DNA from: Natronolimnohabitans sp. A-GB9
GTDB taxonomy: Archaea; Halobacteriota; Halobacteria; Halobacteriales; Natrialbaceae
NCBI RefSeq assembly: GCF_030848565.1
Contig: NZ_JAVDDV010000005.1
Coordinates: 62,001-126,000, forward strand
Length of the DNA stretch: 64,000 nt
Reading direction: 5' to 3'
The translations under genes were made by a program, and so were the position numbers. Shown piece after piece: positions 1 to 64,000 of the stretch. How positions within the stretch are numbered: the stretch's first letter is position 1; each line of letters opens with the position of its first letter. Below the pieces are notes generated by a model. It saw only the letters and a list, made by a program, of their open reading frames with translations, had not been told where the DNA came from and ran no database searches.

Positions 1-2093
1 ACAGCCTCGATGCCGACGCTGACAGCGTCGACGTCACCGTCGAAGCGGGCGGCACCGAACTGATTCGCGTCGCCGACGACGGTCACGGGATGACCGAGGC
101 CGACGTTCGCGCGGCCGTCCGCGAGCACACGACGAGCAAGATCGACGGTCTCGAGGACCTGGAGTCAGGCGTCGCGACGCTTGGCTTTCGCGGGGAAGCC
201 CTGCACACGATCGGCTCGGTCTCGAGAGTGACGATCCAGTCCCGACCGCGGGACGGCGACGGCGCGGGGACCGAACTCGTCTACGAGGGCGGCGAGGTGA
301 CGAGCGTCGAGCCGACGGGCTGTCCCGCGGGCACGATCGTCGAGGTCGAAGACCTCTTCTACAACACGCCAGCCCGCCGGAAGTTCCTCAAGACGACCGC
401 GACGGAGTTCGCCCACGTCAACCGCGTCGTCACCCGCTACGCGCTGGCAAACCCGGACGTAGCCGTCTCCTTGACCCACGACGGCCGTGAGGTGTTCTCG
501 ACGACGGGCCAGGGCGATCTGCAGGCCGCCGTGTTGTCGGTCTACGGCCGCGAGGTCGCCTCGGCGATGATCCCCATCGAGGCCGACGGCGACGAGCTAC
601 CGCCGGGGCCCCTCGAGTCGGTCTCCGGGCTCGTTTCCCACCCCGAGACCAACCGCTCGAGTCGGGAGTACCTCTCGACGTACGTCAACGGCCGTGCGGT
701 GTCGGCCGACGCCGTCCGCGAGGGGATCATGGGCGCCTACGGCGCGCAACTCGACAGCGACCGCTACCCCTTCGTCGTGCTCTTTCTCGACGTTCCGGGC
801 GAGGCCGTCGACGTCAACGTCCATCCACGCAAGCGCGAAGTCCGATTCGACGACGACGACGCCGTCCGCCGGCAGGTCGACGCGGCCGTCGAGTCGGCGC
901 TGCTCGAACACGGGCTGTTGCGCTCGCAGGCGCCCCGGGGCCGGTCGGCACCCGGCGAAGCGCGAGTCGAGCCCACCACGCTCGAAGACTCGACGCTCGC
1001 GGATCACGCGCCACGGGCCCGGAGCGAACGGACGGCATCGTCGGGAGAACACGAGTCGTCGGTGGGATCGCGTATCGATGCGGAGGCCGACTCCGACTCG
1101 AACTCGAGCGGCACGTCCGCGACGGCCTCGAGTTCCGAGTCCAGTACAGCCGCTGGAACCGAAGTCGACGGATCGGGGCCGACGACGGATGGACCGGACG
1201 CTACGAGCAGCAGTGGGGACACCGCGATCGACGGACCGGACACCGCAGCCGCCGGCCCCGACGCCACGACGTCGGCGGGCGATCGAGACGCTACCGGTGG
1301 CGTAGACGAGACCGAGACGACAGGAGCCGGCGAGACGGCCAAACCGACGGGCGACCGTCGGACGGCGACGGCCGACGACCACATGACTGAGGCCGAATCC
1401 GATCCCGACTCCGGGCGCAAGTTCGCCGCCGCGACAGACCAGCGGACGCTGTCGGGAGACGTCGCGACCGGCGACGACGCCGAGTTCGACTCGCTGCCTG
1501 CACTGCGGGTGCTTGGCCAACTTCACGACACCTACCTCGTCTGCGAGACGGACGACGGACTCGTCCTGATCGACCAACACGCCGCCGACGAACGAGTCAA
1601 CTACGAGCGCCTCCGGGAGGCGTTCGCCGACGACCCCACCGCACAGGCGCTCGCCGAGCCGGTCGACCTCGAGTTGACCGCCGCCGAAACCGAGGCCTTC
1701 GAGAGCTACCGCGAGGCGCTCTCGGAACTCGGCTTCGACGCCCAGCGGGTCGACGAACGGACGATCGCCGTCACGGCGGTCCCTGCCGTCCTCGAAGCGA
1801 CCATCGACCCCGAACGGCTCCGGGACGTCCTCGTCTCGGTCGTCGGCGGCGATCGAGAGGCGGGAGCAGAGACCGTCGACGCGCTGGCCGACGAGTTCCT
1901 GGCCGATCTGGCCTGTTATCCGTCGATCACGGGGAACACGTCACTGACCGAAGGGTCGGTGATCGACCTTCTCGAGGCGTTAGACGACTGTGAGAACCCC
2001 TACGCCTGCCCGCACGGGCGGCCGGTTATCGTTCGGTTCGACAAGCGAGAGCTCGAGGAACGGTTCGAGCGGGATTATCCGGGCCACCAGTAG
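1..2093 (+). CDS. mutL: DNA mismatch repair protein MutL (5' end outside window)
   Basis: MutL couples mismatch recognition by MutS to strand incision. The reading frame is open from base 3 and enters inside the GHKL ATPase domain: VADDGHGM (75-92) is the ATP-binding motif, followed by GFRGEAL (about 190-210). The first 30-40 residues lie outside the window; the ATG at 90 is internal. A roughly 170-residue Asp/Ser/Thr/Gly-rich linker (about 960-1480) joins the ATPase half to the C-terminal dimerisation domain. That domain keeps the endonuclease metal site DQHAADERVNYE (about 1570-1610) and a CPHGRP motif near the end, so this is an endonuclease-type MutL, unlike E. coli MutL. mutS is probably just upstream. 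Identification is firm. Confidence 0.96.
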   Translation, partial: SLDADADSVDVTVEAGGTELIRVADDGHGMTEADVRAAVREHTTSKIDGLEDLESGVATLGFRGEALHTIGSVSRVTIQSRPRDGDGAGTELVYEGGEVTSVEPTGCPAGTIVEVEDLFYNTPARRKFLKTTATEFAHVNRVVTRYALANPDVAVSLTHDGREVFSTTGQGDLQAAVLSVYGREVASAMIPIEADGDELPPGPLESVSGLVSHPETNRSSREYLSTYVNGRAVSADAVREGIMGAYGAQLDSDRYPFVVLFLDVPGEAVDVNVHPRKREVRFDDDDAVRRQVDAAVESALLEHGLLRSQAPRGRSAPGEARVEPTTLEDSTLADHAPRARSERTASSGEHESSVGSRIDAEADSDSNSSGTSATASSSESSTAAGTEVDGSGPTTDGPDATSSSGDTAIDGPDTAAAGPDATTSAGDRDATGGVDETETTGAGETAKPTGDRRTATADDHMTEAESDPDSGRKFAAATDQRTLSGDVATGDDAEFDSLPALRVLGQLHDTYLVCETDDGLVLIDQHAADERVNYERLREAFADDPTAQALAEPVDLELTAAETEAFESYREALSELGFDAQRVDERTIAVTAVPAVLEATIDPERLRDVLVSVVGGDREAGAETVDALADEFLADLACYPSITGNTSLTEGSVIDLLEALDDCENPYACPHGRPVIVRFDKRELEERFERDYPGHQ

Positions 2094-2130
2094 CGATCGG
2101 CACACCGGGAGGCAGGTTCGAAACCGGATC

Positions 2131-2144
2131 GTCCGACAGTATCA
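2131..2144 (-). repeat. Palindromic family end (TACTG type) abutting a stop codon
   Basis: Read on the minus strand, TGATACTGTCGGAC begins with the TGA stop of the 2142-2366 gene. It matches the termini of the 80-bp elements at 37.07 and 44.39 kb. No matching second arm is evident, so this is a solo or decayed end. Confidence 0.55.
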
Positions 2145-2366
2145 GTTCGTCTGATCCTGTTCCCGATCCCGATCGATCAGGCTGAACTCCGTCCAGAATC
2201 CGGCGAGGACGAGCAGTAACACGACGAAGAGTCCGCTGATCAACGCGATCTCCCAGCCGATCGGCGCCGCTGCTTCGACGAGGCCACCCGCCCAGCCGGC
2301 GATCAACACGAGAAAGCCGGTGGCCGCGATGACGAGGATGACGAGTCGATCACCGAGATCGTTCAT
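2142..2366 (-). CDS. Small two-helix membrane protein, function unknown
   Basis: This 74-residue protein has two hydrophobic segments (about residues 8-28 and 39-58) and a charged tail rich in Asp, Arg and Gln. It has no recognisable catalytic motif. It is convergent with mutL and on the same strand as the next small membrane protein and homoserine kinase. Its TGA stop is the first three bases of a dispersed repeat end (TGATACTGTCGGAC). Codon use looks like that of neighbouring genes, so it is probably real, but I recognise no family. Confidence 0.7.
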   Translation of the reverse strand: MNDLGDRLVILVIAATGFLVLIAGWAGGLVEAAAPIGWEIALISGLFVVLLLVLAGFWTEFSLIDRDREQDQTN

Positions 2367-2444
2367 ACATAGCGGTTGGCCGCCAGTCGTTGTAACCAGC
2401 CAGCCTGCAGCCGACGACAGCGTCGCCTGTTGAGTTTGGATCGA

Positions 2445-2771
2445 TCAGCGAGCGATCGTGACTACGACCAGGTAGCCGAGATACGTCATGAGCGAACCGA
2501 ACGCAAAGGAGAGGACGCTCGAGGGGGCGACGACGGCACCGACGGCGATACCGGCCAGTGCGAGGACGACGCTTCCAGCCTGGACGAGCGGTCGTTCCCA
2601 GTAGCTCCGGACCGTCTCGTAGGCTCGAGCGGCAAGCAGTTCGAAGACGATCGTTCCGAGCCCGCCGACGACGGCCGCAAGCAGCGACGGCGACGCGTCG
2701 GCGAGCGTAAACGCGATTCCGACAGCGACGAGAACGAGCAGTGTTAGTGCGAGGTCGGTCCGTCGTCCCAT
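2445..2771 (-). CDS. Small membrane protein with four hydrophobic segments, function unknown
   Basis: The 108-residue product is almost entirely hydrophobic, with segments at about residues 6-23, 30-47, 65-83 and 85-105. A short basic start (MGRR) suggests a cytoplasmic N-terminus. It starts 15 bp downstream of the homoserine kinase stop on the same strand, so co-transcription with thrB is likely. No family is recognised. Confidence 0.7.
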   Translation of the reverse strand: MGRRTDLALTLLVLVAVGIAFTLADASPSLLAAVVGGLGTIVFELLAARAYETVRSYWERPLVQAGSVVLALAGIAVGAVVAPSSVLSFAFGSLMTYLGYLVVVTIAR

Positions 2772-2786
2772 CCCGACTTGGAAAGC

Positions 2787-3668
2787 TCAGTCCCGGAACA
2801 GCTGTGCGCCGTCGCCGACGTGAGTCTGGTAGGCCCGGCTCTCGATGCCGACGTCGTCGAAGGCGTCGATCATCGCGCCGGCGATCTCGCGCTGGTCGTC
2901 GTCGTGACAGACCGCGAGCACGCCCGGTCCAGCGCCGCTGACCGTGACGCCGGTGGCGCCGACCTCAAGGGCGGCCTCGCGGACGCGGTCGTAGCCGTCG
3001 ATCAGAGCGGTTCGTTCGGGGGTGACGATTGCGTCTTCCATCCCGCGACCGACGAGTTCGGGATCGTTACGCGTCATGCCGACGGTAAGCGTCGCGGCGC
3101 TGCCGACGGTGTCGACGACGTCCTCAAGGGTCGCGGAGTCGGGAACGACTTCCCGCGCATCACGCGTCGAGACAGTCGTCTCGGGGAGACAGGCGACGAC
3201 AGGAATCGAGGTGTCGACCTGTGTGACGCCGTCGTCGGTGGCGACGGTGAACCCGCCCAGTATCGACGGAGCGACGTTGTCGGCATGGGCTTCGCCGGAG
3301 ACGAGCGCTTCGCCTTCGGCGGCGATCGGAACCAGTTCCTCTCGAGAGAGACCACGGTCATAAAGCGCGTTGAGTCCGACTGCCGCGGCAGCGGCGCTGG
3401 CGGCCGAGGAGCCGAGACCGGAGGAGGGACGGATGCCTTTGTCGATCTTGATGTGTGCCGGTGCGTCGAGGGCATCCGCGACCGCCCCGACGGTATTCTG
3501 TTCCGGATCCTCCGGAATGTACTGGCTGCCGGCGCCGGTGACGGTGATCCGCGTTTCCGGCGCGCGTTCGACCCGGACCACGTCGGCGGGCGTTCCAAGG
3601 GCGACACCGAAGACGTCGAAGCCACTCCCGAGGTTCGCACTCGTCGCAGGTGCCCGCACGGTGAGCAT
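2787..3668 (-). CDS. thrB: Homoserine kinase
   Basis: Phosphorylates L-homoserine with ATP to O-phosphohomoserine, the step before threonine synthase in threonine synthesis. It is a GHMP kinase: the N-terminus MLTVRAPATSANLGSGFD is typical, the GHMP glycine/serine loop GLGSSAASAAAAAVG lies at about residues 84-98, and a C-terminal SGAGPGVLAV motif follows at about 240. I choose the ATG at 3668 because the family starts at MLTVRAPAT; an in-frame ATG 27 bp upstream would add nine unconserved residues. Length (293 aa) is normal. No other threonine gene is adjacent. Confidence 0.94.
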   Translation of the reverse strand: MLTVRAPATSANLGSGFDVFGVALGTPADVVRVERAPETRITVTGAGSQYIPEDPEQNTVGAVADALDAPAHIKIDKGIRPSSGLGSSAASAAAAAVGLNALYDRGLSREELVPIAAEGEALVSGEAHADNVAPSILGGFTVATDDGVTQVDTSIPVVACLPETTVSTRDAREVVPDSATLEDVVDTVGSAATLTVGMTRNDPELVGRGMEDAIVTPERTALIDGYDRVREAALEVGATGVTVSGAGPGVLAVCHDDDQREIAGAMIDAFDDVGIESRAYQTHVGDGAQLFRD

Positions 3669-3715
3669 GCCGGATGCTTTCAAGACTGCAGTCAAAAAGG
3701 TAGCGGACCGCGACC

Positions 3716-3770
3716 GAGGTCTCCTGTCGTCACGTCCCGCCGATCGCCGACCCCGTGCTGGCGACCGTCG
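3716..3770 (+). repeat. Family I palindromic repeat copy
   Basis: Starts GAGGTCTCCTGTCGTCACG and contains the shared core CCCGCCGATCGCC, followed by a short partly complementary segment (GACCCCG...GCGACCGTCG). It lies between the thrB start and the transducer stop. The left half matches the copies at 34.96 and 53.36 kb almost base for base. The right terminal arm is not recognisable. Confidence 0.7.
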
Positions 3771-3823
3771 AAAATCGCAGGGAGAAGTGGGTTCGGCGTC
3801 CGAAGGATCTCGGGCGCGTAGCG

Positions 3824-6493
3824 CTACTCGTCCGACCCGGTCTCGTCCGGATCCCCGAACGTGAACACGTCTTCGTCGTTCTCGTCGCCGGTGTCGTTCT
3901 CACCGTCGACCCCGTCGCCCTCGAGGGCAGCGTCGTCCGTACCGTCCGGTTCCGGGGCCGACATGGGTCCGCCACTCTCTTCGTCGTCGATCCCGAGGAT
4001 GTCCTCGGCCTCGAGTCCGTCGTCGGCCGCGTCTCCGAAGGTCGATTCCGACTCGGTCTCGGGAGCAGATGCGGCTACCGACTCGTCGTCGGTCGTCGAC
4101 TCCAGGCCGTCGGTCATGCCGGCCGACGGTGCAGTGAGTGGCGCGTCCGGATCGTCGTCGCCGTCCGTGTCGAAATCGATCGCGAGCGATTCGGGGTCGG
4201 CGTCGGTCTCGAACCGGTCGAGCGCCGCGGAGAGTTCTCCTGCCTGTCCGGAGAGTTCGGAGGCGGAGTGAGTCACTTCCGTCATGGCCGTGGTCTGCTC
4301 TTCGGCGGCCGCAGCGACGTTTTCGGCCTCGGCCGTCGTCTCCTCGGAGACCGTCGCCGCGTCGTCGACCATCGCGACGACCTCCTGGGTCGAGGCAGCC
4401 TGCTCTTCGGTCGCGGCGGAGATCTCCTGGACGCCCACGTTGGTCTCCTGGGCGAGGTCGGCGATCTCCTCTAGGGCCTCGACGGCATCGGTGACCTGCT
4501 GGCTGGCGTTCTCGATCTGGCCGCTGGTCCCTTCGACCTCGGCGGCAGACTGCTCGGTGCGTTCGCGGATCGCCTCGAGGCGCTCTTCGGCCTCTTCGGC
4601 GGCCTTCTCGACGTCTTCGGAGAGGGCCTTGACCTCCTTGGCGACGACGGAGAACCCTTCGTCGTCGTTTCCGCTCGCGGAGCGAGAGGCCTCGATGTTA
4701 GCGTTGAGCGCCAGCATGTTGGTCTGGCGGGCGATCTCGGAGATCGTGTTGATCAGTTCGTCGATCTGCTGGACCTCCTGCTCGAGGCGACGGATCTCCG
4801 CGACCGCATCGTCGGCTTCGGCCTCGATCTCGTCCATCGCGGTGATCGCGTCCCGGGCGGCCTCCTGGCCGTCCTGGCCGGTTTCGACCGTCCGTTCGGC
4901 GATGTCGGCGACCTCGTTCGAGGAGGCAGCGATCTCCTCGGTCGTCGTCGACAGCGAACTCATCTCCTGGTTGACCGACTGCAGCGACTCGTTCTGTCGC
5001 TCGGCGCCGTCGGAGATCTCCTGGATCGATTCAGTGACCTGCTGGGAGGCCGAGCGGACCTCTTCGCTCGAGGCGGTCACCTGTTCGGAGGCCGTCGCGA
5101 CGTCGGTCGCAAAGCGGTTGAGTTCGGCGACGGTCTCTTCGATCTCCGCGAGCATCCCGTTGAACTCCTCGGCGATCTCCGCCATCGCCTCGTTGTCGGC
5201 GTCGGTGTCCATCCGCACGGTCAGATCGCCGTCGGCGGCAGCTACCATCACGTCGCTGTACTCGTCGGCCGTCTGCTCGAGGGAGTCGTTGATCTCCTCG
5301 ATGCGTTCGCGTTCGCGTTCGGCCTCTGCACGGGCGGTTTCGGCCTCCTCGATCTGCTCGCGCAGGGAGTCTCGCATCGAATCGAGGCCCTGGTAGAGGC
5401 GACCGATGTTGTCGATGCGGTCCGTCTCGAGGTCGACGTCGAGGTCGCCCTGTTCGATCTTGTCGGCCTTCTCCGTGAGGCGGTCGATCGAGGTAGCCGT
5501 GTTTCGGCCGATCACGGCGCCGAGCAGTCCGATCATCAACACGCCAAACGCCGTCGCGATGTGGCCCCAGTCGTTGACCGTGTGGACGAACCCGTAGGCC
5601 TGGCTCTCGGGTTCGTGGGTCGTAACCGTCCAGTCAGTGCCGCTTACCGAGGTCGCGCTGACGACGTGCTCGTCGTCGTCGAACCCGTAGGCGTCGGCTC
5701 CGAGCGCTCCGCTCGGTGTGCCCTCGACGTGGTCGGTCGTCGTTCCCGTCGTTCGAGCCGTCTCGAGCAGCGACGTGTTTCCGTACTCGAGGCCGAACGT
5801 CTCGTAGTCGTCTCCGTACTGGATGCTGTCGAACAGCACCTCGTCGTTCCCGTCGAGTACCATCGTCGTGACGTGTTCCTCACCGCCGACCTGGTCCGCG
5901 TAGGTGTCGAGTTCGACGGTCAACACCACCACTCGATCGTCGACAGCCGAGGGACCGAGCACGTAGTCGACGACGGGGACCGCATCGTCACTGGCGGCGT
6001 CGCTGAGATACGGATCCGAGACCCACGTTCTATCCTCGTGGCCGCCCGAGGCCGTCGCCTCGTCGTAGCCCTCTTCGGTGACGGCCTCGAGGACGTCGGC
6101 CGACTCGCCGCTGTATTCGTCGACGGTGCTCGCGAGTACCGTCTCGTCTTCGGTATCGACGTAGGAGACGGCGTATGCGTCAAAGTCCTCGCTCCAGGTC
6201 TCGAGGTCCGCCTCGATGGCGGCCGAATCGTCGGTCTCGAGCGAGTCCGACACCGTCATCGAGTAGATCGTCTGGACGTTCTGTCCGTGCCACTGCTCGA
6301 GTTTCTCAGCCTCGTGTTCGACGGTGGTCGCACGTTCGTCGTGGACGCGGTCTTCGACTTCGTCGGTGATCGCCCCCGTCGCAACGAACCCGATTCCACC
6401 GATTGTCAAACCGAGGAGGAGTAATACGATTGCAAACTTCACTGCATATCGCCGACGTATCGCCGCCGGTACCAGTCTTCGAATTGCACTCAT
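3824..6493 (-). CDS. Methyl-accepting chemotaxis transducer (Htr family)
   Basis: Membrane receptor that passes an external signal to CheA/CheW to control the archaellum motor. The 889-residue protein has TM1 at about residues 17-40, an extracellular sensing domain (probably dCache type, about 45-300), TM2 near 315-335, a HAMP region, and a long coiled-coil signalling domain. The conserved hairpin section reads ARQTNMLALNANIEA then VVAKEVKALSEDVEKAAEEA, with a short insert (SASGNDDE) where most receptors have AGE. The acidic tail of about 120 residues is unstructured. I choose the ATG at 6493 rather than one 48 bp upstream because a TATA-like element lies 30-35 bp before it. The ligand cannot be deduced. 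No che genes are adjacent. Confidence 0.95.
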   Translation of the reverse strand: MSAIRRLVPAAIRRRYAVKFAIVLLLLGLTIGGIGFVATGAITDEVEDRVHDERATTVEHEAEKLEQWHGQNVQTIYSMTVSDSLETDDSAAIEADLETWSEDFDAYAVSYVDTEDETVLASTVDEYSGESADVLEAVTEEGYDEATASGGHEDRTWVSDPYLSDAASDDAVPVVDYVLGPSAVDDRVVVLTVELDTYADQVGGEEHVTTMVLDGNDEVLFDSIQYGDDYETFGLEYGNTSLLETARTTGTTTDHVEGTPSGALGADAYGFDDDEHVVSATSVSGTDWTVTTHEPESQAYGFVHTVNDWGHIATAFGVLMIGLLGAVIGRNTATSIDRLTEKADKIEQGDLDVDLETDRIDNIGRLYQGLDSMRDSLREQIEEAETARAEAERERERIEEINDSLEQTADEYSDVMVAAADGDLTVRMDTDADNEAMAEIAEEFNGMLAEIEETVAELNRFATDVATASEQVTASSEEVRSASQQVTESIQEISDGAERQNESLQSVNQEMSSLSTTTEEIAASSNEVADIAERTVETGQDGQEAARDAITAMDEIEAEADDAVAEIRRLEQEVQQIDELINTISEIARQTNMLALNANIEASRSASGNDDEGFSVVAKEVKALSEDVEKAAEEAEERLEAIRERTEQSAAEVEGTSGQIENASQQVTDAVEALEEIADLAQETNVGVQEISAATEEQAASTQEVVAMVDDAATVSEETTAEAENVAAAAEEQTTAMTEVTHSASELSGQAGELSAALDRFETDADPESLAIDFDTDGDDDPDAPLTAPSAGMTDGLESTTDDESVAASAPETESESTFGDAADDGLEAEDILGIDDEESGGPMSAPEPDGTDDAALEGDGVDGENDTGDENDEDVFTFGDPDETGSDE

Positions 6494-6520
6494 CGATATT
6501 CGGATCGATGAGATGGTCAC

Positions 6521-6532
6521 CACATATATTAT
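6521..6532 (-). promoter_or_regulatory. TATA box of the transducer gene
   Basis: The minus strand reads GATAATATATGTG about 30-35 bp before the chosen ATG at 6493, a spacing typical of archaeal promoters with very short or no leader. This supports the shorter start. Confidence 0.6.
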
Positions 6533-6596
6533 CGCCTTCAATTATCAGCCTTGATAATTTTCCGAAACGGATGAGATATACGATGGGGCCGAACGA

Positions 6597-7829
6597 TCAC
6601 GATCGACCCAGGCCAGCAGCCAGTGCCACCGAGAGCGTTCCACCGGCGATGGCAAAGATCGCGATCACCGCGAAGAACGCGGTCAGCGACGCTGCGCCGA
6701 GGACGAAGCCGCCGATAGCGATACTCGCCGAGCCGAGCCCGAACTCGCCGAGGTAGGTGTAGCCATAGGAGAGTCCGCGGCTGTCTGCGGGCGTGTAGAC
6801 CGCGACGGCGTTCTGATAGAACGGCTGGATCGCAAAGAGGAAAAAGCCGAACGCACCACAGAGCGCGGCGATGGCGACCAGCCCCATGTCGGTGACGGGA
6901 ACGAACGCGACGGCCAATACCGTGAGAACGGCGAAGATGCCGACCATTCCCCGAGCTGGATCGACGTGATCGGTGAGCTTTCCGCCGGCGTACTGGCCGG
7001 CCATCCCGACGACCAAGAGGCCGACGTAGATGTAGTCAGCCGGCTCGATCCCCTCGAGTCCGTCGGGGACAGCCAGTCCGTCCATCGCCTCGAGACCGTG
7101 GAGGATCTCGGGCAGATAGGTGAGCATCCCCCGGTAGTACAGCCCTTCGAAGGCGACGATGACGAAGACGACGGCGAAGGCACTGGCAAACAGCGCCCGC
7201 GAGTTCGAGACCAGTTCCGAAAGCGACAGCGCCTCGTCCGGGCCCGCGTCGACGTCGTCGTCGACGGCTGCAGTGGGATCGAACCGTGCGCTGAGTCCGT
7301 ACAGGACGGCAAGAACGCCGGGAACGGCAAGGATCGCCGCGACGAGTTGCCACTCGAGGAAGATCAACAGCGTCGCAGCGACGAACGGGCCGAGTGCGAT
7401 GCCGGCGTTACCGGCGATCCCGTGCCAGGCGAACACCGTTCCACGATCCTCGACGCCGGTGCTGATGAGCGCGAGGCCGGCTGGATGGTAGACGCTGGCA
7501 GCGACTCCCCACAGGAGGAGGCCAACGGCGATCGTGGCGATCGACGACGCGAGCGAGAGCAGGAAAAACGCCACACTCATGCCGGCGATACAGAGCAGGA
7601 TGAGTCGCTTCGTGCCGTACCGGTCCGCGAGAATTCCGCCCGGGAGTGCGCCGATTCCGAACGGCGCGTAGCCGAGTGCGACGATCAGACCGAGCACGGC
7701 GACGCCGACGTCGAACTCGGCGAGCCAGACGACCAGAAAGATCGGAATCGACGTCTCGAACCAATGCACGAGGGCGTGGGCGGCCATCGTGAAGCCGGCG
7801 ATGGATCGATCGTTGCTGTCCAGTGCCAT
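6597..7829 (-). CDS. MFS transporter
   Basis: A 410-residue major facilitator superfamily carrier with about 12 membrane helices. The first cytoplasmic loop carries GILADRYGTKRLIL (about residues 64-77), which corresponds to MFS motif A (GxLaDrxGrkxxl). A hydrophilic central loop (about 190-210, rich in Asp) separates the two halves. The substrate cannot be inferred. It stands alone between the transducer and the DUF6149-like gene on the same strand. Confidence 0.9.
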   Translation of the reverse strand: MALDSNDRSIAGFTMAAHALVHWFETSIPIFLVVWLAEFDVGVAVLGLIVALGYAPFGIGALPGGILADRYGTKRLILLCIAGMSVAFFLLSLASSIATIAVGLLLWGVAASVYHPAGLALISTGVEDRGTVFAWHGIAGNAGIALGPFVAATLLIFLEWQLVAAILAVPGVLAVLYGLSARFDPTAAVDDDVDAGPDEALSLSELVSNSRALFASAFAVVFVIVAFEGLYYRGMLTYLPEILHGLEAMDGLAVPDGLEGIEPADYIYVGLLVVGMAGQYAGGKLTDHVDPARGMVGIFAVLTVLAVAFVPVTDMGLVAIAALCGAFGFFLFAIQPFYQNAVAVYTPADSRGLSYGYTYLGEFGLGSASIAIGGFVLGAASLTAFFAVIAIFAIAGGTLSVALAAGLGRS

Positions 7830-7949
7830 TCGATCGCTTTGTTCAAAGGCGACGCCGTGGTCACTTAGCGACTTTGATAGAAGCAGAACCGACGACCGTC
7901 CGTTCGAGATAGAGCCGATGGCCGCGTTGGGAACTCGAGCGAGGGCGTC

Positions 7950-8546
7950 TCAGACGTCCTCGAGATCCTCGTCGTCGACGCCGACTGCCTTCGAGACGTC
8001 TGGGTCGTCCGGGCCGTCTTGGCCGCCGACGACGAGTTCGCCGTCGTCGGTCTCGACGTAGACGTCGTCCGCGAAGCCGCCCTCGGCATGGGGATGCTCC
8101 GGTTCCTCGAGTCGGTCCGGCGTCGACGGCGCGTCCGGGAGTCCCTCCGGCGGCGCGAACTGGCCGAGGGGATCGTCGATCGTGATTCCCCAGCGCTCGA
8201 AGAAGTCACCGTAGCGCTCGTAGTGGGCCTCGAGTTCGTCCGTCGGGAACTCCATCATCTCGGTCCAGCCGTGGTTGTAGAAATCGAAGTTGGCCTGGAT
8301 GTGGGTGATCTCACGGGCTTCGGCCTCCGAGAAGCCCTCCTGAAGCGCCCGCAGGTAGGTGTCGACCGTCGCCTCGAAGAGCCCATCGAGGTGGTCTTTC
8401 CGCTCGTCGGCGTGGGCGGGATCGGCCTTTCCGAGGAAGACTTTCGTGTGAAGCCGAACGAGTCCGGATTTGGCAACTGAGCGGACGACCGGCGTCTCGA
8501 GGGCCTTCCGGGATGCGAAGTGGCGCGCGTTCTGATGGAGTTTCAT
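7950..8546 (-). CDS. DUF6149-like haloarchaeal protein
   Basis: A 198-residue soluble protein beginning MKLHQNARHFASRKAL, which I recognise as the start of the haloarchaeal DUF6149 family. The middle is helical and charged (about residues 40-110), and the tail is acidic with a short beta-rich segment (DDVYVETDDGELVVGG). A longer reading from 8663 adds residues with no family character, so the ATG at 8546 is preferred. Biochemical function is unknown. It is divergent from the oxidoreductase at 8727. Confidence 0.8.
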   Translation of the reverse strand: MKLHQNARHFASRKALETPVVRSVAKSGLVRLHTKVFLGKADPAHADERKDHLDGLFEATVDTYLRALQEGFSEAEAREITHIQANFDFYNHGWTEMMEFPTDELEAHYERYGDFFERWGITIDDPLGQFAPPEGLPDAPSTPDRLEEPEHPHAEGGFADDVYVETDDGELVVGGQDGPDDPDVSKAVGVDDEDLEDV

Positions 8547-8726
8547 GTCGTCGACTATGGAGCATGGCCTAAAGAACGGTTTGGACAACAGTGTTGGCTC
8601 GAGAATCGCTCCGACGGTCGTCGATTCGGGACGCCGAACCGATCGATTATTGAGTGTTACCACTCACCATGGGCAAAATAGACGAGATAGCAATCCACTT
8701 TAACCCGCATTACGAACGGTCCGGAT

Positions 8727-9965
8727 ATGACCCACTACGTGATCATCGGTGACGGGATCTCGGGCAGCTCCGCTGCCGAGACCCTTCGGGAGAAGGACCC
8801 GGAGGCGAAGATTACCGTCATCACCGATGAGGGGGAGCCACTGTACAACCGGATTCTCATCAAAGAACACGCGAAAGGCAAACTCCCCGAGGCGCCGATC
8901 TCGATCCACGACGAAGGGTGGTACGAGGAACGCGACATCGACCTCTCACTGAACACCCACGTCACGAGCGTCGACACCGACGCGCGGATCGTCCACACTC
9001 ACGAGGGCGACGAACTCGAGTACGACAAACTGCTCGTCGCGACCGGCGGCACGCCGACGCAGCTGCCCGTCGACAACAGCGACGCTGACGGCATCCACCA
9101 CTTCTGGACGTTCCAGGACGCTCGCGCGATCCGCGAACACGCCGACCAGGCCGACAAAGGCGTCATCGTCGGTGCCGGCCTGCTCGGGATCGACTTCGCG
9201 GCCGTCTGTGGTGCCCAGGGGATCGAGGCTGACTACCTGATGCGTGGCGACCGCTGGTGGCGCTACGCGCTGTCGGCCGACGGCGCCGAGATCATGCACG
9301 AGGGCATGCGCGACGTCGGCGTCGAGCCCGTCTTCGACAGCGGCGTCGATCGCTTCGAGACCGACGACGACGGACACGTCACCGCCGCGGTCGACCCCAA
9401 CGGCGAACGCTACGACTGCGATTTCGCAGGCGTCGCGATCGGACTGACGTTCAACACGGAGTATCTCCAGGGGGCCGGCCTCGAGGAGGACAACGGCATC
9501 GTCGTCGACGAGTACATGCAGACCAACGTCGACGACGTCTACGCGGCCGGCGACATCACGCGCTTTTACGACGTGTTGCTGGGTGAACAGGCCCAGAACG
9601 GATCGTGGGGCTCGGCCAAGGAACAGGGCCGAATCGCCGCAGTCAACATGGCCGCCGACGAGGAGGCCGAAGCCTTCGAGTGGGTCTCCTCGTACTCGAT
9701 CACGCACTTTGACTTCCCGTTCCTTTCGTTCGGTCACCCGACGCTCGGCGACGAACACGCAGAACGGAAGTACAGCGACACGGAGTGGCGCCGCATCGCC
9801 TTCAAAGACGGCAAAATCGTCGGCGGCGTCCTCATCGGCGACCTCTCGCCACAGAGCAAGTTCAAACAGCTGATGCGCGAACAGCGCGAGGTCGCCGACC
9901 AGGCCGAGGTCCTCCTCGAGCAGGAAGTCGACCTCGACGAACTCGCAGCACCACAGGAACAGTAG
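8727..9965 (+). CDS. FAD/NAD(P)-dependent oxidoreductase
   Basis: A 412-residue pyridine nucleotide-disulphide reductase-fold flavoprotein. The N-terminal FAD site is VIIGDGISGSSAAE (residues about 4-17), a second Rossmann motif VIVGAGLLGIDFAA binds NAD(P)H (about 147-160), and the FAD-flavin motif DDVYAAGDIT lies near residue 275. No redox-active CxxxxC pair is seen, which excludes the lipoamide/mercuric reductase type and places it with the NirB-N-terminal/rubredoxin reductase-like group. Electron acceptor and physiological role are unknown. A short gap (about 180 bp) separates it from the divergent DUF6149-like gene. Confidence 0.9.
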   Translation: MTHYVIIGDGISGSSAAETLREKDPEAKITVITDEGEPLYNRILIKEHAKGKLPEAPISIHDEGWYEERDIDLSLNTHVTSVDTDARIVHTHEGDELEYDKLLVATGGTPTQLPVDNSDADGIHHFWTFQDARAIREHADQADKGVIVGAGLLGIDFAAVCGAQGIEADYLMRGDRWWRYALSADGAEIMHEGMRDVGVEPVFDSGVDRFETDDDGHVTAAVDPNGERYDCDFAGVAIGLTFNTEYLQGAGLEEDNGIVVDEYMQTNVDDVYAAGDITRFYDVLLGEQAQNGSWGSAKEQGRIAAVNMAADEEAEAFEWVSSYSITHFDFPFLSFGHPTLGDEHAERKYSDTEWRRIAFKDGKIVGGVLIGDLSPQSKFKQLMREQREVADQAEVLLEQEVDLDELAAPQEQ

Positions 9966-10089
9966 TCGACGATACACAACCGTTCTCGCCGCTTTCGGTT
10001 CGACGTGGCTCCCGTCCTGTCGTTTCACCAGCGATGCTGTCCGCTGCCGGAATCGTTAAGTACTGTCCTGGTGTTTGGTAACAGTGTAC

Positions 10090-10326
10090 ATGGCATCCAG
10101 TGAGCTCCCATCCAGTGAACACGCTAGTCGTCCACTGCGTCTCGAGTGCGTCGAATCGATTCCCGCGGGGACGACCACTCGTCACGTCGACCAACTCGAT
10201 ACGGAGACACTGGATACGTTCTACGCTGCTCTCGACGGTGACCGTTCGCTACTGGAGGCCGATACGGACCTCGAAATCGGGGAGGTAATCGTCTTCACCG
10301 AGTACTACCGCGTCGATCACGTATAG
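10090..10326 (+). CDS. Small haloarchaeal protein, unknown (distantly HalOD1-like)
   Basis: A 78-residue protein starting MASSELPSSEH; the ATG at 10090 is preferred over a TTG 15 bp earlier. The second half (LDTFYAALDGDRSLLEAD ... EVIVFTEYYRVDHV) resembles in size and pattern the helix-plus-beta-hairpin of HalOD1 output domains, but the match is weak and this is a guess. It has no transmembrane helix or cysteines. It is followed 65 bp later by the 136-residue protein on the same strand. Confidence 0.6.
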   Translation: MASSELPSSEHASRPLRLECVESIPAGTTTRHVDQLDTETLDTFYAALDGDRSLLEADTDLEIGEVIVFTEYYRVDHV

Positions 10327-10391
10327 AGCCGGTCTTTCGACGCGCCGGTAGTATCGAAGCCGTTTTCCCCCGCGCGCGCTTTCGATATCGT

Positions 10392-10802
10392 ATGAACGGC
10401 GGTAGCGACATGACCCTGGCGTTCGAACTCGAGGCGCTGAAGGAACTCGCCTCGCCCGAGAGCGTCTTCGAAGACGCCAGAGGCTGGACGGAATACATCG
10501 GCGTCGTCTCCGAGAAGCCCACCTACGTGGTGACGAACTTCACGCGCAAGAACCGCATCCGACAGGACTTCTTCTCCGGCCCGCGCGGCAAGGCCGAGAG
10601 CCTCCAGGGGGTCAAAGATCAGTTCGACACCGAACGGTACGTCTTCGTCGGCTCGAGCGATGACGACGAGGAACTCGCCGACAAAGTCGGCTGGGAGTAC
10701 CTGGACGTCGAGGAAGCGGCCGACGCCGCCGGCTGGATCGTCGCTGCGGATGCCGATACCGGCGACGACGACGCCGAACAGGTTCGCGACGACTGGCCCT
10801 AA
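10392..10802 (+). CDS. Conserved haloarchaeal protein (DUF7124-like)
   Basis: A 136-residue soluble protein. The core MTLAFELEALKELASPESVF then YVVTNFTRKNRIRQDFFSG is a very conserved haloarchaeal pattern that I associate with DUF7124. A GSSDDDEELADKVGW segment and an acidic tail follow. Translation could also begin at the internal ATG at 10410, which matches the start of the conserved part. Function unknown. Confidence 0.78.
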   Translation: MNGGSDMTLAFELEALKELASPESVFEDARGWTEYIGVVSEKPTYVVTNFTRKNRIRQDFFSGPRGKAESLQGVKDQFDTERYVFVGSSDDDEELADKVGWEYLDVEEAADAAGWIVAADADTGDDDAEQVRDDWP

Positions 10803-10905
10803 ACCGGCCCGGATCGGCGGTTGACGGCGGCAGTTTCACCGAGTACGAGGCGGTTGCCGTTCTCGAGGACGTACCCGTACGACGATCCCCGATTGGGTCT
10901 TTACT

Positions 10906-11139
10906 GTGACACAGCTCTCACCGTCTTCGGCGTACCTTTCGGCGGTCGTTGCGTTGGTACCCGATCTCACCGGTTCGGTCGGTTCCGAGCCGGCCCAGGC
11001 GGGTGCCGGTGTCGAGGTGACGGCCGCCGACGCCGAGCCGTTCTACGCCTCGCCCGAAGTCGGAATCGTCGTCCTCGCGGGATGGTTGCTCGTCGCATTT
11101 CTCGTCGGCTACTACCGGTTCACCGACGCGGATTTCTAG
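10906..11139 (+). CDS. Single-TM small protein resembling the tail of an ABC-2 permease
   Basis: A 77-residue frame starting with GTG. It has a hydrophilic half, then a hydrophobic helix and the terminus GYYRFTDADF. That last stretch looks like the C-terminus of ABC-2/NosY-type permeases, where the final helix is followed by GYxRFxxxDL. No upstream permease body exists here, so it is either an independent membrane peptide or a relic. The frame is open back to a TGA at 10822 without a better start. Moderate confidence that it is expressed. Confidence 0.5.
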   Translation: MTQLSPSSAYLSAVVALVPDLTGSVGSEPAQAGAGVEVTAADAEPFYASPEVGIVVLAGWLLVAFLVGYYRFTDADF

Positions 11140-11220
11140 AGGAATTGCCCCGTCTGACGACTCACCGGCAAACGGACGGCGAGTCGCCGACCTTATGACT
11201 CGCCCGCGCGAAGATCGCCC

Positions 11221-11757
11221 ATGGCAACGCCACGCGTCCCGGGATCCGGCGGTGAACGAACGCTCGAGCTTCCCTGTGGCACCTCACTCGATCCCCACGA
11301 TATCGATCTGGGGATGCGCGAGTACACCTGTTCCTGTGGCGAGACACACGCCGTCGTCACCGACGTTCACCCGCCGTCACGGTTTTTCCCCGAGTCGCTG
11401 GTCACGATCCTCCAGGAGACGATCGAACCCGCCGACGAGTTCGAGGAGTTCGGCACGCCCCACCTCATGGGCGTCGTCATGGAGGAGTTTCCCGAGAAAG
11501 TCGTCACCTACGACGGCAGCGACGACGGCGGCGTCGGCTACGCGATGTTGTGGGTGACCGACTTCGACTCCCGGCGGCTCCACGAGATCGTCGTGGAACT
11601 CGTCGTCGAACTCATGGAACACGCGATCAGCCACGCCGAAGACGATACTGCGGTAAGCGAGTTCGAGTCCCAGATGCTCGAGTTCGACGTCAGCGAGTTC
11701 GTCGACCAGTATCGACGCCAGCGGGAGTTCGAGAGCGAACACGACCACGCCCTGTAG
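11221..11757 (+). CDS. DUF5815-like haloarchaeal protein
   Basis: A 178-residue soluble acidic protein. It has an N-terminal ELPCG ... YTCSCGETHAVV Cys pair region, which could bind a metal, and the highly conserved block TDVHPPSRFFPE then FGTPHLMGVVMEEFPE. A helical segment (HEIVVELVVELMEHAISHAEDD) forms the C-terminal half. I match it to the haloarchaeal DUF5815 family from memory. Function unknown. It lies about 300 bp upstream of carB on the same strand. Confidence 0.78.
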   Translation: MATPRVPGSGGERTLELPCGTSLDPHDIDLGMREYTCSCGETHAVVTDVHPPSRFFPESLVTILQETIEPADEFEEFGTPHLMGVVMEEFPEKVVTYDGSDDGGVGYAMLWVTDFDSRRLHEIVVELVVELMEHAISHAEDDTAVSEFESQMLEFDVSEFVDQYRRQREFESEHDHAL

Positions 11758-12064
11758 TATCTCTCCGGATCGATCTGTCGTCGGTCTGTATTCCGCGTCG
11801 ATACACCCCGATAGTCGTGTTCACGTGTACCGTGGCTTTTGGTCTCGAACCAAATCGTCGACCGATAGGCTCGTCGATTGTCCACACTGACGTGGTAATC
11901 AGCTATAGACATCAAGCCAACCAGCACTGATTCTGGAGAATCGAATACGCACGACGATTACGGGGCCGATTTCGGCGAGAGTTCGAATTTCGAAAAGCCG
12001 TTTCGAGATTCGTACTGTATCGTGGGGCTTATTACGATGTGCGAACTTCGAGTGAACAAGAGAA
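11758..12064. other. 307-bp gap upstream of carB
   Basis: No convincing gene is seen on either strand. The last 60 bp are comparatively AT-rich and contain CTTATTACG (about 12026-12034) some 30-35 bp before the carB ATG, a candidate TATA element. Confidence 0.5.
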
Positions 12065-15280
<3,216 letters not shown>

Positions 15281-15284
15281 ATAG

Positions 15285-15302
15285 ATACAGCAGTCCGTCT
15301 GA
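15285..15302 (-). repeat. Palindromic family end (ACGG type) after carB
   Basis: The minus strand reads TCAGACGGACTGCTGTAT, starting 4 bp after the carB stop. It matches the ends at 26.9 and 40.1 kb. No partner arm is seen in the following 200 bp before the permease stop. Confidence 0.55.
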
Positions 15303-15509
15303 ATCGTTCTCGAATCCGACTCGATCTTCTCACGGCAGCGGACCGCATCGATCCGTCCGTCGACGACCGACATTTTCCTCTCCGTCGATCACGGCCGCCG
15401 CGTTGAGCCGTCCGGCACCGAGATCGACGTCCCCGTCGCCAGTGGCGAGAGCCGCGGTAGCTTTCAGTTCGCGTTCGACTGTGTCGCGGTGGTGTCCGGC
15501 CAGCACCGC

Positions 15510-17171
15510 TCACTCGAGGCTGTACCAGTCGAACCGCTCGACGGCGTACAGATACGAGATCACGGGAGCGACCAGGCCAACACCGAGGACGGTCCACGCC
15601 GCGATAGCGATTTCGCGTGCGGAAACCGAGAGTGCCGGGCCCGGCGTCCACGCCGAGACCGCCACGAACAGCTCGGCGACGAGTGCGGGCGAGTCGGTGT
15701 AGAGGACGACCGCGGCGATCGCCGGGAAGATCGCCACGGCAGAGTAGACCAGGAAGGCGGTCTTGCTCGGCATTACCGCTTCGCGGCTGTTCGTCACGTT
15801 GACGCTCCCGAATCGGGGCGCCGCCGTGCCGACGCCGGTCGCGAGTGCCGGCGTCAGGACGGCCCCGACAGTGGTGCCCGCGACCAGCACGGCGGTTTGC
15901 TCTATCGAAAGCGGGCTAGCCAGTCCCAACGCGAGCGAGGCGACGAGGGCGATCGGACCGGCGACGAGTACGCCGGCGACGACCAGCCCCGTGATGGCCT
16001 GACGCCCGGAAAGCGGCGAGGCGACCACGGCGGGCAGCGCCCGGCCGAGGTCACCGAGCGGATTGAGCGTAAACGCCGCTCCAGCGCCCCAGACGACGTA
16101 CAGCGAGAGCGCCACGGCGACGTACGATGGGACGGTTCCGGTCCGGACGATCTCCCGAACGAAAGCGATCGATCCCAAAAGCGGGTAGCCGACGTAGAGC
16201 AGACGGATCGGGGCTCGCTTCGTCCGACGGATCGCGGTCACCGCGACGGTCCCGATCGGACGCGAAACGCCTCGAGCGAGCAGTTGGGAGAGACGACTCG
16301 AGCGCGCCTCGTGGCTCGTCTCTTTGGCGTCGTCGAACCGTACCGGGTCGGAAAACCAGTGGACGCGCGCGGAGACGACGCCGGCCGCGAACGCGCCGAC
16401 GGTGACGACGGTGACGCCGACGAGCGCGCCGACGATCGAGGGTATCGAGGGGGCGACGTTCGGGACCGCGACCAACAGGAGGTGGCCGGGCCAGCCAAGC
16501 GGGCTGTCCTGTAACGCGGTAAACAGCTGGCTCGTGACCAGATCGAGATGGCCCGTCGCGATCGCCCCGAAGTACGCCACCCAGAACGCACCGAACAGCA
16601 CGTACCGGTAGCGAGCGATCGGCTCGTAGACGGTAACGAGGTGCCGAACCCAGGTACCGACCACGAAGCCGACGGGGACGGCCGTCACGAGGGCAAAGGA
16701 AACGACCAGCGGCGCTATCACCACCGGCACGAACGTCCCCGTGCCGGTGGCGAACGCACCCGCAAGCAAGACCGTCGGCGGGAGGACCCAGGCGGCGAAC
16801 ATCGCGATCTCGGCGCCGACGATGCCGACGACGACGTTTCGCAGCGAACTCGAGGTGAGCAGGAAGGCCGGCTGATCGGGGTCGGCCGCGGCCGAAAACG
16901 CCCGGATCGCAGCCATAAACGTCAGGAAGATCCAGCCGAGAGCGACGCCGCCAGTGGCGAACGACGTCGCCAGTTCGGCCTCGGCCGGGGACGCTCCGGC
17001 GGCGAGTTCGGAGCCCAGCCGTGGCAACAGATAGCCGCCGGCAACCATGATCGAACCGCCCATGAACAGCGCCAACAGTCCGATCATGAGCAGTTTCGTC
17101 CGCTCGTCCGAGACGGATCGGATCGTCCGCCGGAGCTCGGTCCGGGCGACGAGGAGGGAACCGCGGCTCAT
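15510..17171 (-). CDS. ABC-2 type transporter permease
   Basis: A 553-residue polytopic membrane protein with about 12 hydrophobic helices and a basic N-terminus (MSRGSLLVARTELRRTIR). It has the look of haloarchaeal ABC-2 permeases in which two half-permeases are fused. It is divergent from the ATPase at 17348, separated by about 175 bp, and most likely forms one exporter with it. The start at 17171 is preferred to an ATG 33 bp upstream because conserved LARTELRR-type beginnings start there. Substrate unknown. Confidence 0.85.
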   Translation of the reverse strand: MSRGSLLVARTELRRTIRSVSDERTKLLMIGLLALFMGGSIMVAGGYLLPRLGSELAAGASPAEAELATSFATGGVALGWIFLTFMAAIRAFSAAADPDQPAFLLTSSSLRNVVVGIVGAEIAMFAAWVLPPTVLLAGAFATGTGTFVPVVIAPLVVSFALVTAVPVGFVVGTWVRHLVTVYEPIARYRYVLFGAFWVAYFGAIATGHLDLVTSQLFTALQDSPLGWPGHLLLVAVPNVAPSIPSIVGALVGVTVVTVGAFAAGVVSARVHWFSDPVRFDDAKETSHEARSSRLSQLLARGVSRPIGTVAVTAIRRTKRAPIRLLYVGYPLLGSIAFVREIVRTGTVPSYVAVALSLYVVWGAGAAFTLNPLGDLGRALPAVVASPLSGRQAITGLVVAGVLVAGPIALVASLALGLASPLSIEQTAVLVAGTTVGAVLTPALATGVGTAAPRFGSVNVTNSREAVMPSKTAFLVYSAVAIFPAIAAVVLYTDSPALVAELFVAVSAWTPGPALSVSAREIAIAAWTVLGVGLVAPVISYLYAVERFDWYSLE

Positions 17172-17315
17172 CCGGGACCACCGTCGACGAGTCGTCGACT
17201 GCACATCGGAAGGGGGACCATACTCGAGAGCGCGTCGCGCATTCAGTAAACAGTTCGGATACTGTCATCCAGTCGATGACTGGCGATCGACCTCGTTTCG
17301 AGGAACGTGTTGTAC

Positions 17316-17323
17316 GTTTATGA
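17316..17323 (+). promoter_or_regulatory. TATA box of the ABC ATPase gene
   Basis: GTTTATGA lies about 27 bp before the ATG at 17348, the spacing of a leaderless archaeal transcript. Confidence 0.5.
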
Positions 17324-17347
17324 TGACTCGCAAGAAACGACCCCGAC

Positions 17348-18133
17348 ATGAGCCCTCCAGGCGCTCCCGCGATCGAAACCGACGGGTTGACCAAACGCTA
17401 CGGCGAGACTACCGCCGTCTCCGAGCTGACGATGGCCGTCGATCGGGGAACGATCTACGGTTTCCTCGGCCCCAACGGCGCGGGGAAGACGACGACGATG
17501 CGAATGCTGACGACGCTCGTGAAACCGACCTCCGGGACGGCACGGGTCGTCGGGAACCCGATCACCGACCGCGAGGCCGTCACACCTCACATCGGCTATC
17601 TGCCCGAGGAGCCGCCGATCTACGACGAACTCACCGGGCGCGAACAGCTCGAGTACGCAGCCGGACTGCGCGATCTGCCCGACGAGGAAGCGAGTGCCCG
17701 TATCGAGTCGCTGCTCGAGCGATTCGACCTCCGCTCCGACGCCGATCGCCGGATCGAGGGGTACTCGAAGGGAATGCGCCAGAAGGTCGGCGTCATCCAG
17801 GCCGTCTTACACGAACCCGCAGTCGCCTTCCTCGACGAGCCGACGAGCGGTCTCGACCCGCGGGCCGCCCGGACGATGCGCAACACGATCGCCGACCTCG
17901 CCGATCAAGAGATGACGATCTTCCTCTCGACGCACATTCTCCCCGTCGTCGACGAGTTGGCCGACGAGATCGGCGTCCTCCACGACGGCCAACTGGTTGC
18001 CCAGGGCGACCCCGAGACGCTAAAATCACGCGCCGAGACCGGCGAGGCTCGCAGTCTCGAGGACGCGTTCCTCGAGGTGACCCGGGAACACGGTGAACGG
18101 ACAGCGCGACAAACAGAGGCGTCGACGGAGTAG
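17348..18133 (+). CDS. ABC transporter ATP-binding protein
   Basis: Energises the ABC-2 permease encoded divergently at 15510-17171. The 261-residue protein has Walker A GPNGAGKTTT (about residues 41-50), Q-loop region, a signature-like YSKGMRQKV (about 138-146), Walker B VAFLDEPTSGLD (about 158-169), and the H-loop STHI (about 196). The first 10 residues (MSPPGAPAIE) are a non-conserved lead. The domain type is that of NatA/CcmA-like exporters. Substrate unknown. Confidence 0.93.
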   Translation: MSPPGAPAIETDGLTKRYGETTAVSELTMAVDRGTIYGFLGPNGAGKTTTMRMLTTLVKPTSGTARVVGNPITDREAVTPHIGYLPEEPPIYDELTGREQLEYAAGLRDLPDEEASARIESLLERFDLRSDADRRIEGYSKGMRQKVGVIQAVLHEPAVAFLDEPTSGLDPRAARTMRNTIADLADQEMTIFLSTHILPVVDELADEIGVLHDGQLVAQGDPETLKSRAETGEARSLEDAFLEVTREHGERTARQTEASTE

Positions 18134-18177
18134 CAGTCGCCGTCCCCGCCTCTGTGTCCGCTCTCGAGTGCGGAGCC

Positions 18178-18187
18178 GATATATGTA
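18178..18187 (+). promoter_or_regulatory. TATA box of the 18223 membrane protein gene
   Basis: GATATATGTA lies about 40 bp before the ATG at 18223, implying a short leader. Confidence 0.45.
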
Positions 18188-18222
18188 GTTAGAACGAAAC
18201 GAACGAGTGACGAACAATATCC

Positions 18223-18684
18223 ATGTCCCTGCTTCGCCCCCTCCACAACGCCCGTCAGACGCTCCGTGACGGCCTGACCAACGAATCGCTTCGGGTCGCG
18301 ATCCTGTTGGGTCTCGCGACGATTCCATTCACGCTGTTTCTCTCCTGGGAGTCGATCGGAAGCGAGGCCAACGCCTCGGCGAGCGCGCTGTTCGTGGCCG
18401 GACTGTGTGCCGGCTACTACTACAGCGATCGGGAGACGACGAGACGCTGCGCCGGGATCTGGACCGGACTGGCGGGCTCGATCGGGGTGGTGATACTCAC
18501 CGTTGCCGATACGGCCGCACAGGTCGTTCGGTTCGGGCCCGACTGGACGACGATGGACGCGCTCTTGCTCACGCTAACGCCGGTTTTCATCGCGATCAGC
18601 GTCGGCGTGTCCGTACTCGTCGTGATGATCGGTACTTGGATCGGCGACTGGGTGGGACGGCGCCTCGACGGCGATCGAGACTGA
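18223..18684 (+). CDS. DUF5518-like four-helix membrane protein
   Basis: A 153-residue haloarchaeal membrane protein with an amphipathic start (SLLRPLHNARQTLRDGL) and four hydrophobic segments (about 24-41, 50-66, 78-98, 112-140). A GYYYSDRETTRR loop follows helix 2. The general pattern resembles DUF5518 proteins; family assignment is tentative. The frame remains open after the stop into sequence that looks membrane-like (see the frameshift note at 18.7 kb), so the original protein may have been longer. Confidence 0.7.
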   Translation: MSLLRPLHNARQTLRDGLTNESLRVAILLGLATIPFTLFLSWESIGSEANASASALFVAGLCAGYYYSDRETTRRCAGIWTGLAGSIGVVILTVADTAAQVVRFGPDWTTMDALLLTLTPVFIAISVGVSVLVVMIGTWIGDWVGRRLDGDRD

Positions 18685-18958
18685 TTCGGCGCGGGATGGG
18701 AGTCCATCCTCGAGTCGCGCTGGTGGCAGATCCTTCTTGCATACGTGTTCCTGGTTCCCGAACGTGTGGCTCTACGTTGGCGTTCCGATCGCTATGTACG
18801 CGCTCGTCTACACGGTACGACTCGGCGAGTCGGTGAATCCAGCTGGAGACGCGATCTACGCCTTCATCGTCGCACTCTGGCTGGCGGCTGTCAGCTATCT
18901 GGCCACGAGATACCGGTACGTCGGAACGCTGCGACCCGACACGGGGCAGCCAAACTGA
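18685..18958 (+). pseudogene. Probable frameshifted small membrane protein
   Basis: A frame starting with TTG at 18737 encodes FPNVWLYVGVPIAMYALVY ... LATRYRYVGTLRPDT, two clear transmembrane helices. Directly before it, in the frame of the preceding gene, the sequence GWESILESRWWQILLAYVF also reads like a membrane protein and runs into the same point (about 18750-18765). No good start exists for either half alone. One base lost or gained would join them into a roughly 90-residue three-helix protein. It could be a decayed gene or, less likely, a small intact gene with a TTG start. Confidence 0.45.
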
Positions 18959-19052
18959 TCGGTGACGGTCAGACACCTCGAGCTCCCCGCGCCGGCGCCG
19001 TACCGAGCCCCGAGTCCGACATCCCTAAGCGCGGGGACGCGTTGGTTCGGGT

Positions 19053-21629
19053 ATGGAGTATCACGAGGCGGCGGACTTTCTCTTCGATCTGCGGCGGTTC
19101 CGCCCGAAGCCCGGGACGGAATCGACGGCGCGGCTGCTCGCCCACCTCGAGAACCCCCACGAGGACGTCGACGTCGTCCAGATTGCCGGCTCGAACGGCA
19201 AGGGGTCGACGGCACGAATGGTAGAGCGAAGCCTCCGGGAAGCCGGGCTCTCGGTCGGGCTCTACACCTCGCCACACCTCGAGGACCTGCGCGAACGGAT
19301 CCGCGTCGACGGGCGAAAGATCCCTCGGTCAGCGGTCAGCGACTTCGTCGCCGAGGCCGGCGAGTACGTCACCGAGCGCGGCGCCGACGGCGAGTCGCCG
19401 ACGTTTTTCGAAGTCATGACCGCAATGGCGATCTGGCACTTCGGTCGCGAGGACGTCGACGTCGCCGTCCTCGAGGTCGGGATCGGCGGCCGGTACGACG
19501 CCACGAGCGTCGTCGATCCGATCGCGAGCACGGTGACGAGTGTCACCTTAGAGCATACGGGCATCCTCGGTGACACCGTCGAGGAGATCGCCCGCGACAA
19601 GGCCCACGTCGCGCCGGAAGACCGGCCGCTGGTGACGGGAGCGTCCGGCGACGCACTCGAGGGCGTCCGTGCGGTCGCCGGCGACGTGATCACCGTCGGC
19701 ACAGCGGATGGGGACAGGGAGACGGCAGACCGGGGCGGCGAGCCGGACGTCGCGGTCACCTACGACGGCCGAACGAACCACACCGAAGCCGCAATCACCG
19801 TCGAGCACGACGACTGGTGTCTCGAGACGCAGATCCCCCTGTTGGGGACCCACCAGGCCGAGAACGCAGGGATCGCCGCGATCCTCGCCCGACAGGTCGC
19901 CGACATCTCGGACGAGGATCTCGAACGTGGGCTGCGAAACGCCCACTGGCCGGGCCGCTTCGAAGTGATCGACACGGACCCACTGGTCGTCTTGGACGGT
20001 GCACACAACCCCGGCGCCTGCCAGCAGCTCTCGGAGACGCTGTCGACCTACGAGTACGACGAGCTCACGCTCGTCTTCGGCGCGATGCACGACAAGGACC
20101 ACCGCGAGATGGCCGCGGCGCTGCCGACCCCCGATACCGTGCTCGCGACCGAACCGAGCCTCGAACGCGCCGAAGACCGGGCTGTCCTCGCGAGCGTGTT
20201 CGAGGACAGCGACGATGTCGACGTACGAACGGCTGGGACCGTCCAGGACGCCCTCGAGACCGCCCTGGCCGACGCCGGAGAAGACGACTGCGTGCTCGTC
20301 GCCGGCTCGCTGTTTGCCGTCGCCGAGGCCCGCTCGCGCTGGACCAGTGCGGGCGTTCGAAAACGGATCTCTGACCGGGAGGACGCCCGCGAGGAACTCG
20401 AGCGAGCGAACGTCCCGACGGCCGACGGCGCGCGCCTGGAGGGCGACGCCGTCCACCGCGTAGTCAAACTCTCGCTTGGCTACCGACAGGCCACGGCCGT
20501 CGAGCGGGAACTGCTGCGTCTCGGTGGCGAGTGTGCCCTCTCGGGGCTCCAGCGCGACGACGAGACGGTCGAAACCGTCCTGATGGGCACCGTTTCGCAG
20601 TTCGAACGTCTCGTCGAGATCCTCGAGACCGACGGCACAGACGAATCGGACGCGACCGCCGACACGGGTGGGCTCGCCGACGTCGCTCGAGAGCTGCGAG
20701 CGACTCTCGATATCGATCTCGAGACGAGTGCGTCCGACTCGAGCGGGGACGTCACACGGTCCGACCGCACGGCTCCCACGGACGGAGGTAGCGAGGACTC
20801 GGACTCACAGTATCCCTGGCACGATCGCACCGCCGTCATGGGGATCTTGAACGTCACGCCCGACAGCTTCTACGACGGTGGCCAGTACGACGCCCTCGAG
20901 GACGCCGTTTCTCGGGCGGAAGCGATGGTCGAAGCGGGCGCCGACGTGATCGACGTCGGCGGCGAGTCGACCAGACCCGGCGCCGACCCCGTCTCGACCG
21001 AAACGGAGATCGAACGCGTCGTCCCCGTCGTCGAACGGATCGCCGACCTGGACGTCCACATCTCGATCGATACGCGCAAGGCCGCCGTCGCGGACGCGGC
21101 CCTCGAGGCCGGCGCCGACATCATCAACGACGTCTCGGGCCTCGAGGATCCCGAGATGCGGTTCGTCGTCGCCGACCACGACGCCGTGCTCGTGGTGATG
21201 CACAGCATCGACGCGCCGGTCGTCCCGGATCGGGACGTCGACTACGACGACGTCGTCGAGGACGTGATCGATCAGCTATCGGAACGTGTCTTGCTCGCCG
21301 AGAAGGCGGGGGTCGACCGCGAGAATATCGTCGTCGATCCAGGGATCGGCTTCGGCAAGTCCGCCCGCGAGAGTTTCGAGATCCTCGGGCGCACCGACGA
21401 GTTCCACGCGCTCGGCTGTCCGGTGCTCATCGGCCACTCACAGAAGTCGATGTTCGGCCACGTCGACTGCGAGGCCGACGAGCGCGACGCGCCGACCGTC
21501 GCAGCGAGTGCACTCGCGGCCGACCGTGGCGCCGACATCGTCCGGGTACACGACGTCCCCGAGAACGTCGCCGCGGTTCGGACGGCGCTTGCGGCCCGTG
21601 ACCCCGAACGGTTCGACTGGAGCGCCTGA
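19053..21629 (+). CDS. folCP: Folylpolyglutamate/dihydrofolate synthase - dihydropteroate synthase fusion
   Basis: Bifunctional folate enzyme of haloarchaea. Residues about 1-430 are a Mur-ligase-like FolC domain with P-loop IAGSNGKGS (about 45-53), TPTFFEVMTAMA-type segment, and the HNPG motif (about 317). Residues about 585-858 are a TIM-barrel dihydropteroate synthase with GILNVTPDSFYDGG, DVGGESTRPG and DPGIGFGKS. The linker (about 430-585) carries a small folded domain (VVKLSLGYRQATAVE..) and an acidic spacer. FolP condenses p-aminobenzoate with the pterin pyrophosphate and FolC adds glutamate. The fusion itself is known in haloarchaea. ATG at 19053 fits the FolC N-terminus. Confidence 0.95.
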   Translation: MEYHEAADFLFDLRRFRPKPGTESTARLLAHLENPHEDVDVVQIAGSNGKGSTARMVERSLREAGLSVGLYTSPHLEDLRERIRVDGRKIPRSAVSDFVAEAGEYVTERGADGESPTFFEVMTAMAIWHFGREDVDVAVLEVGIGGRYDATSVVDPIASTVTSVTLEHTGILGDTVEEIARDKAHVAPEDRPLVTGASGDALEGVRAVAGDVITVGTADGDRETADRGGEPDVAVTYDGRTNHTEAAITVEHDDWCLETQIPLLGTHQAENAGIAAILARQVADISDEDLERGLRNAHWPGRFEVIDTDPLVVLDGAHNPGACQQLSETLSTYEYDELTLVFGAMHDKDHREMAAALPTPDTVLATEPSLERAEDRAVLASVFEDSDDVDVRTAGTVQDALETALADAGEDDCVLVAGSLFAVAEARSRWTSAGVRKRISDREDAREELERANVPTADGARLEGDAVHRVVKLSLGYRQATAVERELLRLGGECALSGLQRDDETVETVLMGTVSQFERLVEILETDGTDESDATADTGGLADVARELRATLDIDLETSASDSSGDVTRSDRTAPTDGGSEDSDSQYPWHDRTAVMGILNVTPDSFYDGGQYDALEDAVSRAEAMVEAGADVIDVGGESTRPGADPVSTETEIERVVPVVERIADLDVHISIDTRKAAVADAALEAGADIINDVSGLEDPEMRFVVADHDAVLVVMHSIDAPVVPDRDVDYDDVVEDVIDQLSERVLLAEKAGVDRENIVVDPGIGFGKSARESFEILGRTDEFHALGCPVLIGHSQKSMFGHVDCEADERDAPTVAASALAADRGADIVRVHDVPENVAAVRTALAARDPERFDWSA

Positions 21630-21717
21630 GCGCGACTCGAGTATTCAACTGCCGGTCGAAGGTTCAACCGTCCGGAGCGTGTACCGACGGCAAGCGCAGC
21701 GTGCGCGGAGGAACACG

Positions 21718-22488
21718 ATGTCCGAGGAACACGACAACGACCTATCGGCAGAGATCCCGACGGAGACGGTAGAAGAACTCGCATCACAGCGTCCCGTAGA
21801 GGCGGCGACGGCCGTCACACCCGGTGATAAACGCGGGCTGCTATCGTTGGCGGGCGGTGGTGTATTGCTTCTGTCGGCGCTCAAATCGCTCCGGAAGGGG
21901 CAGCTCCGAGCGCTCCCGAAAGGTGCCGTCGCCGCCGGCCTGCTCAGCTACGGGCTTCGACGGCAGCGCTCGAGCGGCCCGGAGACGTTCGAACCCGTGA
22001 CGGACGAGGTCGAGGGCGGAACCGACGACAAGGACGTGTCGGATCAGGCCCACGCCGCCGCCGAGCGACCGGATTCCGGCCGTGAGTCGCAGATCGATGC
22101 GAGCGGTGAGGTCGACGACGCGAGCCAGCTCGGCGACGAAGGCGACACGGGAGAGCGAGTCGAGTTCACCGAGGACGCCGAAGGGGAGGAGCCACGAACG
22201 AAACCTGAACACGTAGGCGAGGAGGAAGATCCGCGTCGCGACACCGACGACGAGACGGTCGAGATCGACGTCTCCGAGACGGCCATGGCCGAAGAAACGA
22301 GCGAGGCGACTGGCCCCGATCCGGAACAGGCCCAGCCGTCCCAGACCGACTCGATCGAGCCCGAAGAGAGCCCCGAGGAGGACGCATCGGATATGAAAGT
22401 CGAACCGGGCGAGGACAGCGACAGCGCGTCCGACGAACCGGACGAAAGCGCAAGCGAGGGCGACGAAGACGAGACTGAGGATCGGTAG
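21718..22488 (+). CDS. Acidic haloarchaeal protein with one hydrophobic region, unknown
   Basis: A 256-residue protein starting MSEEHDNDLSAEIPTE. Residues about 38-82 include a hydrophobic stretch (LLSLAGGGVLLLSALKSL) and a basic patch; the remaining 170 residues are a highly acidic Glu/Asp/Ser-rich tail. This resembles haloarchaeal membrane-associated proteins of unknown role. The start was chosen at the ATG at 21718 because the upstream open frame overlaps folCP and lacks character. No family is recognised. Confidence 0.7.
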   Translation: MSEEHDNDLSAEIPTETVEELASQRPVEAATAVTPGDKRGLLSLAGGGVLLLSALKSLRKGQLRALPKGAVAAGLLSYGLRRQRSSGPETFEPVTDEVEGGTDDKDVSDQAHAAAERPDSGRESQIDASGEVDDASQLGDEGDTGERVEFTEDAEGEEPRTKPEHVGEEEDPRRDTDDETVEIDVSETAMAEETSEATGPDPEQAQPSQTDSIEPEESPEEDASDMKVEPGEDSDSASDEPDESASEGDEDETEDR

Positions 22489-22489
22489 T

Positions 22490-22509
22490 CCGTAGCGTAC
22501 ACGCTACTG
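22490..22509. terminator. Hairpin between convergent genes
   Basis: GTAGCGT (22492-22498) and ACGCTAC (22501-22507) form a seven-base stem with a two-base gap, extended by flanking C/G bases. It lies 2 bp after the stop at 22488 and overlaps the end of the opposite gene (stop 22504), so it could end transcription from both sides. Confidence 0.4.
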
Positions 22510-22779
22510 ACGGCGCTCTCGAGTCGCTGCCTCTCGTGTTGTCTGCCACCCCGCGAGGATAGCGGCCGGCAGCGCGATCGCACCGGCGACGAGCAACACC
22601 GCCGCGACGGCCGTTCCCGGAGTGACGCGGTGGGGACTGACGGTCAGCGAGAGCCCGAGATCGATCTCGAGATAGGTAACCACGCCGAGGACGAGTAATC
22701 CCGCAAACGAGAAGACGGCGACCGCGAGCAACGCCCTGGGTCGTCCGGCTCGGCCGGACTGCGCCCGTTCGTCAACCAT
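22504..22779 (-). CDS. Small two-helix membrane protein, unknown
   Basis: A 91-residue protein with hydrophobic segments at about residues 17-35 and 55-75, a basic N-terminus and a charged C-terminal tail (TTREAATRERRQ). It is convergent with the acidic protein gene. No family recognised. Confidence 0.6.
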   Translation of the reverse strand: MVDERAQSGRAGRPRALLAVAVFSFAGLLVLGVVTYLEIDLGLSLTVSPHRVTPGTAVAAVLLVAGAIALPAAILAGWQTTREAATRERRQ

Positions 22780-23229
22780 ACCGATGGTTGTCAGTCCCCG
22801 ATCATGAGCCTTCGGATCGAGCCGACCACCGAAGACGCACCACGGGCGGTCGGCAGTAGCGTCGTACGTACCGATCGACCCCGAACGACGGCGTCCGTGC
22901 GAGTGGCTATGACCTCCTCGAGAACGAAGCCGACGGCTACTCGCCGTCGGTGTTCGTCACTCTGAACTCGAACTCGAATTGACCGTCCGTCCTGACGTTT
23001 ACGCCACCGAGTTCCGACGACAGCTGTTCTCGAACTCGAGAGGTTGGCTCGACGGTGACCGAGACGCTGTCACTGTTGGCGTTGTATGTGATGGTCCCGA
23101 CAGTCACGTCGAACCCTCGAGAGCGTCGCCCTCTCGGGACGAACGCCAACTGGTATATAACTCCCTCTATATCTGGGTTCCGTTGCTATCCCGGACGACG
23201 ACTAGCTTCTAGATAGGAGAGAAGAAACT
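22780..23229. other. 450-bp region with low coding certainty
   Basis: The region holds a possible minus-strand gene (22937-23149), TATA-like tracts on the plus strand (TATATAAC at 23153-23160 and CTATATCTGG at about 23165-23174) that could serve the zinc-ribbon gene at 23230, and nothing else that I can support. Confidence 0.5.
22937..23149 (-). CDS. Possible small protein, unknown
   Basis: A 70-codon frame whose last 55 residues (TVGTITYNANSDSVSVTVEP ... FEFEFRVTNTDGE) have natural alternating beta-strand character and acidic composition, while the first 15 (RGRRSRG-rich) do not. The start is uncertain (TTG at 23149 or an internal GTG). It may be a small real protein or the surviving end of a larger one. 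Confidence 0.35.
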   Translation of the reverse strand: MAFVPRGRRSRGFDVTVGTITYNANSDSVSVTVEPTSRVREQLSSELGGVNVRTDGQFEFEFRVTNTDGE

Positions 23230-23379
23230 ATGACGACATACCAATTCACTTGTCCCGACTGCAGTCGGGTGTTCACCGTCACTGAACCGATGCGCGATGC
23301 GACCATAGCCAACGGCTGTCCGGTCTGTGGAGCGCCCATCGACCGAACCGATTTCATGTCGGAGCCGGCACCGGCATGA
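23230..23379 (+). CDS. DUF7560-like zinc-ribbon protein (49 aa)
   Basis: A 49-residue protein with two zinc knuckles, CPDC (about residues 8-11) and CPVC (about 30-33), the typical zinc-ribbon spacing. The N-terminus MTTYQFTCPDCSRVFTV and PMRDATIANGCPVCG match the haloarchaeal DUF7560 zinc-ribbon family as I remember it. A GGAGAGAAG tract lies just before the ATG and could act as a ribosome binding site. Likely a small nucleic-acid- or protein-binding regulator; function unproven. Confidence 0.8.
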   Translation: MTTYQFTCPDCSRVFTVTEPMRDATIANGCPVCGAPIDRTDFMSEPAPA

Positions 23380-23457
23380 GTACCATGTCGGTTCCGACAC
23401 TGGTACACACGTCCGTTTCGTACCTCCGTCGTTCGTTTTAGGAGATTAAGGGATACG

Positions 23458-23466
23458 CTTTTACGA
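23458..23466 (+). promoter_or_regulatory. TATA-like element of the Nudix gene
   Basis: CTTTTACGA lies about 28 bp before the ATG at 23491. This favours that ATG over the GTG at 23476. Confidence 0.4.
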
Positions 23467-23490
23467 CACGACATTGTGACACTGAATGCC

Positions 23491-23949
23491 ATGACTGACG
23501 TCACGTACGTCCAGAAAGCGTGTGCCTACATCACGCGGAAGACAGGGGAACTCCTCGTCTTCGAGGGACCGGGCCACGACGGACTCCAGATCCCGAAAGG
23601 GACACTCGAGGGCGGCGAGTCGCCTCGAGAGGCGCTGTTCAGGGAGGTACGCGAAGAGAGCGGGCTCGCCACGCTACAGGACGTCACGCATCTGACGACC
23701 GACGTCTGGACACGCCGCGAGGAGCCGCCAAAACGGTACGTTCGCCACTTCTTTCATGCGAGCGTCCACGAGCCACGCGACCGATGGGTCCACACTGTCA
23801 CTGACGGCGGCGACGAAGACGGCTCGAACTTTCATCTACGATGGATCGACCCACGGGCTGCCGGCGCGTTCGCACTCGATCTCGACGACTACGTCCATCT
23901 GCTCTTCGACGGCGTTTCGAGCGACAGCGTCGCATCGATATCCGATTGA
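23491..23949 (+). CDS. Nudix hydrolase
   Basis: Hydrolyses a nucleoside diphosphate linked to another group, releasing the X moiety; substrate unknown. The 152-residue protein carries a perfect Nudix box GTLEGGESPREALFREVREE (about residues 37-56), which fits GX5EX7REUXEEXGU. The fold otherwise is short and typical (KACAYITRKTGELLVFEGPG at the start). It is convergent with the FAU-1 gene. Confidence 0.92.
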   Translation: MTDVTYVQKACAYITRKTGELLVFEGPGHDGLQIPKGTLEGGESPREALFREVREESGLATLQDVTHLTTDVWTRREEPPKRYVRHFFHASVHEPRDRWVHTVTDGGDEDGSNFHLRWIDPRAAGAFALDLDDYVHLLFDGVSSDSVASISD

Positions 23950-23982
23950 CCGCAACAACGGATTCGGGCGGTCGACCGTCGA

Positions 23983-25404
23983 CTACTTCGAAAGCGCGCG
24001 TTCGACGGCCTCGGCGACGTTCATCGCCTTCTCGTACAGTTCGTCCGAGACATGGCCGTCGTCGACTGCGTCCTCGAGTTCCGCGGCGTCGACGATGTCG
24101 ACGGTTCCGTCCGGTTGCCGGATCACGTCGACGTAGAGGTCGACGTAGCGCGCGCCGTCGGGAAATAGCTCCACTGGCGTACAGATATTGACGTACGTTC
24201 CTTTCGCCGTTCCGTCTTCGTCTTTATACGTCGTCGGATACCACCATCGGCCCTCGCGGAACTTCGTGACGGCAACGTCGCCATCCTCCTTGGGAACGCC
24301 GAGGGCATCGTAGGTGCCCCCGCCACGCATCGAGCGTTCGAGCGTGATCGAACCGTCGGCGTCCCAGTCGGTCACCTCTCCGCGGCCAAGCGAGATGCAT
24401 CGGCCGTCGGGCTTGCCGTGACCGATCTCGATTCGATCGCCCATCGTCGGCCCGAACTGGCGAGAGACTACGCCGAAGGGAAACCCGTCTTCGCCGGGCG
24501 CGTCGCAGACGGCCTCCGCGAAGTCGACGGCCGCGCTCGCGGCCCTGTCCGCGGCCTTGATCCGGTGGTGGCCGGCCATCGTCGTCTCGACTTCACGGCG
24601 GCGGTTGTCCAGTGCCAACCGCGACTCGCGGCCGAACCAACACCACGACGTCGACTGCAGGCCCGCGAGCAGTCCCGGCTCGCTCGGTCGGTCGGGAGCG
24701 TCCTCGAGTGCTGCCTCGAGTTCGCGCGCTCGAGTGGCCGCCGCCTCGAGAGCCGTGCCCATCGCCTCGAGGTCGGCATCGGCGGCCCCGCTTTGCCAGC
24801 GGATCCCCCAGCCGTCGGGGACGTCGACCGACAGGAGATCCGTCATCCCGACGAGTTCGTCGGCTCGCTCACCCCGGAGTGCCGCTGAAACACCGGACCG
24901 CCCCCGGGAGAGGGTACAGAGGCCATCGGCCACCTCGAGGGTCGGCTCGACCCGGGGATCGTCGTCGGTCCACGGTGGTGTGGGTTCGGTGACCTGAACG
25001 CGGTACCGATCACCGCTGTCGACGTAGCCGTTGACGTCGTCGTACTTCAGGTGGCCGCGACGGCCGTCGCCGAGATCGACGGTCGCACCGCTGCCGCCGC
25101 CGGCGTCGATCACTTCGGCGTCGAAGACGGCACCGCGGGGGACCGAGTCCTTCCAGCGGAAGCTATCGATCGCGAGGGACTCGAGTTCGCCCGCGACCGT
25201 CTCGACGGTGTCGGGATCGCCCGAGACCTCGACACCCTGCCTGTCGCGGGTCGTTTCGATCGTGACGTCTGCCGGAACGGTCTCGAAGGCGTCGTCGAAC
25301 CGCTCCTGGATCGGATCGGAGGCCTGGACGACCTCGAGGCCGTTCGTCCCGAGCAGTCGCGTAAGGGCCGTAGTATAGATGCCGCGGACGCGTACCGTCG
25401 TCAT
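23983..25404 (-). CDS. Probable ribonuclease FAU-1 family protein
   Basis: A 473-residue protein of the archaeal FAU-1 family, AU-rich RNA-binding proteins related to the RNase E/G N-terminal region. It begins MTTVRVRGIYTTALTRLL, has an S1-like RNA-binding segment (AVFDAEVIDAGGGSGATVDLG), and ends in a DUF402-type domain (GKPDGRCISLGRG ... YVDLYVDVIRQPDG). It probably acts in RNA processing or rRNA maturation. The second ATG (25404) fits the family start. The 62-residue gene at 25466 lies 60 bp upstream on the same strand. Confidence 0.88.
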   Translation of the reverse strand: MTTVRVRGIYTTALTRLLGTNGLEVVQASDPIQERFDDAFETVPADVTIETTRDRQGVEVSGDPDTVETVAGELESLAIDSFRWKDSVPRGAVFDAEVIDAGGGSGATVDLGDGRRGHLKYDDVNGYVDSGDRYRVQVTEPTPPWTDDDPRVEPTLEVADGLCTLSRGRSGVSAALRGERADELVGMTDLLSVDVPDGWGIRWQSGAADADLEAMGTALEAAATRARELEAALEDAPDRPSEPGLLAGLQSTSWCWFGRESRLALDNRRREVETTMAGHHRIKAADRAASAAVDFAEAVCDAPGEDGFPFGVVSRQFGPTMGDRIEIGHGKPDGRCISLGRGEVTDWDADGSITLERSMRGGGTYDALGVPKEDGDVAVTKFREGRWWYPTTYKDEDGTAKGTYVNICTPVELFPDGARYVDLYVDVIRQPDGTVDIVDAAELEDAVDDGHVSDELYEKAMNVAEAVERALSK

Positions 25405-25465
25405 CGCCATCCCTCCGTCGGCTCCGCCGTAACCGTCTCCGCGTCGTCCTGTGCGTTCACGATGA

Positions 25466-25654
25466 TCACTCCAGGGTCTCGCGGTCGGGCGCGAACCGCA
25501 CGCGGTCGTCGATCGTCGGTCCGAGCGTCAGTTCTACCGAATCGTCCGGGAGGATCCGGCCGTCCTCGACGACCGCTTGTGAGGCGGCCTGGAGGTCGTC
25601 GGTATCGAGGCCGACGTCGCGAAGCGCCCGCTGGGTTCGCTGGTCGAAGTGCAT
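25466..25654 (-). CDS. Small haloarchaeal protein (DUF7532-like?)
   Basis: A 62-residue acidic soluble protein (MHFDQRTQRALRDVGLDTDD ...) with one predicted helix at the start and a short beta segment at the end (VELTLGPTIDDRVRF). It precedes FAU-1 on the same strand, probably in one transcript. The start resembles a haloarchaeal small family that I recall as DUF7532; this is not certain. Function unknown. Confidence 0.65.
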   Translation of the reverse strand: MHFDQRTQRALRDVGLDTDDLQAASQAVVEDGRILPDDSVELTLGPTIDDRVRFAPDRETLE

Positions 25655-25767
25655 GTACCTGTGTTACCGGGCGACGCCTTTGTGGATTCCGAGTTCACTC
25701 GTGGTTCCACCACTGAAGCGTCGCCGAACGCTTACCGGACCGGACGCCGTAGTCCACCGCAAGCGCC

Positions 25768-26772
25768 ATGGAGCGAGGACGCGATCCGGTCGAAGAAGCC
25801 AGCGACGAGTCGAGAGATCTCCACGAGGTGTCTACGTGGGAACCCCGCACCCCGCTCGACGCACTCGCGTATACGGTCTACAACGGGATCAGTTACGGGT
25901 TTCAGGCGATCGTTCTCCTCGTCGCACTTGCGATCACGGCGACGCTGCTCGTCCAGCCGGCCATCCTCGTCGCCGACGAGCCGGCGCTTGCGGTCTTCTT
26001 TGCGCTCTCGGTCGTCCCGGCGGCGCTGCTCGCCGGTTTCATCTGGTACACCGATATTACGACGAACGAACCGCTTGGCTTACTCGTCGCAACGTTCGTC
26101 CTCGCGGTCCTCTTCGCGACGTTCGCCGCCGTCGTCAACTCCGTGTTCGCGGGGCTGCAGGCGATTCCACTGGTCGGCGCGGCGCTCTTTTTTTACTTGA
26201 TCGTCGGTCCCGTCGAGGAAGCCGTCAAACTCCTCGCGGTCCGTGTCTTCGCGTACCGCAGTGATTCCTTCGACGCAGTCATCGACGGCGCGGTCTACGG
26301 TGCGGTCGCCGGACTGGGCTTTGCCGCGATCGAGAACGCGATCTACATCTCCGGAACGGTCGCGGAGGCCGACATCGGGACGATCACCGCCGCGACCGGA
26401 ATCGCGACGGTCCGTGCACTCGTCGGTCCCGGCCACGTCATCTACTCCGCGATCGCGGGGTACTACCTCGGACTCGCGAAGTTCAACCCCGACAATGCCG
26501 GCCCGATCGTCGCGAAGGGGCTGTTGATCGCCGCCTTCGTCCACGCCACGTACAACACGACGGTCGGGTTCGTGCCCGATCTCGTCGCCAGTCTCTACGC
26601 CGTTCCCCCCAGCGTCGCGTTCGTCGGCTACGTGATCGCGTTCGACATCGCCGTCGGCTACTATCTCTACCGGAAGATCGTCCGTTACCGACGGGCCTAC
26701 CGCGACGTCAGAGACGACACCGGTCCCGAACCCAAGCCGGAACTCACCGAGTTCGATCCGCCCCAGCGGTAG
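25768..26772 (+). CDS. PrsW-family intramembrane metalloprotease
   Basis: A 334-residue polytopic membrane protein with about eight helices. It carries the PrsW motifs: VGPVEEAVKLLAVRV (double Glu, about residues 149-163), GFAAIENAIYI (second Glu motif), GPGHVIYSAIAGYYLG (His motif), and FVHATYNTTVG (last His). In bacteria PrsW cleaves anti-sigma factors; archaea lack these, so the target is unknown. Bounded by short intergenic regions; no obvious partner gene. Confidence 0.9.
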   Translation: MERGRDPVEEASDESRDLHEVSTWEPRTPLDALAYTVYNGISYGFQAIVLLVALAITATLLVQPAILVADEPALAVFFALSVVPAALLAGFIWYTDITTNEPLGLLVATFVLAVLFATFAAVVNSVFAGLQAIPLVGAALFFYLIVGPVEEAVKLLAVRVFAYRSDSFDAVIDGAVYGAVAGLGFAAIENAIYISGTVAEADIGTITAATGIATVRALVGPGHVIYSAIAGYYLGLAKFNPDNAGPIVAKGLLIAAFVHATYNTTVGFVPDLVASLYAVPPSVAFVGYVIAFDIAVGYYLYRKIVRYRRAYRDVRDDTGPEPKPELTEFDPPQR

Positions 26773-26904
26773 GTCCACTCGAGATCGCCCGCGGATGCAA
26801 GCACCACTGGCTTCTCTCGGAGTCGTCGGAGTCTAGAGGGACGACGATCATCCGGTCTCGAGCACTCGGAACGACAGTGACCGCTGGAACCGGCTGGGAC
26901 AGTC

Positions 26905-26922
26905 AGACAGCAGTCCGTCTCA
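26905..26922 (-). repeat. Palindromic family end (ACGG type)
   Basis: The minus strand reads TGAGACGGACTGCTGTCT, identical over 16 bases to the start of the 40.1-kb hairpin. Here no real gene ends at the TGA. It lies between prsW-like and PRC-barrel-like genes. Confidence 0.55.
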
Positions 26923-26965
26923 GTGGGTATCCGTCGTGTCGGGTGCGACGTCGCTACCACTACTC

Positions 26966-27214
26966 ATGACTGAACCGTTCACCACCGACGACCTCGAGAG
27001 GCCCGTCGAGAACGCCGCCGGCGAGGTGATCGGGACCGTCGAAGCGATCGACGACGACATCGCCTTCCTCGACACCAGCGCCGGCCTCGTCGACTCGGTC
27101 CGGGCGACGCTATGTTGGAACGGCGACCGGGACGATACCGTCACGATCCACGCACGCGACGTCGACGAGGTCTCGAGTACGATGATCAGACTCGAGTGCG
27201 ACTCCGAGGAGTGA
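26966..27214 (+). CDS. PRC-barrel-like domain protein
   Basis: An 82-residue protein starting MTEPFTTDDLERPVENAAGE. The pattern VENAAGEVIGTVEAIDDDIAFLDTS followed by a second beta-rich half is that of the small PRC-barrel-type domains common in haloarchaea. Likely a soluble adaptor; partner unknown. The ATG at 26966 is chosen because the barrel begins there; an upstream ATG adds ten unrelated residues. Confidence 0.75.
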   Translation: MTEPFTTDDLERPVENAAGEVIGTVEAIDDDIAFLDTSAGLVDSVRATLCWNGDRDDTVTIHARDVDEVSSTMIRLECDSEE

Positions 27215-27284
27215 CGAGCGCGGCGACGGCCGACGATTGAATACGTCACAGTCTATATTTTCATTGCACCCCTAGCTGTACGTG

Positions 27285-27635
27285 ATGGTCCCGTTTATCG
27301 GATCGATCGTCGCGTTCGTGGTCGCACTGCTCGTCGGTGGCCTGGCGATTTACGTCGGCGCCTCGGTCGTCGTCGACGTCGAGGACTACTCGTATGCCGT
27401 CGTGACGGCCCTCGTCGGTGCGATCGCGTGGGCACTGACGGCCTGGATACCGCTGTTCGGCCCACTCCTGGCGCTGCTCGCCTGGATCTGGGTGATCAAC
27501 TGGCGGTATCCCGGCGGCTGGGTCGACGCCGCGCTCGTCGGCGTCGTCGCCTGGGCCGCTGCACTCGTCATCATCTTCGTCCTGAACGCCGTCTTCGGGC
27601 TCGGCGTCGGGGCGTTCGGCGTGCCAGGCGTCTGA
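27285..27635 (+). CDS. Haloarchaeal membrane protein, four helices
   Basis: A 116-residue protein with hydrophobic segments at about residues 3-28, 39-57, 60-76 and 82-108. Trp/Pro-rich loop WINWRYPGGWVDAA lies before the last helix. This pattern is common in haloarchaea but has no known role. Convergent with riboflavin synthase. Its stop codon continues as TGAGACGG, like the repeat ends, but the match stops there. Confidence 0.75.
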   Translation: MVPFIGSIVAFVVALLVGGLAIYVGASVVVDVEDYSYAVVTALVGAIAWALTAWIPLFGPLLALLAWIWVINWRYPGGWVDAALVGVVAWAAALVIIFVLNAVFGLGVGAFGVPGV

Positions 27636-27664
27636 GACGGGCCGCCGTCTACTGATCGGTTCCG

Positions 27665-28270
27665 CTACTCGAATCGTTCCTCGAGCAGCCGTTCGACGTA
27701 CTTCGCGAGCACGTCGACCTCGAGGTGGACCGGATCGCCCGGCTCTTTCTCCGAAAGGGTCGTGAGTTCGTACGTCGCTGGGATGATCGCGACGGTCACC
27801 GAGCCGGCGTCCGAATCGAGATCGGCCACGGTAAGGCTGATTCCATCGAGCGTGATCGATCCCTTCTCGACGACGTACCGTCCGTAGCCCTCGGGGAGTT
27901 CGAACTCGAAAAACCAGTCCTCGTCGACGGACTCGATGTTCGTCACCGTCGCGACTGCGTCGACGTGGCCCTGGACGACGTGGCCGTCGAAACGCCCGTC
28001 GGCTGGCATCGCGCGCTCGAGATTGACCTGGTCGCCGTCCGCCAACTCGCCCAGATAGGTCCGGTCGACCGTCTCGGTCGCCAGAAAGACTTCGAACCAC
28101 GACCCCTCCTCGAAGCGCTCGACGGTGAGACAGACGCCGTTGACGCTGATGCTCTGGCCGTGCTCGAGGTCGGTCGCGACCTCGTCGGCTCCGATTCGCA
28201 GACGGAGGCCGTCCGCGGTGCGCTCGCGAGCGACGATCTCGCCGGTCTCCTCGACGATTCCCGTGAACAT
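27665..28270 (-). CDS. ribE: Riboflavin synthase (alpha-type)
   Basis: Dismutates two 6,7-dimethyl-8-ribityllumazine molecules to riboflavin and the pyrimidine precursor. The 201-residue protein starts MFTGIVEETGEIV and consists of two lumazine-binding repeats, the second starting near GHVVQGHVDA (about residue 95). ISVNGVCLTV in repeat 1 and ITLDGISLTV in repeat 2 are the matched signature strands. This is the bacterial-type enzyme, which haloarchaea use instead of archaeal RibC. No other rib genes are adjacent. The frame upstream of 28270 is not conserved. Confidence 0.95.
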   Translation of the reverse strand: MFTGIVEETGEIVARERTADGLRLRIGADEVATDLEHGQSISVNGVCLTVERFEEGSWFEVFLATETVDRTYLGELADGDQVNLERAMPADGRFDGHVVQGHVDAVATVTNIESVDEDWFFEFELPEGYGRYVVEKGSITLDGISLTVADLDSDAGSVTVAIIPATYELTTLSEKEPGDPVHLEVDVLAKYVERLLEERFE

Positions 28271-28399
28271 ACTCGAACCTGCCAGTCGACGGATAAAGCC
28301 GTTCCGGAGCCGGAACGCGTCCCAGTTTCGTGACCGACACGAGAGCGGTCGCTCGCCGGGTCGCCGTGCTTTTGGCGCCGCCCGTACTACGGGCGGTCG

Positions 28400-28690
28400 A
28401 TGGCCGGAATCATCGACACGGTCAAACTCGCCGGAGTTCTCGTCCTCGCGATCCCCGCGGCGCTTGCTGGACTCGAGTTGTTCCTCGTTCGCGGCGACCA
28501 GACGGCCGGGGCGATCCTGCTCGTCCTCTCGGTCGGACTCGTCGTCATCCAGCGGCGTCTCACACTCCCCTCCGACGTTCCAGGGATCGCGGCCAAGCGG
28601 GTCGTTGGCGCGGTCACGAGCGACTCGAGTGGCGAGTCGGACGACGGCGACGACGTCGTCGACGTCCCCCGCGACGAGGATCGCTCGTAG
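28400..28690 (+). CDS. Two-helix membrane protein (DUF7533-like)
   Basis: A 96-residue protein starting MAGIIDTVKLAGVLVLAIP with two hydrophobic helices (about 7-27, 34-51) and an acidic soluble tail. The beginning fits the haloarchaeal DUF7533 family from memory. Divergent from riboflavin synthase and in line with the 46-residue gene that follows. Confidence 0.68.
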   Translation: MAGIIDTVKLAGVLVLAIPAALAGLELFLVRGDQTAGAILLVLSVGLVVIQRRLTLPSDVPGIAAKRVVGAVTSDSSGESDDGDDVVDVPRDEDRS

Positions 28691-28703
28691 CGACACAGTG
28701 AAC

Positions 28704-28713
28704 GTTTATATCA
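28704..28713 (+). promoter_or_regulatory. TATA box of the 46-residue gene
   Basis: GTTTATATCA lies about 33 bp before the ATG at 28742, a good archaeal TATA position. Confidence 0.55.
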
Positions 28714-28741
28714 CTTCGTCTGGAATTACAACGAAATCGAA

Positions 28742-28882
28742 ATGGGTGACAGTATCGTCGCCGTTCTCAAACTCGGCGAGTTGATCGTCGACGGCGTCCT
28801 CAGCGTCTACGGTCGATTGCGCGGATCAGAAGACGACGCGGACGACCGCCGATCGGCGGACGATCCCGACTCGAGTCAGTAG
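28742..28882 (+). CDS. 46-residue protein, unknown
   Basis: Short frame MGDSIVAVLKLGELIVDGVL followed by a charged, acidic tail (SEDDADDRRSADDPDSSQ). The first half forms one amphipathic or membrane-peripheral helix. It has its own TATA box. No family is recognised. Confidence 0.6.
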   Translation: MGDSIVAVLKLGELIVDGVLSVYGRLRGSEDDADDRRSADDPDSSQ

Positions 28883-28909
28883 TTCGAAGGCGCTCTAGAG
28901 CACCGACGA

Positions 28910-28950
28910 CTCTGGCGATCGGCGAGACATCGGTACAGCAACCCGTCTCA
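28910..28950 (-). repeat. Family I palindromic repeat copy at the M24-like stop
   Basis: On the minus strand the element starts with the TGA stop of the M24-like gene and runs GACGGGTTGCTGTACC, then GATGTC, then the core TCGCCGATCGCCAG. It aligns with the copies at 33.9 and 60.66 kb, including CTGTACCG and the CGCCGATCGCC core. Confidence 0.7.
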
Positions 28951-30138
28951 CTCCTCGAGCAATGCCGACGGCGCAAGCGACCGAGACGGAGCCACGAGAT
29001 ATGCGGCACGTTCCCCGTCGTCGCCCGGTACCAGCAGATCGGCGATCCGGAGCCACTGGTCGCCGTCGACTCGAACGGCCGACTCGAGTCGAACCGCGCT
29101 TCCCGGTTCGATCTCGTCGCCGCCCGCCATCGGTCGCTCCTGTGGCTCGAGGCCGACACCGAACGCCCGCGTCCGGACGGCATCGGGTTCCTCGAAACCG
29201 AACGCGCGGACCTCGGCCTCGAGATCGGCCTCGACGGCGGTCACCGACTCGACGTCGGCGGTCACCATCGCTGCCGCGGAGCGAAACGATTGGGTCACAC
29301 CGACGTGTGCACGGCGTTCGCGGCCGCCTTCGCCGTCGACGACGAACGTTCTGGTGAGGCTCCCGTAGTAGCCGTCGGGGCCGCGGGGTGTCGTCTCGAG
29401 AACGATCGGTTCGGCGGGTCGAAGCGGCACGTCCGCGGTGTCGCCGTCGGCGTCGGCAGCGTTCGTCGAGGGCGTGTGCCCGGGGTCGGGGTTGACGGCG
29501 GTGTTGCCCGCGGGAAACGCGCCCGCGGCGACGATCCCTTCGTCGACGGCCGTCCGCAGTCGACGTGGCGTCACCGCCTCGCCGTCGGCGACGAGTCGAT
29601 CGCCTTCGACGGTCGCGTCCGTGAGCAACGACGCGGCTCGACGGAGTCCGGCGGCCGCGGCGGTCTGTGCTGTGGCGATTCGGTCGCGTTCGCCGTCGGT
29701 TTTCGTCGCTCGAGCGTCGTCGAAGACGGTCGTCGAGGCGAGCTCGAAGCCGGCCTCCTCGAGGTAGAGCGCGGCATCGTGGGGCAGCCACGGTGGCGCC
29801 AGGACCGTCCCCGACTCGACGTTCTGGCGGTCGGCCAGCTGCGAGGCGAGTTCGCGGGCCGGAGCGGCCGACGTGTCCGTCGACGTGACGGTGAGCCACT
29901 CCCCACTCGTCCCGTCGTACGCGACCGCGGTCGGGGCCCGATGGCGGTCCGTCGGCGGCGAACCATCGTCACCGGCCGACAGACAGTACCGAACCGTCGG
30001 ATCGCGACGGAAGCCCGCGTGGACGACGGCGACCGCATCTCGACGCTCGAGTTCGGCGGTGACCGCCGACTCGAGGTGCGTGGAGACGTCCGAACGGTCC
30101 TCGGAGACGAGTTCGGATGACGAGTCGGCGTCGGTCAC
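28948..30138 (-). CDS. M24 (Xaa-Pro aminopeptidase-fold) protein, metal ligands missing
   Basis: A 396-residue protein with the two-domain layout of haloarchaeal M24 peptidases: a creatinase-type N-domain (about 1-150) and a pita-bread C-domain (about 165-396). In active enzymes the C-domain supplies Asp, Asp, His, Glu, Glu. Here the expected first Asp sits at VLETTPRG, the SDxTRT Asp is replaced (GSLTRTF), the GHGIG His is replaced (FGVGLEPQE), and EPG is VRLES. Activity as a metallopeptidase is therefore unlikely; binding or regulation is possible. The gene overlaps the upstream helicase by 4 bp (ATGA), so both are translated from one mRNA. Confidence 0.82.
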   Translation of the reverse strand: MTDADSSSELVSEDRSDVSTHLESAVTAELERRDAVAVVHAGFRRDPTVRYCLSAGDDGSPPTDRHRAPTAVAYDGTSGEWLTVTSTDTSAAPARELASQLADRQNVESGTVLAPPWLPHDAALYLEEAGFELASTTVFDDARATKTDGERDRIATAQTAAAAGLRRAASLLTDATVEGDRLVADGEAVTPRRLRTAVDEGIVAAGAFPAGNTAVNPDPGHTPSTNAADADGDTADVPLRPAEPIVLETTPRGPDGYYGSLTRTFVVDGEGGRERRAHVGVTQSFRSAAAMVTADVESVTAVEADLEAEVRAFGFEEPDAVRTRAFGVGLEPQERPMAGGDEIEPGSAVRLESAVRVDGDQWLRIADLLVPGDDGERAAYLVAPSRSLAPSALLEE

Positions 30139-32000
30139 GGTGCTTCGGCTTCGACCTCCTCGCCGTCGTCGACCGGCTGCTGGGCCTCCTCGACTAACTC
30201 CTCGAGTGTCATATCCGTTAGTTCGTTCCGCAAGAGGACGTCGATCGGGAGTGTCGGCGCACCGTCGACCAGGTTCTCGAGGAGGACGAGCCGTTCGCGG
30301 GCCCGGGACATGCCGACGTAGAAGACACGGCGTTCGTTGTCGGTCAGGACGGGGACCGGCGAGGTGTTCTTGGTGAACTCCTCGACGCCGGGGACGTCCT
30401 CGGGATCGTCGACGGTTGCGACCATCTGCTCGACGACCTTCTCGGTTAAGTCGGTGCCGACGATGACGTGGTCGGCCTCACGACCCTTCGCGGAGTGGAT
30501 GGTACCGACGCGGACGCGATCCGTGTCCATGCCGCAGTACTCGCCGATCGCAAAGTACGAGCGGACGCTTTTCTTCTGGAAGTTGGTGACTTTCCGGACC
30601 ATGTCGGCCGCCGAGGCGGGACCGGGCATGAACGGCACGTGGTCCTGGACGACCTCGACAGGGATCATCAGTTCCTCGAGGTCGTCGATGCCGGCCTCCT
30701 CCTGGCGCTCGTCGATGGTGTCGAAGAGGTCGTCGCGGTCGTTGGTCCCAAACGCGGACTCCTGGAGCATGTCGGCCAGTCGGCGGGCCTGTAGGCCGGT
30801 AACGTCTTTCCCCTCGTCGATGGCCTCGACGGCGCGGACGTACTGGGTGAGCCGGTCGGTCCACATCCGTTGGTCGGTCAGCGAGGTAAAGGGGACACCC
30901 TCAGTGATGAACTCGTCGATGAACTGGAACATCTGGTAGCGCGCTCGGAACAACACCATCACGGTACCGTCGGTCTGGGTGAGCGTCCGCCGAACGTTTC
31001 GGACGACGTCGAGCATCGAGGCGTTGGCCCGGGCCTCGACGGTGCCGCCTTCCTTGCGGGGTTTGAGGTCCTTGTCCTGGCGGGTCTCGATGTGGCGGAT
31101 CTCCTTGTTGACCGCGTTGAGGACGTTCGAGGGCAGTCGGTAGGAGTTCGGGAGAATGATGTCCTCGTCGACGTCCTCCTCGAGCAAGAGCGCGGGGTCG
31201 GCACCCTGCCAGGAGTAGACGACCTGGTCGTCGTCGCCGGCGATCAGCACCTGCTCCATGTGTGGTTTCCACTCCTCGTAGACGTCGTACTGCAGCGTCG
31301 TGATGTCCTGGAACTCGTCGATCACCAGGTAGTCGACGTTCGGGAGCAGGGAGCGTTGCTGGACCCGCTCTAGCATATCAGCGAAGCCGATCTTACCCTC
31401 TTCGCCCTTGTAGGAGCGCCAGCCACGGATGGCTTCGGGGACGTCGATCCGGTCGTCGTCGGAGGGCCAGGTCGGCGTGTACTTGTTCCCGTCCTGGGCG
31501 TTGGGGTCGATCTCCGGCGGTAGTCGGACCTCCTCTTCGTCCCACTGGAAGGGAACGTCGTACCAGTCGGAAACGTCACGACTGGTCCGCTGGAGCCACT
31601 GACTGGTCGCGATCACTTTGTTCCCGATCGTCGTCGATCGGGCGGTGCGACGGCCGGCGCCGCTGTACTCGTCCTCATACTCGAGGCCGTACTCCTCACA
31701 GAACTCCTCTTTGTCGGACTCGCCGATGACGTCGCTCCGGGAGAGATCGAGCAGTTCGTAGGCCTTTGCGTGCATCGTACAGACGTTGCCCTGCAGTGCG
31801 CGCGGACTCTCGCCGAGGCGCTCGGCCAGTCGTTCACGAACCTCCTGTGCTGCTGCTCGCGTGTACGAGACGACGAGGATATCCCGGAAGGTCACGCCCT
31901 CCTGTTCGAGGATCTCTTCGACGTGATCGAGTAGGGCCGTAGTCTTCCCGCTGCCCGGCCCACCGAACAACCGGGTCACCTTCGTCTCCGTAGTAGCCAT
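30135..32000 (-). CDS. UvrD/Rep-family DNA helicase
   Basis: A 621-residue superfamily 1 helicase. Motifs in order: Walker A GGPGSGKTT (about 13-21), Ia SYTRAAAQEV (about 44-53), Walker B DEFQD (about 215), motif III GDDDQVVYSWQGAD (about 240-253), motif IV SYRLP, motif V TIHSAKGREADHVIV (about 510-524), motif VI RVFYVGMSRARERL (about 570-583). It probably acts in DNA repair or replication restart. The ATG at 32000 gives a normal helicase N-terminus; a longer frame extends far upstream without conservation. The M24-like gene overlaps its end by 4 bp. Confidence 0.94.
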   Translation of the reverse strand: MATTETKVTRLFGGPGSGKTTALLDHVEEILEQEGVTFRDILVVSYTRAAAQEVRERLAERLGESPRALQGNVCTMHAKAYELLDLSRSDVIGESDKEEFCEEYGLEYEDEYSGAGRRTARSTTIGNKVIATSQWLQRTSRDVSDWYDVPFQWDEEEVRLPPEIDPNAQDGNKYTPTWPSDDDRIDVPEAIRGWRSYKGEEGKIGFADMLERVQQRSLLPNVDYLVIDEFQDITTLQYDVYEEWKPHMEQVLIAGDDDQVVYSWQGADPALLLEEDVDEDIILPNSYRLPSNVLNAVNKEIRHIETRQDKDLKPRKEGGTVEARANASMLDVVRNVRRTLTQTDGTVMVLFRARYQMFQFIDEFITEGVPFTSLTDQRMWTDRLTQYVRAVEAIDEGKDVTGLQARRLADMLQESAFGTNDRDDLFDTIDERQEEAGIDDLEELMIPVEVVQDHVPFMPGPASAADMVRKVTNFQKKSVRSYFAIGEYCGMDTDRVRVGTIHSAKGREADHVIVGTDLTEKVVEQMVATVDDPEDVPGVEEFTKNTSPVPVLTDNERRVFYVGMSRARERLVLLENLVDGAPTLPIDVLLRNELTDMTLEELVEEAQQPVDDGEEVEAEAP

Positions 32001-32168
32001 TATCCCTGTACAGGGTCGCAACACCCATAAGTCACGTGGGTTTTCGGCGACAGAAAATCGGCGAGAATCGAACGACGGCGCCGGGGTGATAGATGGAAAC
32101 CAGTGACGGAGGGCCGGTCGACGATAGGCCGGCACACCCGTGGTCTGGCTTCGAACGTGTCGGAACGT

Positions 32169-32187
32169 CGTACAGGGCTCCGTATCA
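32169..32187 (-). repeat. Palindromic family end (ACGG type) at the zinc-ribbon stop
   Basis: The minus strand reads TGATACGGAGCCCTGTACG, with the TGA being the stop codon of the DUF7563-like gene. It matches the left end of the 35.04-kb element. Confidence 0.55.
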
Positions 32188-32343
32188 GGTGTTTCGCGAC
32201 GAGCGGGCAGTCCTGACTTCGGCACCATCACGGATCTTGTCCTGACAGTCCGGGCAGACTCGAGGGTCCTCAACGTCGCGGGGGGTGAAGACACGGGCGT
32301 ACGCATCCGTTACGAACGCACCGCAGTTTTGGCATTCCGGCAT
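32185..32343 (-). CDS. DUF7563-like zinc-ribbon protein (52 aa)
   Basis: A 52-residue protein with CQNC (residues 4-7) and CPDC (30-33) knuckles: MPECQNCGAFVTDAYARVF ... VCPDCQDKIRDGA. This is the haloarchaeal small zinc-finger type that I recall as DUF7563. It has an AAGGAGT ribosome binding site 5 nt before the ATG and a TATA box about 40 bp upstream. It may regulate by binding nucleic acid or protein. The TGA stop is shared with a dispersed repeat end. Confidence 0.85.
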   Translation of the reverse strand: MPECQNCGAFVTDAYARVFTPRDVEDPRVCPDCQDKIRDGAEVRTARSSRNT

Positions 32344-32379
32344 AGGTACTCCTTAGCCAGCGGTAAGGAACCAGGATAG

Positions 32380-32390
32380 TATAATTATTT
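32380..32390 (-). promoter_or_regulatory. TATA box of the DUF7563-like gene
   Basis: The minus strand reads AAATAATTATA about 40 bp before the ATG at 32343, in a clearly AT-rich block. Together with AAGGAGT (32348-32354) it indicates a leadered transcript. Confidence 0.6.
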
Positions 32391-32515
32391 TGGATTTTGT
32401 GTGTTGAAATTACGGCTGTTCGGACGACTACGGTCTCGTCTATCGAAGTCAACGACTTCGACGGGCGTCGACTACGGGCCGAAAAAACAGCTGGTTGGAT
32501 TCGGTATGCCGTCTC

Positions 32516-32701
32516 CTACGGCGTCGGTTCCCACCCACAGACGGTACAACTGGTGGCAGACGTGTCGTGGAGACCCCCACAGTCGGGACACTGCTTCTTG
32601 TTATACTCTTGCTCCCACCCGACTCGTTCTACGGTGTGCCCGCGGTCAGCGAGGAACTGGTCGATGACGTCGTCACCGCCGTCGTTGGGTGAGGTTGCCA
32701 T
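32516..32701 (-). CDS. HVO_0416-type zinc finger protein (61 aa)
   Basis: A 61-residue protein: acidic start MATSPNDGGDDVIDQFLADR, then YNKKQCPDCGGLHD ... SCTVCGWEP, giving two CxxC knuckles at residues 38-41 and 52-55. I recognise it as the HVO_0416 family of haloarchaeal zinc finger proteins. It is divergent from ubaA with about 150 bp between them. Function is not established. Confidence 0.86.
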   Translation of the reverse strand: MATSPNDGGDDVIDQFLADRGHTVERVGWEQEYNKKQCPDCGGLHDTSATSCTVCGWEPTP

Positions 32702-32848
32702 AGGTGTGTGAATGTATCCCATAGTATTAAACGGTGGGGTTGACACCCAGATCTGCCTCAATCGCGGAACGTGTTCGGGTGCCGAACGAACGCGACGACG
32801 ATCGGTTCGACCCGCGAACTTTTCTCTGTCTCGACCGTAACCCCTGCC

Positions 32849-33691
32849 ATGAGCGACCTGCGCCTCGACGCGACGCAACTCGATCGCTACTCGAGACACG
32901 TAATCATGGACGAGATCGGCCCCGAGGGCCAACAGCGCCTGCTCGAGGGGTCGGTACTGGTCGTCGGCGCGGGCGGACTGGGGTCGCCCGCGATCCAGTA
33001 CCTCGCAGCGGCCGGGGTCGGTCGGCTGGGGATCGTCGACGACGACGTCGTCGAACGGTCGAATCTCCAGCGCCAGATCGTCCACGGCGATGGCGACGTT
33101 GGCCGCCCGAAAGTCGAGAGCGCGGCCGACTACGTCACGGCGTTGAACCCCGACGTCGACGTCGAGACCCACGAGACCCGGATTACGGCCGACAACGTCG
33201 CCGATCTCGTGAGCCAGTACGATATCGTCCTCGATGCCAGTGACAACTTCGGGACCCGATATCTGCTCAACGACCACTGCGTGCTCACCGGAACGCCGCT
33301 CTCTCACGGCGCGATCTACCGCTTCGAGGGACAGGTGACGACGTTTACGAACGAGCGTGGCTCCGACTCCGACGAATCACCGCCGTGCTACCGCTGTATC
33401 TTCCCCGAGGCACCCGAACCCGGCACCGTCCCCGACTGTGCCACGACGGGCGTCCTCGGCGTTCTCCCCGGGACCGTCGGCTGCATTCAGGCGACGGAGG
33501 TCGTCAAGTACCTCCTCGGAAAGGGCGAGTTACTCGAGGGGCGCCTGCTCATGTACGACGCGATGGACATGAGCTTCGAGACGGTCGACGTGCTCGCAAA
33601 CCCTTCGTGTCCGGTCTGTGGCGACGAACCCGAGATCGAGTCCGTCGAGGACGTCGCCTACGAGGGGAGCTGTGAGATCACGGCCGACTGA
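32849..33691 (+). CDS. ubaA: E1-like ubiquitin-activating enzyme UbaA (MoeB/ThiF family)
   Basis: Adenylates the C-terminus of ubiquitin-like SAMP proteins and passes them on for protein sampylation, tRNA thiolation and molybdopterin synthesis. The 280-residue protein has the ATP motif VLVVGAGGLGSPAIQ (about 37-51), the catalytic Cys in PDCATTGVLG (C197), and two zinc CxxC pairs, CYRC (180-183) and CPVC near the end. The ATG at 32849 gives the family start LRLDATQLDRYSRHVI. In Haloferax a single UbaA serves all SAMP pathways; the same is likely here. Confidence 0.93.
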   Translation: MSDLRLDATQLDRYSRHVIMDEIGPEGQQRLLEGSVLVVGAGGLGSPAIQYLAAAGVGRLGIVDDDVVERSNLQRQIVHGDGDVGRPKVESAADYVTALNPDVDVETHETRITADNVADLVSQYDIVLDASDNFGTRYLLNDHCVLTGTPLSHGAIYRFEGQVTTFTNERGSDSDESPPCYRCIFPEAPEPGTVPDCATTGVLGVLPGTVGCIQATEVVKYLLGKGELLEGRLLMYDAMDMSFETVDVLANPSCPVCGDEPEIESVEDVAYEGSCEITAD

Positions 33692-33899
33692 ACGGCCGGA
33701 ACGGCGCGCGCTGTCGATCGTGTTCGAGCGAGCGCGAGAACCGATCGATACCATCGTGCGAGGGACGAACGAGGGAGCGAAGCGACCGAGTGAGTCGGCT
33801 GGGGAGGACGTGGAAATCCCTGTTGCCACGAAATCGAGCGTCGAGAAGCGATCGTTTCCGTGTCGGCATAGCGTGACACGAAGCCGTCACACCCATTCG

Positions 33900-33933
33900 T
33901 ACGGTCTGCTGTAGCCACGTCCTGCCGATCGCC
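33900..33933 (+). repeat. Family I palindromic repeat copy
   Basis: Reads TACGGTCTGCTGTAGCCACG followed by TCCTGCCGATCGCC. It aligns with the copies at 3.72, 28.91, 34.96, 53.36 and 60.66 kb. It runs directly into the 11-bp tandem repeat. Confidence 0.65.
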
Positions 33934-33963
33934 AGAAGAGAGCCAGAAGAGAGCCAGAAGAGG
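33932..33963 (+). repeat. 11-bp tandem repeat, nearly three copies
   Basis: CCAGAAGAGAG is repeated exactly at 33932, 33943 and, with the last bases changed, at 33954. It begins at the end of the family I core (GATCGCCAGA). Confidence 0.8.
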
Positions 33964-33975
33964 TCGGTGATCGTC

Positions 33976-33998
33976 GATACATCGGTACAGCTATATCA
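33976..33998 (-). repeat. Palindromic family end (CTGTACCGATGTATC type)
   Basis: The minus strand reads TGATATAGCTGTACCGATGT, the same CTGTACCGATGT segment as at 28.93 kb and close to CTGTAACGATGT at 35.1 kb. Confidence 0.5.
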
Positions 33999-34127
33999 GC
34001 CAATTCGCCGGTTCTCCGTCTCGAGTGTGATCACGTTTCGGGACGATGACTCGAGCGAGCCACGACGGTCCACGTCTCGTGGTCGTACTCGAGACGAACA
34101 GCGGTCACACTCGCGTTCCGAACGCCG

Positions 34128-34913
34128 TCAGCTCCGCAACAGCCCGCCGTCGATCGGCACCGAAACGCCGTTGACGAAACTGGCCCGAGGGCTCGAGAGG
34201 ACGGCCACGATATCACCCAGCTCCCGTGGTTCCCCAATACGGTCTATCGGGATGTCGGTCGCGAGATCCTCGAGTCCCTCCTCGTAGTCGTCGTAGACGC
34301 CGCGTTCGACACGCGCTTCGACGAGTTCCTCGATACGAGGCGTCTCGATCGTCCCCGGCAACACGGCATTGACCCGGATTTCGGGCGCGAACTCCCGCGA
34401 GACGGTCTTGACGAGTCCGATCACGCCCCGGCGAACGGAGTTCGACAGCAAGAGCCCGTCGGCGGCCTCCCGGACCGTCCGAGAGGTGATACAGGTGACC
34501 GTCCCATAGTCGGAGTTGAGGAGATGCTCGTAGGCGTTCTCGAGCGTCCAGACGACACTCATCACCAGCAGGTCGTAGGCCTGGTACCAGTCCTGTTCGT
34601 CGGTCTCGAGGAAGGTCGTACTCGGCGGCCCGCCTGCCGACGTAACGAGGTGATCGAGACCGCCGAAGGCGTCGACCGTCTCGGTGACGAGCTGGGACAC
34701 GTCGTCCGGATCCGTGATGTCGGTCGGCGTCGCCCGCACCTCGCCGGTCGCCGTCTCGGCGAGTTCCTCGCGAGCGTCCTCGAGACGCGCCTCGTCACGA
34801 CCACAGAGCATCACGTTCGCACCCTCCTCGGCCAGCGCCTGTGCGCTTGCGAATCCGAGGCCGCTCGAGGAGGCTGTCACCAGTGCGCTGTTGCCGTCGA
34901 GATCGAGATCCAT
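34128..34913 (-). CDS. SDR family oxidoreductase
   Basis: A 261-residue short-chain dehydrogenase/reductase. It has the cofactor motif TASSSGLGFASA (TGxxxGxG type, about residues 12-23; Ala for the first Gly), an SAGG motif in place of NNAG (about 88-91), and the C-terminal LPGTIETPR (PG motif, about 180-190). The usual YxxxK is not plain: the stretch around residues 145-165 reads NSVRRGVIGLVKTV, with Lys but no Tyr four residues before it. Substrate unknown. It resembles 3-oxoacyl-reductase-like SDRs. Confidence 0.88.
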   Translation of the reverse strand: MDLDLDGNSALVTASSSGLGFASAQALAEEGANVMLCGRDEARLEDAREELAETATGEVRATPTDITDPDDVSQLVTETVDAFGGLDHLVTSAGGPPSTTFLETDEQDWYQAYDLLVMSVVWTLENAYEHLLNSDYGTVTCITSRTVREAADGLLLSNSVRRGVIGLVKTVSREFAPEIRVNAVLPGTIETPRIEELVEARVERGVYDDYEEGLEDLATDIPIDRIGEPRELGDIVAVLSSPRASFVNGVSVPIDGGLLRS

Positions 34914-34960
34914 GCGAGATACCACAGGGAGGAGCTACAAAGTCCCGGTGTCGGAGGCAA

Positions 34961-35034
34961 GGAGTTCGTCACGTCCCGCCGATCGCCGACCCCGCGTGGC
35001 GAGCGACCGTCAGTGACGACAGGAGACCGTATCA
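34961..35034 (+). repeat. Family I palindromic repeat, right-end intact
   Basis: Core CACGTCCCGCCGATCGCC at 34970-34987 and right end GACGACAGGAGACCGTATCA (35015-35034), which is the inverse of the left end GGTCTCCTGTCGTC seen at 3.72 and 53.36 kb. The left terminus here is worn to GGAGTTCGTC. The 80-bp element starts with the next base. Confidence 0.75.
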
Positions 35035-35114
35035 TACGGACTACTGTACGTCGGTACCGTCGCAACCGCGATCCGGGCTGCGGTTGCGTCGGTACATCGT
35101 TACAGGGATCCGTA
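35035..35114. repeat. 80-bp palindromic element at the SSF stop codon
   Basis: Arms of about 35 bp pair: left TACGGACTACTGTACG...GTACCGTCGCAACCGC, right (reverse complement) TACGGATCCCTGTAACG...GTACCGACGCAACCGC. A ten-base loop GATCCGGGCT separates them. The right end abuts the TGA stop of the symporter gene (35115-35117). Length is exactly 80 bp, as for the elements at 37.07 and 44.39 kb. Confidence 0.85.
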
Positions 35115-36590
35115 TCAGTCGGCGCCCAGTCCCTCGAAGTAGATCGCCTCGCGCTCGTCGGCCGCCGGCGTCGTCACCAGCGAGACCGCGACGGTGACGA
35201 CCAGCCCCAGCCCCATCCCGACGAGGCCGGACGACCAGCCGGCGTAGGTCGCGGGAACGACCGCGAGGAAGAGACTCGAGAGATAGAACAGTTGGCTCGC
35301 GAGGATCCCGGCGGTGATCCCGGCTCGAGTCGTCCGGCGCCAGTAGAGTGCGACCATGACGGGCAGCGCCAGCTGTGCGAACCCGCTGAAGGCCGCATCG
35401 CCGAGTTCGAACAGCGTCGCAGGGTTCCAGAGGCTGGCGAGAAACGACGCGGTCGCGAAGACCACGACGCCGATGCGGGCGATCAGATCCTCCGTGCGCT
35501 CCGAGATCGTCCGATCGATGAACGGCCGGTAGAGATCCCGGGTGAAGTACGACGACCCCGAGAGCAGCATCGAGTCGGAGGAAGACATCATCGCGGCCAT
35601 CGCGCCGGCGATGACCAGCGCGGCGAACCAGACCGGCGTGTACTCGGCGAGGATCATCGGAAGGACGTTGTCCCCGCCGGCGATGTCGGCCTCGATGCCG
35701 AGGCCGAGGGCCCACGCGCCGAGCAAGAACGACGGGACGAACAGCAGGACACAGAGGATCGGCCAGAGGACGAAAGAGCGTTTGAAGGAGGTCCTCGAGC
35801 CGGCAGTGAAAAAGCGCTGGTTGACCTGTGGGAACATCGCGACGCCGAAGCCGATCACGATCGCCGTCGAGAGCATCCACTGAGGTGTGTAGTGGTCGCT
35901 GCCGAGTGCCAGATGCTGAGCGGCTTCGGCCTCGAGCGCGGCCGTCGCGACGCCGGGACCGCCGACGGCGGCAAGCACCCACAGCATCGCGACCCAGGTG
36001 ACGACGAGCATAAAGGCTCCCTGGATAGTGTCGGTCCAGGCGATCCCACGCATTCCGGCGACGACGACGTAGAGGATCATGAACGCGGTGATCAGTCCGG
36101 CGCCGACGGCGTAGGGAACCGCACCCTCGGTCAGCGCCTGGAGAGCAGTGCCGGCGCCGACCTGCTGGAGCATGACATATGGAAAGAGCCACAGCAAGCT
36201 GATTCCCGCGATGAGGCCGCGAAGCCACGTAGCGCCGAAGCGGTCGCCGAGCATCTCGCCCAGCGTGACGTAGTCGTACTGGCGACCGAGCAGCCACTGC
36301 TTGTAGCCGATGACATACCAGAGGATCGCGAAGATGATCCCATCCATCAGTCCCATAACGAGCACCCACTCCGGTCCCTGCTGGTAGGCGACGTTCGGGC
36401 CGGCGAAGAAGGTAAACGCCGACAGCAGGGTCGCGAAGGTCGTAAACAGCAAAACGATCGTTCCAAACGTCCGACTCGCCAGGTAGAAGTCCTCGGCCGT
36501 CCGTTCGGTCAGCCGGTAGGCGACCAGCCCGATCACCAGCGCCAGAAGCAGGTAGCCAACGATGATCCCGAGTTGAAGCGTCAGCGTCAC
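35115..36590 (-). CDS. SSF family sodium:solute symporter
   Basis: A 491-residue, roughly 13-helix transporter of the sodium:solute symporter family. The start MTLTLQLGIIVGYLLLALVIG and RTAEDFYLASRTFG (about 29-42) are typical, as are the VAGMRGIAWTDTIQGAFM segment (about 187-204) and AAMMSSSDSMLLSGSSYFTRDLY (about 325-347), the most conserved SSF part. Substrate may be an organic acid, amino acid or similar. It overlaps the upstream DUF3311 gene by 4 bp, a pair often seen for these carriers. Confidence 0.93.
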   Translation of the reverse strand: MTLTLQLGIIVGYLLLALVIGLVAYRLTERTAEDFYLASRTFGTIVLLFTTFATLLSAFTFFAGPNVAYQQGPEWVLVMGLMDGIIFAILWYVIGYKQWLLGRQYDYVTLGEMLGDRFGATWLRGLIAGISLLWLFPYVMLQQVGAGTALQALTEGAVPYAVGAGLITAFMILYVVVAGMRGIAWTDTIQGAFMLVVTWVAMLWVLAAVGGPGVATAALEAEAAQHLALGSDHYTPQWMLSTAIVIGFGVAMFPQVNQRFFTAGSRTSFKRSFVLWPILCVLLFVPSFLLGAWALGLGIEADIAGGDNVLPMILAEYTPVWFAALVIAGAMAAMMSSSDSMLLSGSSYFTRDLYRPFIDRTISERTEDLIARIGVVVFATASFLASLWNPATLFELGDAAFSGFAQLALPVMVALYWRRTTRAGITAGILASQLFYLSSLFLAVVPATYAGWSSGLVGMGLGLVVTVAVSLVTTPAADEREAIYFEGLGAD

Positions 36591-36880
36591 GGACGATCAC
36601 CTCCACTGGCCGGTCGCGACGGTCGTTTCGATGATGCCGCGTCACTCGAGTCGACGCCGCTGCTTGCGTCCTCGGATGCGGTTTCGATTCCGATCCCCCA
36701 CGCACGCTGGGTGAATAGCCAGAAGACGAGCGACGCGAGCACCATCCAGCCAATGTGCCACCAGAGCCACAGCGGGACACCGGCGACGACCGTCGCGTCG
36801 TCCCAGAGGAACCACGGGATCGCAAACACACAGAGGACGACCGCGACCGCGATCCAGCCGACGAGCTCCAGACGGGGCAT
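36587..36880 (-). CDS. DUF3311 small membrane protein, symporter partner
   Basis: A 97-residue protein with two helices (about residues 6-23 and 35-56) and the pattern FAIPWFLWDD ... VPLWLWWHIGWMV that characterises DUF3311. The soluble tail is Ser/Asp-rich. Its last 4 bp overlap the start of the SSF symporter, which argues for translational coupling and a role as an accessory subunit. Confidence 0.85.
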   Translation of the reverse strand: MPRLELVGWIAVAVVLCVFAIPWFLWDDATVVAGVPLWLWWHIGWMVLASLVFWLFTQRAWGIGIETASEDASSGVDSSDAASSKRPSRPASGGDRP

Positions 36881-37004
36881 ATCCGGTCGTTGGGATCGAC
36901 GTTGGTAACCGTTTCCCTTCAACGATCTCGATTGAAGAACTTCAGCTATCGTCCGCGGAAGTCGGCAAGAACCGGGAAAGCGGCCGTGTTCGCGTACCGA
37001 CACG

Positions 37005-37014
37005 CTTTTTATCC
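37005..37014 (+). promoter_or_regulatory. TATA box before a gene stub
   Basis: CTTTTTATCC lies about 30 bp before the ATG at 37040, an ideal leaderless arrangement, yet the ORF behind it has only ten codons. Confidence 0.5.
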
Positions 37015-37039
37015 GAGATCGGAAATTCGGCCGACCACG

Positions 37040-37072
37040 ATGCAACGAGCAATCGCTTCGCGGTGGTACTGA
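37040..37072 (+). pseudogene. Ten-codon stub truncated by a palindromic element
   Basis: ATG followed by codons for MQRAIASRWY and then TGA; the TGA is the first triplet of the 80-bp element (TGATACTG). With the promoter 30 bp upstream it looks like the beginning of a lost gene. A leader peptide is the alternative. Confidence 0.35.
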
Positions 37073-37151
37073 TACTGTCGGACAGCAGTCACTGAAGAGA
37101 ATTCGCCGGACGGAAGCGGCAAATGCTCACAATAGTTCTGTCCGACAGTAT
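37072..37151. repeat. 80-bp palindromic element (TACTG type)
   Basis: Terminal inverted repeats ATACTGTCGGACAG and CTGTCCGACAGTAT match perfectly over 14 bp. The interior is only weakly paired. The left end supplies a TGA stop to the stub at 37040, and the right end runs into an ATG at 37150. Confidence 0.85.
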
Positions 37152-37323
37152 GAGGTTCTTTGGGTTCGGTCTCGGTGAAGTAGCTGTCATCTTCGCCGTA
37201 TCACTGTGTCTCTGTGCGCTGGCAACGTCGCTTGCAATGGAATCGATCGCCCTCTTCCTGCTGGGGATCGTTCTTCAACGATCGGCTCCCCTCCCTGGCG
37301 ATCGGGGTACAGCGGTCAAGTAG
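37150..37323 (+). CDS. Possible small membrane protein, unknown
   Basis: A 57-codon frame beginning at an ATG inside the last bases of the 80-bp element: MRFFGFGLGEVAVIFAVSLC followed by another hydrophobic stretch and a basic tail. It is plausible as a small membrane peptide, but nothing beyond hydrophobicity supports it. Confidence 0.3.
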   Translation: MRFFGFGLGEVAVIFAVSLCLCALATSLAMESIALFLLGIVLQRSAPLPGDRGTAVK

Positions 37324-37416
37324 TCCGTCTGACCCGCGCAAAGTCCAAACTAAAATCGCTCTTTCAGGGAGGAAAAAGCGTATAGGGGTCGCCAGGAGAC
37401 TACCACTCGAGCTGAC

Positions 37417-38262
37417 ATGGCCCGGCTGTTCCCGTTCCGGTCCGATCCCGACGACGAGGAGGGACAGCCACGCGTCGTCGGCCTCGAGGGTGAGGACGCC
37501 GACGCGGTTTTTGGCGCGCTCTCCTCGACGACGGCCCGTCGGATCTACGCCCGCCTCGACGAGGAGCCGGGAACGCCGAGTGACGTCGCCGACGCGGTCG
37601 ATTCCTCGATCCAGAACGTCCGCTATCACCTGGAGAACCTCGAGGACGCCGGGCTGGTTGAAGTCGTCGACACGTGGTACTCCTCGCGGGGCAACGAGAT
37701 GAGCGTCTACGCGACGACCGACGGGCCGCTGATCGTCACGAGCGACGAGTCGACGGCCAGTCGCCTGCGGGAGGCGCTCTCGCGGTTCGTCGGTGGGATC
37801 GGCGCGCTCGCCGGCGGGAGTTTGCTGGTCCAACACGGACTCACCCGGTGGGCCGAGTCGGCAGCCGAGGAATCGAGTACGGACGTGCCACCGGCGGGAA
37901 CGGACGAGACGGCCACAGAAGACGACGGCGAGACCGCCACCGGCGACGCGGACGAACCCGACGGAACCGGGACACAGGAAACCGCTCCCGATTCCGACGA
38001 CGTCGAGACCGAGGACGAAGCGGAGTCGTTCACCGCCGATACCGACGAGGAATCAGAATCGGAATCGGAATCGTTCGACGCCGATACCGGGGACGCTCCG
38101 GCGGCCGACGACGGAACCGCCGACGCCGCGGCCGACGGGAGCGCGGAGATGGCAGAGGTGCTCGTGTCGACGGTCCCCCCTGGACTGCTCTTTTTCCTCG
38201 GCGGACTCGTCGTCCTGCTCGCTGTCATGGGCTACCAGTACTGGTACCGACCGCGGTACTGA
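37417..38262 (+). CDS. Membrane-anchored ArsR-type HTH regulator
   Basis: A 281-residue protein. Residues about 25-100 form a winged helix: [20 protein letters not shown] then [21 protein letters not shown], typical for haloarchaeal ArsR/SmtB-like regulators. A weakly hydrophobic segment follows (about 128-145), then about 100 Glu/Asp/Thr-rich residues, and a C-terminal transmembrane helix ([20 protein letters not shown], about 252-272) ending in YRPRY. It could bind DNA while tethered to the membrane. It precedes dnaG by about 110 bp on the same strand. Confidence 0.82.
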
Positions 38263-38372
38263 CCGGGAATTTTCCGTACAGGTCAACAGCTATTTCCCCG
38301 TCACGATCCAAAAGCTACATAAACCGATCGCGGCGCCCGCGGTTGCGGGCCCGCACTCACGAGGCCAGATCT

Positions 38373-39776
38373 ATGGAAGACACATCGAAGTATCTCATCC
38401 ACGCCGACGTTACGGCTGACGGGGTCGTCGAGCGGAGCGACGTCGTCGGCGCTATCTTCGGTCAGACCGAAGGCTTGCTCGGCGACGAACTCGATCTCCG
38501 CGACCTCCGCCAGTCACAGAAAGTCGGACGCATCGACGTCGAGATAGCGAGCACCGCCGGCCAGTCACACGGCCATCTGACGATCGCGACCAGCCTCGAC
38601 AAGGTCGAGACCGCCACGCTCGCCGCCGCCCTCGAGACGATCGATCGGGTCGGACCGTGTCGGGCCGACCTCGAGGTAACCGAGATCGAAGACGTCCGCG
38701 CGGCAAAGCGCAAGGAGGTCGTCGAGCGGGCGAAGGAACTGCTTCAGACGGGATTCGACGATTCGGTGATGACCTCCGAGGAGATCCTCGCGGAGGTCCG
38801 CCAGCACGTCCGCGTCGAGGACATCACCGAGTACGAAGGATTGCCCGCCGGCCCCCGGGTCACCGACAGCGATGCGATCATCGTCGTCGAAGGCCGTGCC
38901 GACGTTCTCACGCTGCTCAAATACGGTATCAAAAACGCCATCGCGGTCGAGGGGACGAACGTCCCCGACGCTGTCGCCGAACTCACCAACCACCGGACCG
39001 TCACGGCCTTCCTCGACGGCGACCGTGGCGGTGATCTCATCTTAGAGGAACTCGCACAGGTCGGCGACATCGACTACGTCGCCTTCGCTCCCGCGGGGAC
39101 GTCCGTCGAAGACCTCGACCACCACGAACTGTTCGGGTCGCTTCGGAACAAGGTCCCCTACGAGACCGTCTCGGAACTGAACGAACCCCGCGAGGCCATC
39201 GCCGCGACCGACGGAAGCGCGTCGCCGGCACCGGCACCGACCGACGACGAGACAGCCGACGGGAGCGAAAGCGACGAGCCCCCCGACTCGAGTTCGAGTC
39301 CCGGAACGCCGAGTCCGGCGACTCCGGTTCCAGACGTCACCGACGACCACCTCGACGCGGCGGAAAGCGACGATAACGACACCACCTCGACACCGCGATC
39401 GGAGTCACGGTCGGACGTGGCGCCTTCGGAACCCGCCACCGAGACCGAGTCGGGGGACACGTCGGCCGACTACGAGACCGTCTACGGCCACGCCAACGAG
39501 ATCATTCGCGACCGGACCGACCGCGTCCGGTTTCTCGATGACGACTGTGACGTCGTCGACGAGGGCGACGCGAGCGACGCCTACGCAACCCTCACGGAGG
39601 TCGACTCGACGCCGACGACGGTCGTCCTCGACGAGATCCTCGGACAACGACTGCTCGATCTGGCAGCCGACCGTGGCGTCGAGCGGATCATCGCACGGTC
39701 GCTCGGCCAGTTCACTAAGCGGCCGACCGACGTGCGGATTTACGCGATCGACGACGTCGCCGAGGAGCCGCCCTGA
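38373..39776 (+). CDS. dnaG: Archaeal DNA primase DnaG
   Basis: A 467-residue archaeal DnaG. Start [20 protein letters not shown] is typical. The Toprim domain (about 168-255) has the catalytic Glu in [17 protein letters not shown] and the FLDGDRGGD Asp motif. An acidic, poorly conserved linker (about 275-365) precedes a C-terminal domain (about 365-467). In archaea DnaG is also a core component of the RNA exosome through its N-terminal domain, so roles in priming and RNA turnover are both possible. ATG at 38373 fits the family. Confidence 0.95.
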
Positions 39777-39862
39777 TACGCACCGAGGGGCCGTGATTTT
39801 CTCTGTCAAGCCGGCGTGCTTCCGAGATGTTGATAACCGAACGCGACCGAGTTTCGACTGTC

Positions 39863-40102
39863 ATGTCCCCACCGCCGCTTGCCGCAGTCGTTCTCCTCGG
39901 CGCCTGGGCGCTCGCGCTGTTTGCAACGACGAGCGCCACAGCGTACTACCAGTGGCGCGCCAACGGCGGGATGGACGCCACTGATTATGGCTATCGGTCT
40001 CACTCGCGACCGCAACGCCAGACGCCGTCCGACGAGCCCACGTCTCGAGACCGATCGTCCCACGAGACGGCAGATCGATTCGGTTCCGTCTCGGACGACT
40101 GA
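39863..40102 (+). CDS. Small single-TM protein, unknown
   Basis: A 79-residue protein starting MSPPPLAAVVLLGAWALALF, with one helix (about 5-28) followed by a hydrophilic basic/Ser-rich region (SHSRPQRQTPSDEPTSRDR). No family. Its TGA stop is the first triplet of the 40.1-kb hairpin repeat (TGAGACGGACTGCTGT). Confidence 0.6.
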   Translation: MSPPPLAAVVLLGAWALALFATTSATAYYQWRANGGMDATDYGYRSHSRPQRQTPSDEPTSRDRSSHETADRFGSVSDD

Positions 40103-40140
40103 GACGGACTGCTGTAATAATCGTTACAGCAATCCGTACT
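40100..40140. repeat. Short hairpin of the palindromic family
   Basis: ACGGACTGCTGTAA (40104-40117) pairs with TTACAGCAATCCGT (40124-40137) with one mismatch and a six-base loop. The first triplet TGA is the stop codon of the gene at 39863. This is the shortest complete copy and would act well as a transcription or RNA 3'-end hairpin. Confidence 0.8.
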
Positions 40141-40186
40141 GTTTTCCGAGACAGAACCTCGAGTTCGATCCACGTCCTGCGGCGAG

Positions 40187-41536
40187 CTAGCCGAGGATCG
40201 CAAACGACACCACCAGCAGGGCACAGACCAGCGCGCCCGACAGCGTCGCCAGGAAGTTCACGCCCTGGTTCCCGAGAACGGTTCCCTCGAGGGTCGCCCC
40301 CAGCAGGCTGTCGACGGTCATACCGACGACGCCGGCGGCGACGATGATCGCTGCGCCGACGGGTGTGACCGCGGGAAAGAGCACGTAGGAGATGCCGGCG
40401 ACCACGACCGCGCCCGCGATACCGGCGACCTCGCCCTGCCAGGTGACGCCGCCGTCGGTACCGGGTTCGACGGGCTCTAAGGTGGTGATCAGCCGTGGCG
40501 TATCGAAGACGCTGCCGATCTCACTCGAGAGAGTGTCGCTCATCGCAGTGGCGACGGAGCCGGCGAACGCGAACAAAAAGAGGTTGGGATCCGGATCGCC
40601 GGGCAGCATCGTCGCCGAACTGGCCGCATAGCCGAGGACGGCGGCGATCGCGACTGCAGCGTTACCCAAGACGTTGCCGCTGCCACGAGCGCCGTCGTTG
40701 TCCTCGGCGACGCCCAGTTCCGCCTTTTGCTCGTACCGGAACTTCGAGGAGAGTCCGCCGATGGCGAAAAAAGAGATCAGTACGATAAACCAGCCGTAGC
40801 CGCCGAGGACGATCGTCAACAGCCCAAGCAAAATGCCGGTGAGCATCCCCGCGATCGAGGCCGTCTCGAGGGCGTAGGAGACGTATCCCAGCGCGACGGT
40901 GACCGCGAGTGCGGCAGTGATCTCGCCGGCAGTCAGTGAAAGTGCCGGCTCGAGTTCTGCGAGCAGCCACGAGAGGAGTCCAACGGCGAGCATGACGACG
41001 GGATCGTCCTGGGCGAACAGGACGTCCCGGAGCAGGGCCGCGAGCAACGCACCACTGGCCCCGAGAAAGACCATCGTCGGGATCGCCCCGGAGAGCGCCT
41101 CGAGTGAGTTGCCGTCGGTTACCGCACGCGTTGCGGCCTGGCCGGCGACGGCGCTGCCGGCCGCGACGGTACAGAAGACCGCGACGAGGGCGACGTCGTG
41201 ATCCGTCCGACCGCGAGCGAGGCGCTCCGCGAAGTTGCCGTAGCCGACGAGCAAAACGGTGCCGACGAAGACTGCGACTGCCATCGTCGTCGTGACGGCG
41301 ATGAGTCCGAGCGTCGCCGCGGCGAGGACGAGCGTAATGAGGCCGTAGAGACGGCCGGCTTTGTAGTCGCTCGGATAGGCAAGGAGGTCGAACAGTGGGC
41401 CGTCGGTCACGGCGACCGCCCCAAGGACGATGACGGCGGCGATCGCGGCCCCGACCCAGGGACCGCCGAGAGGAACGGCGAAAGCGAGCGTACAGAGGAT
41501 CGCGAACACGCCTGCTCGCCGAACGGGTGCTGTCAC
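40187..41536 (-). CDS. DUF92 (TIGR00297) membrane protein
   Basis: A 449-residue membrane protein with about 13 hydrophobic segments. The C-terminal half holds the DUF92 signature: FFAIGGLSSKFRYEQKA (about 255-271), SVATAMSDTLSSEIGSVF (about 327-344) and TVDSLLGATLEG (about 405-416). The plant DUF92 protein VTE6 phosphorylates phytyl phosphate, so a role in polyprenol or phytol phosphate metabolism is possible. Genes for two cis-prenyltransferase homologues lie next to it, which supports this. It is divergent from the 41742 gene. Confidence 0.88.
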   Translation of the reverse strand: MTAPVRRAGVFAILCTLAFAVPLGGPWVGAAIAAVIVLGAVAVTDGPLFDLLAYPSDYKAGRLYGLITLVLAAATLGLIAVTTTMAVAVFVGTVLLVGYGNFAERLARGRTDHDVALVAVFCTVAAGSAVAGQAATRAVTDGNSLEALSGAIPTMVFLGASGALLAALLRDVLFAQDDPVVMLAVGLLSWLLAELEPALSLTAGEITAALAVTVALGYVSYALETASIAGMLTGILLGLLTIVLGGYGWFIVLISFFAIGGLSSKFRYEQKAELGVAEDNDGARGSGNVLGNAAVAIAAVLGYAASSATMLPGDPDPNLFLFAFAGSVATAMSDTLSSEIGSVFDTPRLITTLEPVEPGTDGGVTWQGEVAGIAGAVVVAGISYVLFPAVTPVGAAIIVAAGVVGMTVDSLLGATLEGTVLGNQGVNFLATLSGALVCALLVVSFAILG

Positions 41537-41741
41537 GATATCGGGTCCTTTCTGTGGAGTTCACTTGAAGGTTCGTGAACCACGCTGTAGCCGTTCTCAG
41601 GCCGTTCAACCGACCTGACACGGGAGCTACGTTTTGATACGCTACGTGGTATTTCAGTGTCGCCCCCGCGATTCCGCGAGAGTGGTCACAGCGAGGAGAC
41701 AGTCTCCATTCCATCGTTGTCTGCAAGAACCCGAAACCCGT

Positions 41742-42374
41742 ATGCCACCGGACCGGAAACCAACTCGCGTGGGTCTGTACGAACAGTATCTCGCGACGCG
41801 AATCCGGCGCCACGAGGGGGCGCCACCCGACCACATCGCGCTCGTGATCACTGAACGCGACCTCCTAGAGCGGGGCGCGTACGAGACGCTGACGGACTTT
41901 TTCACGTGGGCGTTCGAGTACGCCTCCCAGGTGACCGTCTACGTGAGCGTCCTGGATGCGGCCGCAGTACCAGCGCTGCGTCGCGAACTCGAGGCTCTCG
42001 ATACACCACAAGAGATCGCCGTCCGTGGTCCGGACGACCGAACGCCCGCGGATGCGCCGATCCGCATCGGGATCGGTCTCGGCGGCAAACACGAGTTCAC
42101 CAGTGCAGTCCGAACGCTCGCCCAACAGGTCGAAGACGGCGACCTCGAGCCCGACGAGATCGACGACCAGCGGGTCGAAGATCACCTGATATTCCCCTCG
42201 GAGCCGGATCTGGTGATCAAGACCGGCGCCGAGCGCCTCTCTGATTTCATGATCTGGCAGTCCGTTTACTCCGAACTCTACTTTACGGACGTCAACTGGC
42301 GGGACTTTCGCAAACGCGACTTTCTGCGGGCGGTTCGGGAGTACTGCAATCGGTCACGGCGGTTCGGCCAGTGA
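41742..42374 (+). CDS. Cis-prenyltransferase-like protein lacking the catalytic Asp motif
   Basis: A 210-residue homologue of undecaprenyl diphosphate synthases. The C-terminal part is well preserved: DLVIKTGAERLSDFMIWQSV (about 164-183), SELYFTDVNWRDFRKRDFLRA, which corresponds to RTGGExRxSNFxxWQxxYxExxF. The N-terminal MDGNGRWA motif, whose Asp is essential, is absent; the matching stretch reads HIALVITERDLLERG, and about a dozen residues of the following helix are missing. It looks like a non-catalytic partner comparable in logic to eukaryotic NgBR/Nus1. It is convergent with canonical uppS 165 bp away. Confidence 0.82.
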   Translation: MPPDRKPTRVGLYEQYLATRIRRHEGAPPDHIALVITERDLLERGAYETLTDFFTWAFEYASQVTVYVSVLDAAAVPALRRELEALDTPQEIAVRGPDDRTPADAPIRIGIGLGGKHEFTSAVRTLAQQVEDGDLEPDEIDDQRVEDHLIFPSEPDLVIKTGAERLSDFMIWQSVYSELYFTDVNWRDFRKRDFLRAVREYCNRSRRFGQ

Positions 42375-42431
42375 CATCCCTCTCGCTGTTCAAAGATAGC
42401 CTCGTGACTCGGGCAAGAAACGTGGTCCCTT

Positions 42432-42540
42432 ATACTGTCGGACAGCAGTCAGTGAGCCGTCGGTCGCGAACGCGCGGCCGTCACCGTCGGGACGGCCGCA
42501 GTCGCGCGACCGATCGTCGAATCGTGCTGTCCAACAGTAT
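42432..42540. repeat. 109-bp nested hairpin element between two prenyltransferase genes
   Basis: Outer arms ATACTGTCGGACAGCA (42432-42447) and TGCTGTCCAACAGTAT (42525-42540) match with one mismatch. Inside, CGGTCGCG...CGCGGCCGTC pairs with GACGGCCGC...CGCGCGACCG, so the whole element forms one long hairpin. The right end joins the TAA stop of uppS. Confidence 0.85.
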
Positions 42541-43511
42541 TAGTCGGCGGTTTGGCCGCTTTCGGAACCCTCGAGCTGGTCGCCTTCGATCGTCTCGAAC
42601 TCGTCGGGATCGGGCCGTTCGCCCGTCGGCAGCGAGTCACGGAAGCGTTCGACGACCGACCGAGCCTCCGTGAGTTCGGTATCGCCGACGGCTCCCAGCA
42701 GGGCCAGCGCCCGGCGGGCACGCGTCCGTCGCCAGGACTCCTCGCGGTGTTCGTACGTTCGAATGCCCCGCAGGAAGTCGGTCTTCGAGAACTCAGGCCA
42801 GTACGGCGTACAGAAGAAGACCGCCGCCTCGTTGCCGTTGGCGTGCCATGGCAGGAAGTTCGAGGTTCGTTCGTCCCCGCCCGTTCGGATAATCAGATCG
42901 ACGTCGCGGACTGGCCGCGCATAGAGGCGGTCTTCGATCGTCTCGACGTCGATCTCGTCGGGCTCGAGGCCGCCGGCTTCGACGTCGCTCGCGACGTCAC
43001 GGGCCGCCTCGAGGAGCTGTGACCGGCCACCGTAGGCCAACGCGATGTTGAGCACGAACTGGTCGTACTCCTGGGTGCGTCGTTCGGCGTAGTCGACGGC
43101 GTCTCGAACCCGTTCGGGGAGCCGACTGACGTCGCCGATCGCCCGGATCTGGACCTCGTTGTCGTGGACACGATCGGCGTCGGCGAACTCTCGGAGTTTC
43201 TCACAGAGTAGATCGAACAGCGCCTCGTTTTCTTCGTCCGGACGCTTGAAGTTCTCCGTCGAGAACGCATACAGCGTCAGCTCTTCGACGCCGATATCCT
43301 GACACCACTCGAGGATCCGTTCGGTTGTCCGGGACCCCTCGCGGTGGCCCTCGGGAGCGTCCTCGCCCTTCCGGCGGGCGTACCGCCGGTTACCGTCCAT
43401 GATCACTGCGACGTGTGTCGGTGCACCGGAAATCTCACGAGTGAGCAACTGCTCGTACGCATCGTCGACACGCCGCCGGAGCCACCGCTTCATCGAACGG
43501 GGAAACGTCAT
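42540..43511 (-). CDS. uppS: Cis-prenyl diphosphate synthase (UppS family)
   Basis: Adds isopentenyl units to make the long polyprenyl diphosphate for dolichol-phosphate glycan carriers. The 323-residue protein has the catalytic motif HVAVIMDGNRRYARR (D39), EGHREGSRTTERILEWC, and TLYAFSTENFKRP (about 80-92), all canonical. The C-terminal motif RTGGDERTSNFLPW is normal, but the following WHANGNEAAVFF diverges from the usual WQxxYxExxF although it keeps the Glu. A C-terminal extension of about 75 residues is acidic and not conserved. Convergent with the degenerate homologue. The start could also be the ATG six codons in (MKRWLRRR). Confidence 0.93.
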   Translation of the reverse strand: MTFPRSMKRWLRRRVDDAYEQLLTREISGAPTHVAVIMDGNRRYARRKGEDAPEGHREGSRTTERILEWCQDIGVEELTLYAFSTENFKRPDEENEALFDLLCEKLREFADADRVHDNEVQIRAIGDVSRLPERVRDAVDYAERRTQEYDQFVLNIALAYGGRSQLLEAARDVASDVEAGGLEPDEIDVETIEDRLYARPVRDVDLIIRTGGDERTSNFLPWHANGNEAAVFFCTPYWPEFSKTDFLRGIRTYEHREESWRRTRARRALALLGAVGDTELTEARSVVERFRDSLPTGERPDPDEFETIEGDQLEGSESGQTAD

Positions 43512-43611
43512 CGATACCTATGTGTCTTGTGTGGGAAACGAGCGCATGAGAACGCCTGCGACCTCGGAAAAACCGTGACCGCTATCCGTCCGGACGTGTT
43601 CGTTCCGGACA

Positions 43612-44013
43612 ATGGCAGACGCGATCGACGACGATCTCTATCGGCGAACCAAGGCACTGCTCGAGCCCGGCGACATAGAACTCAACGGGGCGATCGTCCA
43701 CACCGACTACGACGGTCAGGAAGACGTCCAGATGATGCAGGCGACGATCGACGTCGGTGATATTATCGCCCAGCACTCGGGCCACGACCCGACCGACTGT
43801 TATGTCTACTCGGGGAACGACGACACCGACTTCTCCTCGAACCAACACCAGGGACTGACCTTAGACGACGAGGAGTTCGTCTGGGAGTGCCAGCAACTGC
43901 TCCGTGACGGCTCGTTCGACATCGTGATCTACTACCGGGCCAGCGCCGACCACGAGGCGATCCTCGAGGACATCCGCGACCTCGGCTACGACGTCACGGG
44001 CGTCGAAGGGTAA
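43612..44013 (+). CDS. DUF5778-like haloarchaeal protein
   Basis: A 133-residue acidic soluble protein: MADAIDDDLYRRTKALLEPG, IELNGAIVHTDYDGQED and DTDFSSNQHQGLTLDDEEFVW are the conserved blocks that I associate with DUF5778. Ends in a small alpha/beta region (FDIVIYYRASADHEAILEDI). Function unknown. Divergent from uppS. Confidence 0.8.
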   Translation: MADAIDDDLYRRTKALLEPGDIELNGAIVHTDYDGQEDVQMMQATIDVGDIIAQHSGHDPTDCYVYSGNDDTDFSSNQHQGLTLDDEEFVWECQQLLRDGSFDIVIYYRASADHEAILEDIRDLGYDVTGVEG

Positions 44014-44064
44014 CCGTTACTCTCCGGTGGTCGGACCACTTCCGACACCGGCGAAGAACGATAA

Positions 44065-44098
44065 TACGGACTGCTGTAACTGACTACAGTAGACCATA
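44065..44098. repeat. Imperfect hairpin of the palindromic family
   Basis: TACGGACTGCTGTA (44065-44078) pairs imperfectly (11 of 14) with TACAGTAGACCATA (44085-44098). It lies between the DUF5778-like gene and the promoter of the tetrapyrrole locus. Confidence 0.6.
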
Positions 44099-44167
44099 AA
44101 GCCGCAAATATTGCTGCAACACGAGGGCCGCGAGTATTCGTCGTAAACTGACTCGGCGTCCGGGCCG

Positions 44168-44176
44168 CTTATATTC
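44168..44176 (+). promoter_or_regulatory. TATA box of the tetrapyrrole locus
   Basis: CTTATATTC lies about 25 bp before the ATG at 44197, fitting a leaderless transcript that would run through the stub and into the precorrin-2 dehydrogenase-like gene and hemA. Confidence 0.6.
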
Positions 44177-44196
44177 GGCGCATCCCGAGATTCACT

Positions 44197-44385
44197 ATGA
44201 GCACTGGCGTCGGCCTCACGGCACGTGAGCGGGCGGTCGTCAACGCTTTCCAGGACGGCTTTCCCATCACGGACCGGCCGTTCGAACCCACCGCGGCCGC
44301 CGTTCGCGATCGCGGGGTCGAGATCTGCACGATGACTCACGGCCACAGTGAGGACGAGTCAGTGTCGTATCGACGCCAACACTGA
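44197..44385 (+). pseudogene. Truncated siroheme decarboxylase (Ahb/Lrp-AsnC-like) gene
   Basis: Codes 62 residues. The first 42, MSTGVGLTARERAVVNAFQD to AAAVRDRGVEI, fit the HTH start of haloarchaeal Lrp/AsnC-like siroheme decarboxylase genes (AhbA/AhbB), which are normally several times longer and sit next to hemA. After GVEI the sequence loses this character (CTMTHGHSEDESVSYRRQH) and stops at a TGA shared with the 80-bp element. Promoter and start are intact. It is best read as a gene stub; a leader peptide is the alternative. Functional Ahb copies should then exist elsewhere in the genome. Confidence 0.6.
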
Positions 44386-44464
44386 TACTGCCGGACAACA
44401 CGATGCACACACCGATCGCACTCGAGACGCGATCGGGTGTGTATTGACTGTTGTCCGGTAGTAT
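44385..44464. repeat. 80-bp palindromic element behind the Ahb stub
   Basis: Ends ATACTGCCGGACAACA and TGTTGTCCGGTAGTAT pair at 15 of 16 positions. Inside, CACACCGATCGC pairs with GCGATCGGGTGTG, so nearly all 80 bp can fold into one hairpin. The left TGA ends the stub; the right end reads GTATGA and comes 40 bp before the next ATG. Confidence 0.88.
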
Positions 44465-44504
44465 GAAGCCACTCGCGAGTGACACACGACTGACAACAGC
44501 CACC

Positions 44505-45161
44505 ATGATCCCACTCCTGCACGACTTCGAGGGCGCGACGGTCCTCGTCTTCGGCGGCGGTCCGGTCGGGGCTCGAAAGGCCCGCCGGTTCGCCCGCGAA
44601 GCCGAGGTGTTCGTCGTCAGTCCGTCTTTCGTCGACCGGGAGTTCGGCTCGGCCGAGTTGATCCGGGCCGCTCCCGAACCGGACGCAGTCGATCAGTGGC
44701 TCGAGCGAACCGAGCCCGCGCTGGTCGTCGCCGCGACCGACGACGAGACGTTCAACGAGGCCGCCGAGGACGCGGCTCGAGCGCGGGGCACCCTCGTCAA
44801 TCGCGCGGATCGGGCCGGAGAGCGCGAGCCGGGCAGCGTCGTCGTCCCCGCGACCGTCCGTGAGGACCCCGTCGTCGTCTCGGTCGCGACCGGGGCCACG
44901 GCGCCGGCGTTGAGCAAGTATCTCCGGAGAGAATTCGAGGAGACGCTTGCCGGTTCAGGCGAGATGGCACGGCTCTGTGCCGATCTGCGTTCGGAGCTCA
45001 AATCACGCGACGTAGCCCCGGAGCGGCGCCGGGAGATCGTCACTAATGTCGTCAATTCTCCGGACGTTTGGACAGCTTTACGTACGGGTACTTCTAACTG
45101 TGGACAAGTGATAGAGGACGTGCTGGGGGAGGAGCTGTCTACTGGAGGTGATCGATCGTGA
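44505..45161 (+). CDS. Precorrin-2 dehydrogenase/sirohydrochlorin ferrochelatase-like protein
   Basis: A 218-residue NAD-binding protein of the SirC/Met8/CysG-N family that oxidises precorrin-2 to sirohydrochlorin in siroheme and haem synthesis. MIPLLHDFEGATVLVFGGGPVGARKARRF is the usual start with Rossmann GGGPVGARKA (about residues 15-24); AATDDETFNEAAEDAAR (about 84-100) and NRADRAGEREPGSVVVPA follow. I prefer the ATG at 44505 because the family begins at MIPLL. Its TGA overlaps the GTG of hemA (GTGA), indicating translational coupling. Confidence 0.92.
   Translation: MIPLLHDFEGATVLVFGGGPVGARKARRFAREAEVFVVSPSFVDREFGSAELIRAAPEPDAVDQWLERTEPALVVAATDDETFNEAAEDAARARGTLVNRADRAGEREPGSVVVPATVREDPVVVSVATGATAPALSKYLRREFEETLAGSGEMARLCADLRSELKSRDVAPERRREIVTNVVNSPDVWTALRTGTSNCGQVIEDVLGEELSTGGDRS
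45144..45152 (+). promoter_or_regulatory. Strong Shine-Dalgarno site for hemA
   Basis: GGAGGTGAT is a full match to the anti-Shine-Dalgarno end of archaeal 16S rRNA, five bases before the GTG at 45158, inside the preceding gene. It supports the GTG start and explains coupled translation. Confidence 0.75.
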
Positions 45162-46486
45162 TTCCGGCCGGGGTCGTGACCGCCGCACGAGTGACCCACG
45201 AGAGTGGGAGCGTCGACGATCTCGCCGTCGCCAGTCCCGAGAGCCAGCGGGCCGGCGTCGCCGAGCTCCTCTCGGTTCCGGACGTCGAGGAGGCGTACGT
45301 ACTCTCGACGTGCAACCGCGTCGAGGCGTACGTCGTCGCCGCCGACGGTGCCGTCGGTCGGGCCGCTCTCGAGGAGTTCTTCGCGCCGGTCGACGACGAC
45401 GCCGTCGTCGTCACTGACCACGACGGAAGCTTACGCCACCTGCTGTCCGTCGCCGCGGGTCTCGACTCGGTCGTATTGGGCGAAGATCAGATCATCGGAC
45501 AGGTACGGACGGCCTACGAGGACGCCCGCGACGCCGGCGGGATCGGTGAGATGCTCGAGGCGGCCGTGACGAAGGCGATCCACGTCGGCGAACGCGCCCG
45601 AACCGAGACCGAGATCAACGAGGGCGTCGTCTCGCTTGGCTCTGCGGCGACGAAACTCGCCGCCAGAAACGTCACGCTCGCGGGTGCGAGCGCGCTCGTC
45701 GTCGGCGCCGGCGAGATGGGACAACTCGCGGCACGGAGCCTCGCCGACGCCGACGTTGACGAACTCGTCGTCGCGAATCGGACGGTCTCGCACGCCGACC
45801 GTCTCGTGAACGAACTCGACGTCGACGCCGATGCCGTCCCGCTGGAGTCGCTGTCGACGGTCGCCGAGGAGGCCGACGTCGTCGTCGCGGCGACCGGCAG
45901 CACCGAACCGGTCCTCGAGCCACAGCATCTCGAGACCGACGGTGGAACGGATCGAAACCGGGTCGTCGTCGACCTCGGCCAGCCCCGGGACGTTGCGCCC
46001 GCGGCCGCCGACTCGCCGGCGGTCACCGTCTACGATCTGGACGATCTCGAGTCGATCACCGAGGAGACCCGCGAGCAGCGTGCCGACGCGGCCCGCGAGG
46101 TCGAGTCGATGGTCGACCACGAGTTCGACCTCCTCTGTGAACAGTACAAACGCGCTCGCGCCGACGAAGTGATCGCCGCGATGTACGAGTCGGCCGAGCG
46201 GGTCAAAGAACGGGAAGTCGAGCGGGCCCTCTCCGAACTCGAGGGCGACGCGTCCGCCGACGAGCAACGGGAGGTCGTCGAGGCGATGGCCGACGCACTT
46301 GTCAACCAACTGCTCGCGCCACCGACCAAGAGCCTGCGGGACGCAGCGGCCGAAGACGACTGGAGTACGATCCACACCGCGCTCCAACTGTTCGATCCGG
46401 ACTTCGGCGACGACGGGCCGATCGCCCCGTCGATACAGAGTAGCTCGAACACCGGAACTACGTTCGAGGCGACCGACGACGATTAG
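45158..46486 (+). CDS. hemA: Glutamyl-tRNA reductase
   Basis: Reduces glutamyl-tRNA to glutamate-1-semialdehyde, the first committed tetrapyrrole step. The 442-residue protein has the catalytic Cys in STCNRVEAYV (C52), GEDQIIGQVRTAYEDA (about 107-122), the NADPH motif LVVGAGEMGQLAARSLA (about 179-195), and the C-terminal dimerisation helices. It uses GTG with a strong ribosome binding site within the upstream gene. Together with that gene it forms the haem/siroheme operon; hemL, hemB and others are not in the window. Confidence 0.97.
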   Translation: MIPAGVVTAARVTHESGSVDDLAVASPESQRAGVAELLSVPDVEEAYVLSTCNRVEAYVVAADGAVGRAALEEFFAPVDDDAVVVTDHDGSLRHLLSVAAGLDSVVLGEDQIIGQVRTAYEDARDAGGIGEMLEAAVTKAIHVGERARTETEINEGVVSLGSAATKLAARNVTLAGASALVVGAGEMGQLAARSLADADVDELVVANRTVSHADRLVNELDVDADAVPLESLSTVAEEADVVVAATGSTEPVLEPQHLETDGGTDRNRVVVDLGQPRDVAPAAADSPAVTVYDLDDLESITEETREQRADAAREVESMVDHEFDLLCEQYKRARADEVIAAMYESAERVKEREVERALSELEGDASADEQREVVEAMADALVNQLLAPPTKSLRDAAAEDDWSTIHTALQLFDPDFGDDGPIAPSIQSSSNTGTTFEATDDD

Positions 46487-46564
46487 GGTCGGCCTCGAGT
46501 CAAGACCCTCGAGTCGATTGGGGCCATATTCTATGATCGAGAGCGGCGCTACCGGAAAGCGCCG

Positions 46565-46744
46565 TCAGTGCCAGAGCTTCGTGGCGTCGACGACTTCGAC
46601 GTCGTCCTCGGCATCGATTTCCAGGATTCGCCCGACGAGATGGGCCTTGCAGTAGTACTCCGTCGTTTCGATCCCGGTGTGCTCGTTTCTTATAACGAGC
46701 TGGCAGGTGCCGTCGTTCTCACAGTTTCCTGACCGGTCACACAT
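46565..46744 (-). CDS. Cys-rich small haloarchaeal protein (59 aa)
   Basis: A 59-residue protein starting MCDRSGNCENDGTCQLVIRN, with three N-terminal cysteines and a YYCKAHLVGRILEID middle, ending DATKLWH. The Cys/His arrangement (C2, C8, C14, C32, H35) suggests metal binding. It is convergent with hemA and divergent from the pterin dehydratase gene. I see no named family. Confidence 0.7.
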   Translation of the reverse strand: MCDRSGNCENDGTCQLVIRNEHTGIETTEYYCKAHLVGRILEIDAEDDVEVVDATKLWH

Positions 46745-46860
46745 CGCACTGCAACCACGTACTGCGTTCGTCGGTAAGTCGTTGTCGGTGGTCGAAACCG
46801 GTGTCGGCGCTATGGTAGCGACTTTCGGATCTCGTCTCGAGCGACCCGCCTACGGCACAA

Positions 46861-46870
46861 TCATTATTTG
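46861..46870 (+). promoter_or_regulatory. TATA box of the pterin dehydratase gene
   Basis: TCATTATTTG lies about 27 bp before the ATG at 46893, as in leaderless genes, and supports this start over one 21 bp upstream. Confidence 0.5.
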
Positions 46871-46892
46871 ATTGGGTTCCGTTCGCCGGAGT

Positions 46893-47174
46893 ATGGCCGA
46901 CCTGCTTTCCGACGACGAAATCGAGTCTCAGTTACCGGCTTCGTGGAGCCGCGATGGCGACGAGATCGTCCGTACGTACGAGTTCGATGACTACCTCCGG
47001 GGCGTCAACTTCGCGCAGATGGTCGGCGAGATCGCCGAAGCACAGTTTCACCATCCCGAGATCGTCATCCGGTACAAGGAGGTCGAGATCCGGCTAACCT
47101 CCCACGAAGAAGGAGGGATCACGGAGCAGGACATCGAGATGGCCGACCTGATCGAGTCCGAACGCGACGCCTAA
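46893..47174 (+). CDS. Pterin-4-alpha-carbinolamine dehydratase
   Basis: Dehydrates 4a-hydroxytetrahydropterin; in archaea it may serve pterin recycling or a moonlighting role. The 93-residue length is standard. The diagnostic motif is AQFHHPEIVIRYKEVEIRL, then TSHEEGGITEQD, with the HHP active-site histidines at about residues 57-58. It is followed six bp later by the LWR-salt gene, so the two are probably co-transcribed. Confidence 0.93.
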   Translation: MADLLSDDEIESQLPASWSRDGDEIVRTYEFDDYLRGVNFAQMVGEIAEAQFHHPEIVIRYKEVEIRLTSHEEGGITEQDIEMADLIESERDA

Positions 47175-47180
47175 ATCCCG

Positions 47181-47564
47181 ATGGACGGACGGTACGTCTT
47201 TCGCGTCACGTGTCGACTCGAGCCCGAACGGCCGGGCATCTCGGTCGAGCCATCGACGGCCGAGACGACCGTTACCGTCTCTCGCGAGGCGCCAGAGCCG
47301 GGCACCGAGGGCTGGCTGTTCTTCCGAGATACGCTCTGGCGCGGTCAGGTCGGCGACGACGAATACGGCTGTCAGCTCGCCGAAGAATGGCTCGGCGAGC
47401 CAGTCGAGTCGATCGCCTTTCAGGAACTCCAGGTCGACGAGGCGTACTTCGAGTCGCTGAAGGAGGCGATCGCGGACGACCTCGAGGCGTTCAACGCCGA
47501 GACCGTCTCGGAGGTCCTCTCGAAGTACCTCGGCTCGAGTATTAGAGTGACCGACGGAGGGTAG
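47181..47564 (+). CDS. LWR-salt protein
   Basis: A 127-residue haloarchaeal protein with the family-defining LWRG motif in WLFFRDTLWRGQVGDD (about residues 45-60). It is acidic, soluble and begins MDGRYVFRVTCRLEPERPG. Function unknown. It directly follows the pterin dehydratase gene on the same strand. Confidence 0.86.
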   Translation: MDGRYVFRVTCRLEPERPGISVEPSTAETTVTVSREAPEPGTEGWLFFRDTLWRGQVGDDEYGCQLAEEWLGEPVESIAFQELQVDEAYFESLKEAIADDLEAFNAETVSEVLSKYLGSSIRVTDGG

Positions 47565-47626
47565 GGCCAGTCCGGATCGAGCAAGGCGATACCTCTTTAC
47601 TCGAGACGTTCGTATCTAGATGTCCG

Positions 47627-48256
47627 ATGGACGACGAGTACGACTTCTGGCTACTCGACCTCGACGGGACGCTCGTCGACGTCGAGTGGTCGTACACGCG
47701 GGAGGTGTTCGACCGAGTCGGCGACCGACTCGGATACGAGTTCACCGATCGCGAGGCCGATATCATCTGGAGCGGGCTGACCGGCTCCAGGGACCGACAG
47801 CTCCGGCAGTGGGGGATCGAACCCGACGAGTTCTGGACGGTCTTTCACGACGAGGAAGACCCCATGGTCCGGGCCGAACAGACCTACCTCCACGACGACG
47901 CCGACTTCGTCACCGACCTCGAGGAGCCAGTCGGGTTGGTGACTCACTGCCAGGAGTTCCTCTGTGAACCGGTGTTGGACACCCTCGGGATCCGTGACTG
48001 GTTCGACTCGCGGCTGTGCTGTACGCCGGAGACGGGCTGGAAACCCGACCCGGAACCGGTCTATCGCGTGATGGACGATCTCGGTGTCGCGGACAACGGC
48101 CACGAGGGCGTCCTCGCGGGCGACGGCGCAAGCGACATCGGCGCGGCCTGGAACGCCGACCTCGACGCGATCCACGTCGAACGCGTCGGCCACGAGCGCC
48201 GGGGCCGGTGCGTCCGTGGAGACTACCGCGTCCGGTCGTTCGAAGAACTCTTCTAG
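47627..48256 (+). CDS. HAD family hydrolase
   Basis: A 209-residue phosphatase-fold protein. Motif I is LLDLDGTLVDVEW (nucleophile Asp and second Asp, about residues 9-13), motif II the Thr in GLVTHCQ (about 106), motif III the Lys in GWKPDPEP (about 141), and motif IV AGDGASDIGAAW (about 163-174). All catalytic residues are present, so it is likely active as a phosphatase of the phosphoglycolate phosphatase-like group; substrate unknown. Confidence 0.92.
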   Translation: MDDEYDFWLLDLDGTLVDVEWSYTREVFDRVGDRLGYEFTDREADIIWSGLTGSRDRQLRQWGIEPDEFWTVFHDEEDPMVRAEQTYLHDDADFVTDLEEPVGLVTHCQEFLCEPVLDTLGIRDWFDSRLCCTPETGWKPDPEPVYRVMDDLGVADNGHEGVLAGDGASDIGAAWNADLDAIHVERVGHERRGRCVRGDYRVRSFEELF

Positions 48257-48351
48257 ATCGACGAATGTCTCGAAAATAGACGCTAACAGCCTCGAGCCAC
48301 GGAATACCGAAAGGCCTTCAGGAACCCGGTTGCTGCGTTCGGTAGAGACCG

Positions 48352-48555
48352 ATGAAGTACTGCCTCAACTGCGACTGGAGCCTGAGTGCGACCGACGAGC
48401 CATCAGACCGGACCCGATCGCGCGAGGCGATCGAACACCACGTCGAGACGGGCCACACGATCGACTCGAGCGACGGCGTCGTGCCGCCGCGGCTTCCCGA
48501 CGTTCCGGACGAGGTTCTCGTTGGTGACCTGCTGCCACACGCAAAAGGCGACTGA
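48352..48555 (+). CDS. Zinc finger-like small protein (67 aa)
   Basis: A 67-residue protein starting MKYCLNCDWSLSATDE with CxxC at residues 4-7 and AIEHHVETGHTID, giving a C2H2-like arrangement (C4, C7, H29, H34). It is acidic beyond the finger. Such proteins are common in haloarchaea. Probably a nucleic acid- or protein-binding module. Confidence 0.75.
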   Translation: MKYCLNCDWSLSATDEPSDRTRSREAIEHHVETGHTIDSSDGVVPPRLPDVPDEVLVGDLLPHAKGD

Positions 48556-48600
48556 TCGGCGCTGTCGGCTGTTCTCTCTTCTGTCCGTTTCCGGTTTAGC

Positions 48601-48618
48601 GGTCGGTTCGATCCGACC
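48601..48618. terminator. Hairpin between convergent genes
   Basis: GGTCGG (48601-48606) and CCGACC (48613-48618) enclose a six-base loop, just before the stop of the glutaredoxin-like gene on the opposite strand and after the zinc finger-like gene. It could end both transcripts. Confidence 0.4.
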
Positions 48619-48624
48619 ACCGCG

Positions 48625-48888
48625 TCACTGGTAGTGACGCTCGAGGTACTCGACGATCGCCTCGCTCTCGTGTAGCGTCTCCCCACGGGACGTGTCGACG
48701 AGAAACGGGATCGAGTCCTCGCTGCCCAGATCCAGCATCGCCTGCTGAGTCCGCTCGTTGAGCGTGTCACCGCCCTCGGCGCCCGGACGGCGCGGGTTGT
48801 GAATTACGTACGAGACACCAAGCCCCGTAAGCGTCTCCCGGACATCGGTGCTGTTCGGACAGCCTTCGGCCTGATACAGTTCGAGCAC
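48625..48888 (-). CDS. Glutaredoxin/GST N-terminal domain protein
   Basis: An 87-residue thioredoxin-fold protein: MLELYQAEGCPNSTDVRETL carries a CPNS active site (single Cys, residues 10-13) as in GST N-domains and monothiol glutaredoxins; SIPFLVDTSRGETLHESEAI (about 57-78) holds the cis-Pro and the ES motif that binds gamma-glutamyl thiols. Haloarchaea use gamma-glutamylcysteine, so this could be its substrate. Length is that of one domain only. Confidence 0.85.
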   Translation of the reverse strand: MLELYQAEGCPNSTDVRETLTGLGVSYVIHNPRRPGAEGGDTLNERTQQAMLDLGSEDSIPFLVDTSRGETLHESEAIVEYLERHYQ

Positions 48889-49001
48889 GGTGGCTGTACC
48901 CTCGTCACTCGCGTCCGTAAGCGTTGGCCACGGCTACGCAACGGTCACGTCGTGAGCGATACTCGAGGACGGCGTCGAGTCGGTTCAGTGCGAAGACCGG
49001 C

Positions 49002-49655
49002 TCACTCGAGTTCTGAACGGTTCCCTGCCGGCTGGAGTTCGTCGTCGACCAGCGTCTCGTAGGCGCGTCGAAACCGTTCGGACAGCGCCTGGTGGGAGAT
49101 TCCCAGTTCGTTGGCCAGTTCCTCCATCGAGATCCCCCGCGGGATCTCGAAATAGCCGTGTTCGAGTGCGGCCTCGAGGGCTTCCTGCTGTTCGGGTGTC
49201 AGTCGTGTCTCGGAATCGGCGACGCCGGTGACGTCGCTGACTCGCCGCAGGTCGACGGAGAAGCCGGCCGCCTCGAGTCGGTCGTAGGCATCACAGAGGG
49301 CCTCACGGTCGCGAAATCGGACCTGGACCTGCCACCAGCCGTCGGTGCCCCACATCTCGAGCAGCGAGCCGCCGTCGGCGAGCAGTTCGTCGCTGAGCCG
49401 AGTCGTCCCGTCCACGAAACTGACGTCGTACAGCAGTCTCGATCCGGTTTCGACGAGGAGTTCGTAATCCTCGACCGATGGGTCAGCCTCGAAGGCCGCC
49501 GCGGCCGTCCCGCGGTCGACGCCGGCGACCCACAGCGAGGGACGCGTCTTCGAGACCGACGACTCGAGTTCGAACGTGGCGTCGGGTGCGTACTCGAGAG
49601 CCGTCCCCAGTGTCGTCTCCGCAGCCGCAAGCCGAAACTCGGCGATCGTGGACAT
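49002..49655 (-). CDS. Bat-type HTH regulator
   Basis: A 217-residue transcription factor of the haloarchaeal Bat family. The N-terminal half (about 1-155) is the beta-rich Bat/GAF-like sensor region, including LWVAGVDRGTAAAAFEADPS. The C-terminal HTH-10 domain is LTPEQQEALEAALEHGYFEIPRG followed by SMEELANELGISHQALSERF, the DNA-binding helix pair. Targets unknown. The start at 49655 (second ATG) is preferred because MSTIAEF begins the family. Confidence 0.9.
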   Translation of the reverse strand: MSTIAEFRLAAAETTLGTALEYAPDATFELESSVSKTRPSLWVAGVDRGTAAAAFEADPSVEDYELLVETGSRLLYDVSFVDGTTRLSDELLADGGSLLEMWGTDGWWQVQVRFRDREALCDAYDRLEAAGFSVDLRRVSDVTGVADSETRLTPEQQEALEAALEHGYFEIPRGISMEELANELGISHQALSERFRRAYETLVDDELQPAGNRSELE

Positions 49656-49795
49656 CATACCTCGTACATCCTGCTCGGGTAAAAATCGCTGTTCCGACGG
49701 TCGTGACTGTCGGTTACGCTGATATCGAGGGGGGAGAGACGTGGGTCGACGAGTGACGACCGACCCTCAACAGCCCCAGAGCCGTCGAATCGCGG

Positions 49796-51658
49796 TCAGA
49801 CGTCCTCGAGGTCGCCGTCGAGGACCCCCTCGAGTTCGCGAACGCCTGTCTTGGACGTCCGATCGGGGGTGGCGAGAATACGAACCGGCTGTTCACCGAC
49901 GGGGACGAAGCCGAGGTCGAGTCGGTCGGCGGTCTCGCGAAGCCCGAGGGCAACGTCGGCGTCGCCCGCGATAACCGTCCGAGCGGGACTTTCGTAGGCC
50001 CGCAGCCCGAGTTCGAAGCCATCGATCGCCTCGCGGAGCTCGCTGGCGCTTTCGTCCCGATCGGCCGCGAGCTCGTCGAGAGTCGCCTCGAGGCTCGAGC
50101 GCAGGCCGGAGTCGGTCGTCCGATTGACGAATTTGAGGTCGCGATCGACCAGATCACCCAGCCCGTCCAGCTCGTGGGGGTTGCCGGCCTGGACGATCAG
50201 TCCCCACTCGCGATTCCAGCGGCCGAGTTCGTCGGCCTCGAGATCGCGATCGAGCGGCCCCGCGACGACGGCGACGTCCGGGACGCCCTCGCGGAACCGA
50301 CGCACGCCGGGTCGGCTCCCGACCGAGAGGTATCGGGGGTTCTCGAGGCGGTCGAGCAATCGGTTCAGCGTCGGATCGTCCTCGCCGACGCCAAGCAGCG
50401 TCGGCGGTCGCACGTCCGGCGAGAACAGGCGGACGGTGACGGATTCGCCGGCCTCGAGGTAGTCGGTCTCGGGACCGACCTCGACGACGCCGTCGGCCTC
50501 GGCGAGGCTGGTGGTCGCGCCAGACCCTTTGTCGACCGGGTAGACGAGGGTCTCGCCGTCGCTGTCTTCGACCAGGCCAACGGGCAACAGGCGCATCCGG
50601 CCTTCGCCGTACCGTTCCTCCCTGGCCATCGTTCCGGAGACGGTCGCTGCCTTCGGCTCCGGCAGGCCGGCAGCTTCGCGAATCGCAGGCGCAACGAACG
50701 TCCGGAAGACCATCATCGCGGAGACGGGGTAGCCGGGAAGGCCGACGTACGCCGAATCGTCCAGTCGGCCGACGAGCATCGGCTTCCCGGGCTTGACGCT
50801 GACACCGTGGAGCAGCAGTTCACCTTGTTCCTCGATGACACGGTAGATGACGTCGACGGCACTCGCGCTGGTCGATCCCGAAGAGAGCACGAGGTCACAC
50901 TCGGTGGCGGCCTCCCGCAGGATTCGTTCCATCTCGTCTTGCTCGTCGCCGGCGTGGGGGTAGAGCACCGCCTCGCCGCCGGCGTCCTCGACCCCGGCAG
51001 CGATCGTATAACTGTTGACGTCGTAGATCTCGCCGCGCTCGCTTGCGACGTCGCCGCCGGGACGGACGAGTTCGTCGCCCGTCGAGACGATCCCGACTTT
51101 CGGTGGTGCACGGACGGGTACCTCGTCGATCCCGAGCGCCGAGAGCAGCCCGATATCCCGGGGCGTGATCGTCGTCCCGGGACCGAGCGCGCGCTCGCCC
51201 GCGGCGACGTCCGCGCCGGCGAACATGACGTTGTCGCCGGGAGCGACCGACGTTCGAATCAGTACGTCACCGGTGTCGTCGTCGACGTCCGTCCGTTCGA
51301 CCGGTACCATCGCGTCCGCTCCCGACGGCATCACCGCACCCGTCGAGATCTCGGCGGCCTGCCCGTCCTCGAGGGAGACGTCGGGTTCCTCGCCGGCGTG
51401 GACCTCCCCAACCACCTCGAGTCGGGCGGGATCGGCCTCGTCGGCGCCGAACGTGTCCGCCGCCCGGAGGGCGTAGCCGTCCAGACTCGCCCGGTCGAAG
51501 CCGGGGACGTCGAGTTCTGCGTCGAGTCGTGCTGCGAGCACTCGACCGCGGGCGTTCTCTAGCGAGACACGCTCGAGTCCGCCTTCGAGTGACAGCGAGT
51601 CGATCGCCGCGTGTGCCTCCTCGGGTGAGGCAAGATCACGAAACTCCTTGCGTTCCAT
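49796..51658 (-). CDS. moeA: Molybdopterin molybdotransferase MoeA with C-terminal PBP-like domain
   Basis: Inserts molybdenum (or tungsten) into adenylylated molybdopterin. Residues about 1-405 are a complete MoeA: LENARGRVLAARLDA, DGYALRAADTFG, STGDELVRPG and SSGSTSASAVD motifs. From about 410 to 620 it carries a periplasmic-binding-protein-like (LysR-substrate) domain found in archaeal MoeA fusions: PRYLSVGSRPGVRRF, DADVALGLRETADRLDLGF. That domain could sense molybdate or tungstate. The start at 51658 is chosen because conserved sequence begins at MERKEF. A second moeA without this domain is at 55084. Confidence 0.95.
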   Translation of the reverse strand: MERKEFRDLASPEEAHAAIDSLSLEGGLERVSLENARGRVLAARLDAELDVPGFDRASLDGYALRAADTFGADEADPARLEVVGEVHAGEEPDVSLEDGQAAEISTGAVMPSGADAMVPVERTDVDDDTGDVLIRTSVAPGDNVMFAGADVAAGERALGPGTTITPRDIGLLSALGIDEVPVRAPPKVGIVSTGDELVRPGGDVASERGEIYDVNSYTIAAGVEDAGGEAVLYPHAGDEQDEMERILREAATECDLVLSSGSTSASAVDVIYRVIEEQGELLLHGVSVKPGKPMLVGRLDDSAYVGLPGYPVSAMMVFRTFVAPAIREAAGLPEPKAATVSGTMAREERYGEGRMRLLPVGLVEDSDGETLVYPVDKGSGATTSLAEADGVVEVGPETDYLEAGESVTVRLFSPDVRPPTLLGVGEDDPTLNRLLDRLENPRYLSVGSRPGVRRFREGVPDVAVVAGPLDRDLEADELGRWNREWGLIVQAGNPHELDGLGDLVDRDLKFVNRTTDSGLRSSLEATLDELAADRDESASELREAIDGFELGLRAYESPARTVIAGDADVALGLRETADRLDLGFVPVGEQPVRILATPDRTSKTGVRELEGVLDGDLEDV

Positions 51659-51881
51659 ACCCGCAGTTGGCGGGCCGGGGGTAAAAACGTCAGTCGAAGA
51701 CGACACAGGAGAGGGCTCGGTCGATACGGTCGGCCCCCTCGCTTCTATCGGCATACCTATCAGATTCTGGGAGGGTAGAGATGGTGAACGATGATGGTAT
51801 AACACCACGGGAATGTGCGAAATCCCCTCGAGACACCTCGGAATATGAAATCATTTCACGCCGGATCACGAACCCGCTGTC

Positions 51882-53360
51882 GTGAGTTCTCGCTGGCGTA
51901 CCGTCCCCAATCCCGTTCGGTGGCTCTTGCTCTCGATCGGGTCGTTACTCGCGCGACTGGGGGTGATCGATCCCCGCCGCGCCGAGCGAACGACCGATCT
52001 CGCCTGGCCGCGGATCGTGACGGGGATCGCTCGGATGTCCAAGTCCGCGGCCGACGTCGCGATGGTCGGGATCGCTCTCGGTCCGGCGGCCATCGCAGGG
52101 GTCGGGCTCGCGGCACCGTACTGGGGGCTGGCGTTCGCGATCGGCGGCGGCGTCGCCGGCGCGACGATCAGTCTCGTCTCCCAGCGCTACACGGGCGGGA
52201 CGACCGACGGACTCTCGCTTGCGGTGACAACCAGCGCCGTCGTCGTCGCTGCACTCACCCTCCCGCTTGCCGCCCTCTACTTGACGGTCGCCGAACCGTT
52301 GATCGCGCTCGTCGGGAACGACGCGGCCTCGATCGCCTACGGCGCCGAGTATCTGGCCGTCGTCGCCCTGGGTGTCCCCTTCGCCGCGTTGAACCTCATC
52401 GGGAGTCGCACCCTCGTCGGCGCCGACGACGCGTGGACGCCGATGATGTTGCGCGCGGGCGGTGCGGTCGCCAACGTCGTCCTCAACGCCGTTCTGATCT
52501 TCGGACTCGAGATGGGCGTCGTTGGCGCGGCGATCGGTACAGTCGTCGCCAACGCCCTCGTGTTAGTCGCGTTCGGCGTCGGCTTCACCGTCGGCTGGCT
52601 GCCAGGGATCGGCGCGTTCCCCGTCACGATCGACCGCTCGCGGCCCCACGCGACGATCGCCGACGCCCGCGACGTGATCGACATCGGGACGCCGCTCGTG
52701 TTTACGAACGTCGCCCGCCGGGCCGCCCAGTTCCCGATGCTCGCGATCGTCGCGCTGTTCGGTCCGAACGTCCTCGCGGCCTACGTCGTCGCCCGCCGCG
52801 TCAGGGACCTGATGGACACACCCGGCTGGGGGTTCTCGCTGGCCTCGAGCAGCCTCGTCGGCCAAGAACTCGGCACTGGTGACGAACGGGCCGCCGACAC
52901 CTACGGCCGCGAAGTGCTCTGGTTCGGCACCGCCGTCTACCTCGTCAGCGCGGGGCTCGTCCTCGTCTTCGCCGAGCAGGTCGGTCGACTGTTCGTCGAC
53001 GATCCGTCGATCCTGCCGCTCGTGACGACGTTCATCGCGGTCGCCTGCGTCAGCGTCGTCTTCCGCGGGATCAGCGGCGGTGCGACCGGGCCGCTGCGGG
53101 CCAGCGGCGACACGCGCTGGCCGTTCTACGGCCAGGTGCTCGGGCTGTACGTCGCCGCAATCCCCGTCGCCCTCCTCGGTGCGACAGCTGTTCCGATTCC
53201 GTACGTAGAGACCGTGACACCGCTCGGTATCGGCGCGCTCTATGCCGCATTGATCCTCGAGACGCTCGTTCCCGCCGCCGTCACCTACTACCGGTTTGCG
53301 GCCGGCCACTGGAAGGCCATCAGCCGCGCGTACCGTCCGGAAGGGGCGGCGAGTGACTGA
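51882..53360 (+). CDS. MATE family efflux transporter
   Basis: A 492-residue multidrug and toxic compound extrusion carrier with 12 helices in two halves. Diagnostic stretches are MVGIALGPAAIAGVGLAAPY (about 66-85), GVAGATISLVSQRYTGG (about 90-106) and, in the second half, VGQELGTGDERAADTYG (about 326-342). These proteins usually exchange cations for drugs or metabolites. It begins with GTG, divergent from the MoeA gene by about 220 bp. Its stop TGA is the first triplet of a family I repeat. Confidence 0.93.
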   Translation: MSSRWRTVPNPVRWLLLSIGSLLARLGVIDPRRAERTTDLAWPRIVTGIARMSKSAADVAMVGIALGPAAIAGVGLAAPYWGLAFAIGGGVAGATISLVSQRYTGGTTDGLSLAVTTSAVVVAALTLPLAALYLTVAEPLIALVGNDAASIAYGAEYLAVVALGVPFAALNLIGSRTLVGADDAWTPMMLRAGGAVANVVLNAVLIFGLEMGVVGAAIGTVVANALVLVAFGVGFTVGWLPGIGAFPVTIDRSRPHATIADARDVIDIGTPLVFTNVARRAAQFPMLAIVALFGPNVLAAYVVARRVRDLMDTPGWGFSLASSSLVGQELGTGDERAADTYGREVLWFGTAVYLVSAGLVLVFAEQVGRLFVDDPSILPLVTTFIAVACVSVVFRGISGGATGPLRASGDTRWPFYGQVLGLYVAAIPVALLGATAVPIPYVETVTPLGIGALYAALILETLVPAAVTYYRFAAGHWKAISRAYRPEGAASD

Positions 53361-53394
53361 GACGGTCTCCTGTCGTCACTGCCCGCCGATCGCC
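53358..53394 (+). repeat. Family I palindromic repeat at the MATE stop codon
   Basis: TGAGACGGTCTCCTGTCGTC begins with the MATE stop codon and continues CACTGCCCGCCGATCGCC. Left half matches the copies at 3.72 and 34.96 kb. The matching right arm is not found. Confidence 0.7.
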
Positions 53395-53491
53395 GGCCCT
53401 CGAGGGAGCGATCCACGGAGCAACCCGCCGACCGCGTTATAAGCACACCGGAATGGATGATTTTTTCACACGGAATGTCGAATAGCGTGGT

Positions 53492-53836
53492 ATGGCTGCC
53501 CATGGCTTTCAGGGGGAAACAGAGTCCGGAACCGGGACCGGACGGGGTGTCTCGCTTCCCGACGCGATCCCGTTCGATCGAGCACAGCTGACACGACTGA
53601 GCTGGGAGCTCGGGTCGGACGTCGTCGACGACGAGGAAGCAACACGACACAGCGAGTGGACACACACGGGACGCCGGTGGGCGCTTTCGATCTTCCGGGT
53701 GACGAGCAACACCGTCGTCATCCGCGTCCGGACCCCCGTCGGCCGGGAGCGATTCTACGGCGCCGCCGAACAGGACCTCGAGCCGGCGCTCGAAGGGCTC
53801 GAGTCGGAGAGCTGCTGGAACCGACTCGATCGGTGA
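53492..53836 (+). CDS. Haloarchaeal protein of unknown function (114 aa)
   Basis: A soluble 114-residue protein. The N-terminal 35 residues are Gly/Thr-rich; the rest (LTRLSWELGSDVVDDEEATRH, WALSIFRVTSNTVVIRVR, RFYGAAEQDLEPALEGLES) looks like a small alpha/beta domain. CGTTATAAGC at about 53434 could be its TATA element. No family recognised. Same strand as the following hydrolase gene. Confidence 0.65.
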   Translation: MAAHGFQGETESGTGTGRGVSLPDAIPFDRAQLTRLSWELGSDVVDDEEATRHSEWTHTGRRWALSIFRVTSNTVVIRVRTPVGRERFYGAAEQDLEPALEGLESESCWNRLDR

Positions 53837-53896
53837 GTTCGAAACGAACTCGTTCGTGGCACAACGGTTACAAGTCTGCTACTGGTTCCAGATGGT

Positions 53897-55024
53897 ATGC
53901 CACGACTTGCCGACACCGATCGCGAGCGCATCGCTGCCCGCTTCGATCGCCATCTCGAGGTCGGACTCCACCACGGCGCCCAGCTGGCCGTCTACGTCGA
54001 CGGCGAGCGGGTGTTAAACCTCGCGGGCGGGGTAACCGGCCCCGGCGGTGAGGCCGAGACGCCGGAGACACGCCACATCGTCTTTTCGTGTACGAAGCCA
54101 TACGCCGCGGTGACGCTTCACTCGCTGGTCGACGACGGGGAACTCGCCTACGATGACCGCGTCGTCGACCACTGGCCCGAGTTTGCCGACGAGGGGACGG
54201 CAAAAGCGGAGATCACGGTCCGGCAGGTGTTGAGCCACACTGCGGGTCTCAACCAGAGCGAGATCGACGACCAGCCGGACGTCTGGACCGACTGGGAGGC
54301 GGTCGTCGACCATCTCGAGGGAATGGAACTCAACGACGAGCCTGGTGAGGTGCCGGCCTATCACGCGCTGACGTTCGGCTGGCTCGTGGGAGAACTCGTC
54401 GGCCGGGTATCGGGGACGCCGATCGAACAGGCGGCCCGCGAGCGCGTCTTCGAACCGCTCGGGATGGACGACACCGGTATCGGGCTGCGCGAAGACGAGG
54501 ACGACGACGTCGCGACGCTGGTCGGCTTCGAGCCGTTCGACCGCTGTCGCGACCCCGGTGAGGGACTCGGTGCGAACGCCGAGGTCGCGGCGCCGTTCAA
54601 CGACGAAGCGCTCCACCGGGCGGTGATCCCTGCCTCGAACGGCATCGGGACCGCCGCCGACATGGCTCGTTTCTACGCCTGTCTGGCCAACGGGGGCGAA
54701 CTCGAGGGGACCCGGCTCCTTTCGGAAGCGACCGTCGACGCGATGACCACACTCCAGGCCGAGACCGATGCCGACGGCACGCTCGGCCGCGAGGCACGGT
54801 TCTGTCTGGGGTTCTGGAAGGGCGGGACGACGGTTGCACCCTACGGCTCGCTGTCGCCGCCACACACGTTCGGCCACGCTGGACTGGGCAGCAGCGTCGG
54901 CTGGGCCGATCCCGAAGAAAACGTCGGCTTCGCGTACGTCACGAACGGGGTCCGTGACGGCTCCTACGAACACGTCGCTCGAGTGAACGCGCTCGCGGAC
55001 GCGGTCCGATTGGCGATTCGGTGA
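53897..55024 (+). CDS. Serine beta-lactamase-fold hydrolase
   Basis: A 375-residue class C beta-lactamase/esterase-type protein. The catalytic SxxK is SCTK (S64, K67), the Tyr motif is in VPAYHALTFGWL (about residue 155; YHA in place of YxN), and HTAGL (about 116) is typical. A C-terminal HTFGHAGLGSSVGWADPEE holds the HxG element. It likely acts as an esterase or peptidase on a small substrate rather than as an antibiotic-resistance enzyme, since archaea lack peptidoglycan. No signal peptide, so cytoplasmic. Confidence 0.9.
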   Translation: MPRLADTDRERIAARFDRHLEVGLHHGAQLAVYVDGERVLNLAGGVTGPGGEAETPETRHIVFSCTKPYAAVTLHSLVDDGELAYDDRVVDHWPEFADEGTAKAEITVRQVLSHTAGLNQSEIDDQPDVWTDWEAVVDHLEGMELNDEPGEVPAYHALTFGWLVGELVGRVSGTPIEQAARERVFEPLGMDDTGIGLREDEDDDVATLVGFEPFDRCRDPGEGLGANAEVAAPFNDEALHRAVIPASNGIGTAADMARFYACLANGGELEGTRLLSEATVDAMTTLQAETDADGTLGREARFCLGFWKGGTTVAPYGSLSPPHTFGHAGLGSSVGWADPEENVGFAYVTNGVRDGSYEHVARVNALADAVRLAIR

Positions 55025-55083
55025 GACGGATCCCATCGTCCGTACCACGCTGCCCGAACGAACCCGATCGGGCGACGGCCGGC

Positions 55084-56379
55084 CTACGGCGACGGCTCCC
55101 AGTTCTCGACGGCGACCGTCTCGCCTTCGGGGATCCCCTCGCGGTCGTCGTCGACGACGACCCAGCCGTCTGCCAATGCGACACTCGAGAGCACACCAGA
55201 GCCGCTGGCTCGCGTCGGCGTCGCCGTAAACCGCGGCTCGCCGGGCTCGAGGGCCGCCTCGTCGCGCTCCTCGAGTTGGACGCGTGCGAACGTCCGGGTT
55301 CCGGGTTCGCTCGGGATCTTGCGCTCGAGGCGGGCGTTCGTTGTCGGATGGGGGGCAGGGTCAGTCCCCTCGAGCCACGCCAGGACCGGCCGAAGGAACT
55401 GGACTGCGTTGACGATACAGGCGACGGGATACCCCGGCAGGGCGATGACGGGCGTCTCCTCGACGATTCCGAGACAGACGGGGTGGCCGGGCTTGAGCCC
55501 GACGCCGTGGACGACGACCTCGCCCAGTTCGTCGATCACCTCCGGCAGGAGGTCCCGCTCGCCGACCGAAGAGCCGCCGGTGGTGACGACGACGTCTTTG
55601 GTCAGGTCGCGCTGGATCGCCACGCGCAGCGACTCGAAGTCGTCGGTGACGACGTCACGGTAGGTCGCCTGCCCGCCCCATCGCTTCGCCAGCCGGGAGA
55701 TCGTGAGTCCGTTGGTCTCGATGACCTCGCCCGGACCCGGATCGCCGTCGACGAGTTCCTCGCCGGTCGGAATCACGCCGACCGTCGGCTGCCTGGCGAC
55801 CGCCACCTCGGCGTAGCCCGCAGACCGCAGGAGGCCGAGATCGGACGGCCGGAGCCGGTGGCCCACGTCGTAGAGTTGCTGGTCTTCCTCGACGTCCTCG
55901 CCGATCGGCGCGACGTTTTCCCCTTCGGCGACGGCGTCTTCGACCTCGAGTTCGCCGACCGACTCGAGTTCCGTGACGTGTTCGATCATGACGACGGCGT
56001 CGGCGCCTTCGGGGAGGGCGCTGCCGGTGTGAACACGGGCGGCCGTCTCGGGGCCGACGCTGGCGTCGTCGCCGGTGCCATCGGCGACCCGCAACACCTC
56101 GGGTGAGCGTTCGCTGGCCCCGAACGTGTCCGCGGCGCGGACGGCATAGCCGTCCATCGCCGCCCGCTCGTAGTGGGGGACGTTCCGTGCCGACGTGACG
56201 GGCGCGGCGAGCACCCGGCCGTCGGCGCGTTCGACGTCGATCCGTTCGGTTCCGACGGGCGGTGTGTCCTCGTCGTCACGATCCCCCACGACTGCCGTTT
56301 CGAGTATCCGACGCGCCTCGTCGACCGGCGTCCGTTCCTTGAACCCGGCCGTCTTGCGCTCGCTATCGGCTCCGTCCAT
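55084..56379 (-). CDS. moeA: Molybdopterin molybdotransferase MoeA (second copy)
   Basis: A 431-residue MoeA of normal length with the four domains: ERADGRVLAAPVTSARNVPH, MDGYAVRAADTFGASERSPE, HTGSALPEGADAVVMIE (about 115-131), IPTGEELVDGDPGPGEV, and VTTGGSSVGERDLL (about 265-278). It lacks the C-terminal binding-protein domain seen in the copy at 49796. Two moeA genes are usual in archaea, possibly for Mo and W or for sequential steps. The ATG at 56379 is the best start. Divergent from the GIDE-like gene. Confidence 0.95.
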   Translation of the reverse strand: MDGADSERKTAGFKERTPVDEARRILETAVVGDRDDEDTPPVGTERIDVERADGRVLAAPVTSARNVPHYERAAMDGYAVRAADTFGASERSPEVLRVADGTGDDASVGPETAARVHTGSALPEGADAVVMIEHVTELESVGELEVEDAVAEGENVAPIGEDVEEDQQLYDVGHRLRPSDLGLLRSAGYAEVAVARQPTVGVIPTGEELVDGDPGPGEVIETNGLTISRLAKRWGGQATYRDVVTDDFESLRVAIQRDLTKDVVVTTGGSSVGERDLLPEVIDELGEVVVHGVGLKPGHPVCLGIVEETPVIALPGYPVACIVNAVQFLRPVLAWLEGTDPAPHPTTNARLERKIPSEPGTRTFARVQLEERDEAALEPGEPRFTATPTRASGSGVLSSVALADGWVVVDDDREGIPEGETVAVENWEPSP

Positions 56380-56481
56380 ACCTTCACTCGGGGTGGCGGA
56401 CGGCAAAAGCGTGGGGGACCGAACGGAGTGTGAAGCGACCCCACACATGTATTGGCGATCGGCCCGGAGCTACGAGTAGGG

Positions 56482-57303
56482 ATGCCAGCCACGCACATCG
56501 ACCCGGTCCTGCTCGCGATCACCGCGGCGGGTACCGTGGCGGTCGTCTTCTTCTGGTACGGGTTCGGTGAGTTGCGGACGGCCAACCGCATCCTCCGTTC
56601 GGGACCCGCTGCTACCCTCGAGGCGCCGACGGACGGACGGGTCGAACTCCGCGGCCGCGCGCGGCCGATCGACGACGATCGGACGCTTCGCTCGCCGTTT
56701 ACCGACACGCCCTGTCTCGTCTGTGAGTACTGTGTCGAGGAAGCACGCACCGTCCGCAACGAACGCCACTGGGTGACTATCGCCTCGGGCGTCCAGTCCG
56801 TCCCGTTTCGACTCGAGGACGACGCTGGAACGGCGTTAGTGACGACGCTCGACGCCGACTTCCGGCTCGAGGCCGACACCCGAATCGACGTGCCTGGGGG
56901 GACGGAGCCGTCGGCAGAGATCGCTCGCGCGCTCGAACAGAACGCCATCGAGCGTCGGTACGAGTCGGCTGCAACCGCGTCGGTCGGTCGCGTCTCGGCG
57001 AACGACCGGCGGGTCCGTGAGCGACTGCTCGTTCCCGGCGACGACGTCTCCGTCCTCGGGACGGTTCGAACCGATTCGGCCGCCCTGTGGGAGACGAGGC
57101 CGGTGGATGTCGTCGTCGGGGCCCCGGATGCGGCGCCATCGCCACGTCTCAGCGATCGGCTCCGGGATCTCTTGTTCGACGATCCGGTCGTGATCTCCGA
57201 CGACGTCGACCGCCAACTCGGAGTTCGTGCTGGCGCGTACGGTGTCAGTGCCATCACGATCGCACTCGTCGCCATCACGGTTACCGTGGCATCGTTCGTC
57301 TGA
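56482..57303 (+). CDS. GIDE-like membrane protein
   Basis: A 273-residue protein with an N-terminal helix (about 5-22), a soluble domain of beta character, and a C-terminal helix (about 250-270). LRGRARPIDDDRTLRSPFTD followed by PCLVCEYCVEEA and HWVTIASGVQSVPFRLEDDA matches the GIDE domain pattern (membrane-bound E3-ligase-like proteins of eukaryotes and their archaeal relatives) without a RING. A homologue with the same architecture is at 62866. Function unknown. Confidence 0.72.
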   Translation: MPATHIDPVLLAITAAGTVAVVFFWYGFGELRTANRILRSGPAATLEAPTDGRVELRGRARPIDDDRTLRSPFTDTPCLVCEYCVEEARTVRNERHWVTIASGVQSVPFRLEDDAGTALVTTLDADFRLEADTRIDVPGGTEPSAEIARALEQNAIERRYESAATASVGRVSANDRRVRERLLVPGDDVSVLGTVRTDSAALWETRPVDVVVGAPDAAPSPRLSDRLRDLLFDDPVVISDDVDRQLGVRAGAYGVSAITIALVAITVTVASFV

Positions 57304-57448
57304 TCGTCGGCAACACTCGAGGTCGTCCGCGCTCTGCCGGCTGGACTCGAGGCCGTTCCGGCGACGGCGACCGGCACACCCCACGTCGTCACCCCCCGAA
57401 TCGGCCGCTACCGCGGGCTTTTTCGTATCGGCGTTCGAACCAGTACCC

Positions 57449-57814
57449 ATGTCAGCGCTTCGCGACGCACTGCGGGACCTCTCCGAGGACGTCTTCTTCG
57501 ATCTGCTCGAGAGCGAGGACGCCTATCTGCTCGTCCTCGACGTCCCAGGTGTCTCGGCCGACACGCTCGAGTTGGCCATCGAGGACGGGCGCATCTCCAT
57601 CGACGCCCATCGGGAGAAAACACCCGAGGGCGATTATCGGTATCTCGAGGAGAACCGGTCGCTGTTTCTCGATGTCGACCTTCCACTGCCCGACGACGCG
57701 GTCGGAGAGCAGGCAACGGCGAGTGTCGACCGCGGCGTCCTCGAGTTGACAGTTCCCAAGACGTCTGCAAGCAGCGAGACGACGATCGACGTCGTCGACG
57801 GCGAGACGGAGTAA
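57449..57814 (+). CDS. Hsp20/alpha-crystallin family small heat shock protein
   Basis: A 121-residue chaperone that holds unfolding proteins. The alpha-crystallin core runs from about residue 20 to 105: YLLVLDVPGVSADTLELAIE, then RISIDAHRE, SLFLDVDLPLPDDA and the terminal strand RGVLELTVPK, the AxLxxGVLxVxxPK signature. The short N-terminal region is typical of archaeal members. Start ATG at 57449. Precedes the UbiB-type kinase gene by about 50 bp. Confidence 0.9.
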   Translation: MSALRDALRDLSEDVFFDLLESEDAYLLVLDVPGVSADTLELAIEDGRISIDAHREKTPEGDYRYLEENRSLFLDVDLPLPDDAVGEQATASVDRGVLELTVPKTSASSETTIDVVDGETE

Positions 57815-57866
57815 CGCGAGGTGACAGAGGCTGGTTACCCTCCGTGCGTACAAGCGGTTCGTCCTC

Positions 57867-59540
57867 GTGGCATGGCAGTTTCTCCCGTTGTTGCTCGCCT
57901 ACGCCCGTGACCGGCGTCGCTTCCTGCTGTTTGGCCGCTCCCGAAAGGTAGGTCCCGAGACCCATCGCAAGCGGGCGGAACTGTTGCTCGAGTCGCTGCT
58001 GACGCTTGGGCCTACGTTCATCAAGCTCGGTCAGTTGCTCTCGACCCGGCCGGACGTGTTGCCGCCGGCGTACATCGACGTCCTCGCGTCCCTGCAAGAC
58101 GACGTTCCGCCCGCCGAGTGGGACGAGGCCAGACAGGTCCTCGAGGAGGAACTCGGTCCCGTCGAGGACAACTTCGACGAGTTCGAGACCGAGCCGATCA
58201 GCGGCGCGAGTCTGGGACAGGTCTACCGGGCGCGGCTCGATCCGGAAGCTACCGACGTCGCCGAACCGACCCGTGCCGACGGTGCCGGCCGCGAGGTCGC
58301 CGTCAAGGTCCGTCGACCGAGCATCGAGGAACTCGTCGCGGCCGACCTACGCGTGATCAAGTGGTCGCTTCCGTTCCTGTTGTACTTCGTCGACGAATCG
58401 CGTGCGTTCTCGCTCGAGAACTTAGCCGAGGAGTTCTCGAAGACGATCCGCGAGGAGATGGACTACGAGCGCGAAGCCGAGATGCTCCAGGAGATCCGGG
58501 CCAACTTCGCGGACGACGATCGATTCGTCATCCCCGATGTGATCGAGAGTCATTCGGGACCCCGCGTCCTGACCATGGAGTACGTCGAGGGGACGAAGAT
58601 CAACGACGTCGAGGAACTCGAGCGCAGGGATATCGACCGGACGCGGGTCGCACAGAACCTAGAGCGGGCGTACCTACAGATGATCATCGACGACGGCGTG
58701 TTCCACGCCGACCCACATCCGGGGAACCTCGCAGTGACCGACGACGGGCGGATCGTCTTCTACGACTTCGGTATGTCAGGGCGGGTCGATCCGTTCGTCC
58801 AGGAGAAGATCATCGACTTTTACGTCGCCGTCGCAAACGAGGACATCGACGCGATCTTGGACGCCTTGATCGAGGTCGGGACGCTCAGTCCCGACGCCGA
58901 CCGTGGGGTGATGGCCGAAGTGATGGAGATCGCCATCCAGGACGCCCGCGGCGAGGACGTCGAACAGTACCGGATCAACCAGATCATCGGCCAGATCGAG
59001 GACTCGATCTACGTCTTCCCGTTCCGACTGCCGAAGAACCTCGCGCTGGTCATGCGGGTCGCGACCGTCGTCGAGGGGGTCTGTGTCACCCTCGATCCCG
59101 ACTTCGACTTCATCGAGACTGCGACCGACTACCTCATCGAACAGGGGTACCGCGAGGAGTCGATCCGCCAGTATGCCCGTGAGACGGGCAAACAGCTCCG
59201 CGATACCGGCCAGTCGCTGACGCGGCTCGCACCCAAAACCGAGCGCACCCTCGATCGGCTCGAACGGGACGACCTCTACGTTCGTATCGGCCTCGAGGAC
59301 GAAGAGGAACTCTTCCAAGACCTCGCCAAACGGCTCATCTACGGCATGTTGCTTACGATGTCGCTGTTTTCGATGGGCGTTCTCTACGCCCTCGAGGCGC
59401 CGGAGGCGTCGATCGTCGCGGCGGTCTTCTCGCTTATCGTCGTGATCCAGCTCTATCGCTCGTTTCGCGAGCCGAAATCGATCCGAACGAAGCCACAGTT
59501 TACCCGTCAGAGCATGCGTCAGCGACGCGGCGAGGAGTAG
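57867..59540 (+). CDS. AarF/UbiB-type atypical kinase
   Basis: A 557-residue ABC1/ADCK/UbiB family protein, linked elsewhere to quinone or isoprenoid lipid metabolism. Motifs: LGPTFIKLGQLLSTRPDVLP (KxGQ, about 48-67), SGASLGQVYRARL (Ala-rich loop, about 112-124), VKVRRPSIEELVAADL, EMDYEREAEM, HADPHPGNLA (about 276-285) and YDFGMSGRV (metal-binding DFG, about 297-305). Two helices close the C-terminus (about 490-535). The GTG start at 57867 is uncertain: codons for LRAYKRFVLV directly upstream look conserved but have no ATG, GTG or TTG before an in-frame TGA at about 57825. Confidence 0.93.
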   Translation: MAWQFLPLLLAYARDRRRFLLFGRSRKVGPETHRKRAELLLESLLTLGPTFIKLGQLLSTRPDVLPPAYIDVLASLQDDVPPAEWDEARQVLEEELGPVEDNFDEFETEPISGASLGQVYRARLDPEATDVAEPTRADGAGREVAVKVRRPSIEELVAADLRVIKWSLPFLLYFVDESRAFSLENLAEEFSKTIREEMDYEREAEMLQEIRANFADDDRFVIPDVIESHSGPRVLTMEYVEGTKINDVEELERRDIDRTRVAQNLERAYLQMIIDDGVFHADPHPGNLAVTDDGRIVFYDFGMSGRVDPFVQEKIIDFYVAVANEDIDAILDALIEVGTLSPDADRGVMAEVMEIAIQDARGEDVEQYRINQIIGQIEDSIYVFPFRLPKNLALVMRVATVVEGVCVTLDPDFDFIETATDYLIEQGYREESIRQYARETGKQLRDTGQSLTRLAPKTERTLDRLERDDLYVRIGLEDEEELFQDLAKRLIYGMLLTMSLFSMGVLYALEAPEASIVAAVFSLIVVIQLYRSFREPKSIRTKPQFTRQSMRQRRGEE

Positions 59541-59570
59541 GTTCTTTCGGCTGCCCGCCGACTACCCGGT

Positions 59571-60650
59571 ATGGAGTACGATCGGCTCGCCGACCTGTCA
59601 CTGTCGATCAACGCGGTGTCGACCGACCGTCTCGAGCGTGAGACGTCGAACGGGCGCCGTGTCACGACCGAATTCGTGCTGTCGGGTCCCGGGACGCCCG
59701 GGACGGACGGAACGAACACGGTCGTCGGTCGCGGTGAAGACGTCACCTACGACACGGACGAACACGACGCACTGGCCGTCTCGGAGCTCCCCGACCTGAC
59801 CGGCGAGTACACGGTCGAGTCGTTTGCCACACGCCTCGACGACGTCGACCTGTTCCCGGCGGGTGCACCCGACCGCGACGTGTTCCGAAACTACCGACGC
59901 TGGGGGCTCGAGGCCGCGGCGCTGGATCTCGCGCTTCGCCAGGCCGGGACGGACCTAGCGACTGCTACCGGTCGCTCGCTCGAGCCGATCCGGTTCGTTA
60001 CCAGTACTCGACTCGGCGAGCCACCGACGACCGACCGCCTCGAGACGCTACGCGGGCGGGTGCCCGACCTCGAGTTCAAACTCGATCCGACCCCGGCATG
60101 GGACGACGACGTCGTCACGGCGATCGACGAGACAGTCGGCGACGACGCGGTCGCGATCCTCGATCTCAAGGGTCAGTACGAGGGAACGACGGTCGACGTT
60201 CCGGCGGATCCCGATCTCTACGAACGGGTACTCGAGGCGTTTCCCGACGCGATTATCGAGGATCCAGCACTGACGGCGGAGACGCGACCGCTGTTCGACG
60301 ATCCCGACGTTCGTCGGCGGGTCTCGTGGGACGCCCCGATCCACGGCGTCGGCGACGTCGAAGCCCTGCCGTGGGAGCCCGACTGGCTCAACGTCAAACC
60401 CTCCCGGTTCGGGTCTCTGGAGTCGCTGTGCGAGACGATCGACTACTGCGAGGAACGCGGAATCGACCTGTACGGCGGCGGCCAGTTCGAACTCGGTGTC
60501 GGTCGCGGCCAGCTCCAGACGCTGGCAGCGCTGTACTACCCCCAGGGGCCAAACGACATCGCCCCGCGGGCATACAACGACGCCTCGGTCGGCGACGACC
60601 TGCCGACAAGTCCGCTCGATCCGCCAGCCGACCCGCAGGGCTTTCGGTAA
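59571..60650 (+). CDS. Enolase-superfamily protein (MLE/OSBS-like)
   Basis: A 359-residue protein with an enolase N-domain and TIM barrel. Candidate catalytic residues follow the MLE subgroup order: Lys in EFKLDPTPAW, Asp in AILDLKGQYEG, Glu in AIIEDPAL, Asp in WDAPIHGV and Lys in LNVKPSRFG. This is consistent with an active acid-sugar dehydratase, epimerase or o-succinylbenzoate synthase-like enzyme. Substrate is unknown. The TAA stop is followed after about 8 bp by a family I element. Confidence 0.85.
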   Translation: MEYDRLADLSLSINAVSTDRLERETSNGRRVTTEFVLSGPGTPGTDGTNTVVGRGEDVTYDTDEHDALAVSELPDLTGEYTVESFATRLDDVDLFPAGAPDRDVFRNYRRWGLEAAALDLALRQAGTDLATATGRSLEPIRFVTSTRLGEPPTTDRLETLRGRVPDLEFKLDPTPAWDDDVVTAIDETVGDDAVAILDLKGQYEGTTVDVPADPDLYERVLEAFPDAIIEDPALTAETRPLFDDPDVRRRVSWDAPIHGVGDVEALPWEPDWLNVKPSRFGSLESLCETIDYCEERGIDLYGGGQFELGVGRGQLQTLAALYYPQGPNDIAPRAYNDASVGDDLPTSPLDPPADPQGFR

Positions 60651-60657
60651 CGTCTCG

Positions 60658-60735
60658 TCCGGACTGCTGTACCGCGTCCCGCCGATCGACAGGTGGGGTC
60701 GGCGAGCGTCGGGAGGACGACAGGAGACCGTCTCA
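60658..60735. repeat. Family I palindromic repeat with both ends
   Basis: Left end CCGGACTGCTGTACCGCGTC and core CCCGCCGATCGAC; right end GACGACAGGAGACCGTCTCA (60716-60735), whose last triplet read in reverse is the TGA stop of the 60733 gene. With the left ends of the other copies this defines the full family I unit of about 75-80 bp. Confidence 0.8.
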
Positions 60736-61314
60736 ATCGGACCGATCGTTCCGACACGGCCCCCACAGCGTCGTCGGTGACGTCTCGTCCCCGTCCGCTC
60801 GTTTGACGTCACGCCAGAGCTCGAACCCCCCGTAGCGATCCGCTTCGAGCAGCCGATCGGCCAGCTCCGGCGCCACCGAAACGCGGCCACACTCCCCTTC
60901 GACGAAGAGGCCGTCCGGGCCGAACGAAAACTCGACGTCGTAGTGAGCGACGGCCTCCTCGCGGCTCTCGAGTTCGGGATGGATCGCCTCGAGGACGTCC
61001 GCCACGTACTCGAGGGCGAGTTGCATCCCCGGGGCATCGGTCGTCTCAAGATCGATTCGGACGATCGGGACGTAAACGGGGCGTTCGGTCTCGCCCTCAC
61101 GGTGGCTGTCGACGACGGCGATCCGGCGGACCGTCGGGGACGTCGAGAGATGAGAGCCGGTGCCGGGTGCGAGGGTGTCGGCGAGACGCGTCTCGAGGTC
61201 GCGCGCGAGCGCGCGTCGATTATGTGTTCGAGTTCGCCAGCGGCGCCACGCGACCAGTCCGAGCCCGGTTCCCGCGACGACGAGGAGGCCGGCGATGGCG
61301 AAGCTACCGATCAT
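60733..61314 (-). CDS. Membrane-anchored protein of unknown function
   Basis: A 193-residue protein with one N-terminal helix (MIGSFAIAGLLVVAGTGLGLV) followed by a basic region (WRRWRTRTHNRR) and a soluble alpha/beta domain (VDSHREGETERPVYVPIVRI, EEAVAHYDVEFSFGPDG, CGRVSVAPELADRLL). It is likely cytoplasmic with a membrane anchor. No family recognised. Its TGA stop lies in the palindromic repeat. Confidence 0.7.
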   Translation of the reverse strand: MIGSFAIAGLLVVAGTGLGLVAWRRWRTRTHNRRALARDLETRLADTLAPGTGSHLSTSPTVRRIAVVDSHREGETERPVYVPIVRIDLETTDAPGMQLALEYVADVLEAIHPELESREEAVAHYDVEFSFGPDGLFVEGECGRVSVAPELADRLLEADRYGGFELWRDVKRADGDETSPTTLWGPCRNDRSD

Positions 61315-61339
61315 CGGGACTGTTTTTCGGGCCAGTCAG

Positions 61340-61360
61340 TCATACGGTTTGCTGTAGTCA
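61340..61360 (+). repeat. Palindromic family end upstream of eIF5A
   Basis: TCATACGGTTTGCTGTAGTC matches the ACGG-type end. No gene ends here and no second arm is evident. Confidence 0.45.
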
Positions 61361-61463
61361 ATTTCGACCGGCGCCGGCGCGTGCTTTCGCGCTACCGATC
61401 GAAAGGGGGATAATCGTTTCAGCGGCGCGAACGGTCGCCGTTTCGGCCAGCGTCCATTCCAAA

Positions 61464-61471
61464 CGGTTTAT
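61464..61471 (+). promoter_or_regulatory. TATA box of the eIF5A gene
   Basis: GGTTTATG lies about 29 bp before the ATG at 61497, the classic leaderless spacing for a highly expressed haloarchaeal gene. Confidence 0.6.
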
Positions 61472-61496
61472 GACCGTCGGTTGATTACGCCGGGAC

Positions 61497-61871
61497 ATGG
61501 CGAAACAGCAGACAGAAGTTCGCGACCTCCAGGAAGGCAGCTACGTGATGATCGACGACTCGCCGTGTAAGATCAACGCCTACTCCACGGCGAAGCCGGG
61601 CAAACACGGCAGTGCCAAGGCCCGAATCGAGGCCGAAGGCGTCTTCGACGGCAAGAAGCGCTCGCTCTCCCAGCCAGTCGACGCGAAGATCTGGGTCCCG
61701 ATCATCGAGCGCAAACAGGGCCAGGTCGTCTCCGTCGACGGCGACGACATGCAGGTCATGGACTTAGAAACCTACGAGACGATCACGATGCGCATCCCCG
61801 AGGACGTCGATGTCTCGCCCGACGAGAACATCGAGTACCTCGAGATGGAAGATCAGCGAAAGATCGTCTAA
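61497..61871 (+). CDS. eif5a: Translation initiation factor 5A
   Basis: Ribosomal factor that promotes peptide bond formation at difficult sequences. The 124-residue protein has the SH3-like N-domain with the modification loop [20 protein letters not shown]; Lys36 in GKHG is the hypusine or deoxyhypusine site. The OB-fold domain follows. Its TAA stop overlaps the ATG of the agmatinase gene (TAATG), so the two are translated together. Confidence 0.97.
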
Positions 61872-62719
61872 TGTTCCCCGGGGCGACTGACGACGGCGGG
61901 AGTACTGACACGACGGAGACTGCCGACCGTGGTGCGGACTTCGTGGTCGTCGGTGCGCCCCTGGACGTATCGACGACCTTTCAGCCGGGCACCCGCTTTG
62001 GGCCCCGGCGAATTCGGACGTTTGCAGAGCCGTTCGACGACTACGATCGACGAACGGACCAACACTTCTCCGAACTCAACGTCACCGACCACGGCGACGT
62101 CCGCGCGTGGGACGACACTGCTGAGTACCTCGAGTATCTCGAGAGCACGCTGCGAAGCGTCGTCTGGGACGACGCCGTCCCGCTGCTGCTGGGCGGTGAA
62201 CACACCGTCACGCTGGCCGGCGTCCGCGCCGTCGAACCCGAGGTAGTCGTCTGTCTCGACGCCCACCTCGACCTCTATGAGGGATACGACGGCAACGAGT
62301 TCTCCCACGCCTCGGTGATGCGTCGCATCCTCGAGGTCGACAGTGTCGAGGAGATCGTCCTGCTTGGCATCCGAACGGGAAGCGAGCCGGAGTGGGAACG
62401 AGCGAGCCACGACGACGTGACGGTCGTCGAGCCCGAAGACGTCGCCGACTGGTCGGCAACGCGACTCGAGGACCGCGAGGTCTACCTGAGCGTCGACATC
62501 GACGCCGCCGATCCCGCCTACGCGCCGGGAACGGGAACGATGGAACCGTTTGGCCTCGAACCCCGTGAGATGCGCGACGTCGTCCGCGACGTAGCACCGC
62601 AGGCGAGCGGGTTCGACGTCGTCGAGGTCAACGACCGCGACGACGGACAGACCGCGTCACTCGCCGGGAAACTTCTCCGGGAGTTCGTCTTCGAACGCGC
62701 TGTCGCGGACTCGGGCTGA
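61871..62719 (+). CDS. speB: Agmatinase-family ureohydrolase (hypusine pathway)
   Basis: A 282-residue ureohydrolase. Metal ligands are in GGEHTVTLAG (His, about 110), DAHLDLYEGYDGNEFSH (Asp-x-His-x-Asp, about 131-147) and SVDIDAADPAYAPGTGTMEP (about 207-226). In Haloferax volcanii the eIF5A-linked homologue acts on agmatine-modified eIF5A to give deoxyhypusine, rather than only on free agmatine. The one-base TAATG overlap with eif5a here strongly suggests the same role. The first 30 residues are an acidic, unconserved extension. Confidence 0.95.
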   Translation: MFPGATDDGGSTDTTETADRGADFVVVGAPLDVSTTFQPGTRFGPRRIRTFAEPFDDYDRRTDQHFSELNVTDHGDVRAWDDTAEYLEYLESTLRSVVWDDAVPLLLGGEHTVTLAGVRAVEPEVVVCLDAHLDLYEGYDGNEFSHASVMRRILEVDSVEEIVLLGIRTGSEPEWERASHDDVTVVEPEDVADWSATRLEDREVYLSVDIDAADPAYAPGTGTMEPFGLEPREMRDVVRDVAPQASGFDVVEVNDRDDGQTASLAGKLLREFVFERAVADSG

Positions 62720-62743
62720 CACTAGTGGCGGTCCACGCCTGAA

Positions 62744-62787
62744 CTGATGGGTCGGATCCTGCGGTGTCGTCCGATTCGACCCATCAG
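62744..62787. terminator. Strong hairpin after the agmatinase gene
   Basis: CTGATGGGTCG (62744-62754) pairs perfectly with CGACCCATCAG (62777-62787). It lies 25 bp after the speB stop, between convergent genes. It does not share sequence with the palindromic family described elsewhere. Confidence 0.55.
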
Positions 62788-62865
62788 TCGACGATTGGAA
62801 CGGTACTAGAAGCCATCAGGTCACCGACATCCCGCTGTCTCCCGTCTCGTCTCACCAACAGCGAG

Positions 62866-63696
62866 TCACGCGACCGCCGAGACGACGTATCCGAGGGCGA
62901 TCATGGCTCCACCGAGACCGGCCTGTTTGAGCGCGAGCGACCGCAACTGCGACTCTCGTTTCTCGAGGGTACCGACCACGACGGTCGGACGGTCGCCGCC
63001 GGAGCGTTGCAGGACGGGCCCGTCGCGCGTCTCCGCCAGTTCGCCCTCGATTGCGATCTCGTCGCCGTTGTCGACGACGGTCGCCTGATACCGGTCCGGA
63101 CTCAGCGAGTTCCCGCCGATACTGAGCGAGAGGTTCGGATCGCCCAGCACGCCGTTCGTCCCGATCAGCCGGAGTCGTTCTAAGACCTTCGTCAATGGGT
63201 CTGGCTCGCCGAGTCGAACGTCGGTCTCGGGCTCGCCCAACTCGAGGGCGGAGTCGTCGAACGGATCGAACGAATCGGCCGATTGGTGACCGTCGTCACC
63301 CGCGTCCGGGAGGGTGTCGCCGTCGATCCGAACGTATCTCCCGCCGTGGCGGACGTCGAACTCACCGACGGCCAGTCCGCCGTCGGCAGTTCTCCACCGA
63401 GAGCGGCCGTTGCGGCCGCCCGAGACGTGGCGACGGACGCGCCAGGCGACGAGCGCCGGCCTGGCGGTCCCGTCGATCACGCCCTCGGGTGGCTCCCGCC
63501 GCGGCGCCGCGGGTTCGACGGTCGACACCGGTCCGGAGACGGTCGTCGCGTCACCGGCGGCCCCCGTCTCGACGGCCGGGGCTGTCTCACGGACTGCCGC
63601 GTACCGGCCGTACGTCTTGTACGCCTGGTAGAAGGCGGCGAATCCGAACAGTACGAGAGCCAGCGGGACGATCGCCGGGACGTCGAACGGAATCAT
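62866..63696 (-). CDS. GIDE-like membrane protein (second copy)
   Basis: A 276-residue protein with an N-terminal helix (PAIVPLALVLFGFAAFYQAY), a central domain (VSGPVSTVEPAAPRREPPEG, TARPALVAWRVRRHVSGGRN, WRTADGGLAVGEFDVRHGGR) and a C-terminal helix (AMIALGYVVSAVA). Domain order matches the protein at 56482 and fits the GIDE pattern, although the Cys pair is absent here. The ATG at 63696 is preferred over 63753. Function unknown. Confidence 0.7.
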   Translation of the reverse strand: MIPFDVPAIVPLALVLFGFAAFYQAYKTYGRYAAVRETAPAVETGAAGDATTVSGPVSTVEPAAPRREPPEGVIDGTARPALVAWRVRRHVSGGRNGRSRWRTADGGLAVGEFDVRHGGRYVRIDGDTLPDAGDDGHQSADSFDPFDDSALELGEPETDVRLGEPDPLTKVLERLRLIGTNGVLGDPNLSLSIGGNSLSPDRYQATVVDNGDEIAIEGELAETRDGPVLQRSGGDRPTVVVGTLEKRESQLRSLALKQAGLGGAMIALGYVVSAVA

Positions 63697-63871
63697 ATCG
63701 GAACTGGTCAACGAAGTGTAATAAAACGTCGTATCCGTCGTCGAACGGACCACGTCCCCATCGCGTCCCGGCTCAGCGGTTTTGCGCCGTCGCCTCGAGC
63801 GACCGTATGGGCGCGACCGCCACCGAACCGTAAACGACAGTCCTCGTTCATCGCGACGTTTCGGTCAGACA

Positions 63872-63883
63872 CCGACAGTATCA
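63872..63883 (-). repeat. Palindromic family end (TACTG type) at a stop codon
   Basis: The minus strand reads TGATACTGTCGG, where TGA is the stop of the gene running off the window. Same terminus as at 2.13 and 37.07 kb. Confidence 0.5.
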
Positions 63884-64000
63884 GAACGGTTCGGAGAGGT
63901 ACGCCTTGGGCACCGCGTTGCGAACCGTCACCAGCGGGTCGACGACCTGGCTGATCTCGAGGCCGCCGACCAGACTCGAGAACATGTAGGCGTCGGTCTC
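63881..64000 (-). CDS. C-terminus of a gene running out of the window
   Basis: Thirty-nine codons, ending SSLVGGLEISQVVDPLVTVR then NAVPKAYLSEPF and TGA. The acidic and hydrophobic pattern is natural, so this is the end of a real minus-strand gene whose start lies beyond base 64000. I cannot identify the family from the tail. Confidence 0.7.
   Translation of the reverse strand, partial: ETDAYMFSSLVGGLEISQVVDPLVTVRNAVPKAYLSEPF

Follow-up and report, generated by a model that had tools for sequence, protein, structure and literature searches.

The 62-codon open reading frame (ORF) in front of sirC and hemA in Natronolimnohabitans sp. A-GB9 is very probably what remains, as a pseudogene, of ahbAB, the gene for the two-domain siroheme decarboxylase, left by the non-orthologous replacement of the siroheme route to heme with a coproporphyrin-dependent one. 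The window analysed is a stretch of 64,000 nucleotides (contig NZ_JAVDDV010000005.1, positions 62,001 to 126,000), and the relic lies at window positions 44197-44482. An initial annotation of this DNA had recognised a reduced ahb gene at the locus, and that part of its reading stands, but the proposed replacement of the whole siroheme branch by hemE, hemH and hemY lay beyond the window and was missed.

Anatomy of the ahbAB relic

An ATG at 44197 opens the 62-codon ORF (44197-44385, + strand), which by homology is the 5′ start of ahbAB, a gene of about 360 codons when intact. Residues 11-36 weakly resemble the NirDL-like HTH of siroheme decarboxylases (Pfam 23.8 bits against a cut-off of 27, E 3.4e-5, covering 26 of the 47 HTH positions), and the stub scores 14.9 bits with the NCBIfam AhbB model, whose cut-off is 125 bits. 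Functional AhbA and AhbB proteins have complete HTH and AsnC-like domains of about 150 aa per unit, which the stub does not have; judged from its sequence, it is a relic rather than a member enzyme, and cannot be a working enzyme. It does possess the orthologous position, the collinear homologous pieces and the disabling lesions by which an ahbAB pseudogene is recognised.

Three pieces of the former gene can be aligned. The first (44197-44325, +; codons 1-43) is 77% identical at the amino acid level to residues 1-43 of the intact 361-aa gene of the congener G001 (E 3e-15), and a profile of 92 intact family proteins matches it with 56 bits (E 3.4e-17). The HTH start of an Ahb-type decarboxylase that had been proposed for this frame is borne out by the Pfam match and by this identity. 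The same annotation had the similarity ending after about 42 codons, which is wrong, as codons 44-55 (CTMTHGHSEDES; 44326-44361, +) correspond to C-terminal residues 300-311 (FAMTHGRSEDES) of G001 and are followed by the C-terminal tail. This second piece is joined in frame directly to the first, with 768 nt (256 codons) lost between them at a junction (44325/44326) that has about 2 nt of common sequence (TC), and an HMM built from the 92 intact proteins places the two pieces side by side (model positions 1-44 and 301-312). The alignment score of the second piece, 40, exceeds the maximum of 37 obtained in 3000 shuffles of the gene.

A second deletion, of about 40 further codons near the 3′ end, has its junction at approximately 44362-44371 (+), where 10 nt align without clear assignment. 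The third piece, in frame +1 relative to the stub, is split by a palindromic element into a first half (D A N T E; 44372-44385, +) and a second half (A T R E stop; 44467-44482, +). This frame-shifted DANTEA/TRE stop resembles the extreme C-terminus of the family, which reads DANTEAE or EANTEADD before the stop (RADANTEAE, RAEANTEADD), and although the match is weak by itself (equalled by 8 of 3000 shuffles), its order and place are correct. Set against the haloarchaeal two-domain siroheme decarboxylase (the AhbA-AhbB fusion of the HVO_2313 / Nmag_1221 type; PMC8305020, PMC3403918), the relic has kept its position, N-terminal 43 residues, FAMTHGRSEDES motif and C-terminal tail, but about 300 of the ~360 codons are gone and the 3′ part is frame-shifted and interrupted by a MITE.

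Relatives carry the intact gene at the same place. Full-length ahbAB stands directly before sirC-hemA in 92 of the 119 family genomes with a sirC locus. These include G001, the only other species of the genus in the comparison, in which the place is held by a 361-aa AhbA-/AhbB-like fusion whose halves score 152 bits (AhbA-like) and 245 bits (AhbB-like), both above the cut-offs. Because the gene is present in these 92 genomes, and in 27 of the 29 family loci examined first, it is regarded as ancestral here, in agreement with the earlier statement that haloarchaea usually carry the full gene at this locus. Wherever relatives possess the gene it is full-length, and the 62-codon ORF was found in none of the family relatives at this locus as a conserved separate protein. 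Neither of the two observations that had been named as speaking against a reduced gene, such a conserved ORF or the lack of a full-length ahb in every relative, was therefore made.

Promoter region and mobile element

Upstream of the relic lies a DUF5778 gene (43612-44013, +; Pfam PF19090, E 2.3e-64), the conserved neighbour of ahbAB in relatives too. The stub starts 308 bp upstream of sirC, which encodes an intact precorrin-2 dehydrogenase of 218 aa (44505-45161, +; TIGR01470 86 bits, above the cut-off; 82% identical to that of G001) and overlaps an intact hemA, the gene for glutamyl-tRNA reductase (45158-46486, +; TIGR01035, E 1.3e-98). The TATA element of the presumed former ahbAB-sirC-hemA promoter (TTATAT; 44169-44174, +) ends 22 nt before the ATG, and in motif, place and context (cCGCTTATA; CCGCTTATA) it matches those preceding intact ahbAB in relatives. 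The well-placed TATA box and ATG and the adjoining sirC and hemA had all been described correctly. The retained promoter probably serves sirC-hemA, and the simplest reason for its retention is that these genes lie downstream in the same direction.

A larger role for the locus is very unlikely, namely that promoter, translated stub and hairpin together form a leader that would set sirC-hemA expression and tune siroheme and cobalamin synthesis against the new heme route. Less probable still is that the 62-codon ORF encodes a functional leader peptide or a short regulator acting on sirC-hemA, and that the palindrome works as an RNA element. The first deletion left promoter, start codon and frame intact, the hairpin is very strong, and sirC and hemA follow directly downstream; however, the ORF occurs in no relative, and the hairpin is an ordinary mobile element present at no fewer than 40 other sites. 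Codons 1-43 have, moreover, diverged in amino acid sequence more than those of 70 of the 73 intact genes over the same codons, as a relic would be expected to do. This divergence makes a selected peptide unlikely, so that the suggested reuse of the 5′ end as a leader holds for the retention of 5′ end and promoter, probably for sirC-hemA, but not for a peptide.

The palindrome had been taken for an element of about 80 bp that ends the frame with its TGA. It is a strong palindrome (hairpin z -9.4), but measures 78 bp (TACTGCCGGACAACA...TGTTGTCCGGTAGTA; 44386-44463), and the TGA belongs to the target DNA, being duplicated to the left (44383-44385, +; the stop of the 62-codon ORF) and to the right (44464-44466, +) of the element. 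Since the frame-ending TGA is target DNA, the insertion did not create the stop. The genome contains 76 BLAST matches to this palindrome family, with at least 40 copies, and 22 of the 32 copies with recognisable ends are each flanked by matching TNA triplets, a 3-bp duplication. Terminal inverted repeats, a target duplication of fixed length, multiple copies and the lack of a transposase identify the element as a MITE. In being short, transposase-free, bounded by terminal inverted repeats and a target duplication, and present in many copies it is like the haloarchaeal MITEs described for Haloquadratum (PMC3119063), from which it differs as a member of the TACTGCCGGACAACA family with 3-bp TNA duplications. 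Two further copies of this TACTG...CAGTA palindrome family with 3-bp TNA-type duplications lie in the window at 42433-42539 (107 bp) and 37073-37150 (78 bp). At the relic, the junction of the MITE makes an ATG (44463) in frame with sirC; a start there would lengthen SirC by 14 residues (MKPLASDTRLTTAT).

More improbable again is a simple inactivation by a mobile element, in which insertion of the MITE into ahbAB would have brought about the deletions next to it. The element does lie within the relic and its family is abundant in the genome, but it sits inside the last relic piece, bounded on both sides by the TGA duplication and collinear residue (DANTE and A TRE stop), and it touches neither deletion junction, the large one being about 60 bp and the second about 15-24 bp upstream. 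The complete loss of ahbAB in 24 hemH-carrying relatives may also speak against this scenario. From the clean TGA duplication, with a duplication of this kind in 22 of 32 copies, it follows that the element is an ordinary MITE insertion that neither truncated the frame nor abuts the large deletion. Deletion by the MITE was rejected because junctions and element do not coincide, and the earlier proposal of a deletion or replacement linked to the element finds no support, as both junctions (44325/44326 and ~44362-44371) are followed downstream by the cleanly duplicated insertion.

Heme genes of the genome and the family

The A-GB9 assembly (72 contigs, 99.95% complete, estimated contamination 3.94%) contains no second ahbAB, as the 361-aa fusion used as query finds the stub only and PF17805 remains below its cut-off throughout the genome. 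Searches with PF17805, PF22451 and the fusion protein gave no intact ahb copy elsewhere, and the two HTH matches above the cut-off are Lrp-type regulators. This search for intact ahbA/ahbB elsewhere in the genome, recommended as a check, supports the reading as a reduced gene. Also absent from the genome are ahbC (best match 70 bits, against 421-425 in five relatives) and ahbD (106 bits, against 326-342 in the four relatives whose ahbD is intact). Radical-SAM matches on contig C34 were rejected as ahbC or ahbD, being only about 25% identical to the AhbC/AhbD of relatives and not orthologues. The genome thus lacks AhbAB, AhbC and AhbD, the components that mark the siroheme-dependent (Ahb) heme pathway.

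On a contig of 11.8 kb (C35), hemE, hemH and hemY are adjacent, all of them above curated cut-offs. HemE scores as a uroporphyrinogen decarboxylase (TIGR01464 376 bits, cut-off 303), and HemH is assigned by sequence as a ferrochelatase (TIGR00109 183 bits, cut-off 125), its best PDB relatives including coproporphyrin III ferrochelatases with which the SAH...P and F..E..E.L motifs align. HemY belongs to its family (TIGR00562 121 bits, cut-off 98), in which sequence does not separate coproporphyrinogen from protoporphyrinogen users. PitA/ChdC, encoded on another contig (G000:C67), scores 198.5 bits with PF06778, as a coproheme decarboxylase of the ChdC/HemQ type does. In Haloferax volcanii, aerobic heme synthesis runs through PitA/ChdC and anaerobic synthesis through AhbD (PMC5746218), and both enzymes use coproheme (PMC8305020). 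With activities predicted from homology, HemE, HemY and HemH would together yield coproheme by a path that bypasses siroheme. The coproporphyrin-dependent pathway (HemE, HemY/CgoX, HemH/CpfC, HemQ/ChdC) has its counterparts here in hemE, hemH, chdC/pitA and, at the level of the family, hemY, with the difference that the terminal enzyme is the haloarchaeal PitA fusion. Complete coproporphyrin-dependent routes have already been reported for some Halobacteria (PMC11459464, which cites Dailey 2017).

The tetranucleotide correlation of C35 with the genome (0.92) is compatible with, but not proof of, ownership; the contig carries none of the MITE copies found, and its HemH groups with Natronococcus-type sequences (support 99/97). 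The least probable explanation is that heme synthesis is missing, the strain being a heme auxotroph and hemE/hemH/hemY contamination or genes of other purpose, for although the contamination estimate and the short contig would fit, PitA/ChdC with its substrate coproheme is retained, the cluster order is conserved, and the hemH-positive, ahbAB-negative state recurs in 24 other genomes, some of them closed genomes in which megaplasmids carry the cluster.

In the family as a whole, ferrochelatase and ahbAB come close to mutual exclusion. Of 125 family genomes 39 have ferrochelatase, and of the 119 compared for ahbAB at the sirC place and for hemH, 84 have ahbAB only, 24 hemH only, eight both and two, which are incomplete (55% and 77% complete), neither; A-GB9 is the sole one with a substantial ahbAB fragment and hemH. 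The exclusion has a Fisher p of ~1e-16, uncorrected for kinship. On the sirC tree the ahbAB state changes at least 7 times, with 4 independent pairs at strict branch support, too few for significance. Eight genomes retain both routes, so that gaining the new one need not lead to immediate loss of the other. In closed genomes the hemE-hemH-hemY cluster is often on large plasmids, for example in Natronorubrum bangense and Halopiger xanaduensis. Among genomes that keep ahbAB, L197, L341, L350 and L351 (Haloterrigena and relatives) have a second, divergent HemH clade (~55% identical), located on megaplasmids in some finished genomes, which may reflect a stage of coexistence. Some Natrialbaceae have AhbA and AhbB and apparently neither AhbC/AhbD nor HemH (the Natrialba magadii annotation, PMC3403918, and our family search).

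Weaker, C-terminal ahbAB relics (TGSRLDERAD...) lie just upstream of sirC in two hemH-positive Natronorubrum genomes, G108 (L219) and G101 (L218), and are 80-91% identical to intact genes over 32-46 nt. Among the other hemH-positive genomes searched for relics, G012 gave a weak match and the remaining matches were short and not collinear. The congener G001 has ahbAB and ahbC, an internally deleted ahbD and no hemH, and the ahbD deletion indicates that the siroheme branch was already eroding. The ahbD remnant of G001 (L192, G001:C3, ~6750-7430, minus strand) retains profile positions 2-40 and 266-339 beside an intact ahbC; in this species coproheme would come from the Ahb route and PitA alone would carry out the last step.

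Proposed replacement of the siroheme route

We propose that ahbAB once headed an ahbAB-sirC-hemA operon in a lineage that had, or acquired, the hemE-hemH-hemY cluster. Starting from uroporphyrinogen III, the cluster would have produced coproheme without passing through siroheme, and this coproheme would have been converted to heme b by the resident PitA/ChdC. With coproheme supplied in this way, ahbAB, ahbC and ahbD may have become dispensable and would then have been lost, ahbAB through the in-frame deletion of 256 codons and the removal of some 40 more near its 3′ end. At some point the MITE inserted into the residue. The promoter would have survived, probably because sirC and hemA are transcribed from it, these genes being needed for siroheme, cobalamin and all tetrapyrroles.

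The relic adds one more case to the pseudogenes known to be left behind where a pathway has been replaced by a non-orthologous one. Our literature search, which covered few subscription papers, returned no report of the near-exclusion, of a siroheme route that had been replaced or of a relic showing the direction. In A-GB9 the relic fixes the direction of change, as it was the siroheme route that was lost. It records a step in the swap of one route to an essential cofactor for another, and gives the direction in a family where the two routes seldom coexist and megaplasmids often carry the new cluster. We predict that heme in haloarchaea with hemEHY depends on HemH/HemY and PitA and would need oxygen or peroxide chemistry, and that siroheme would be no heme precursor in these organisms.
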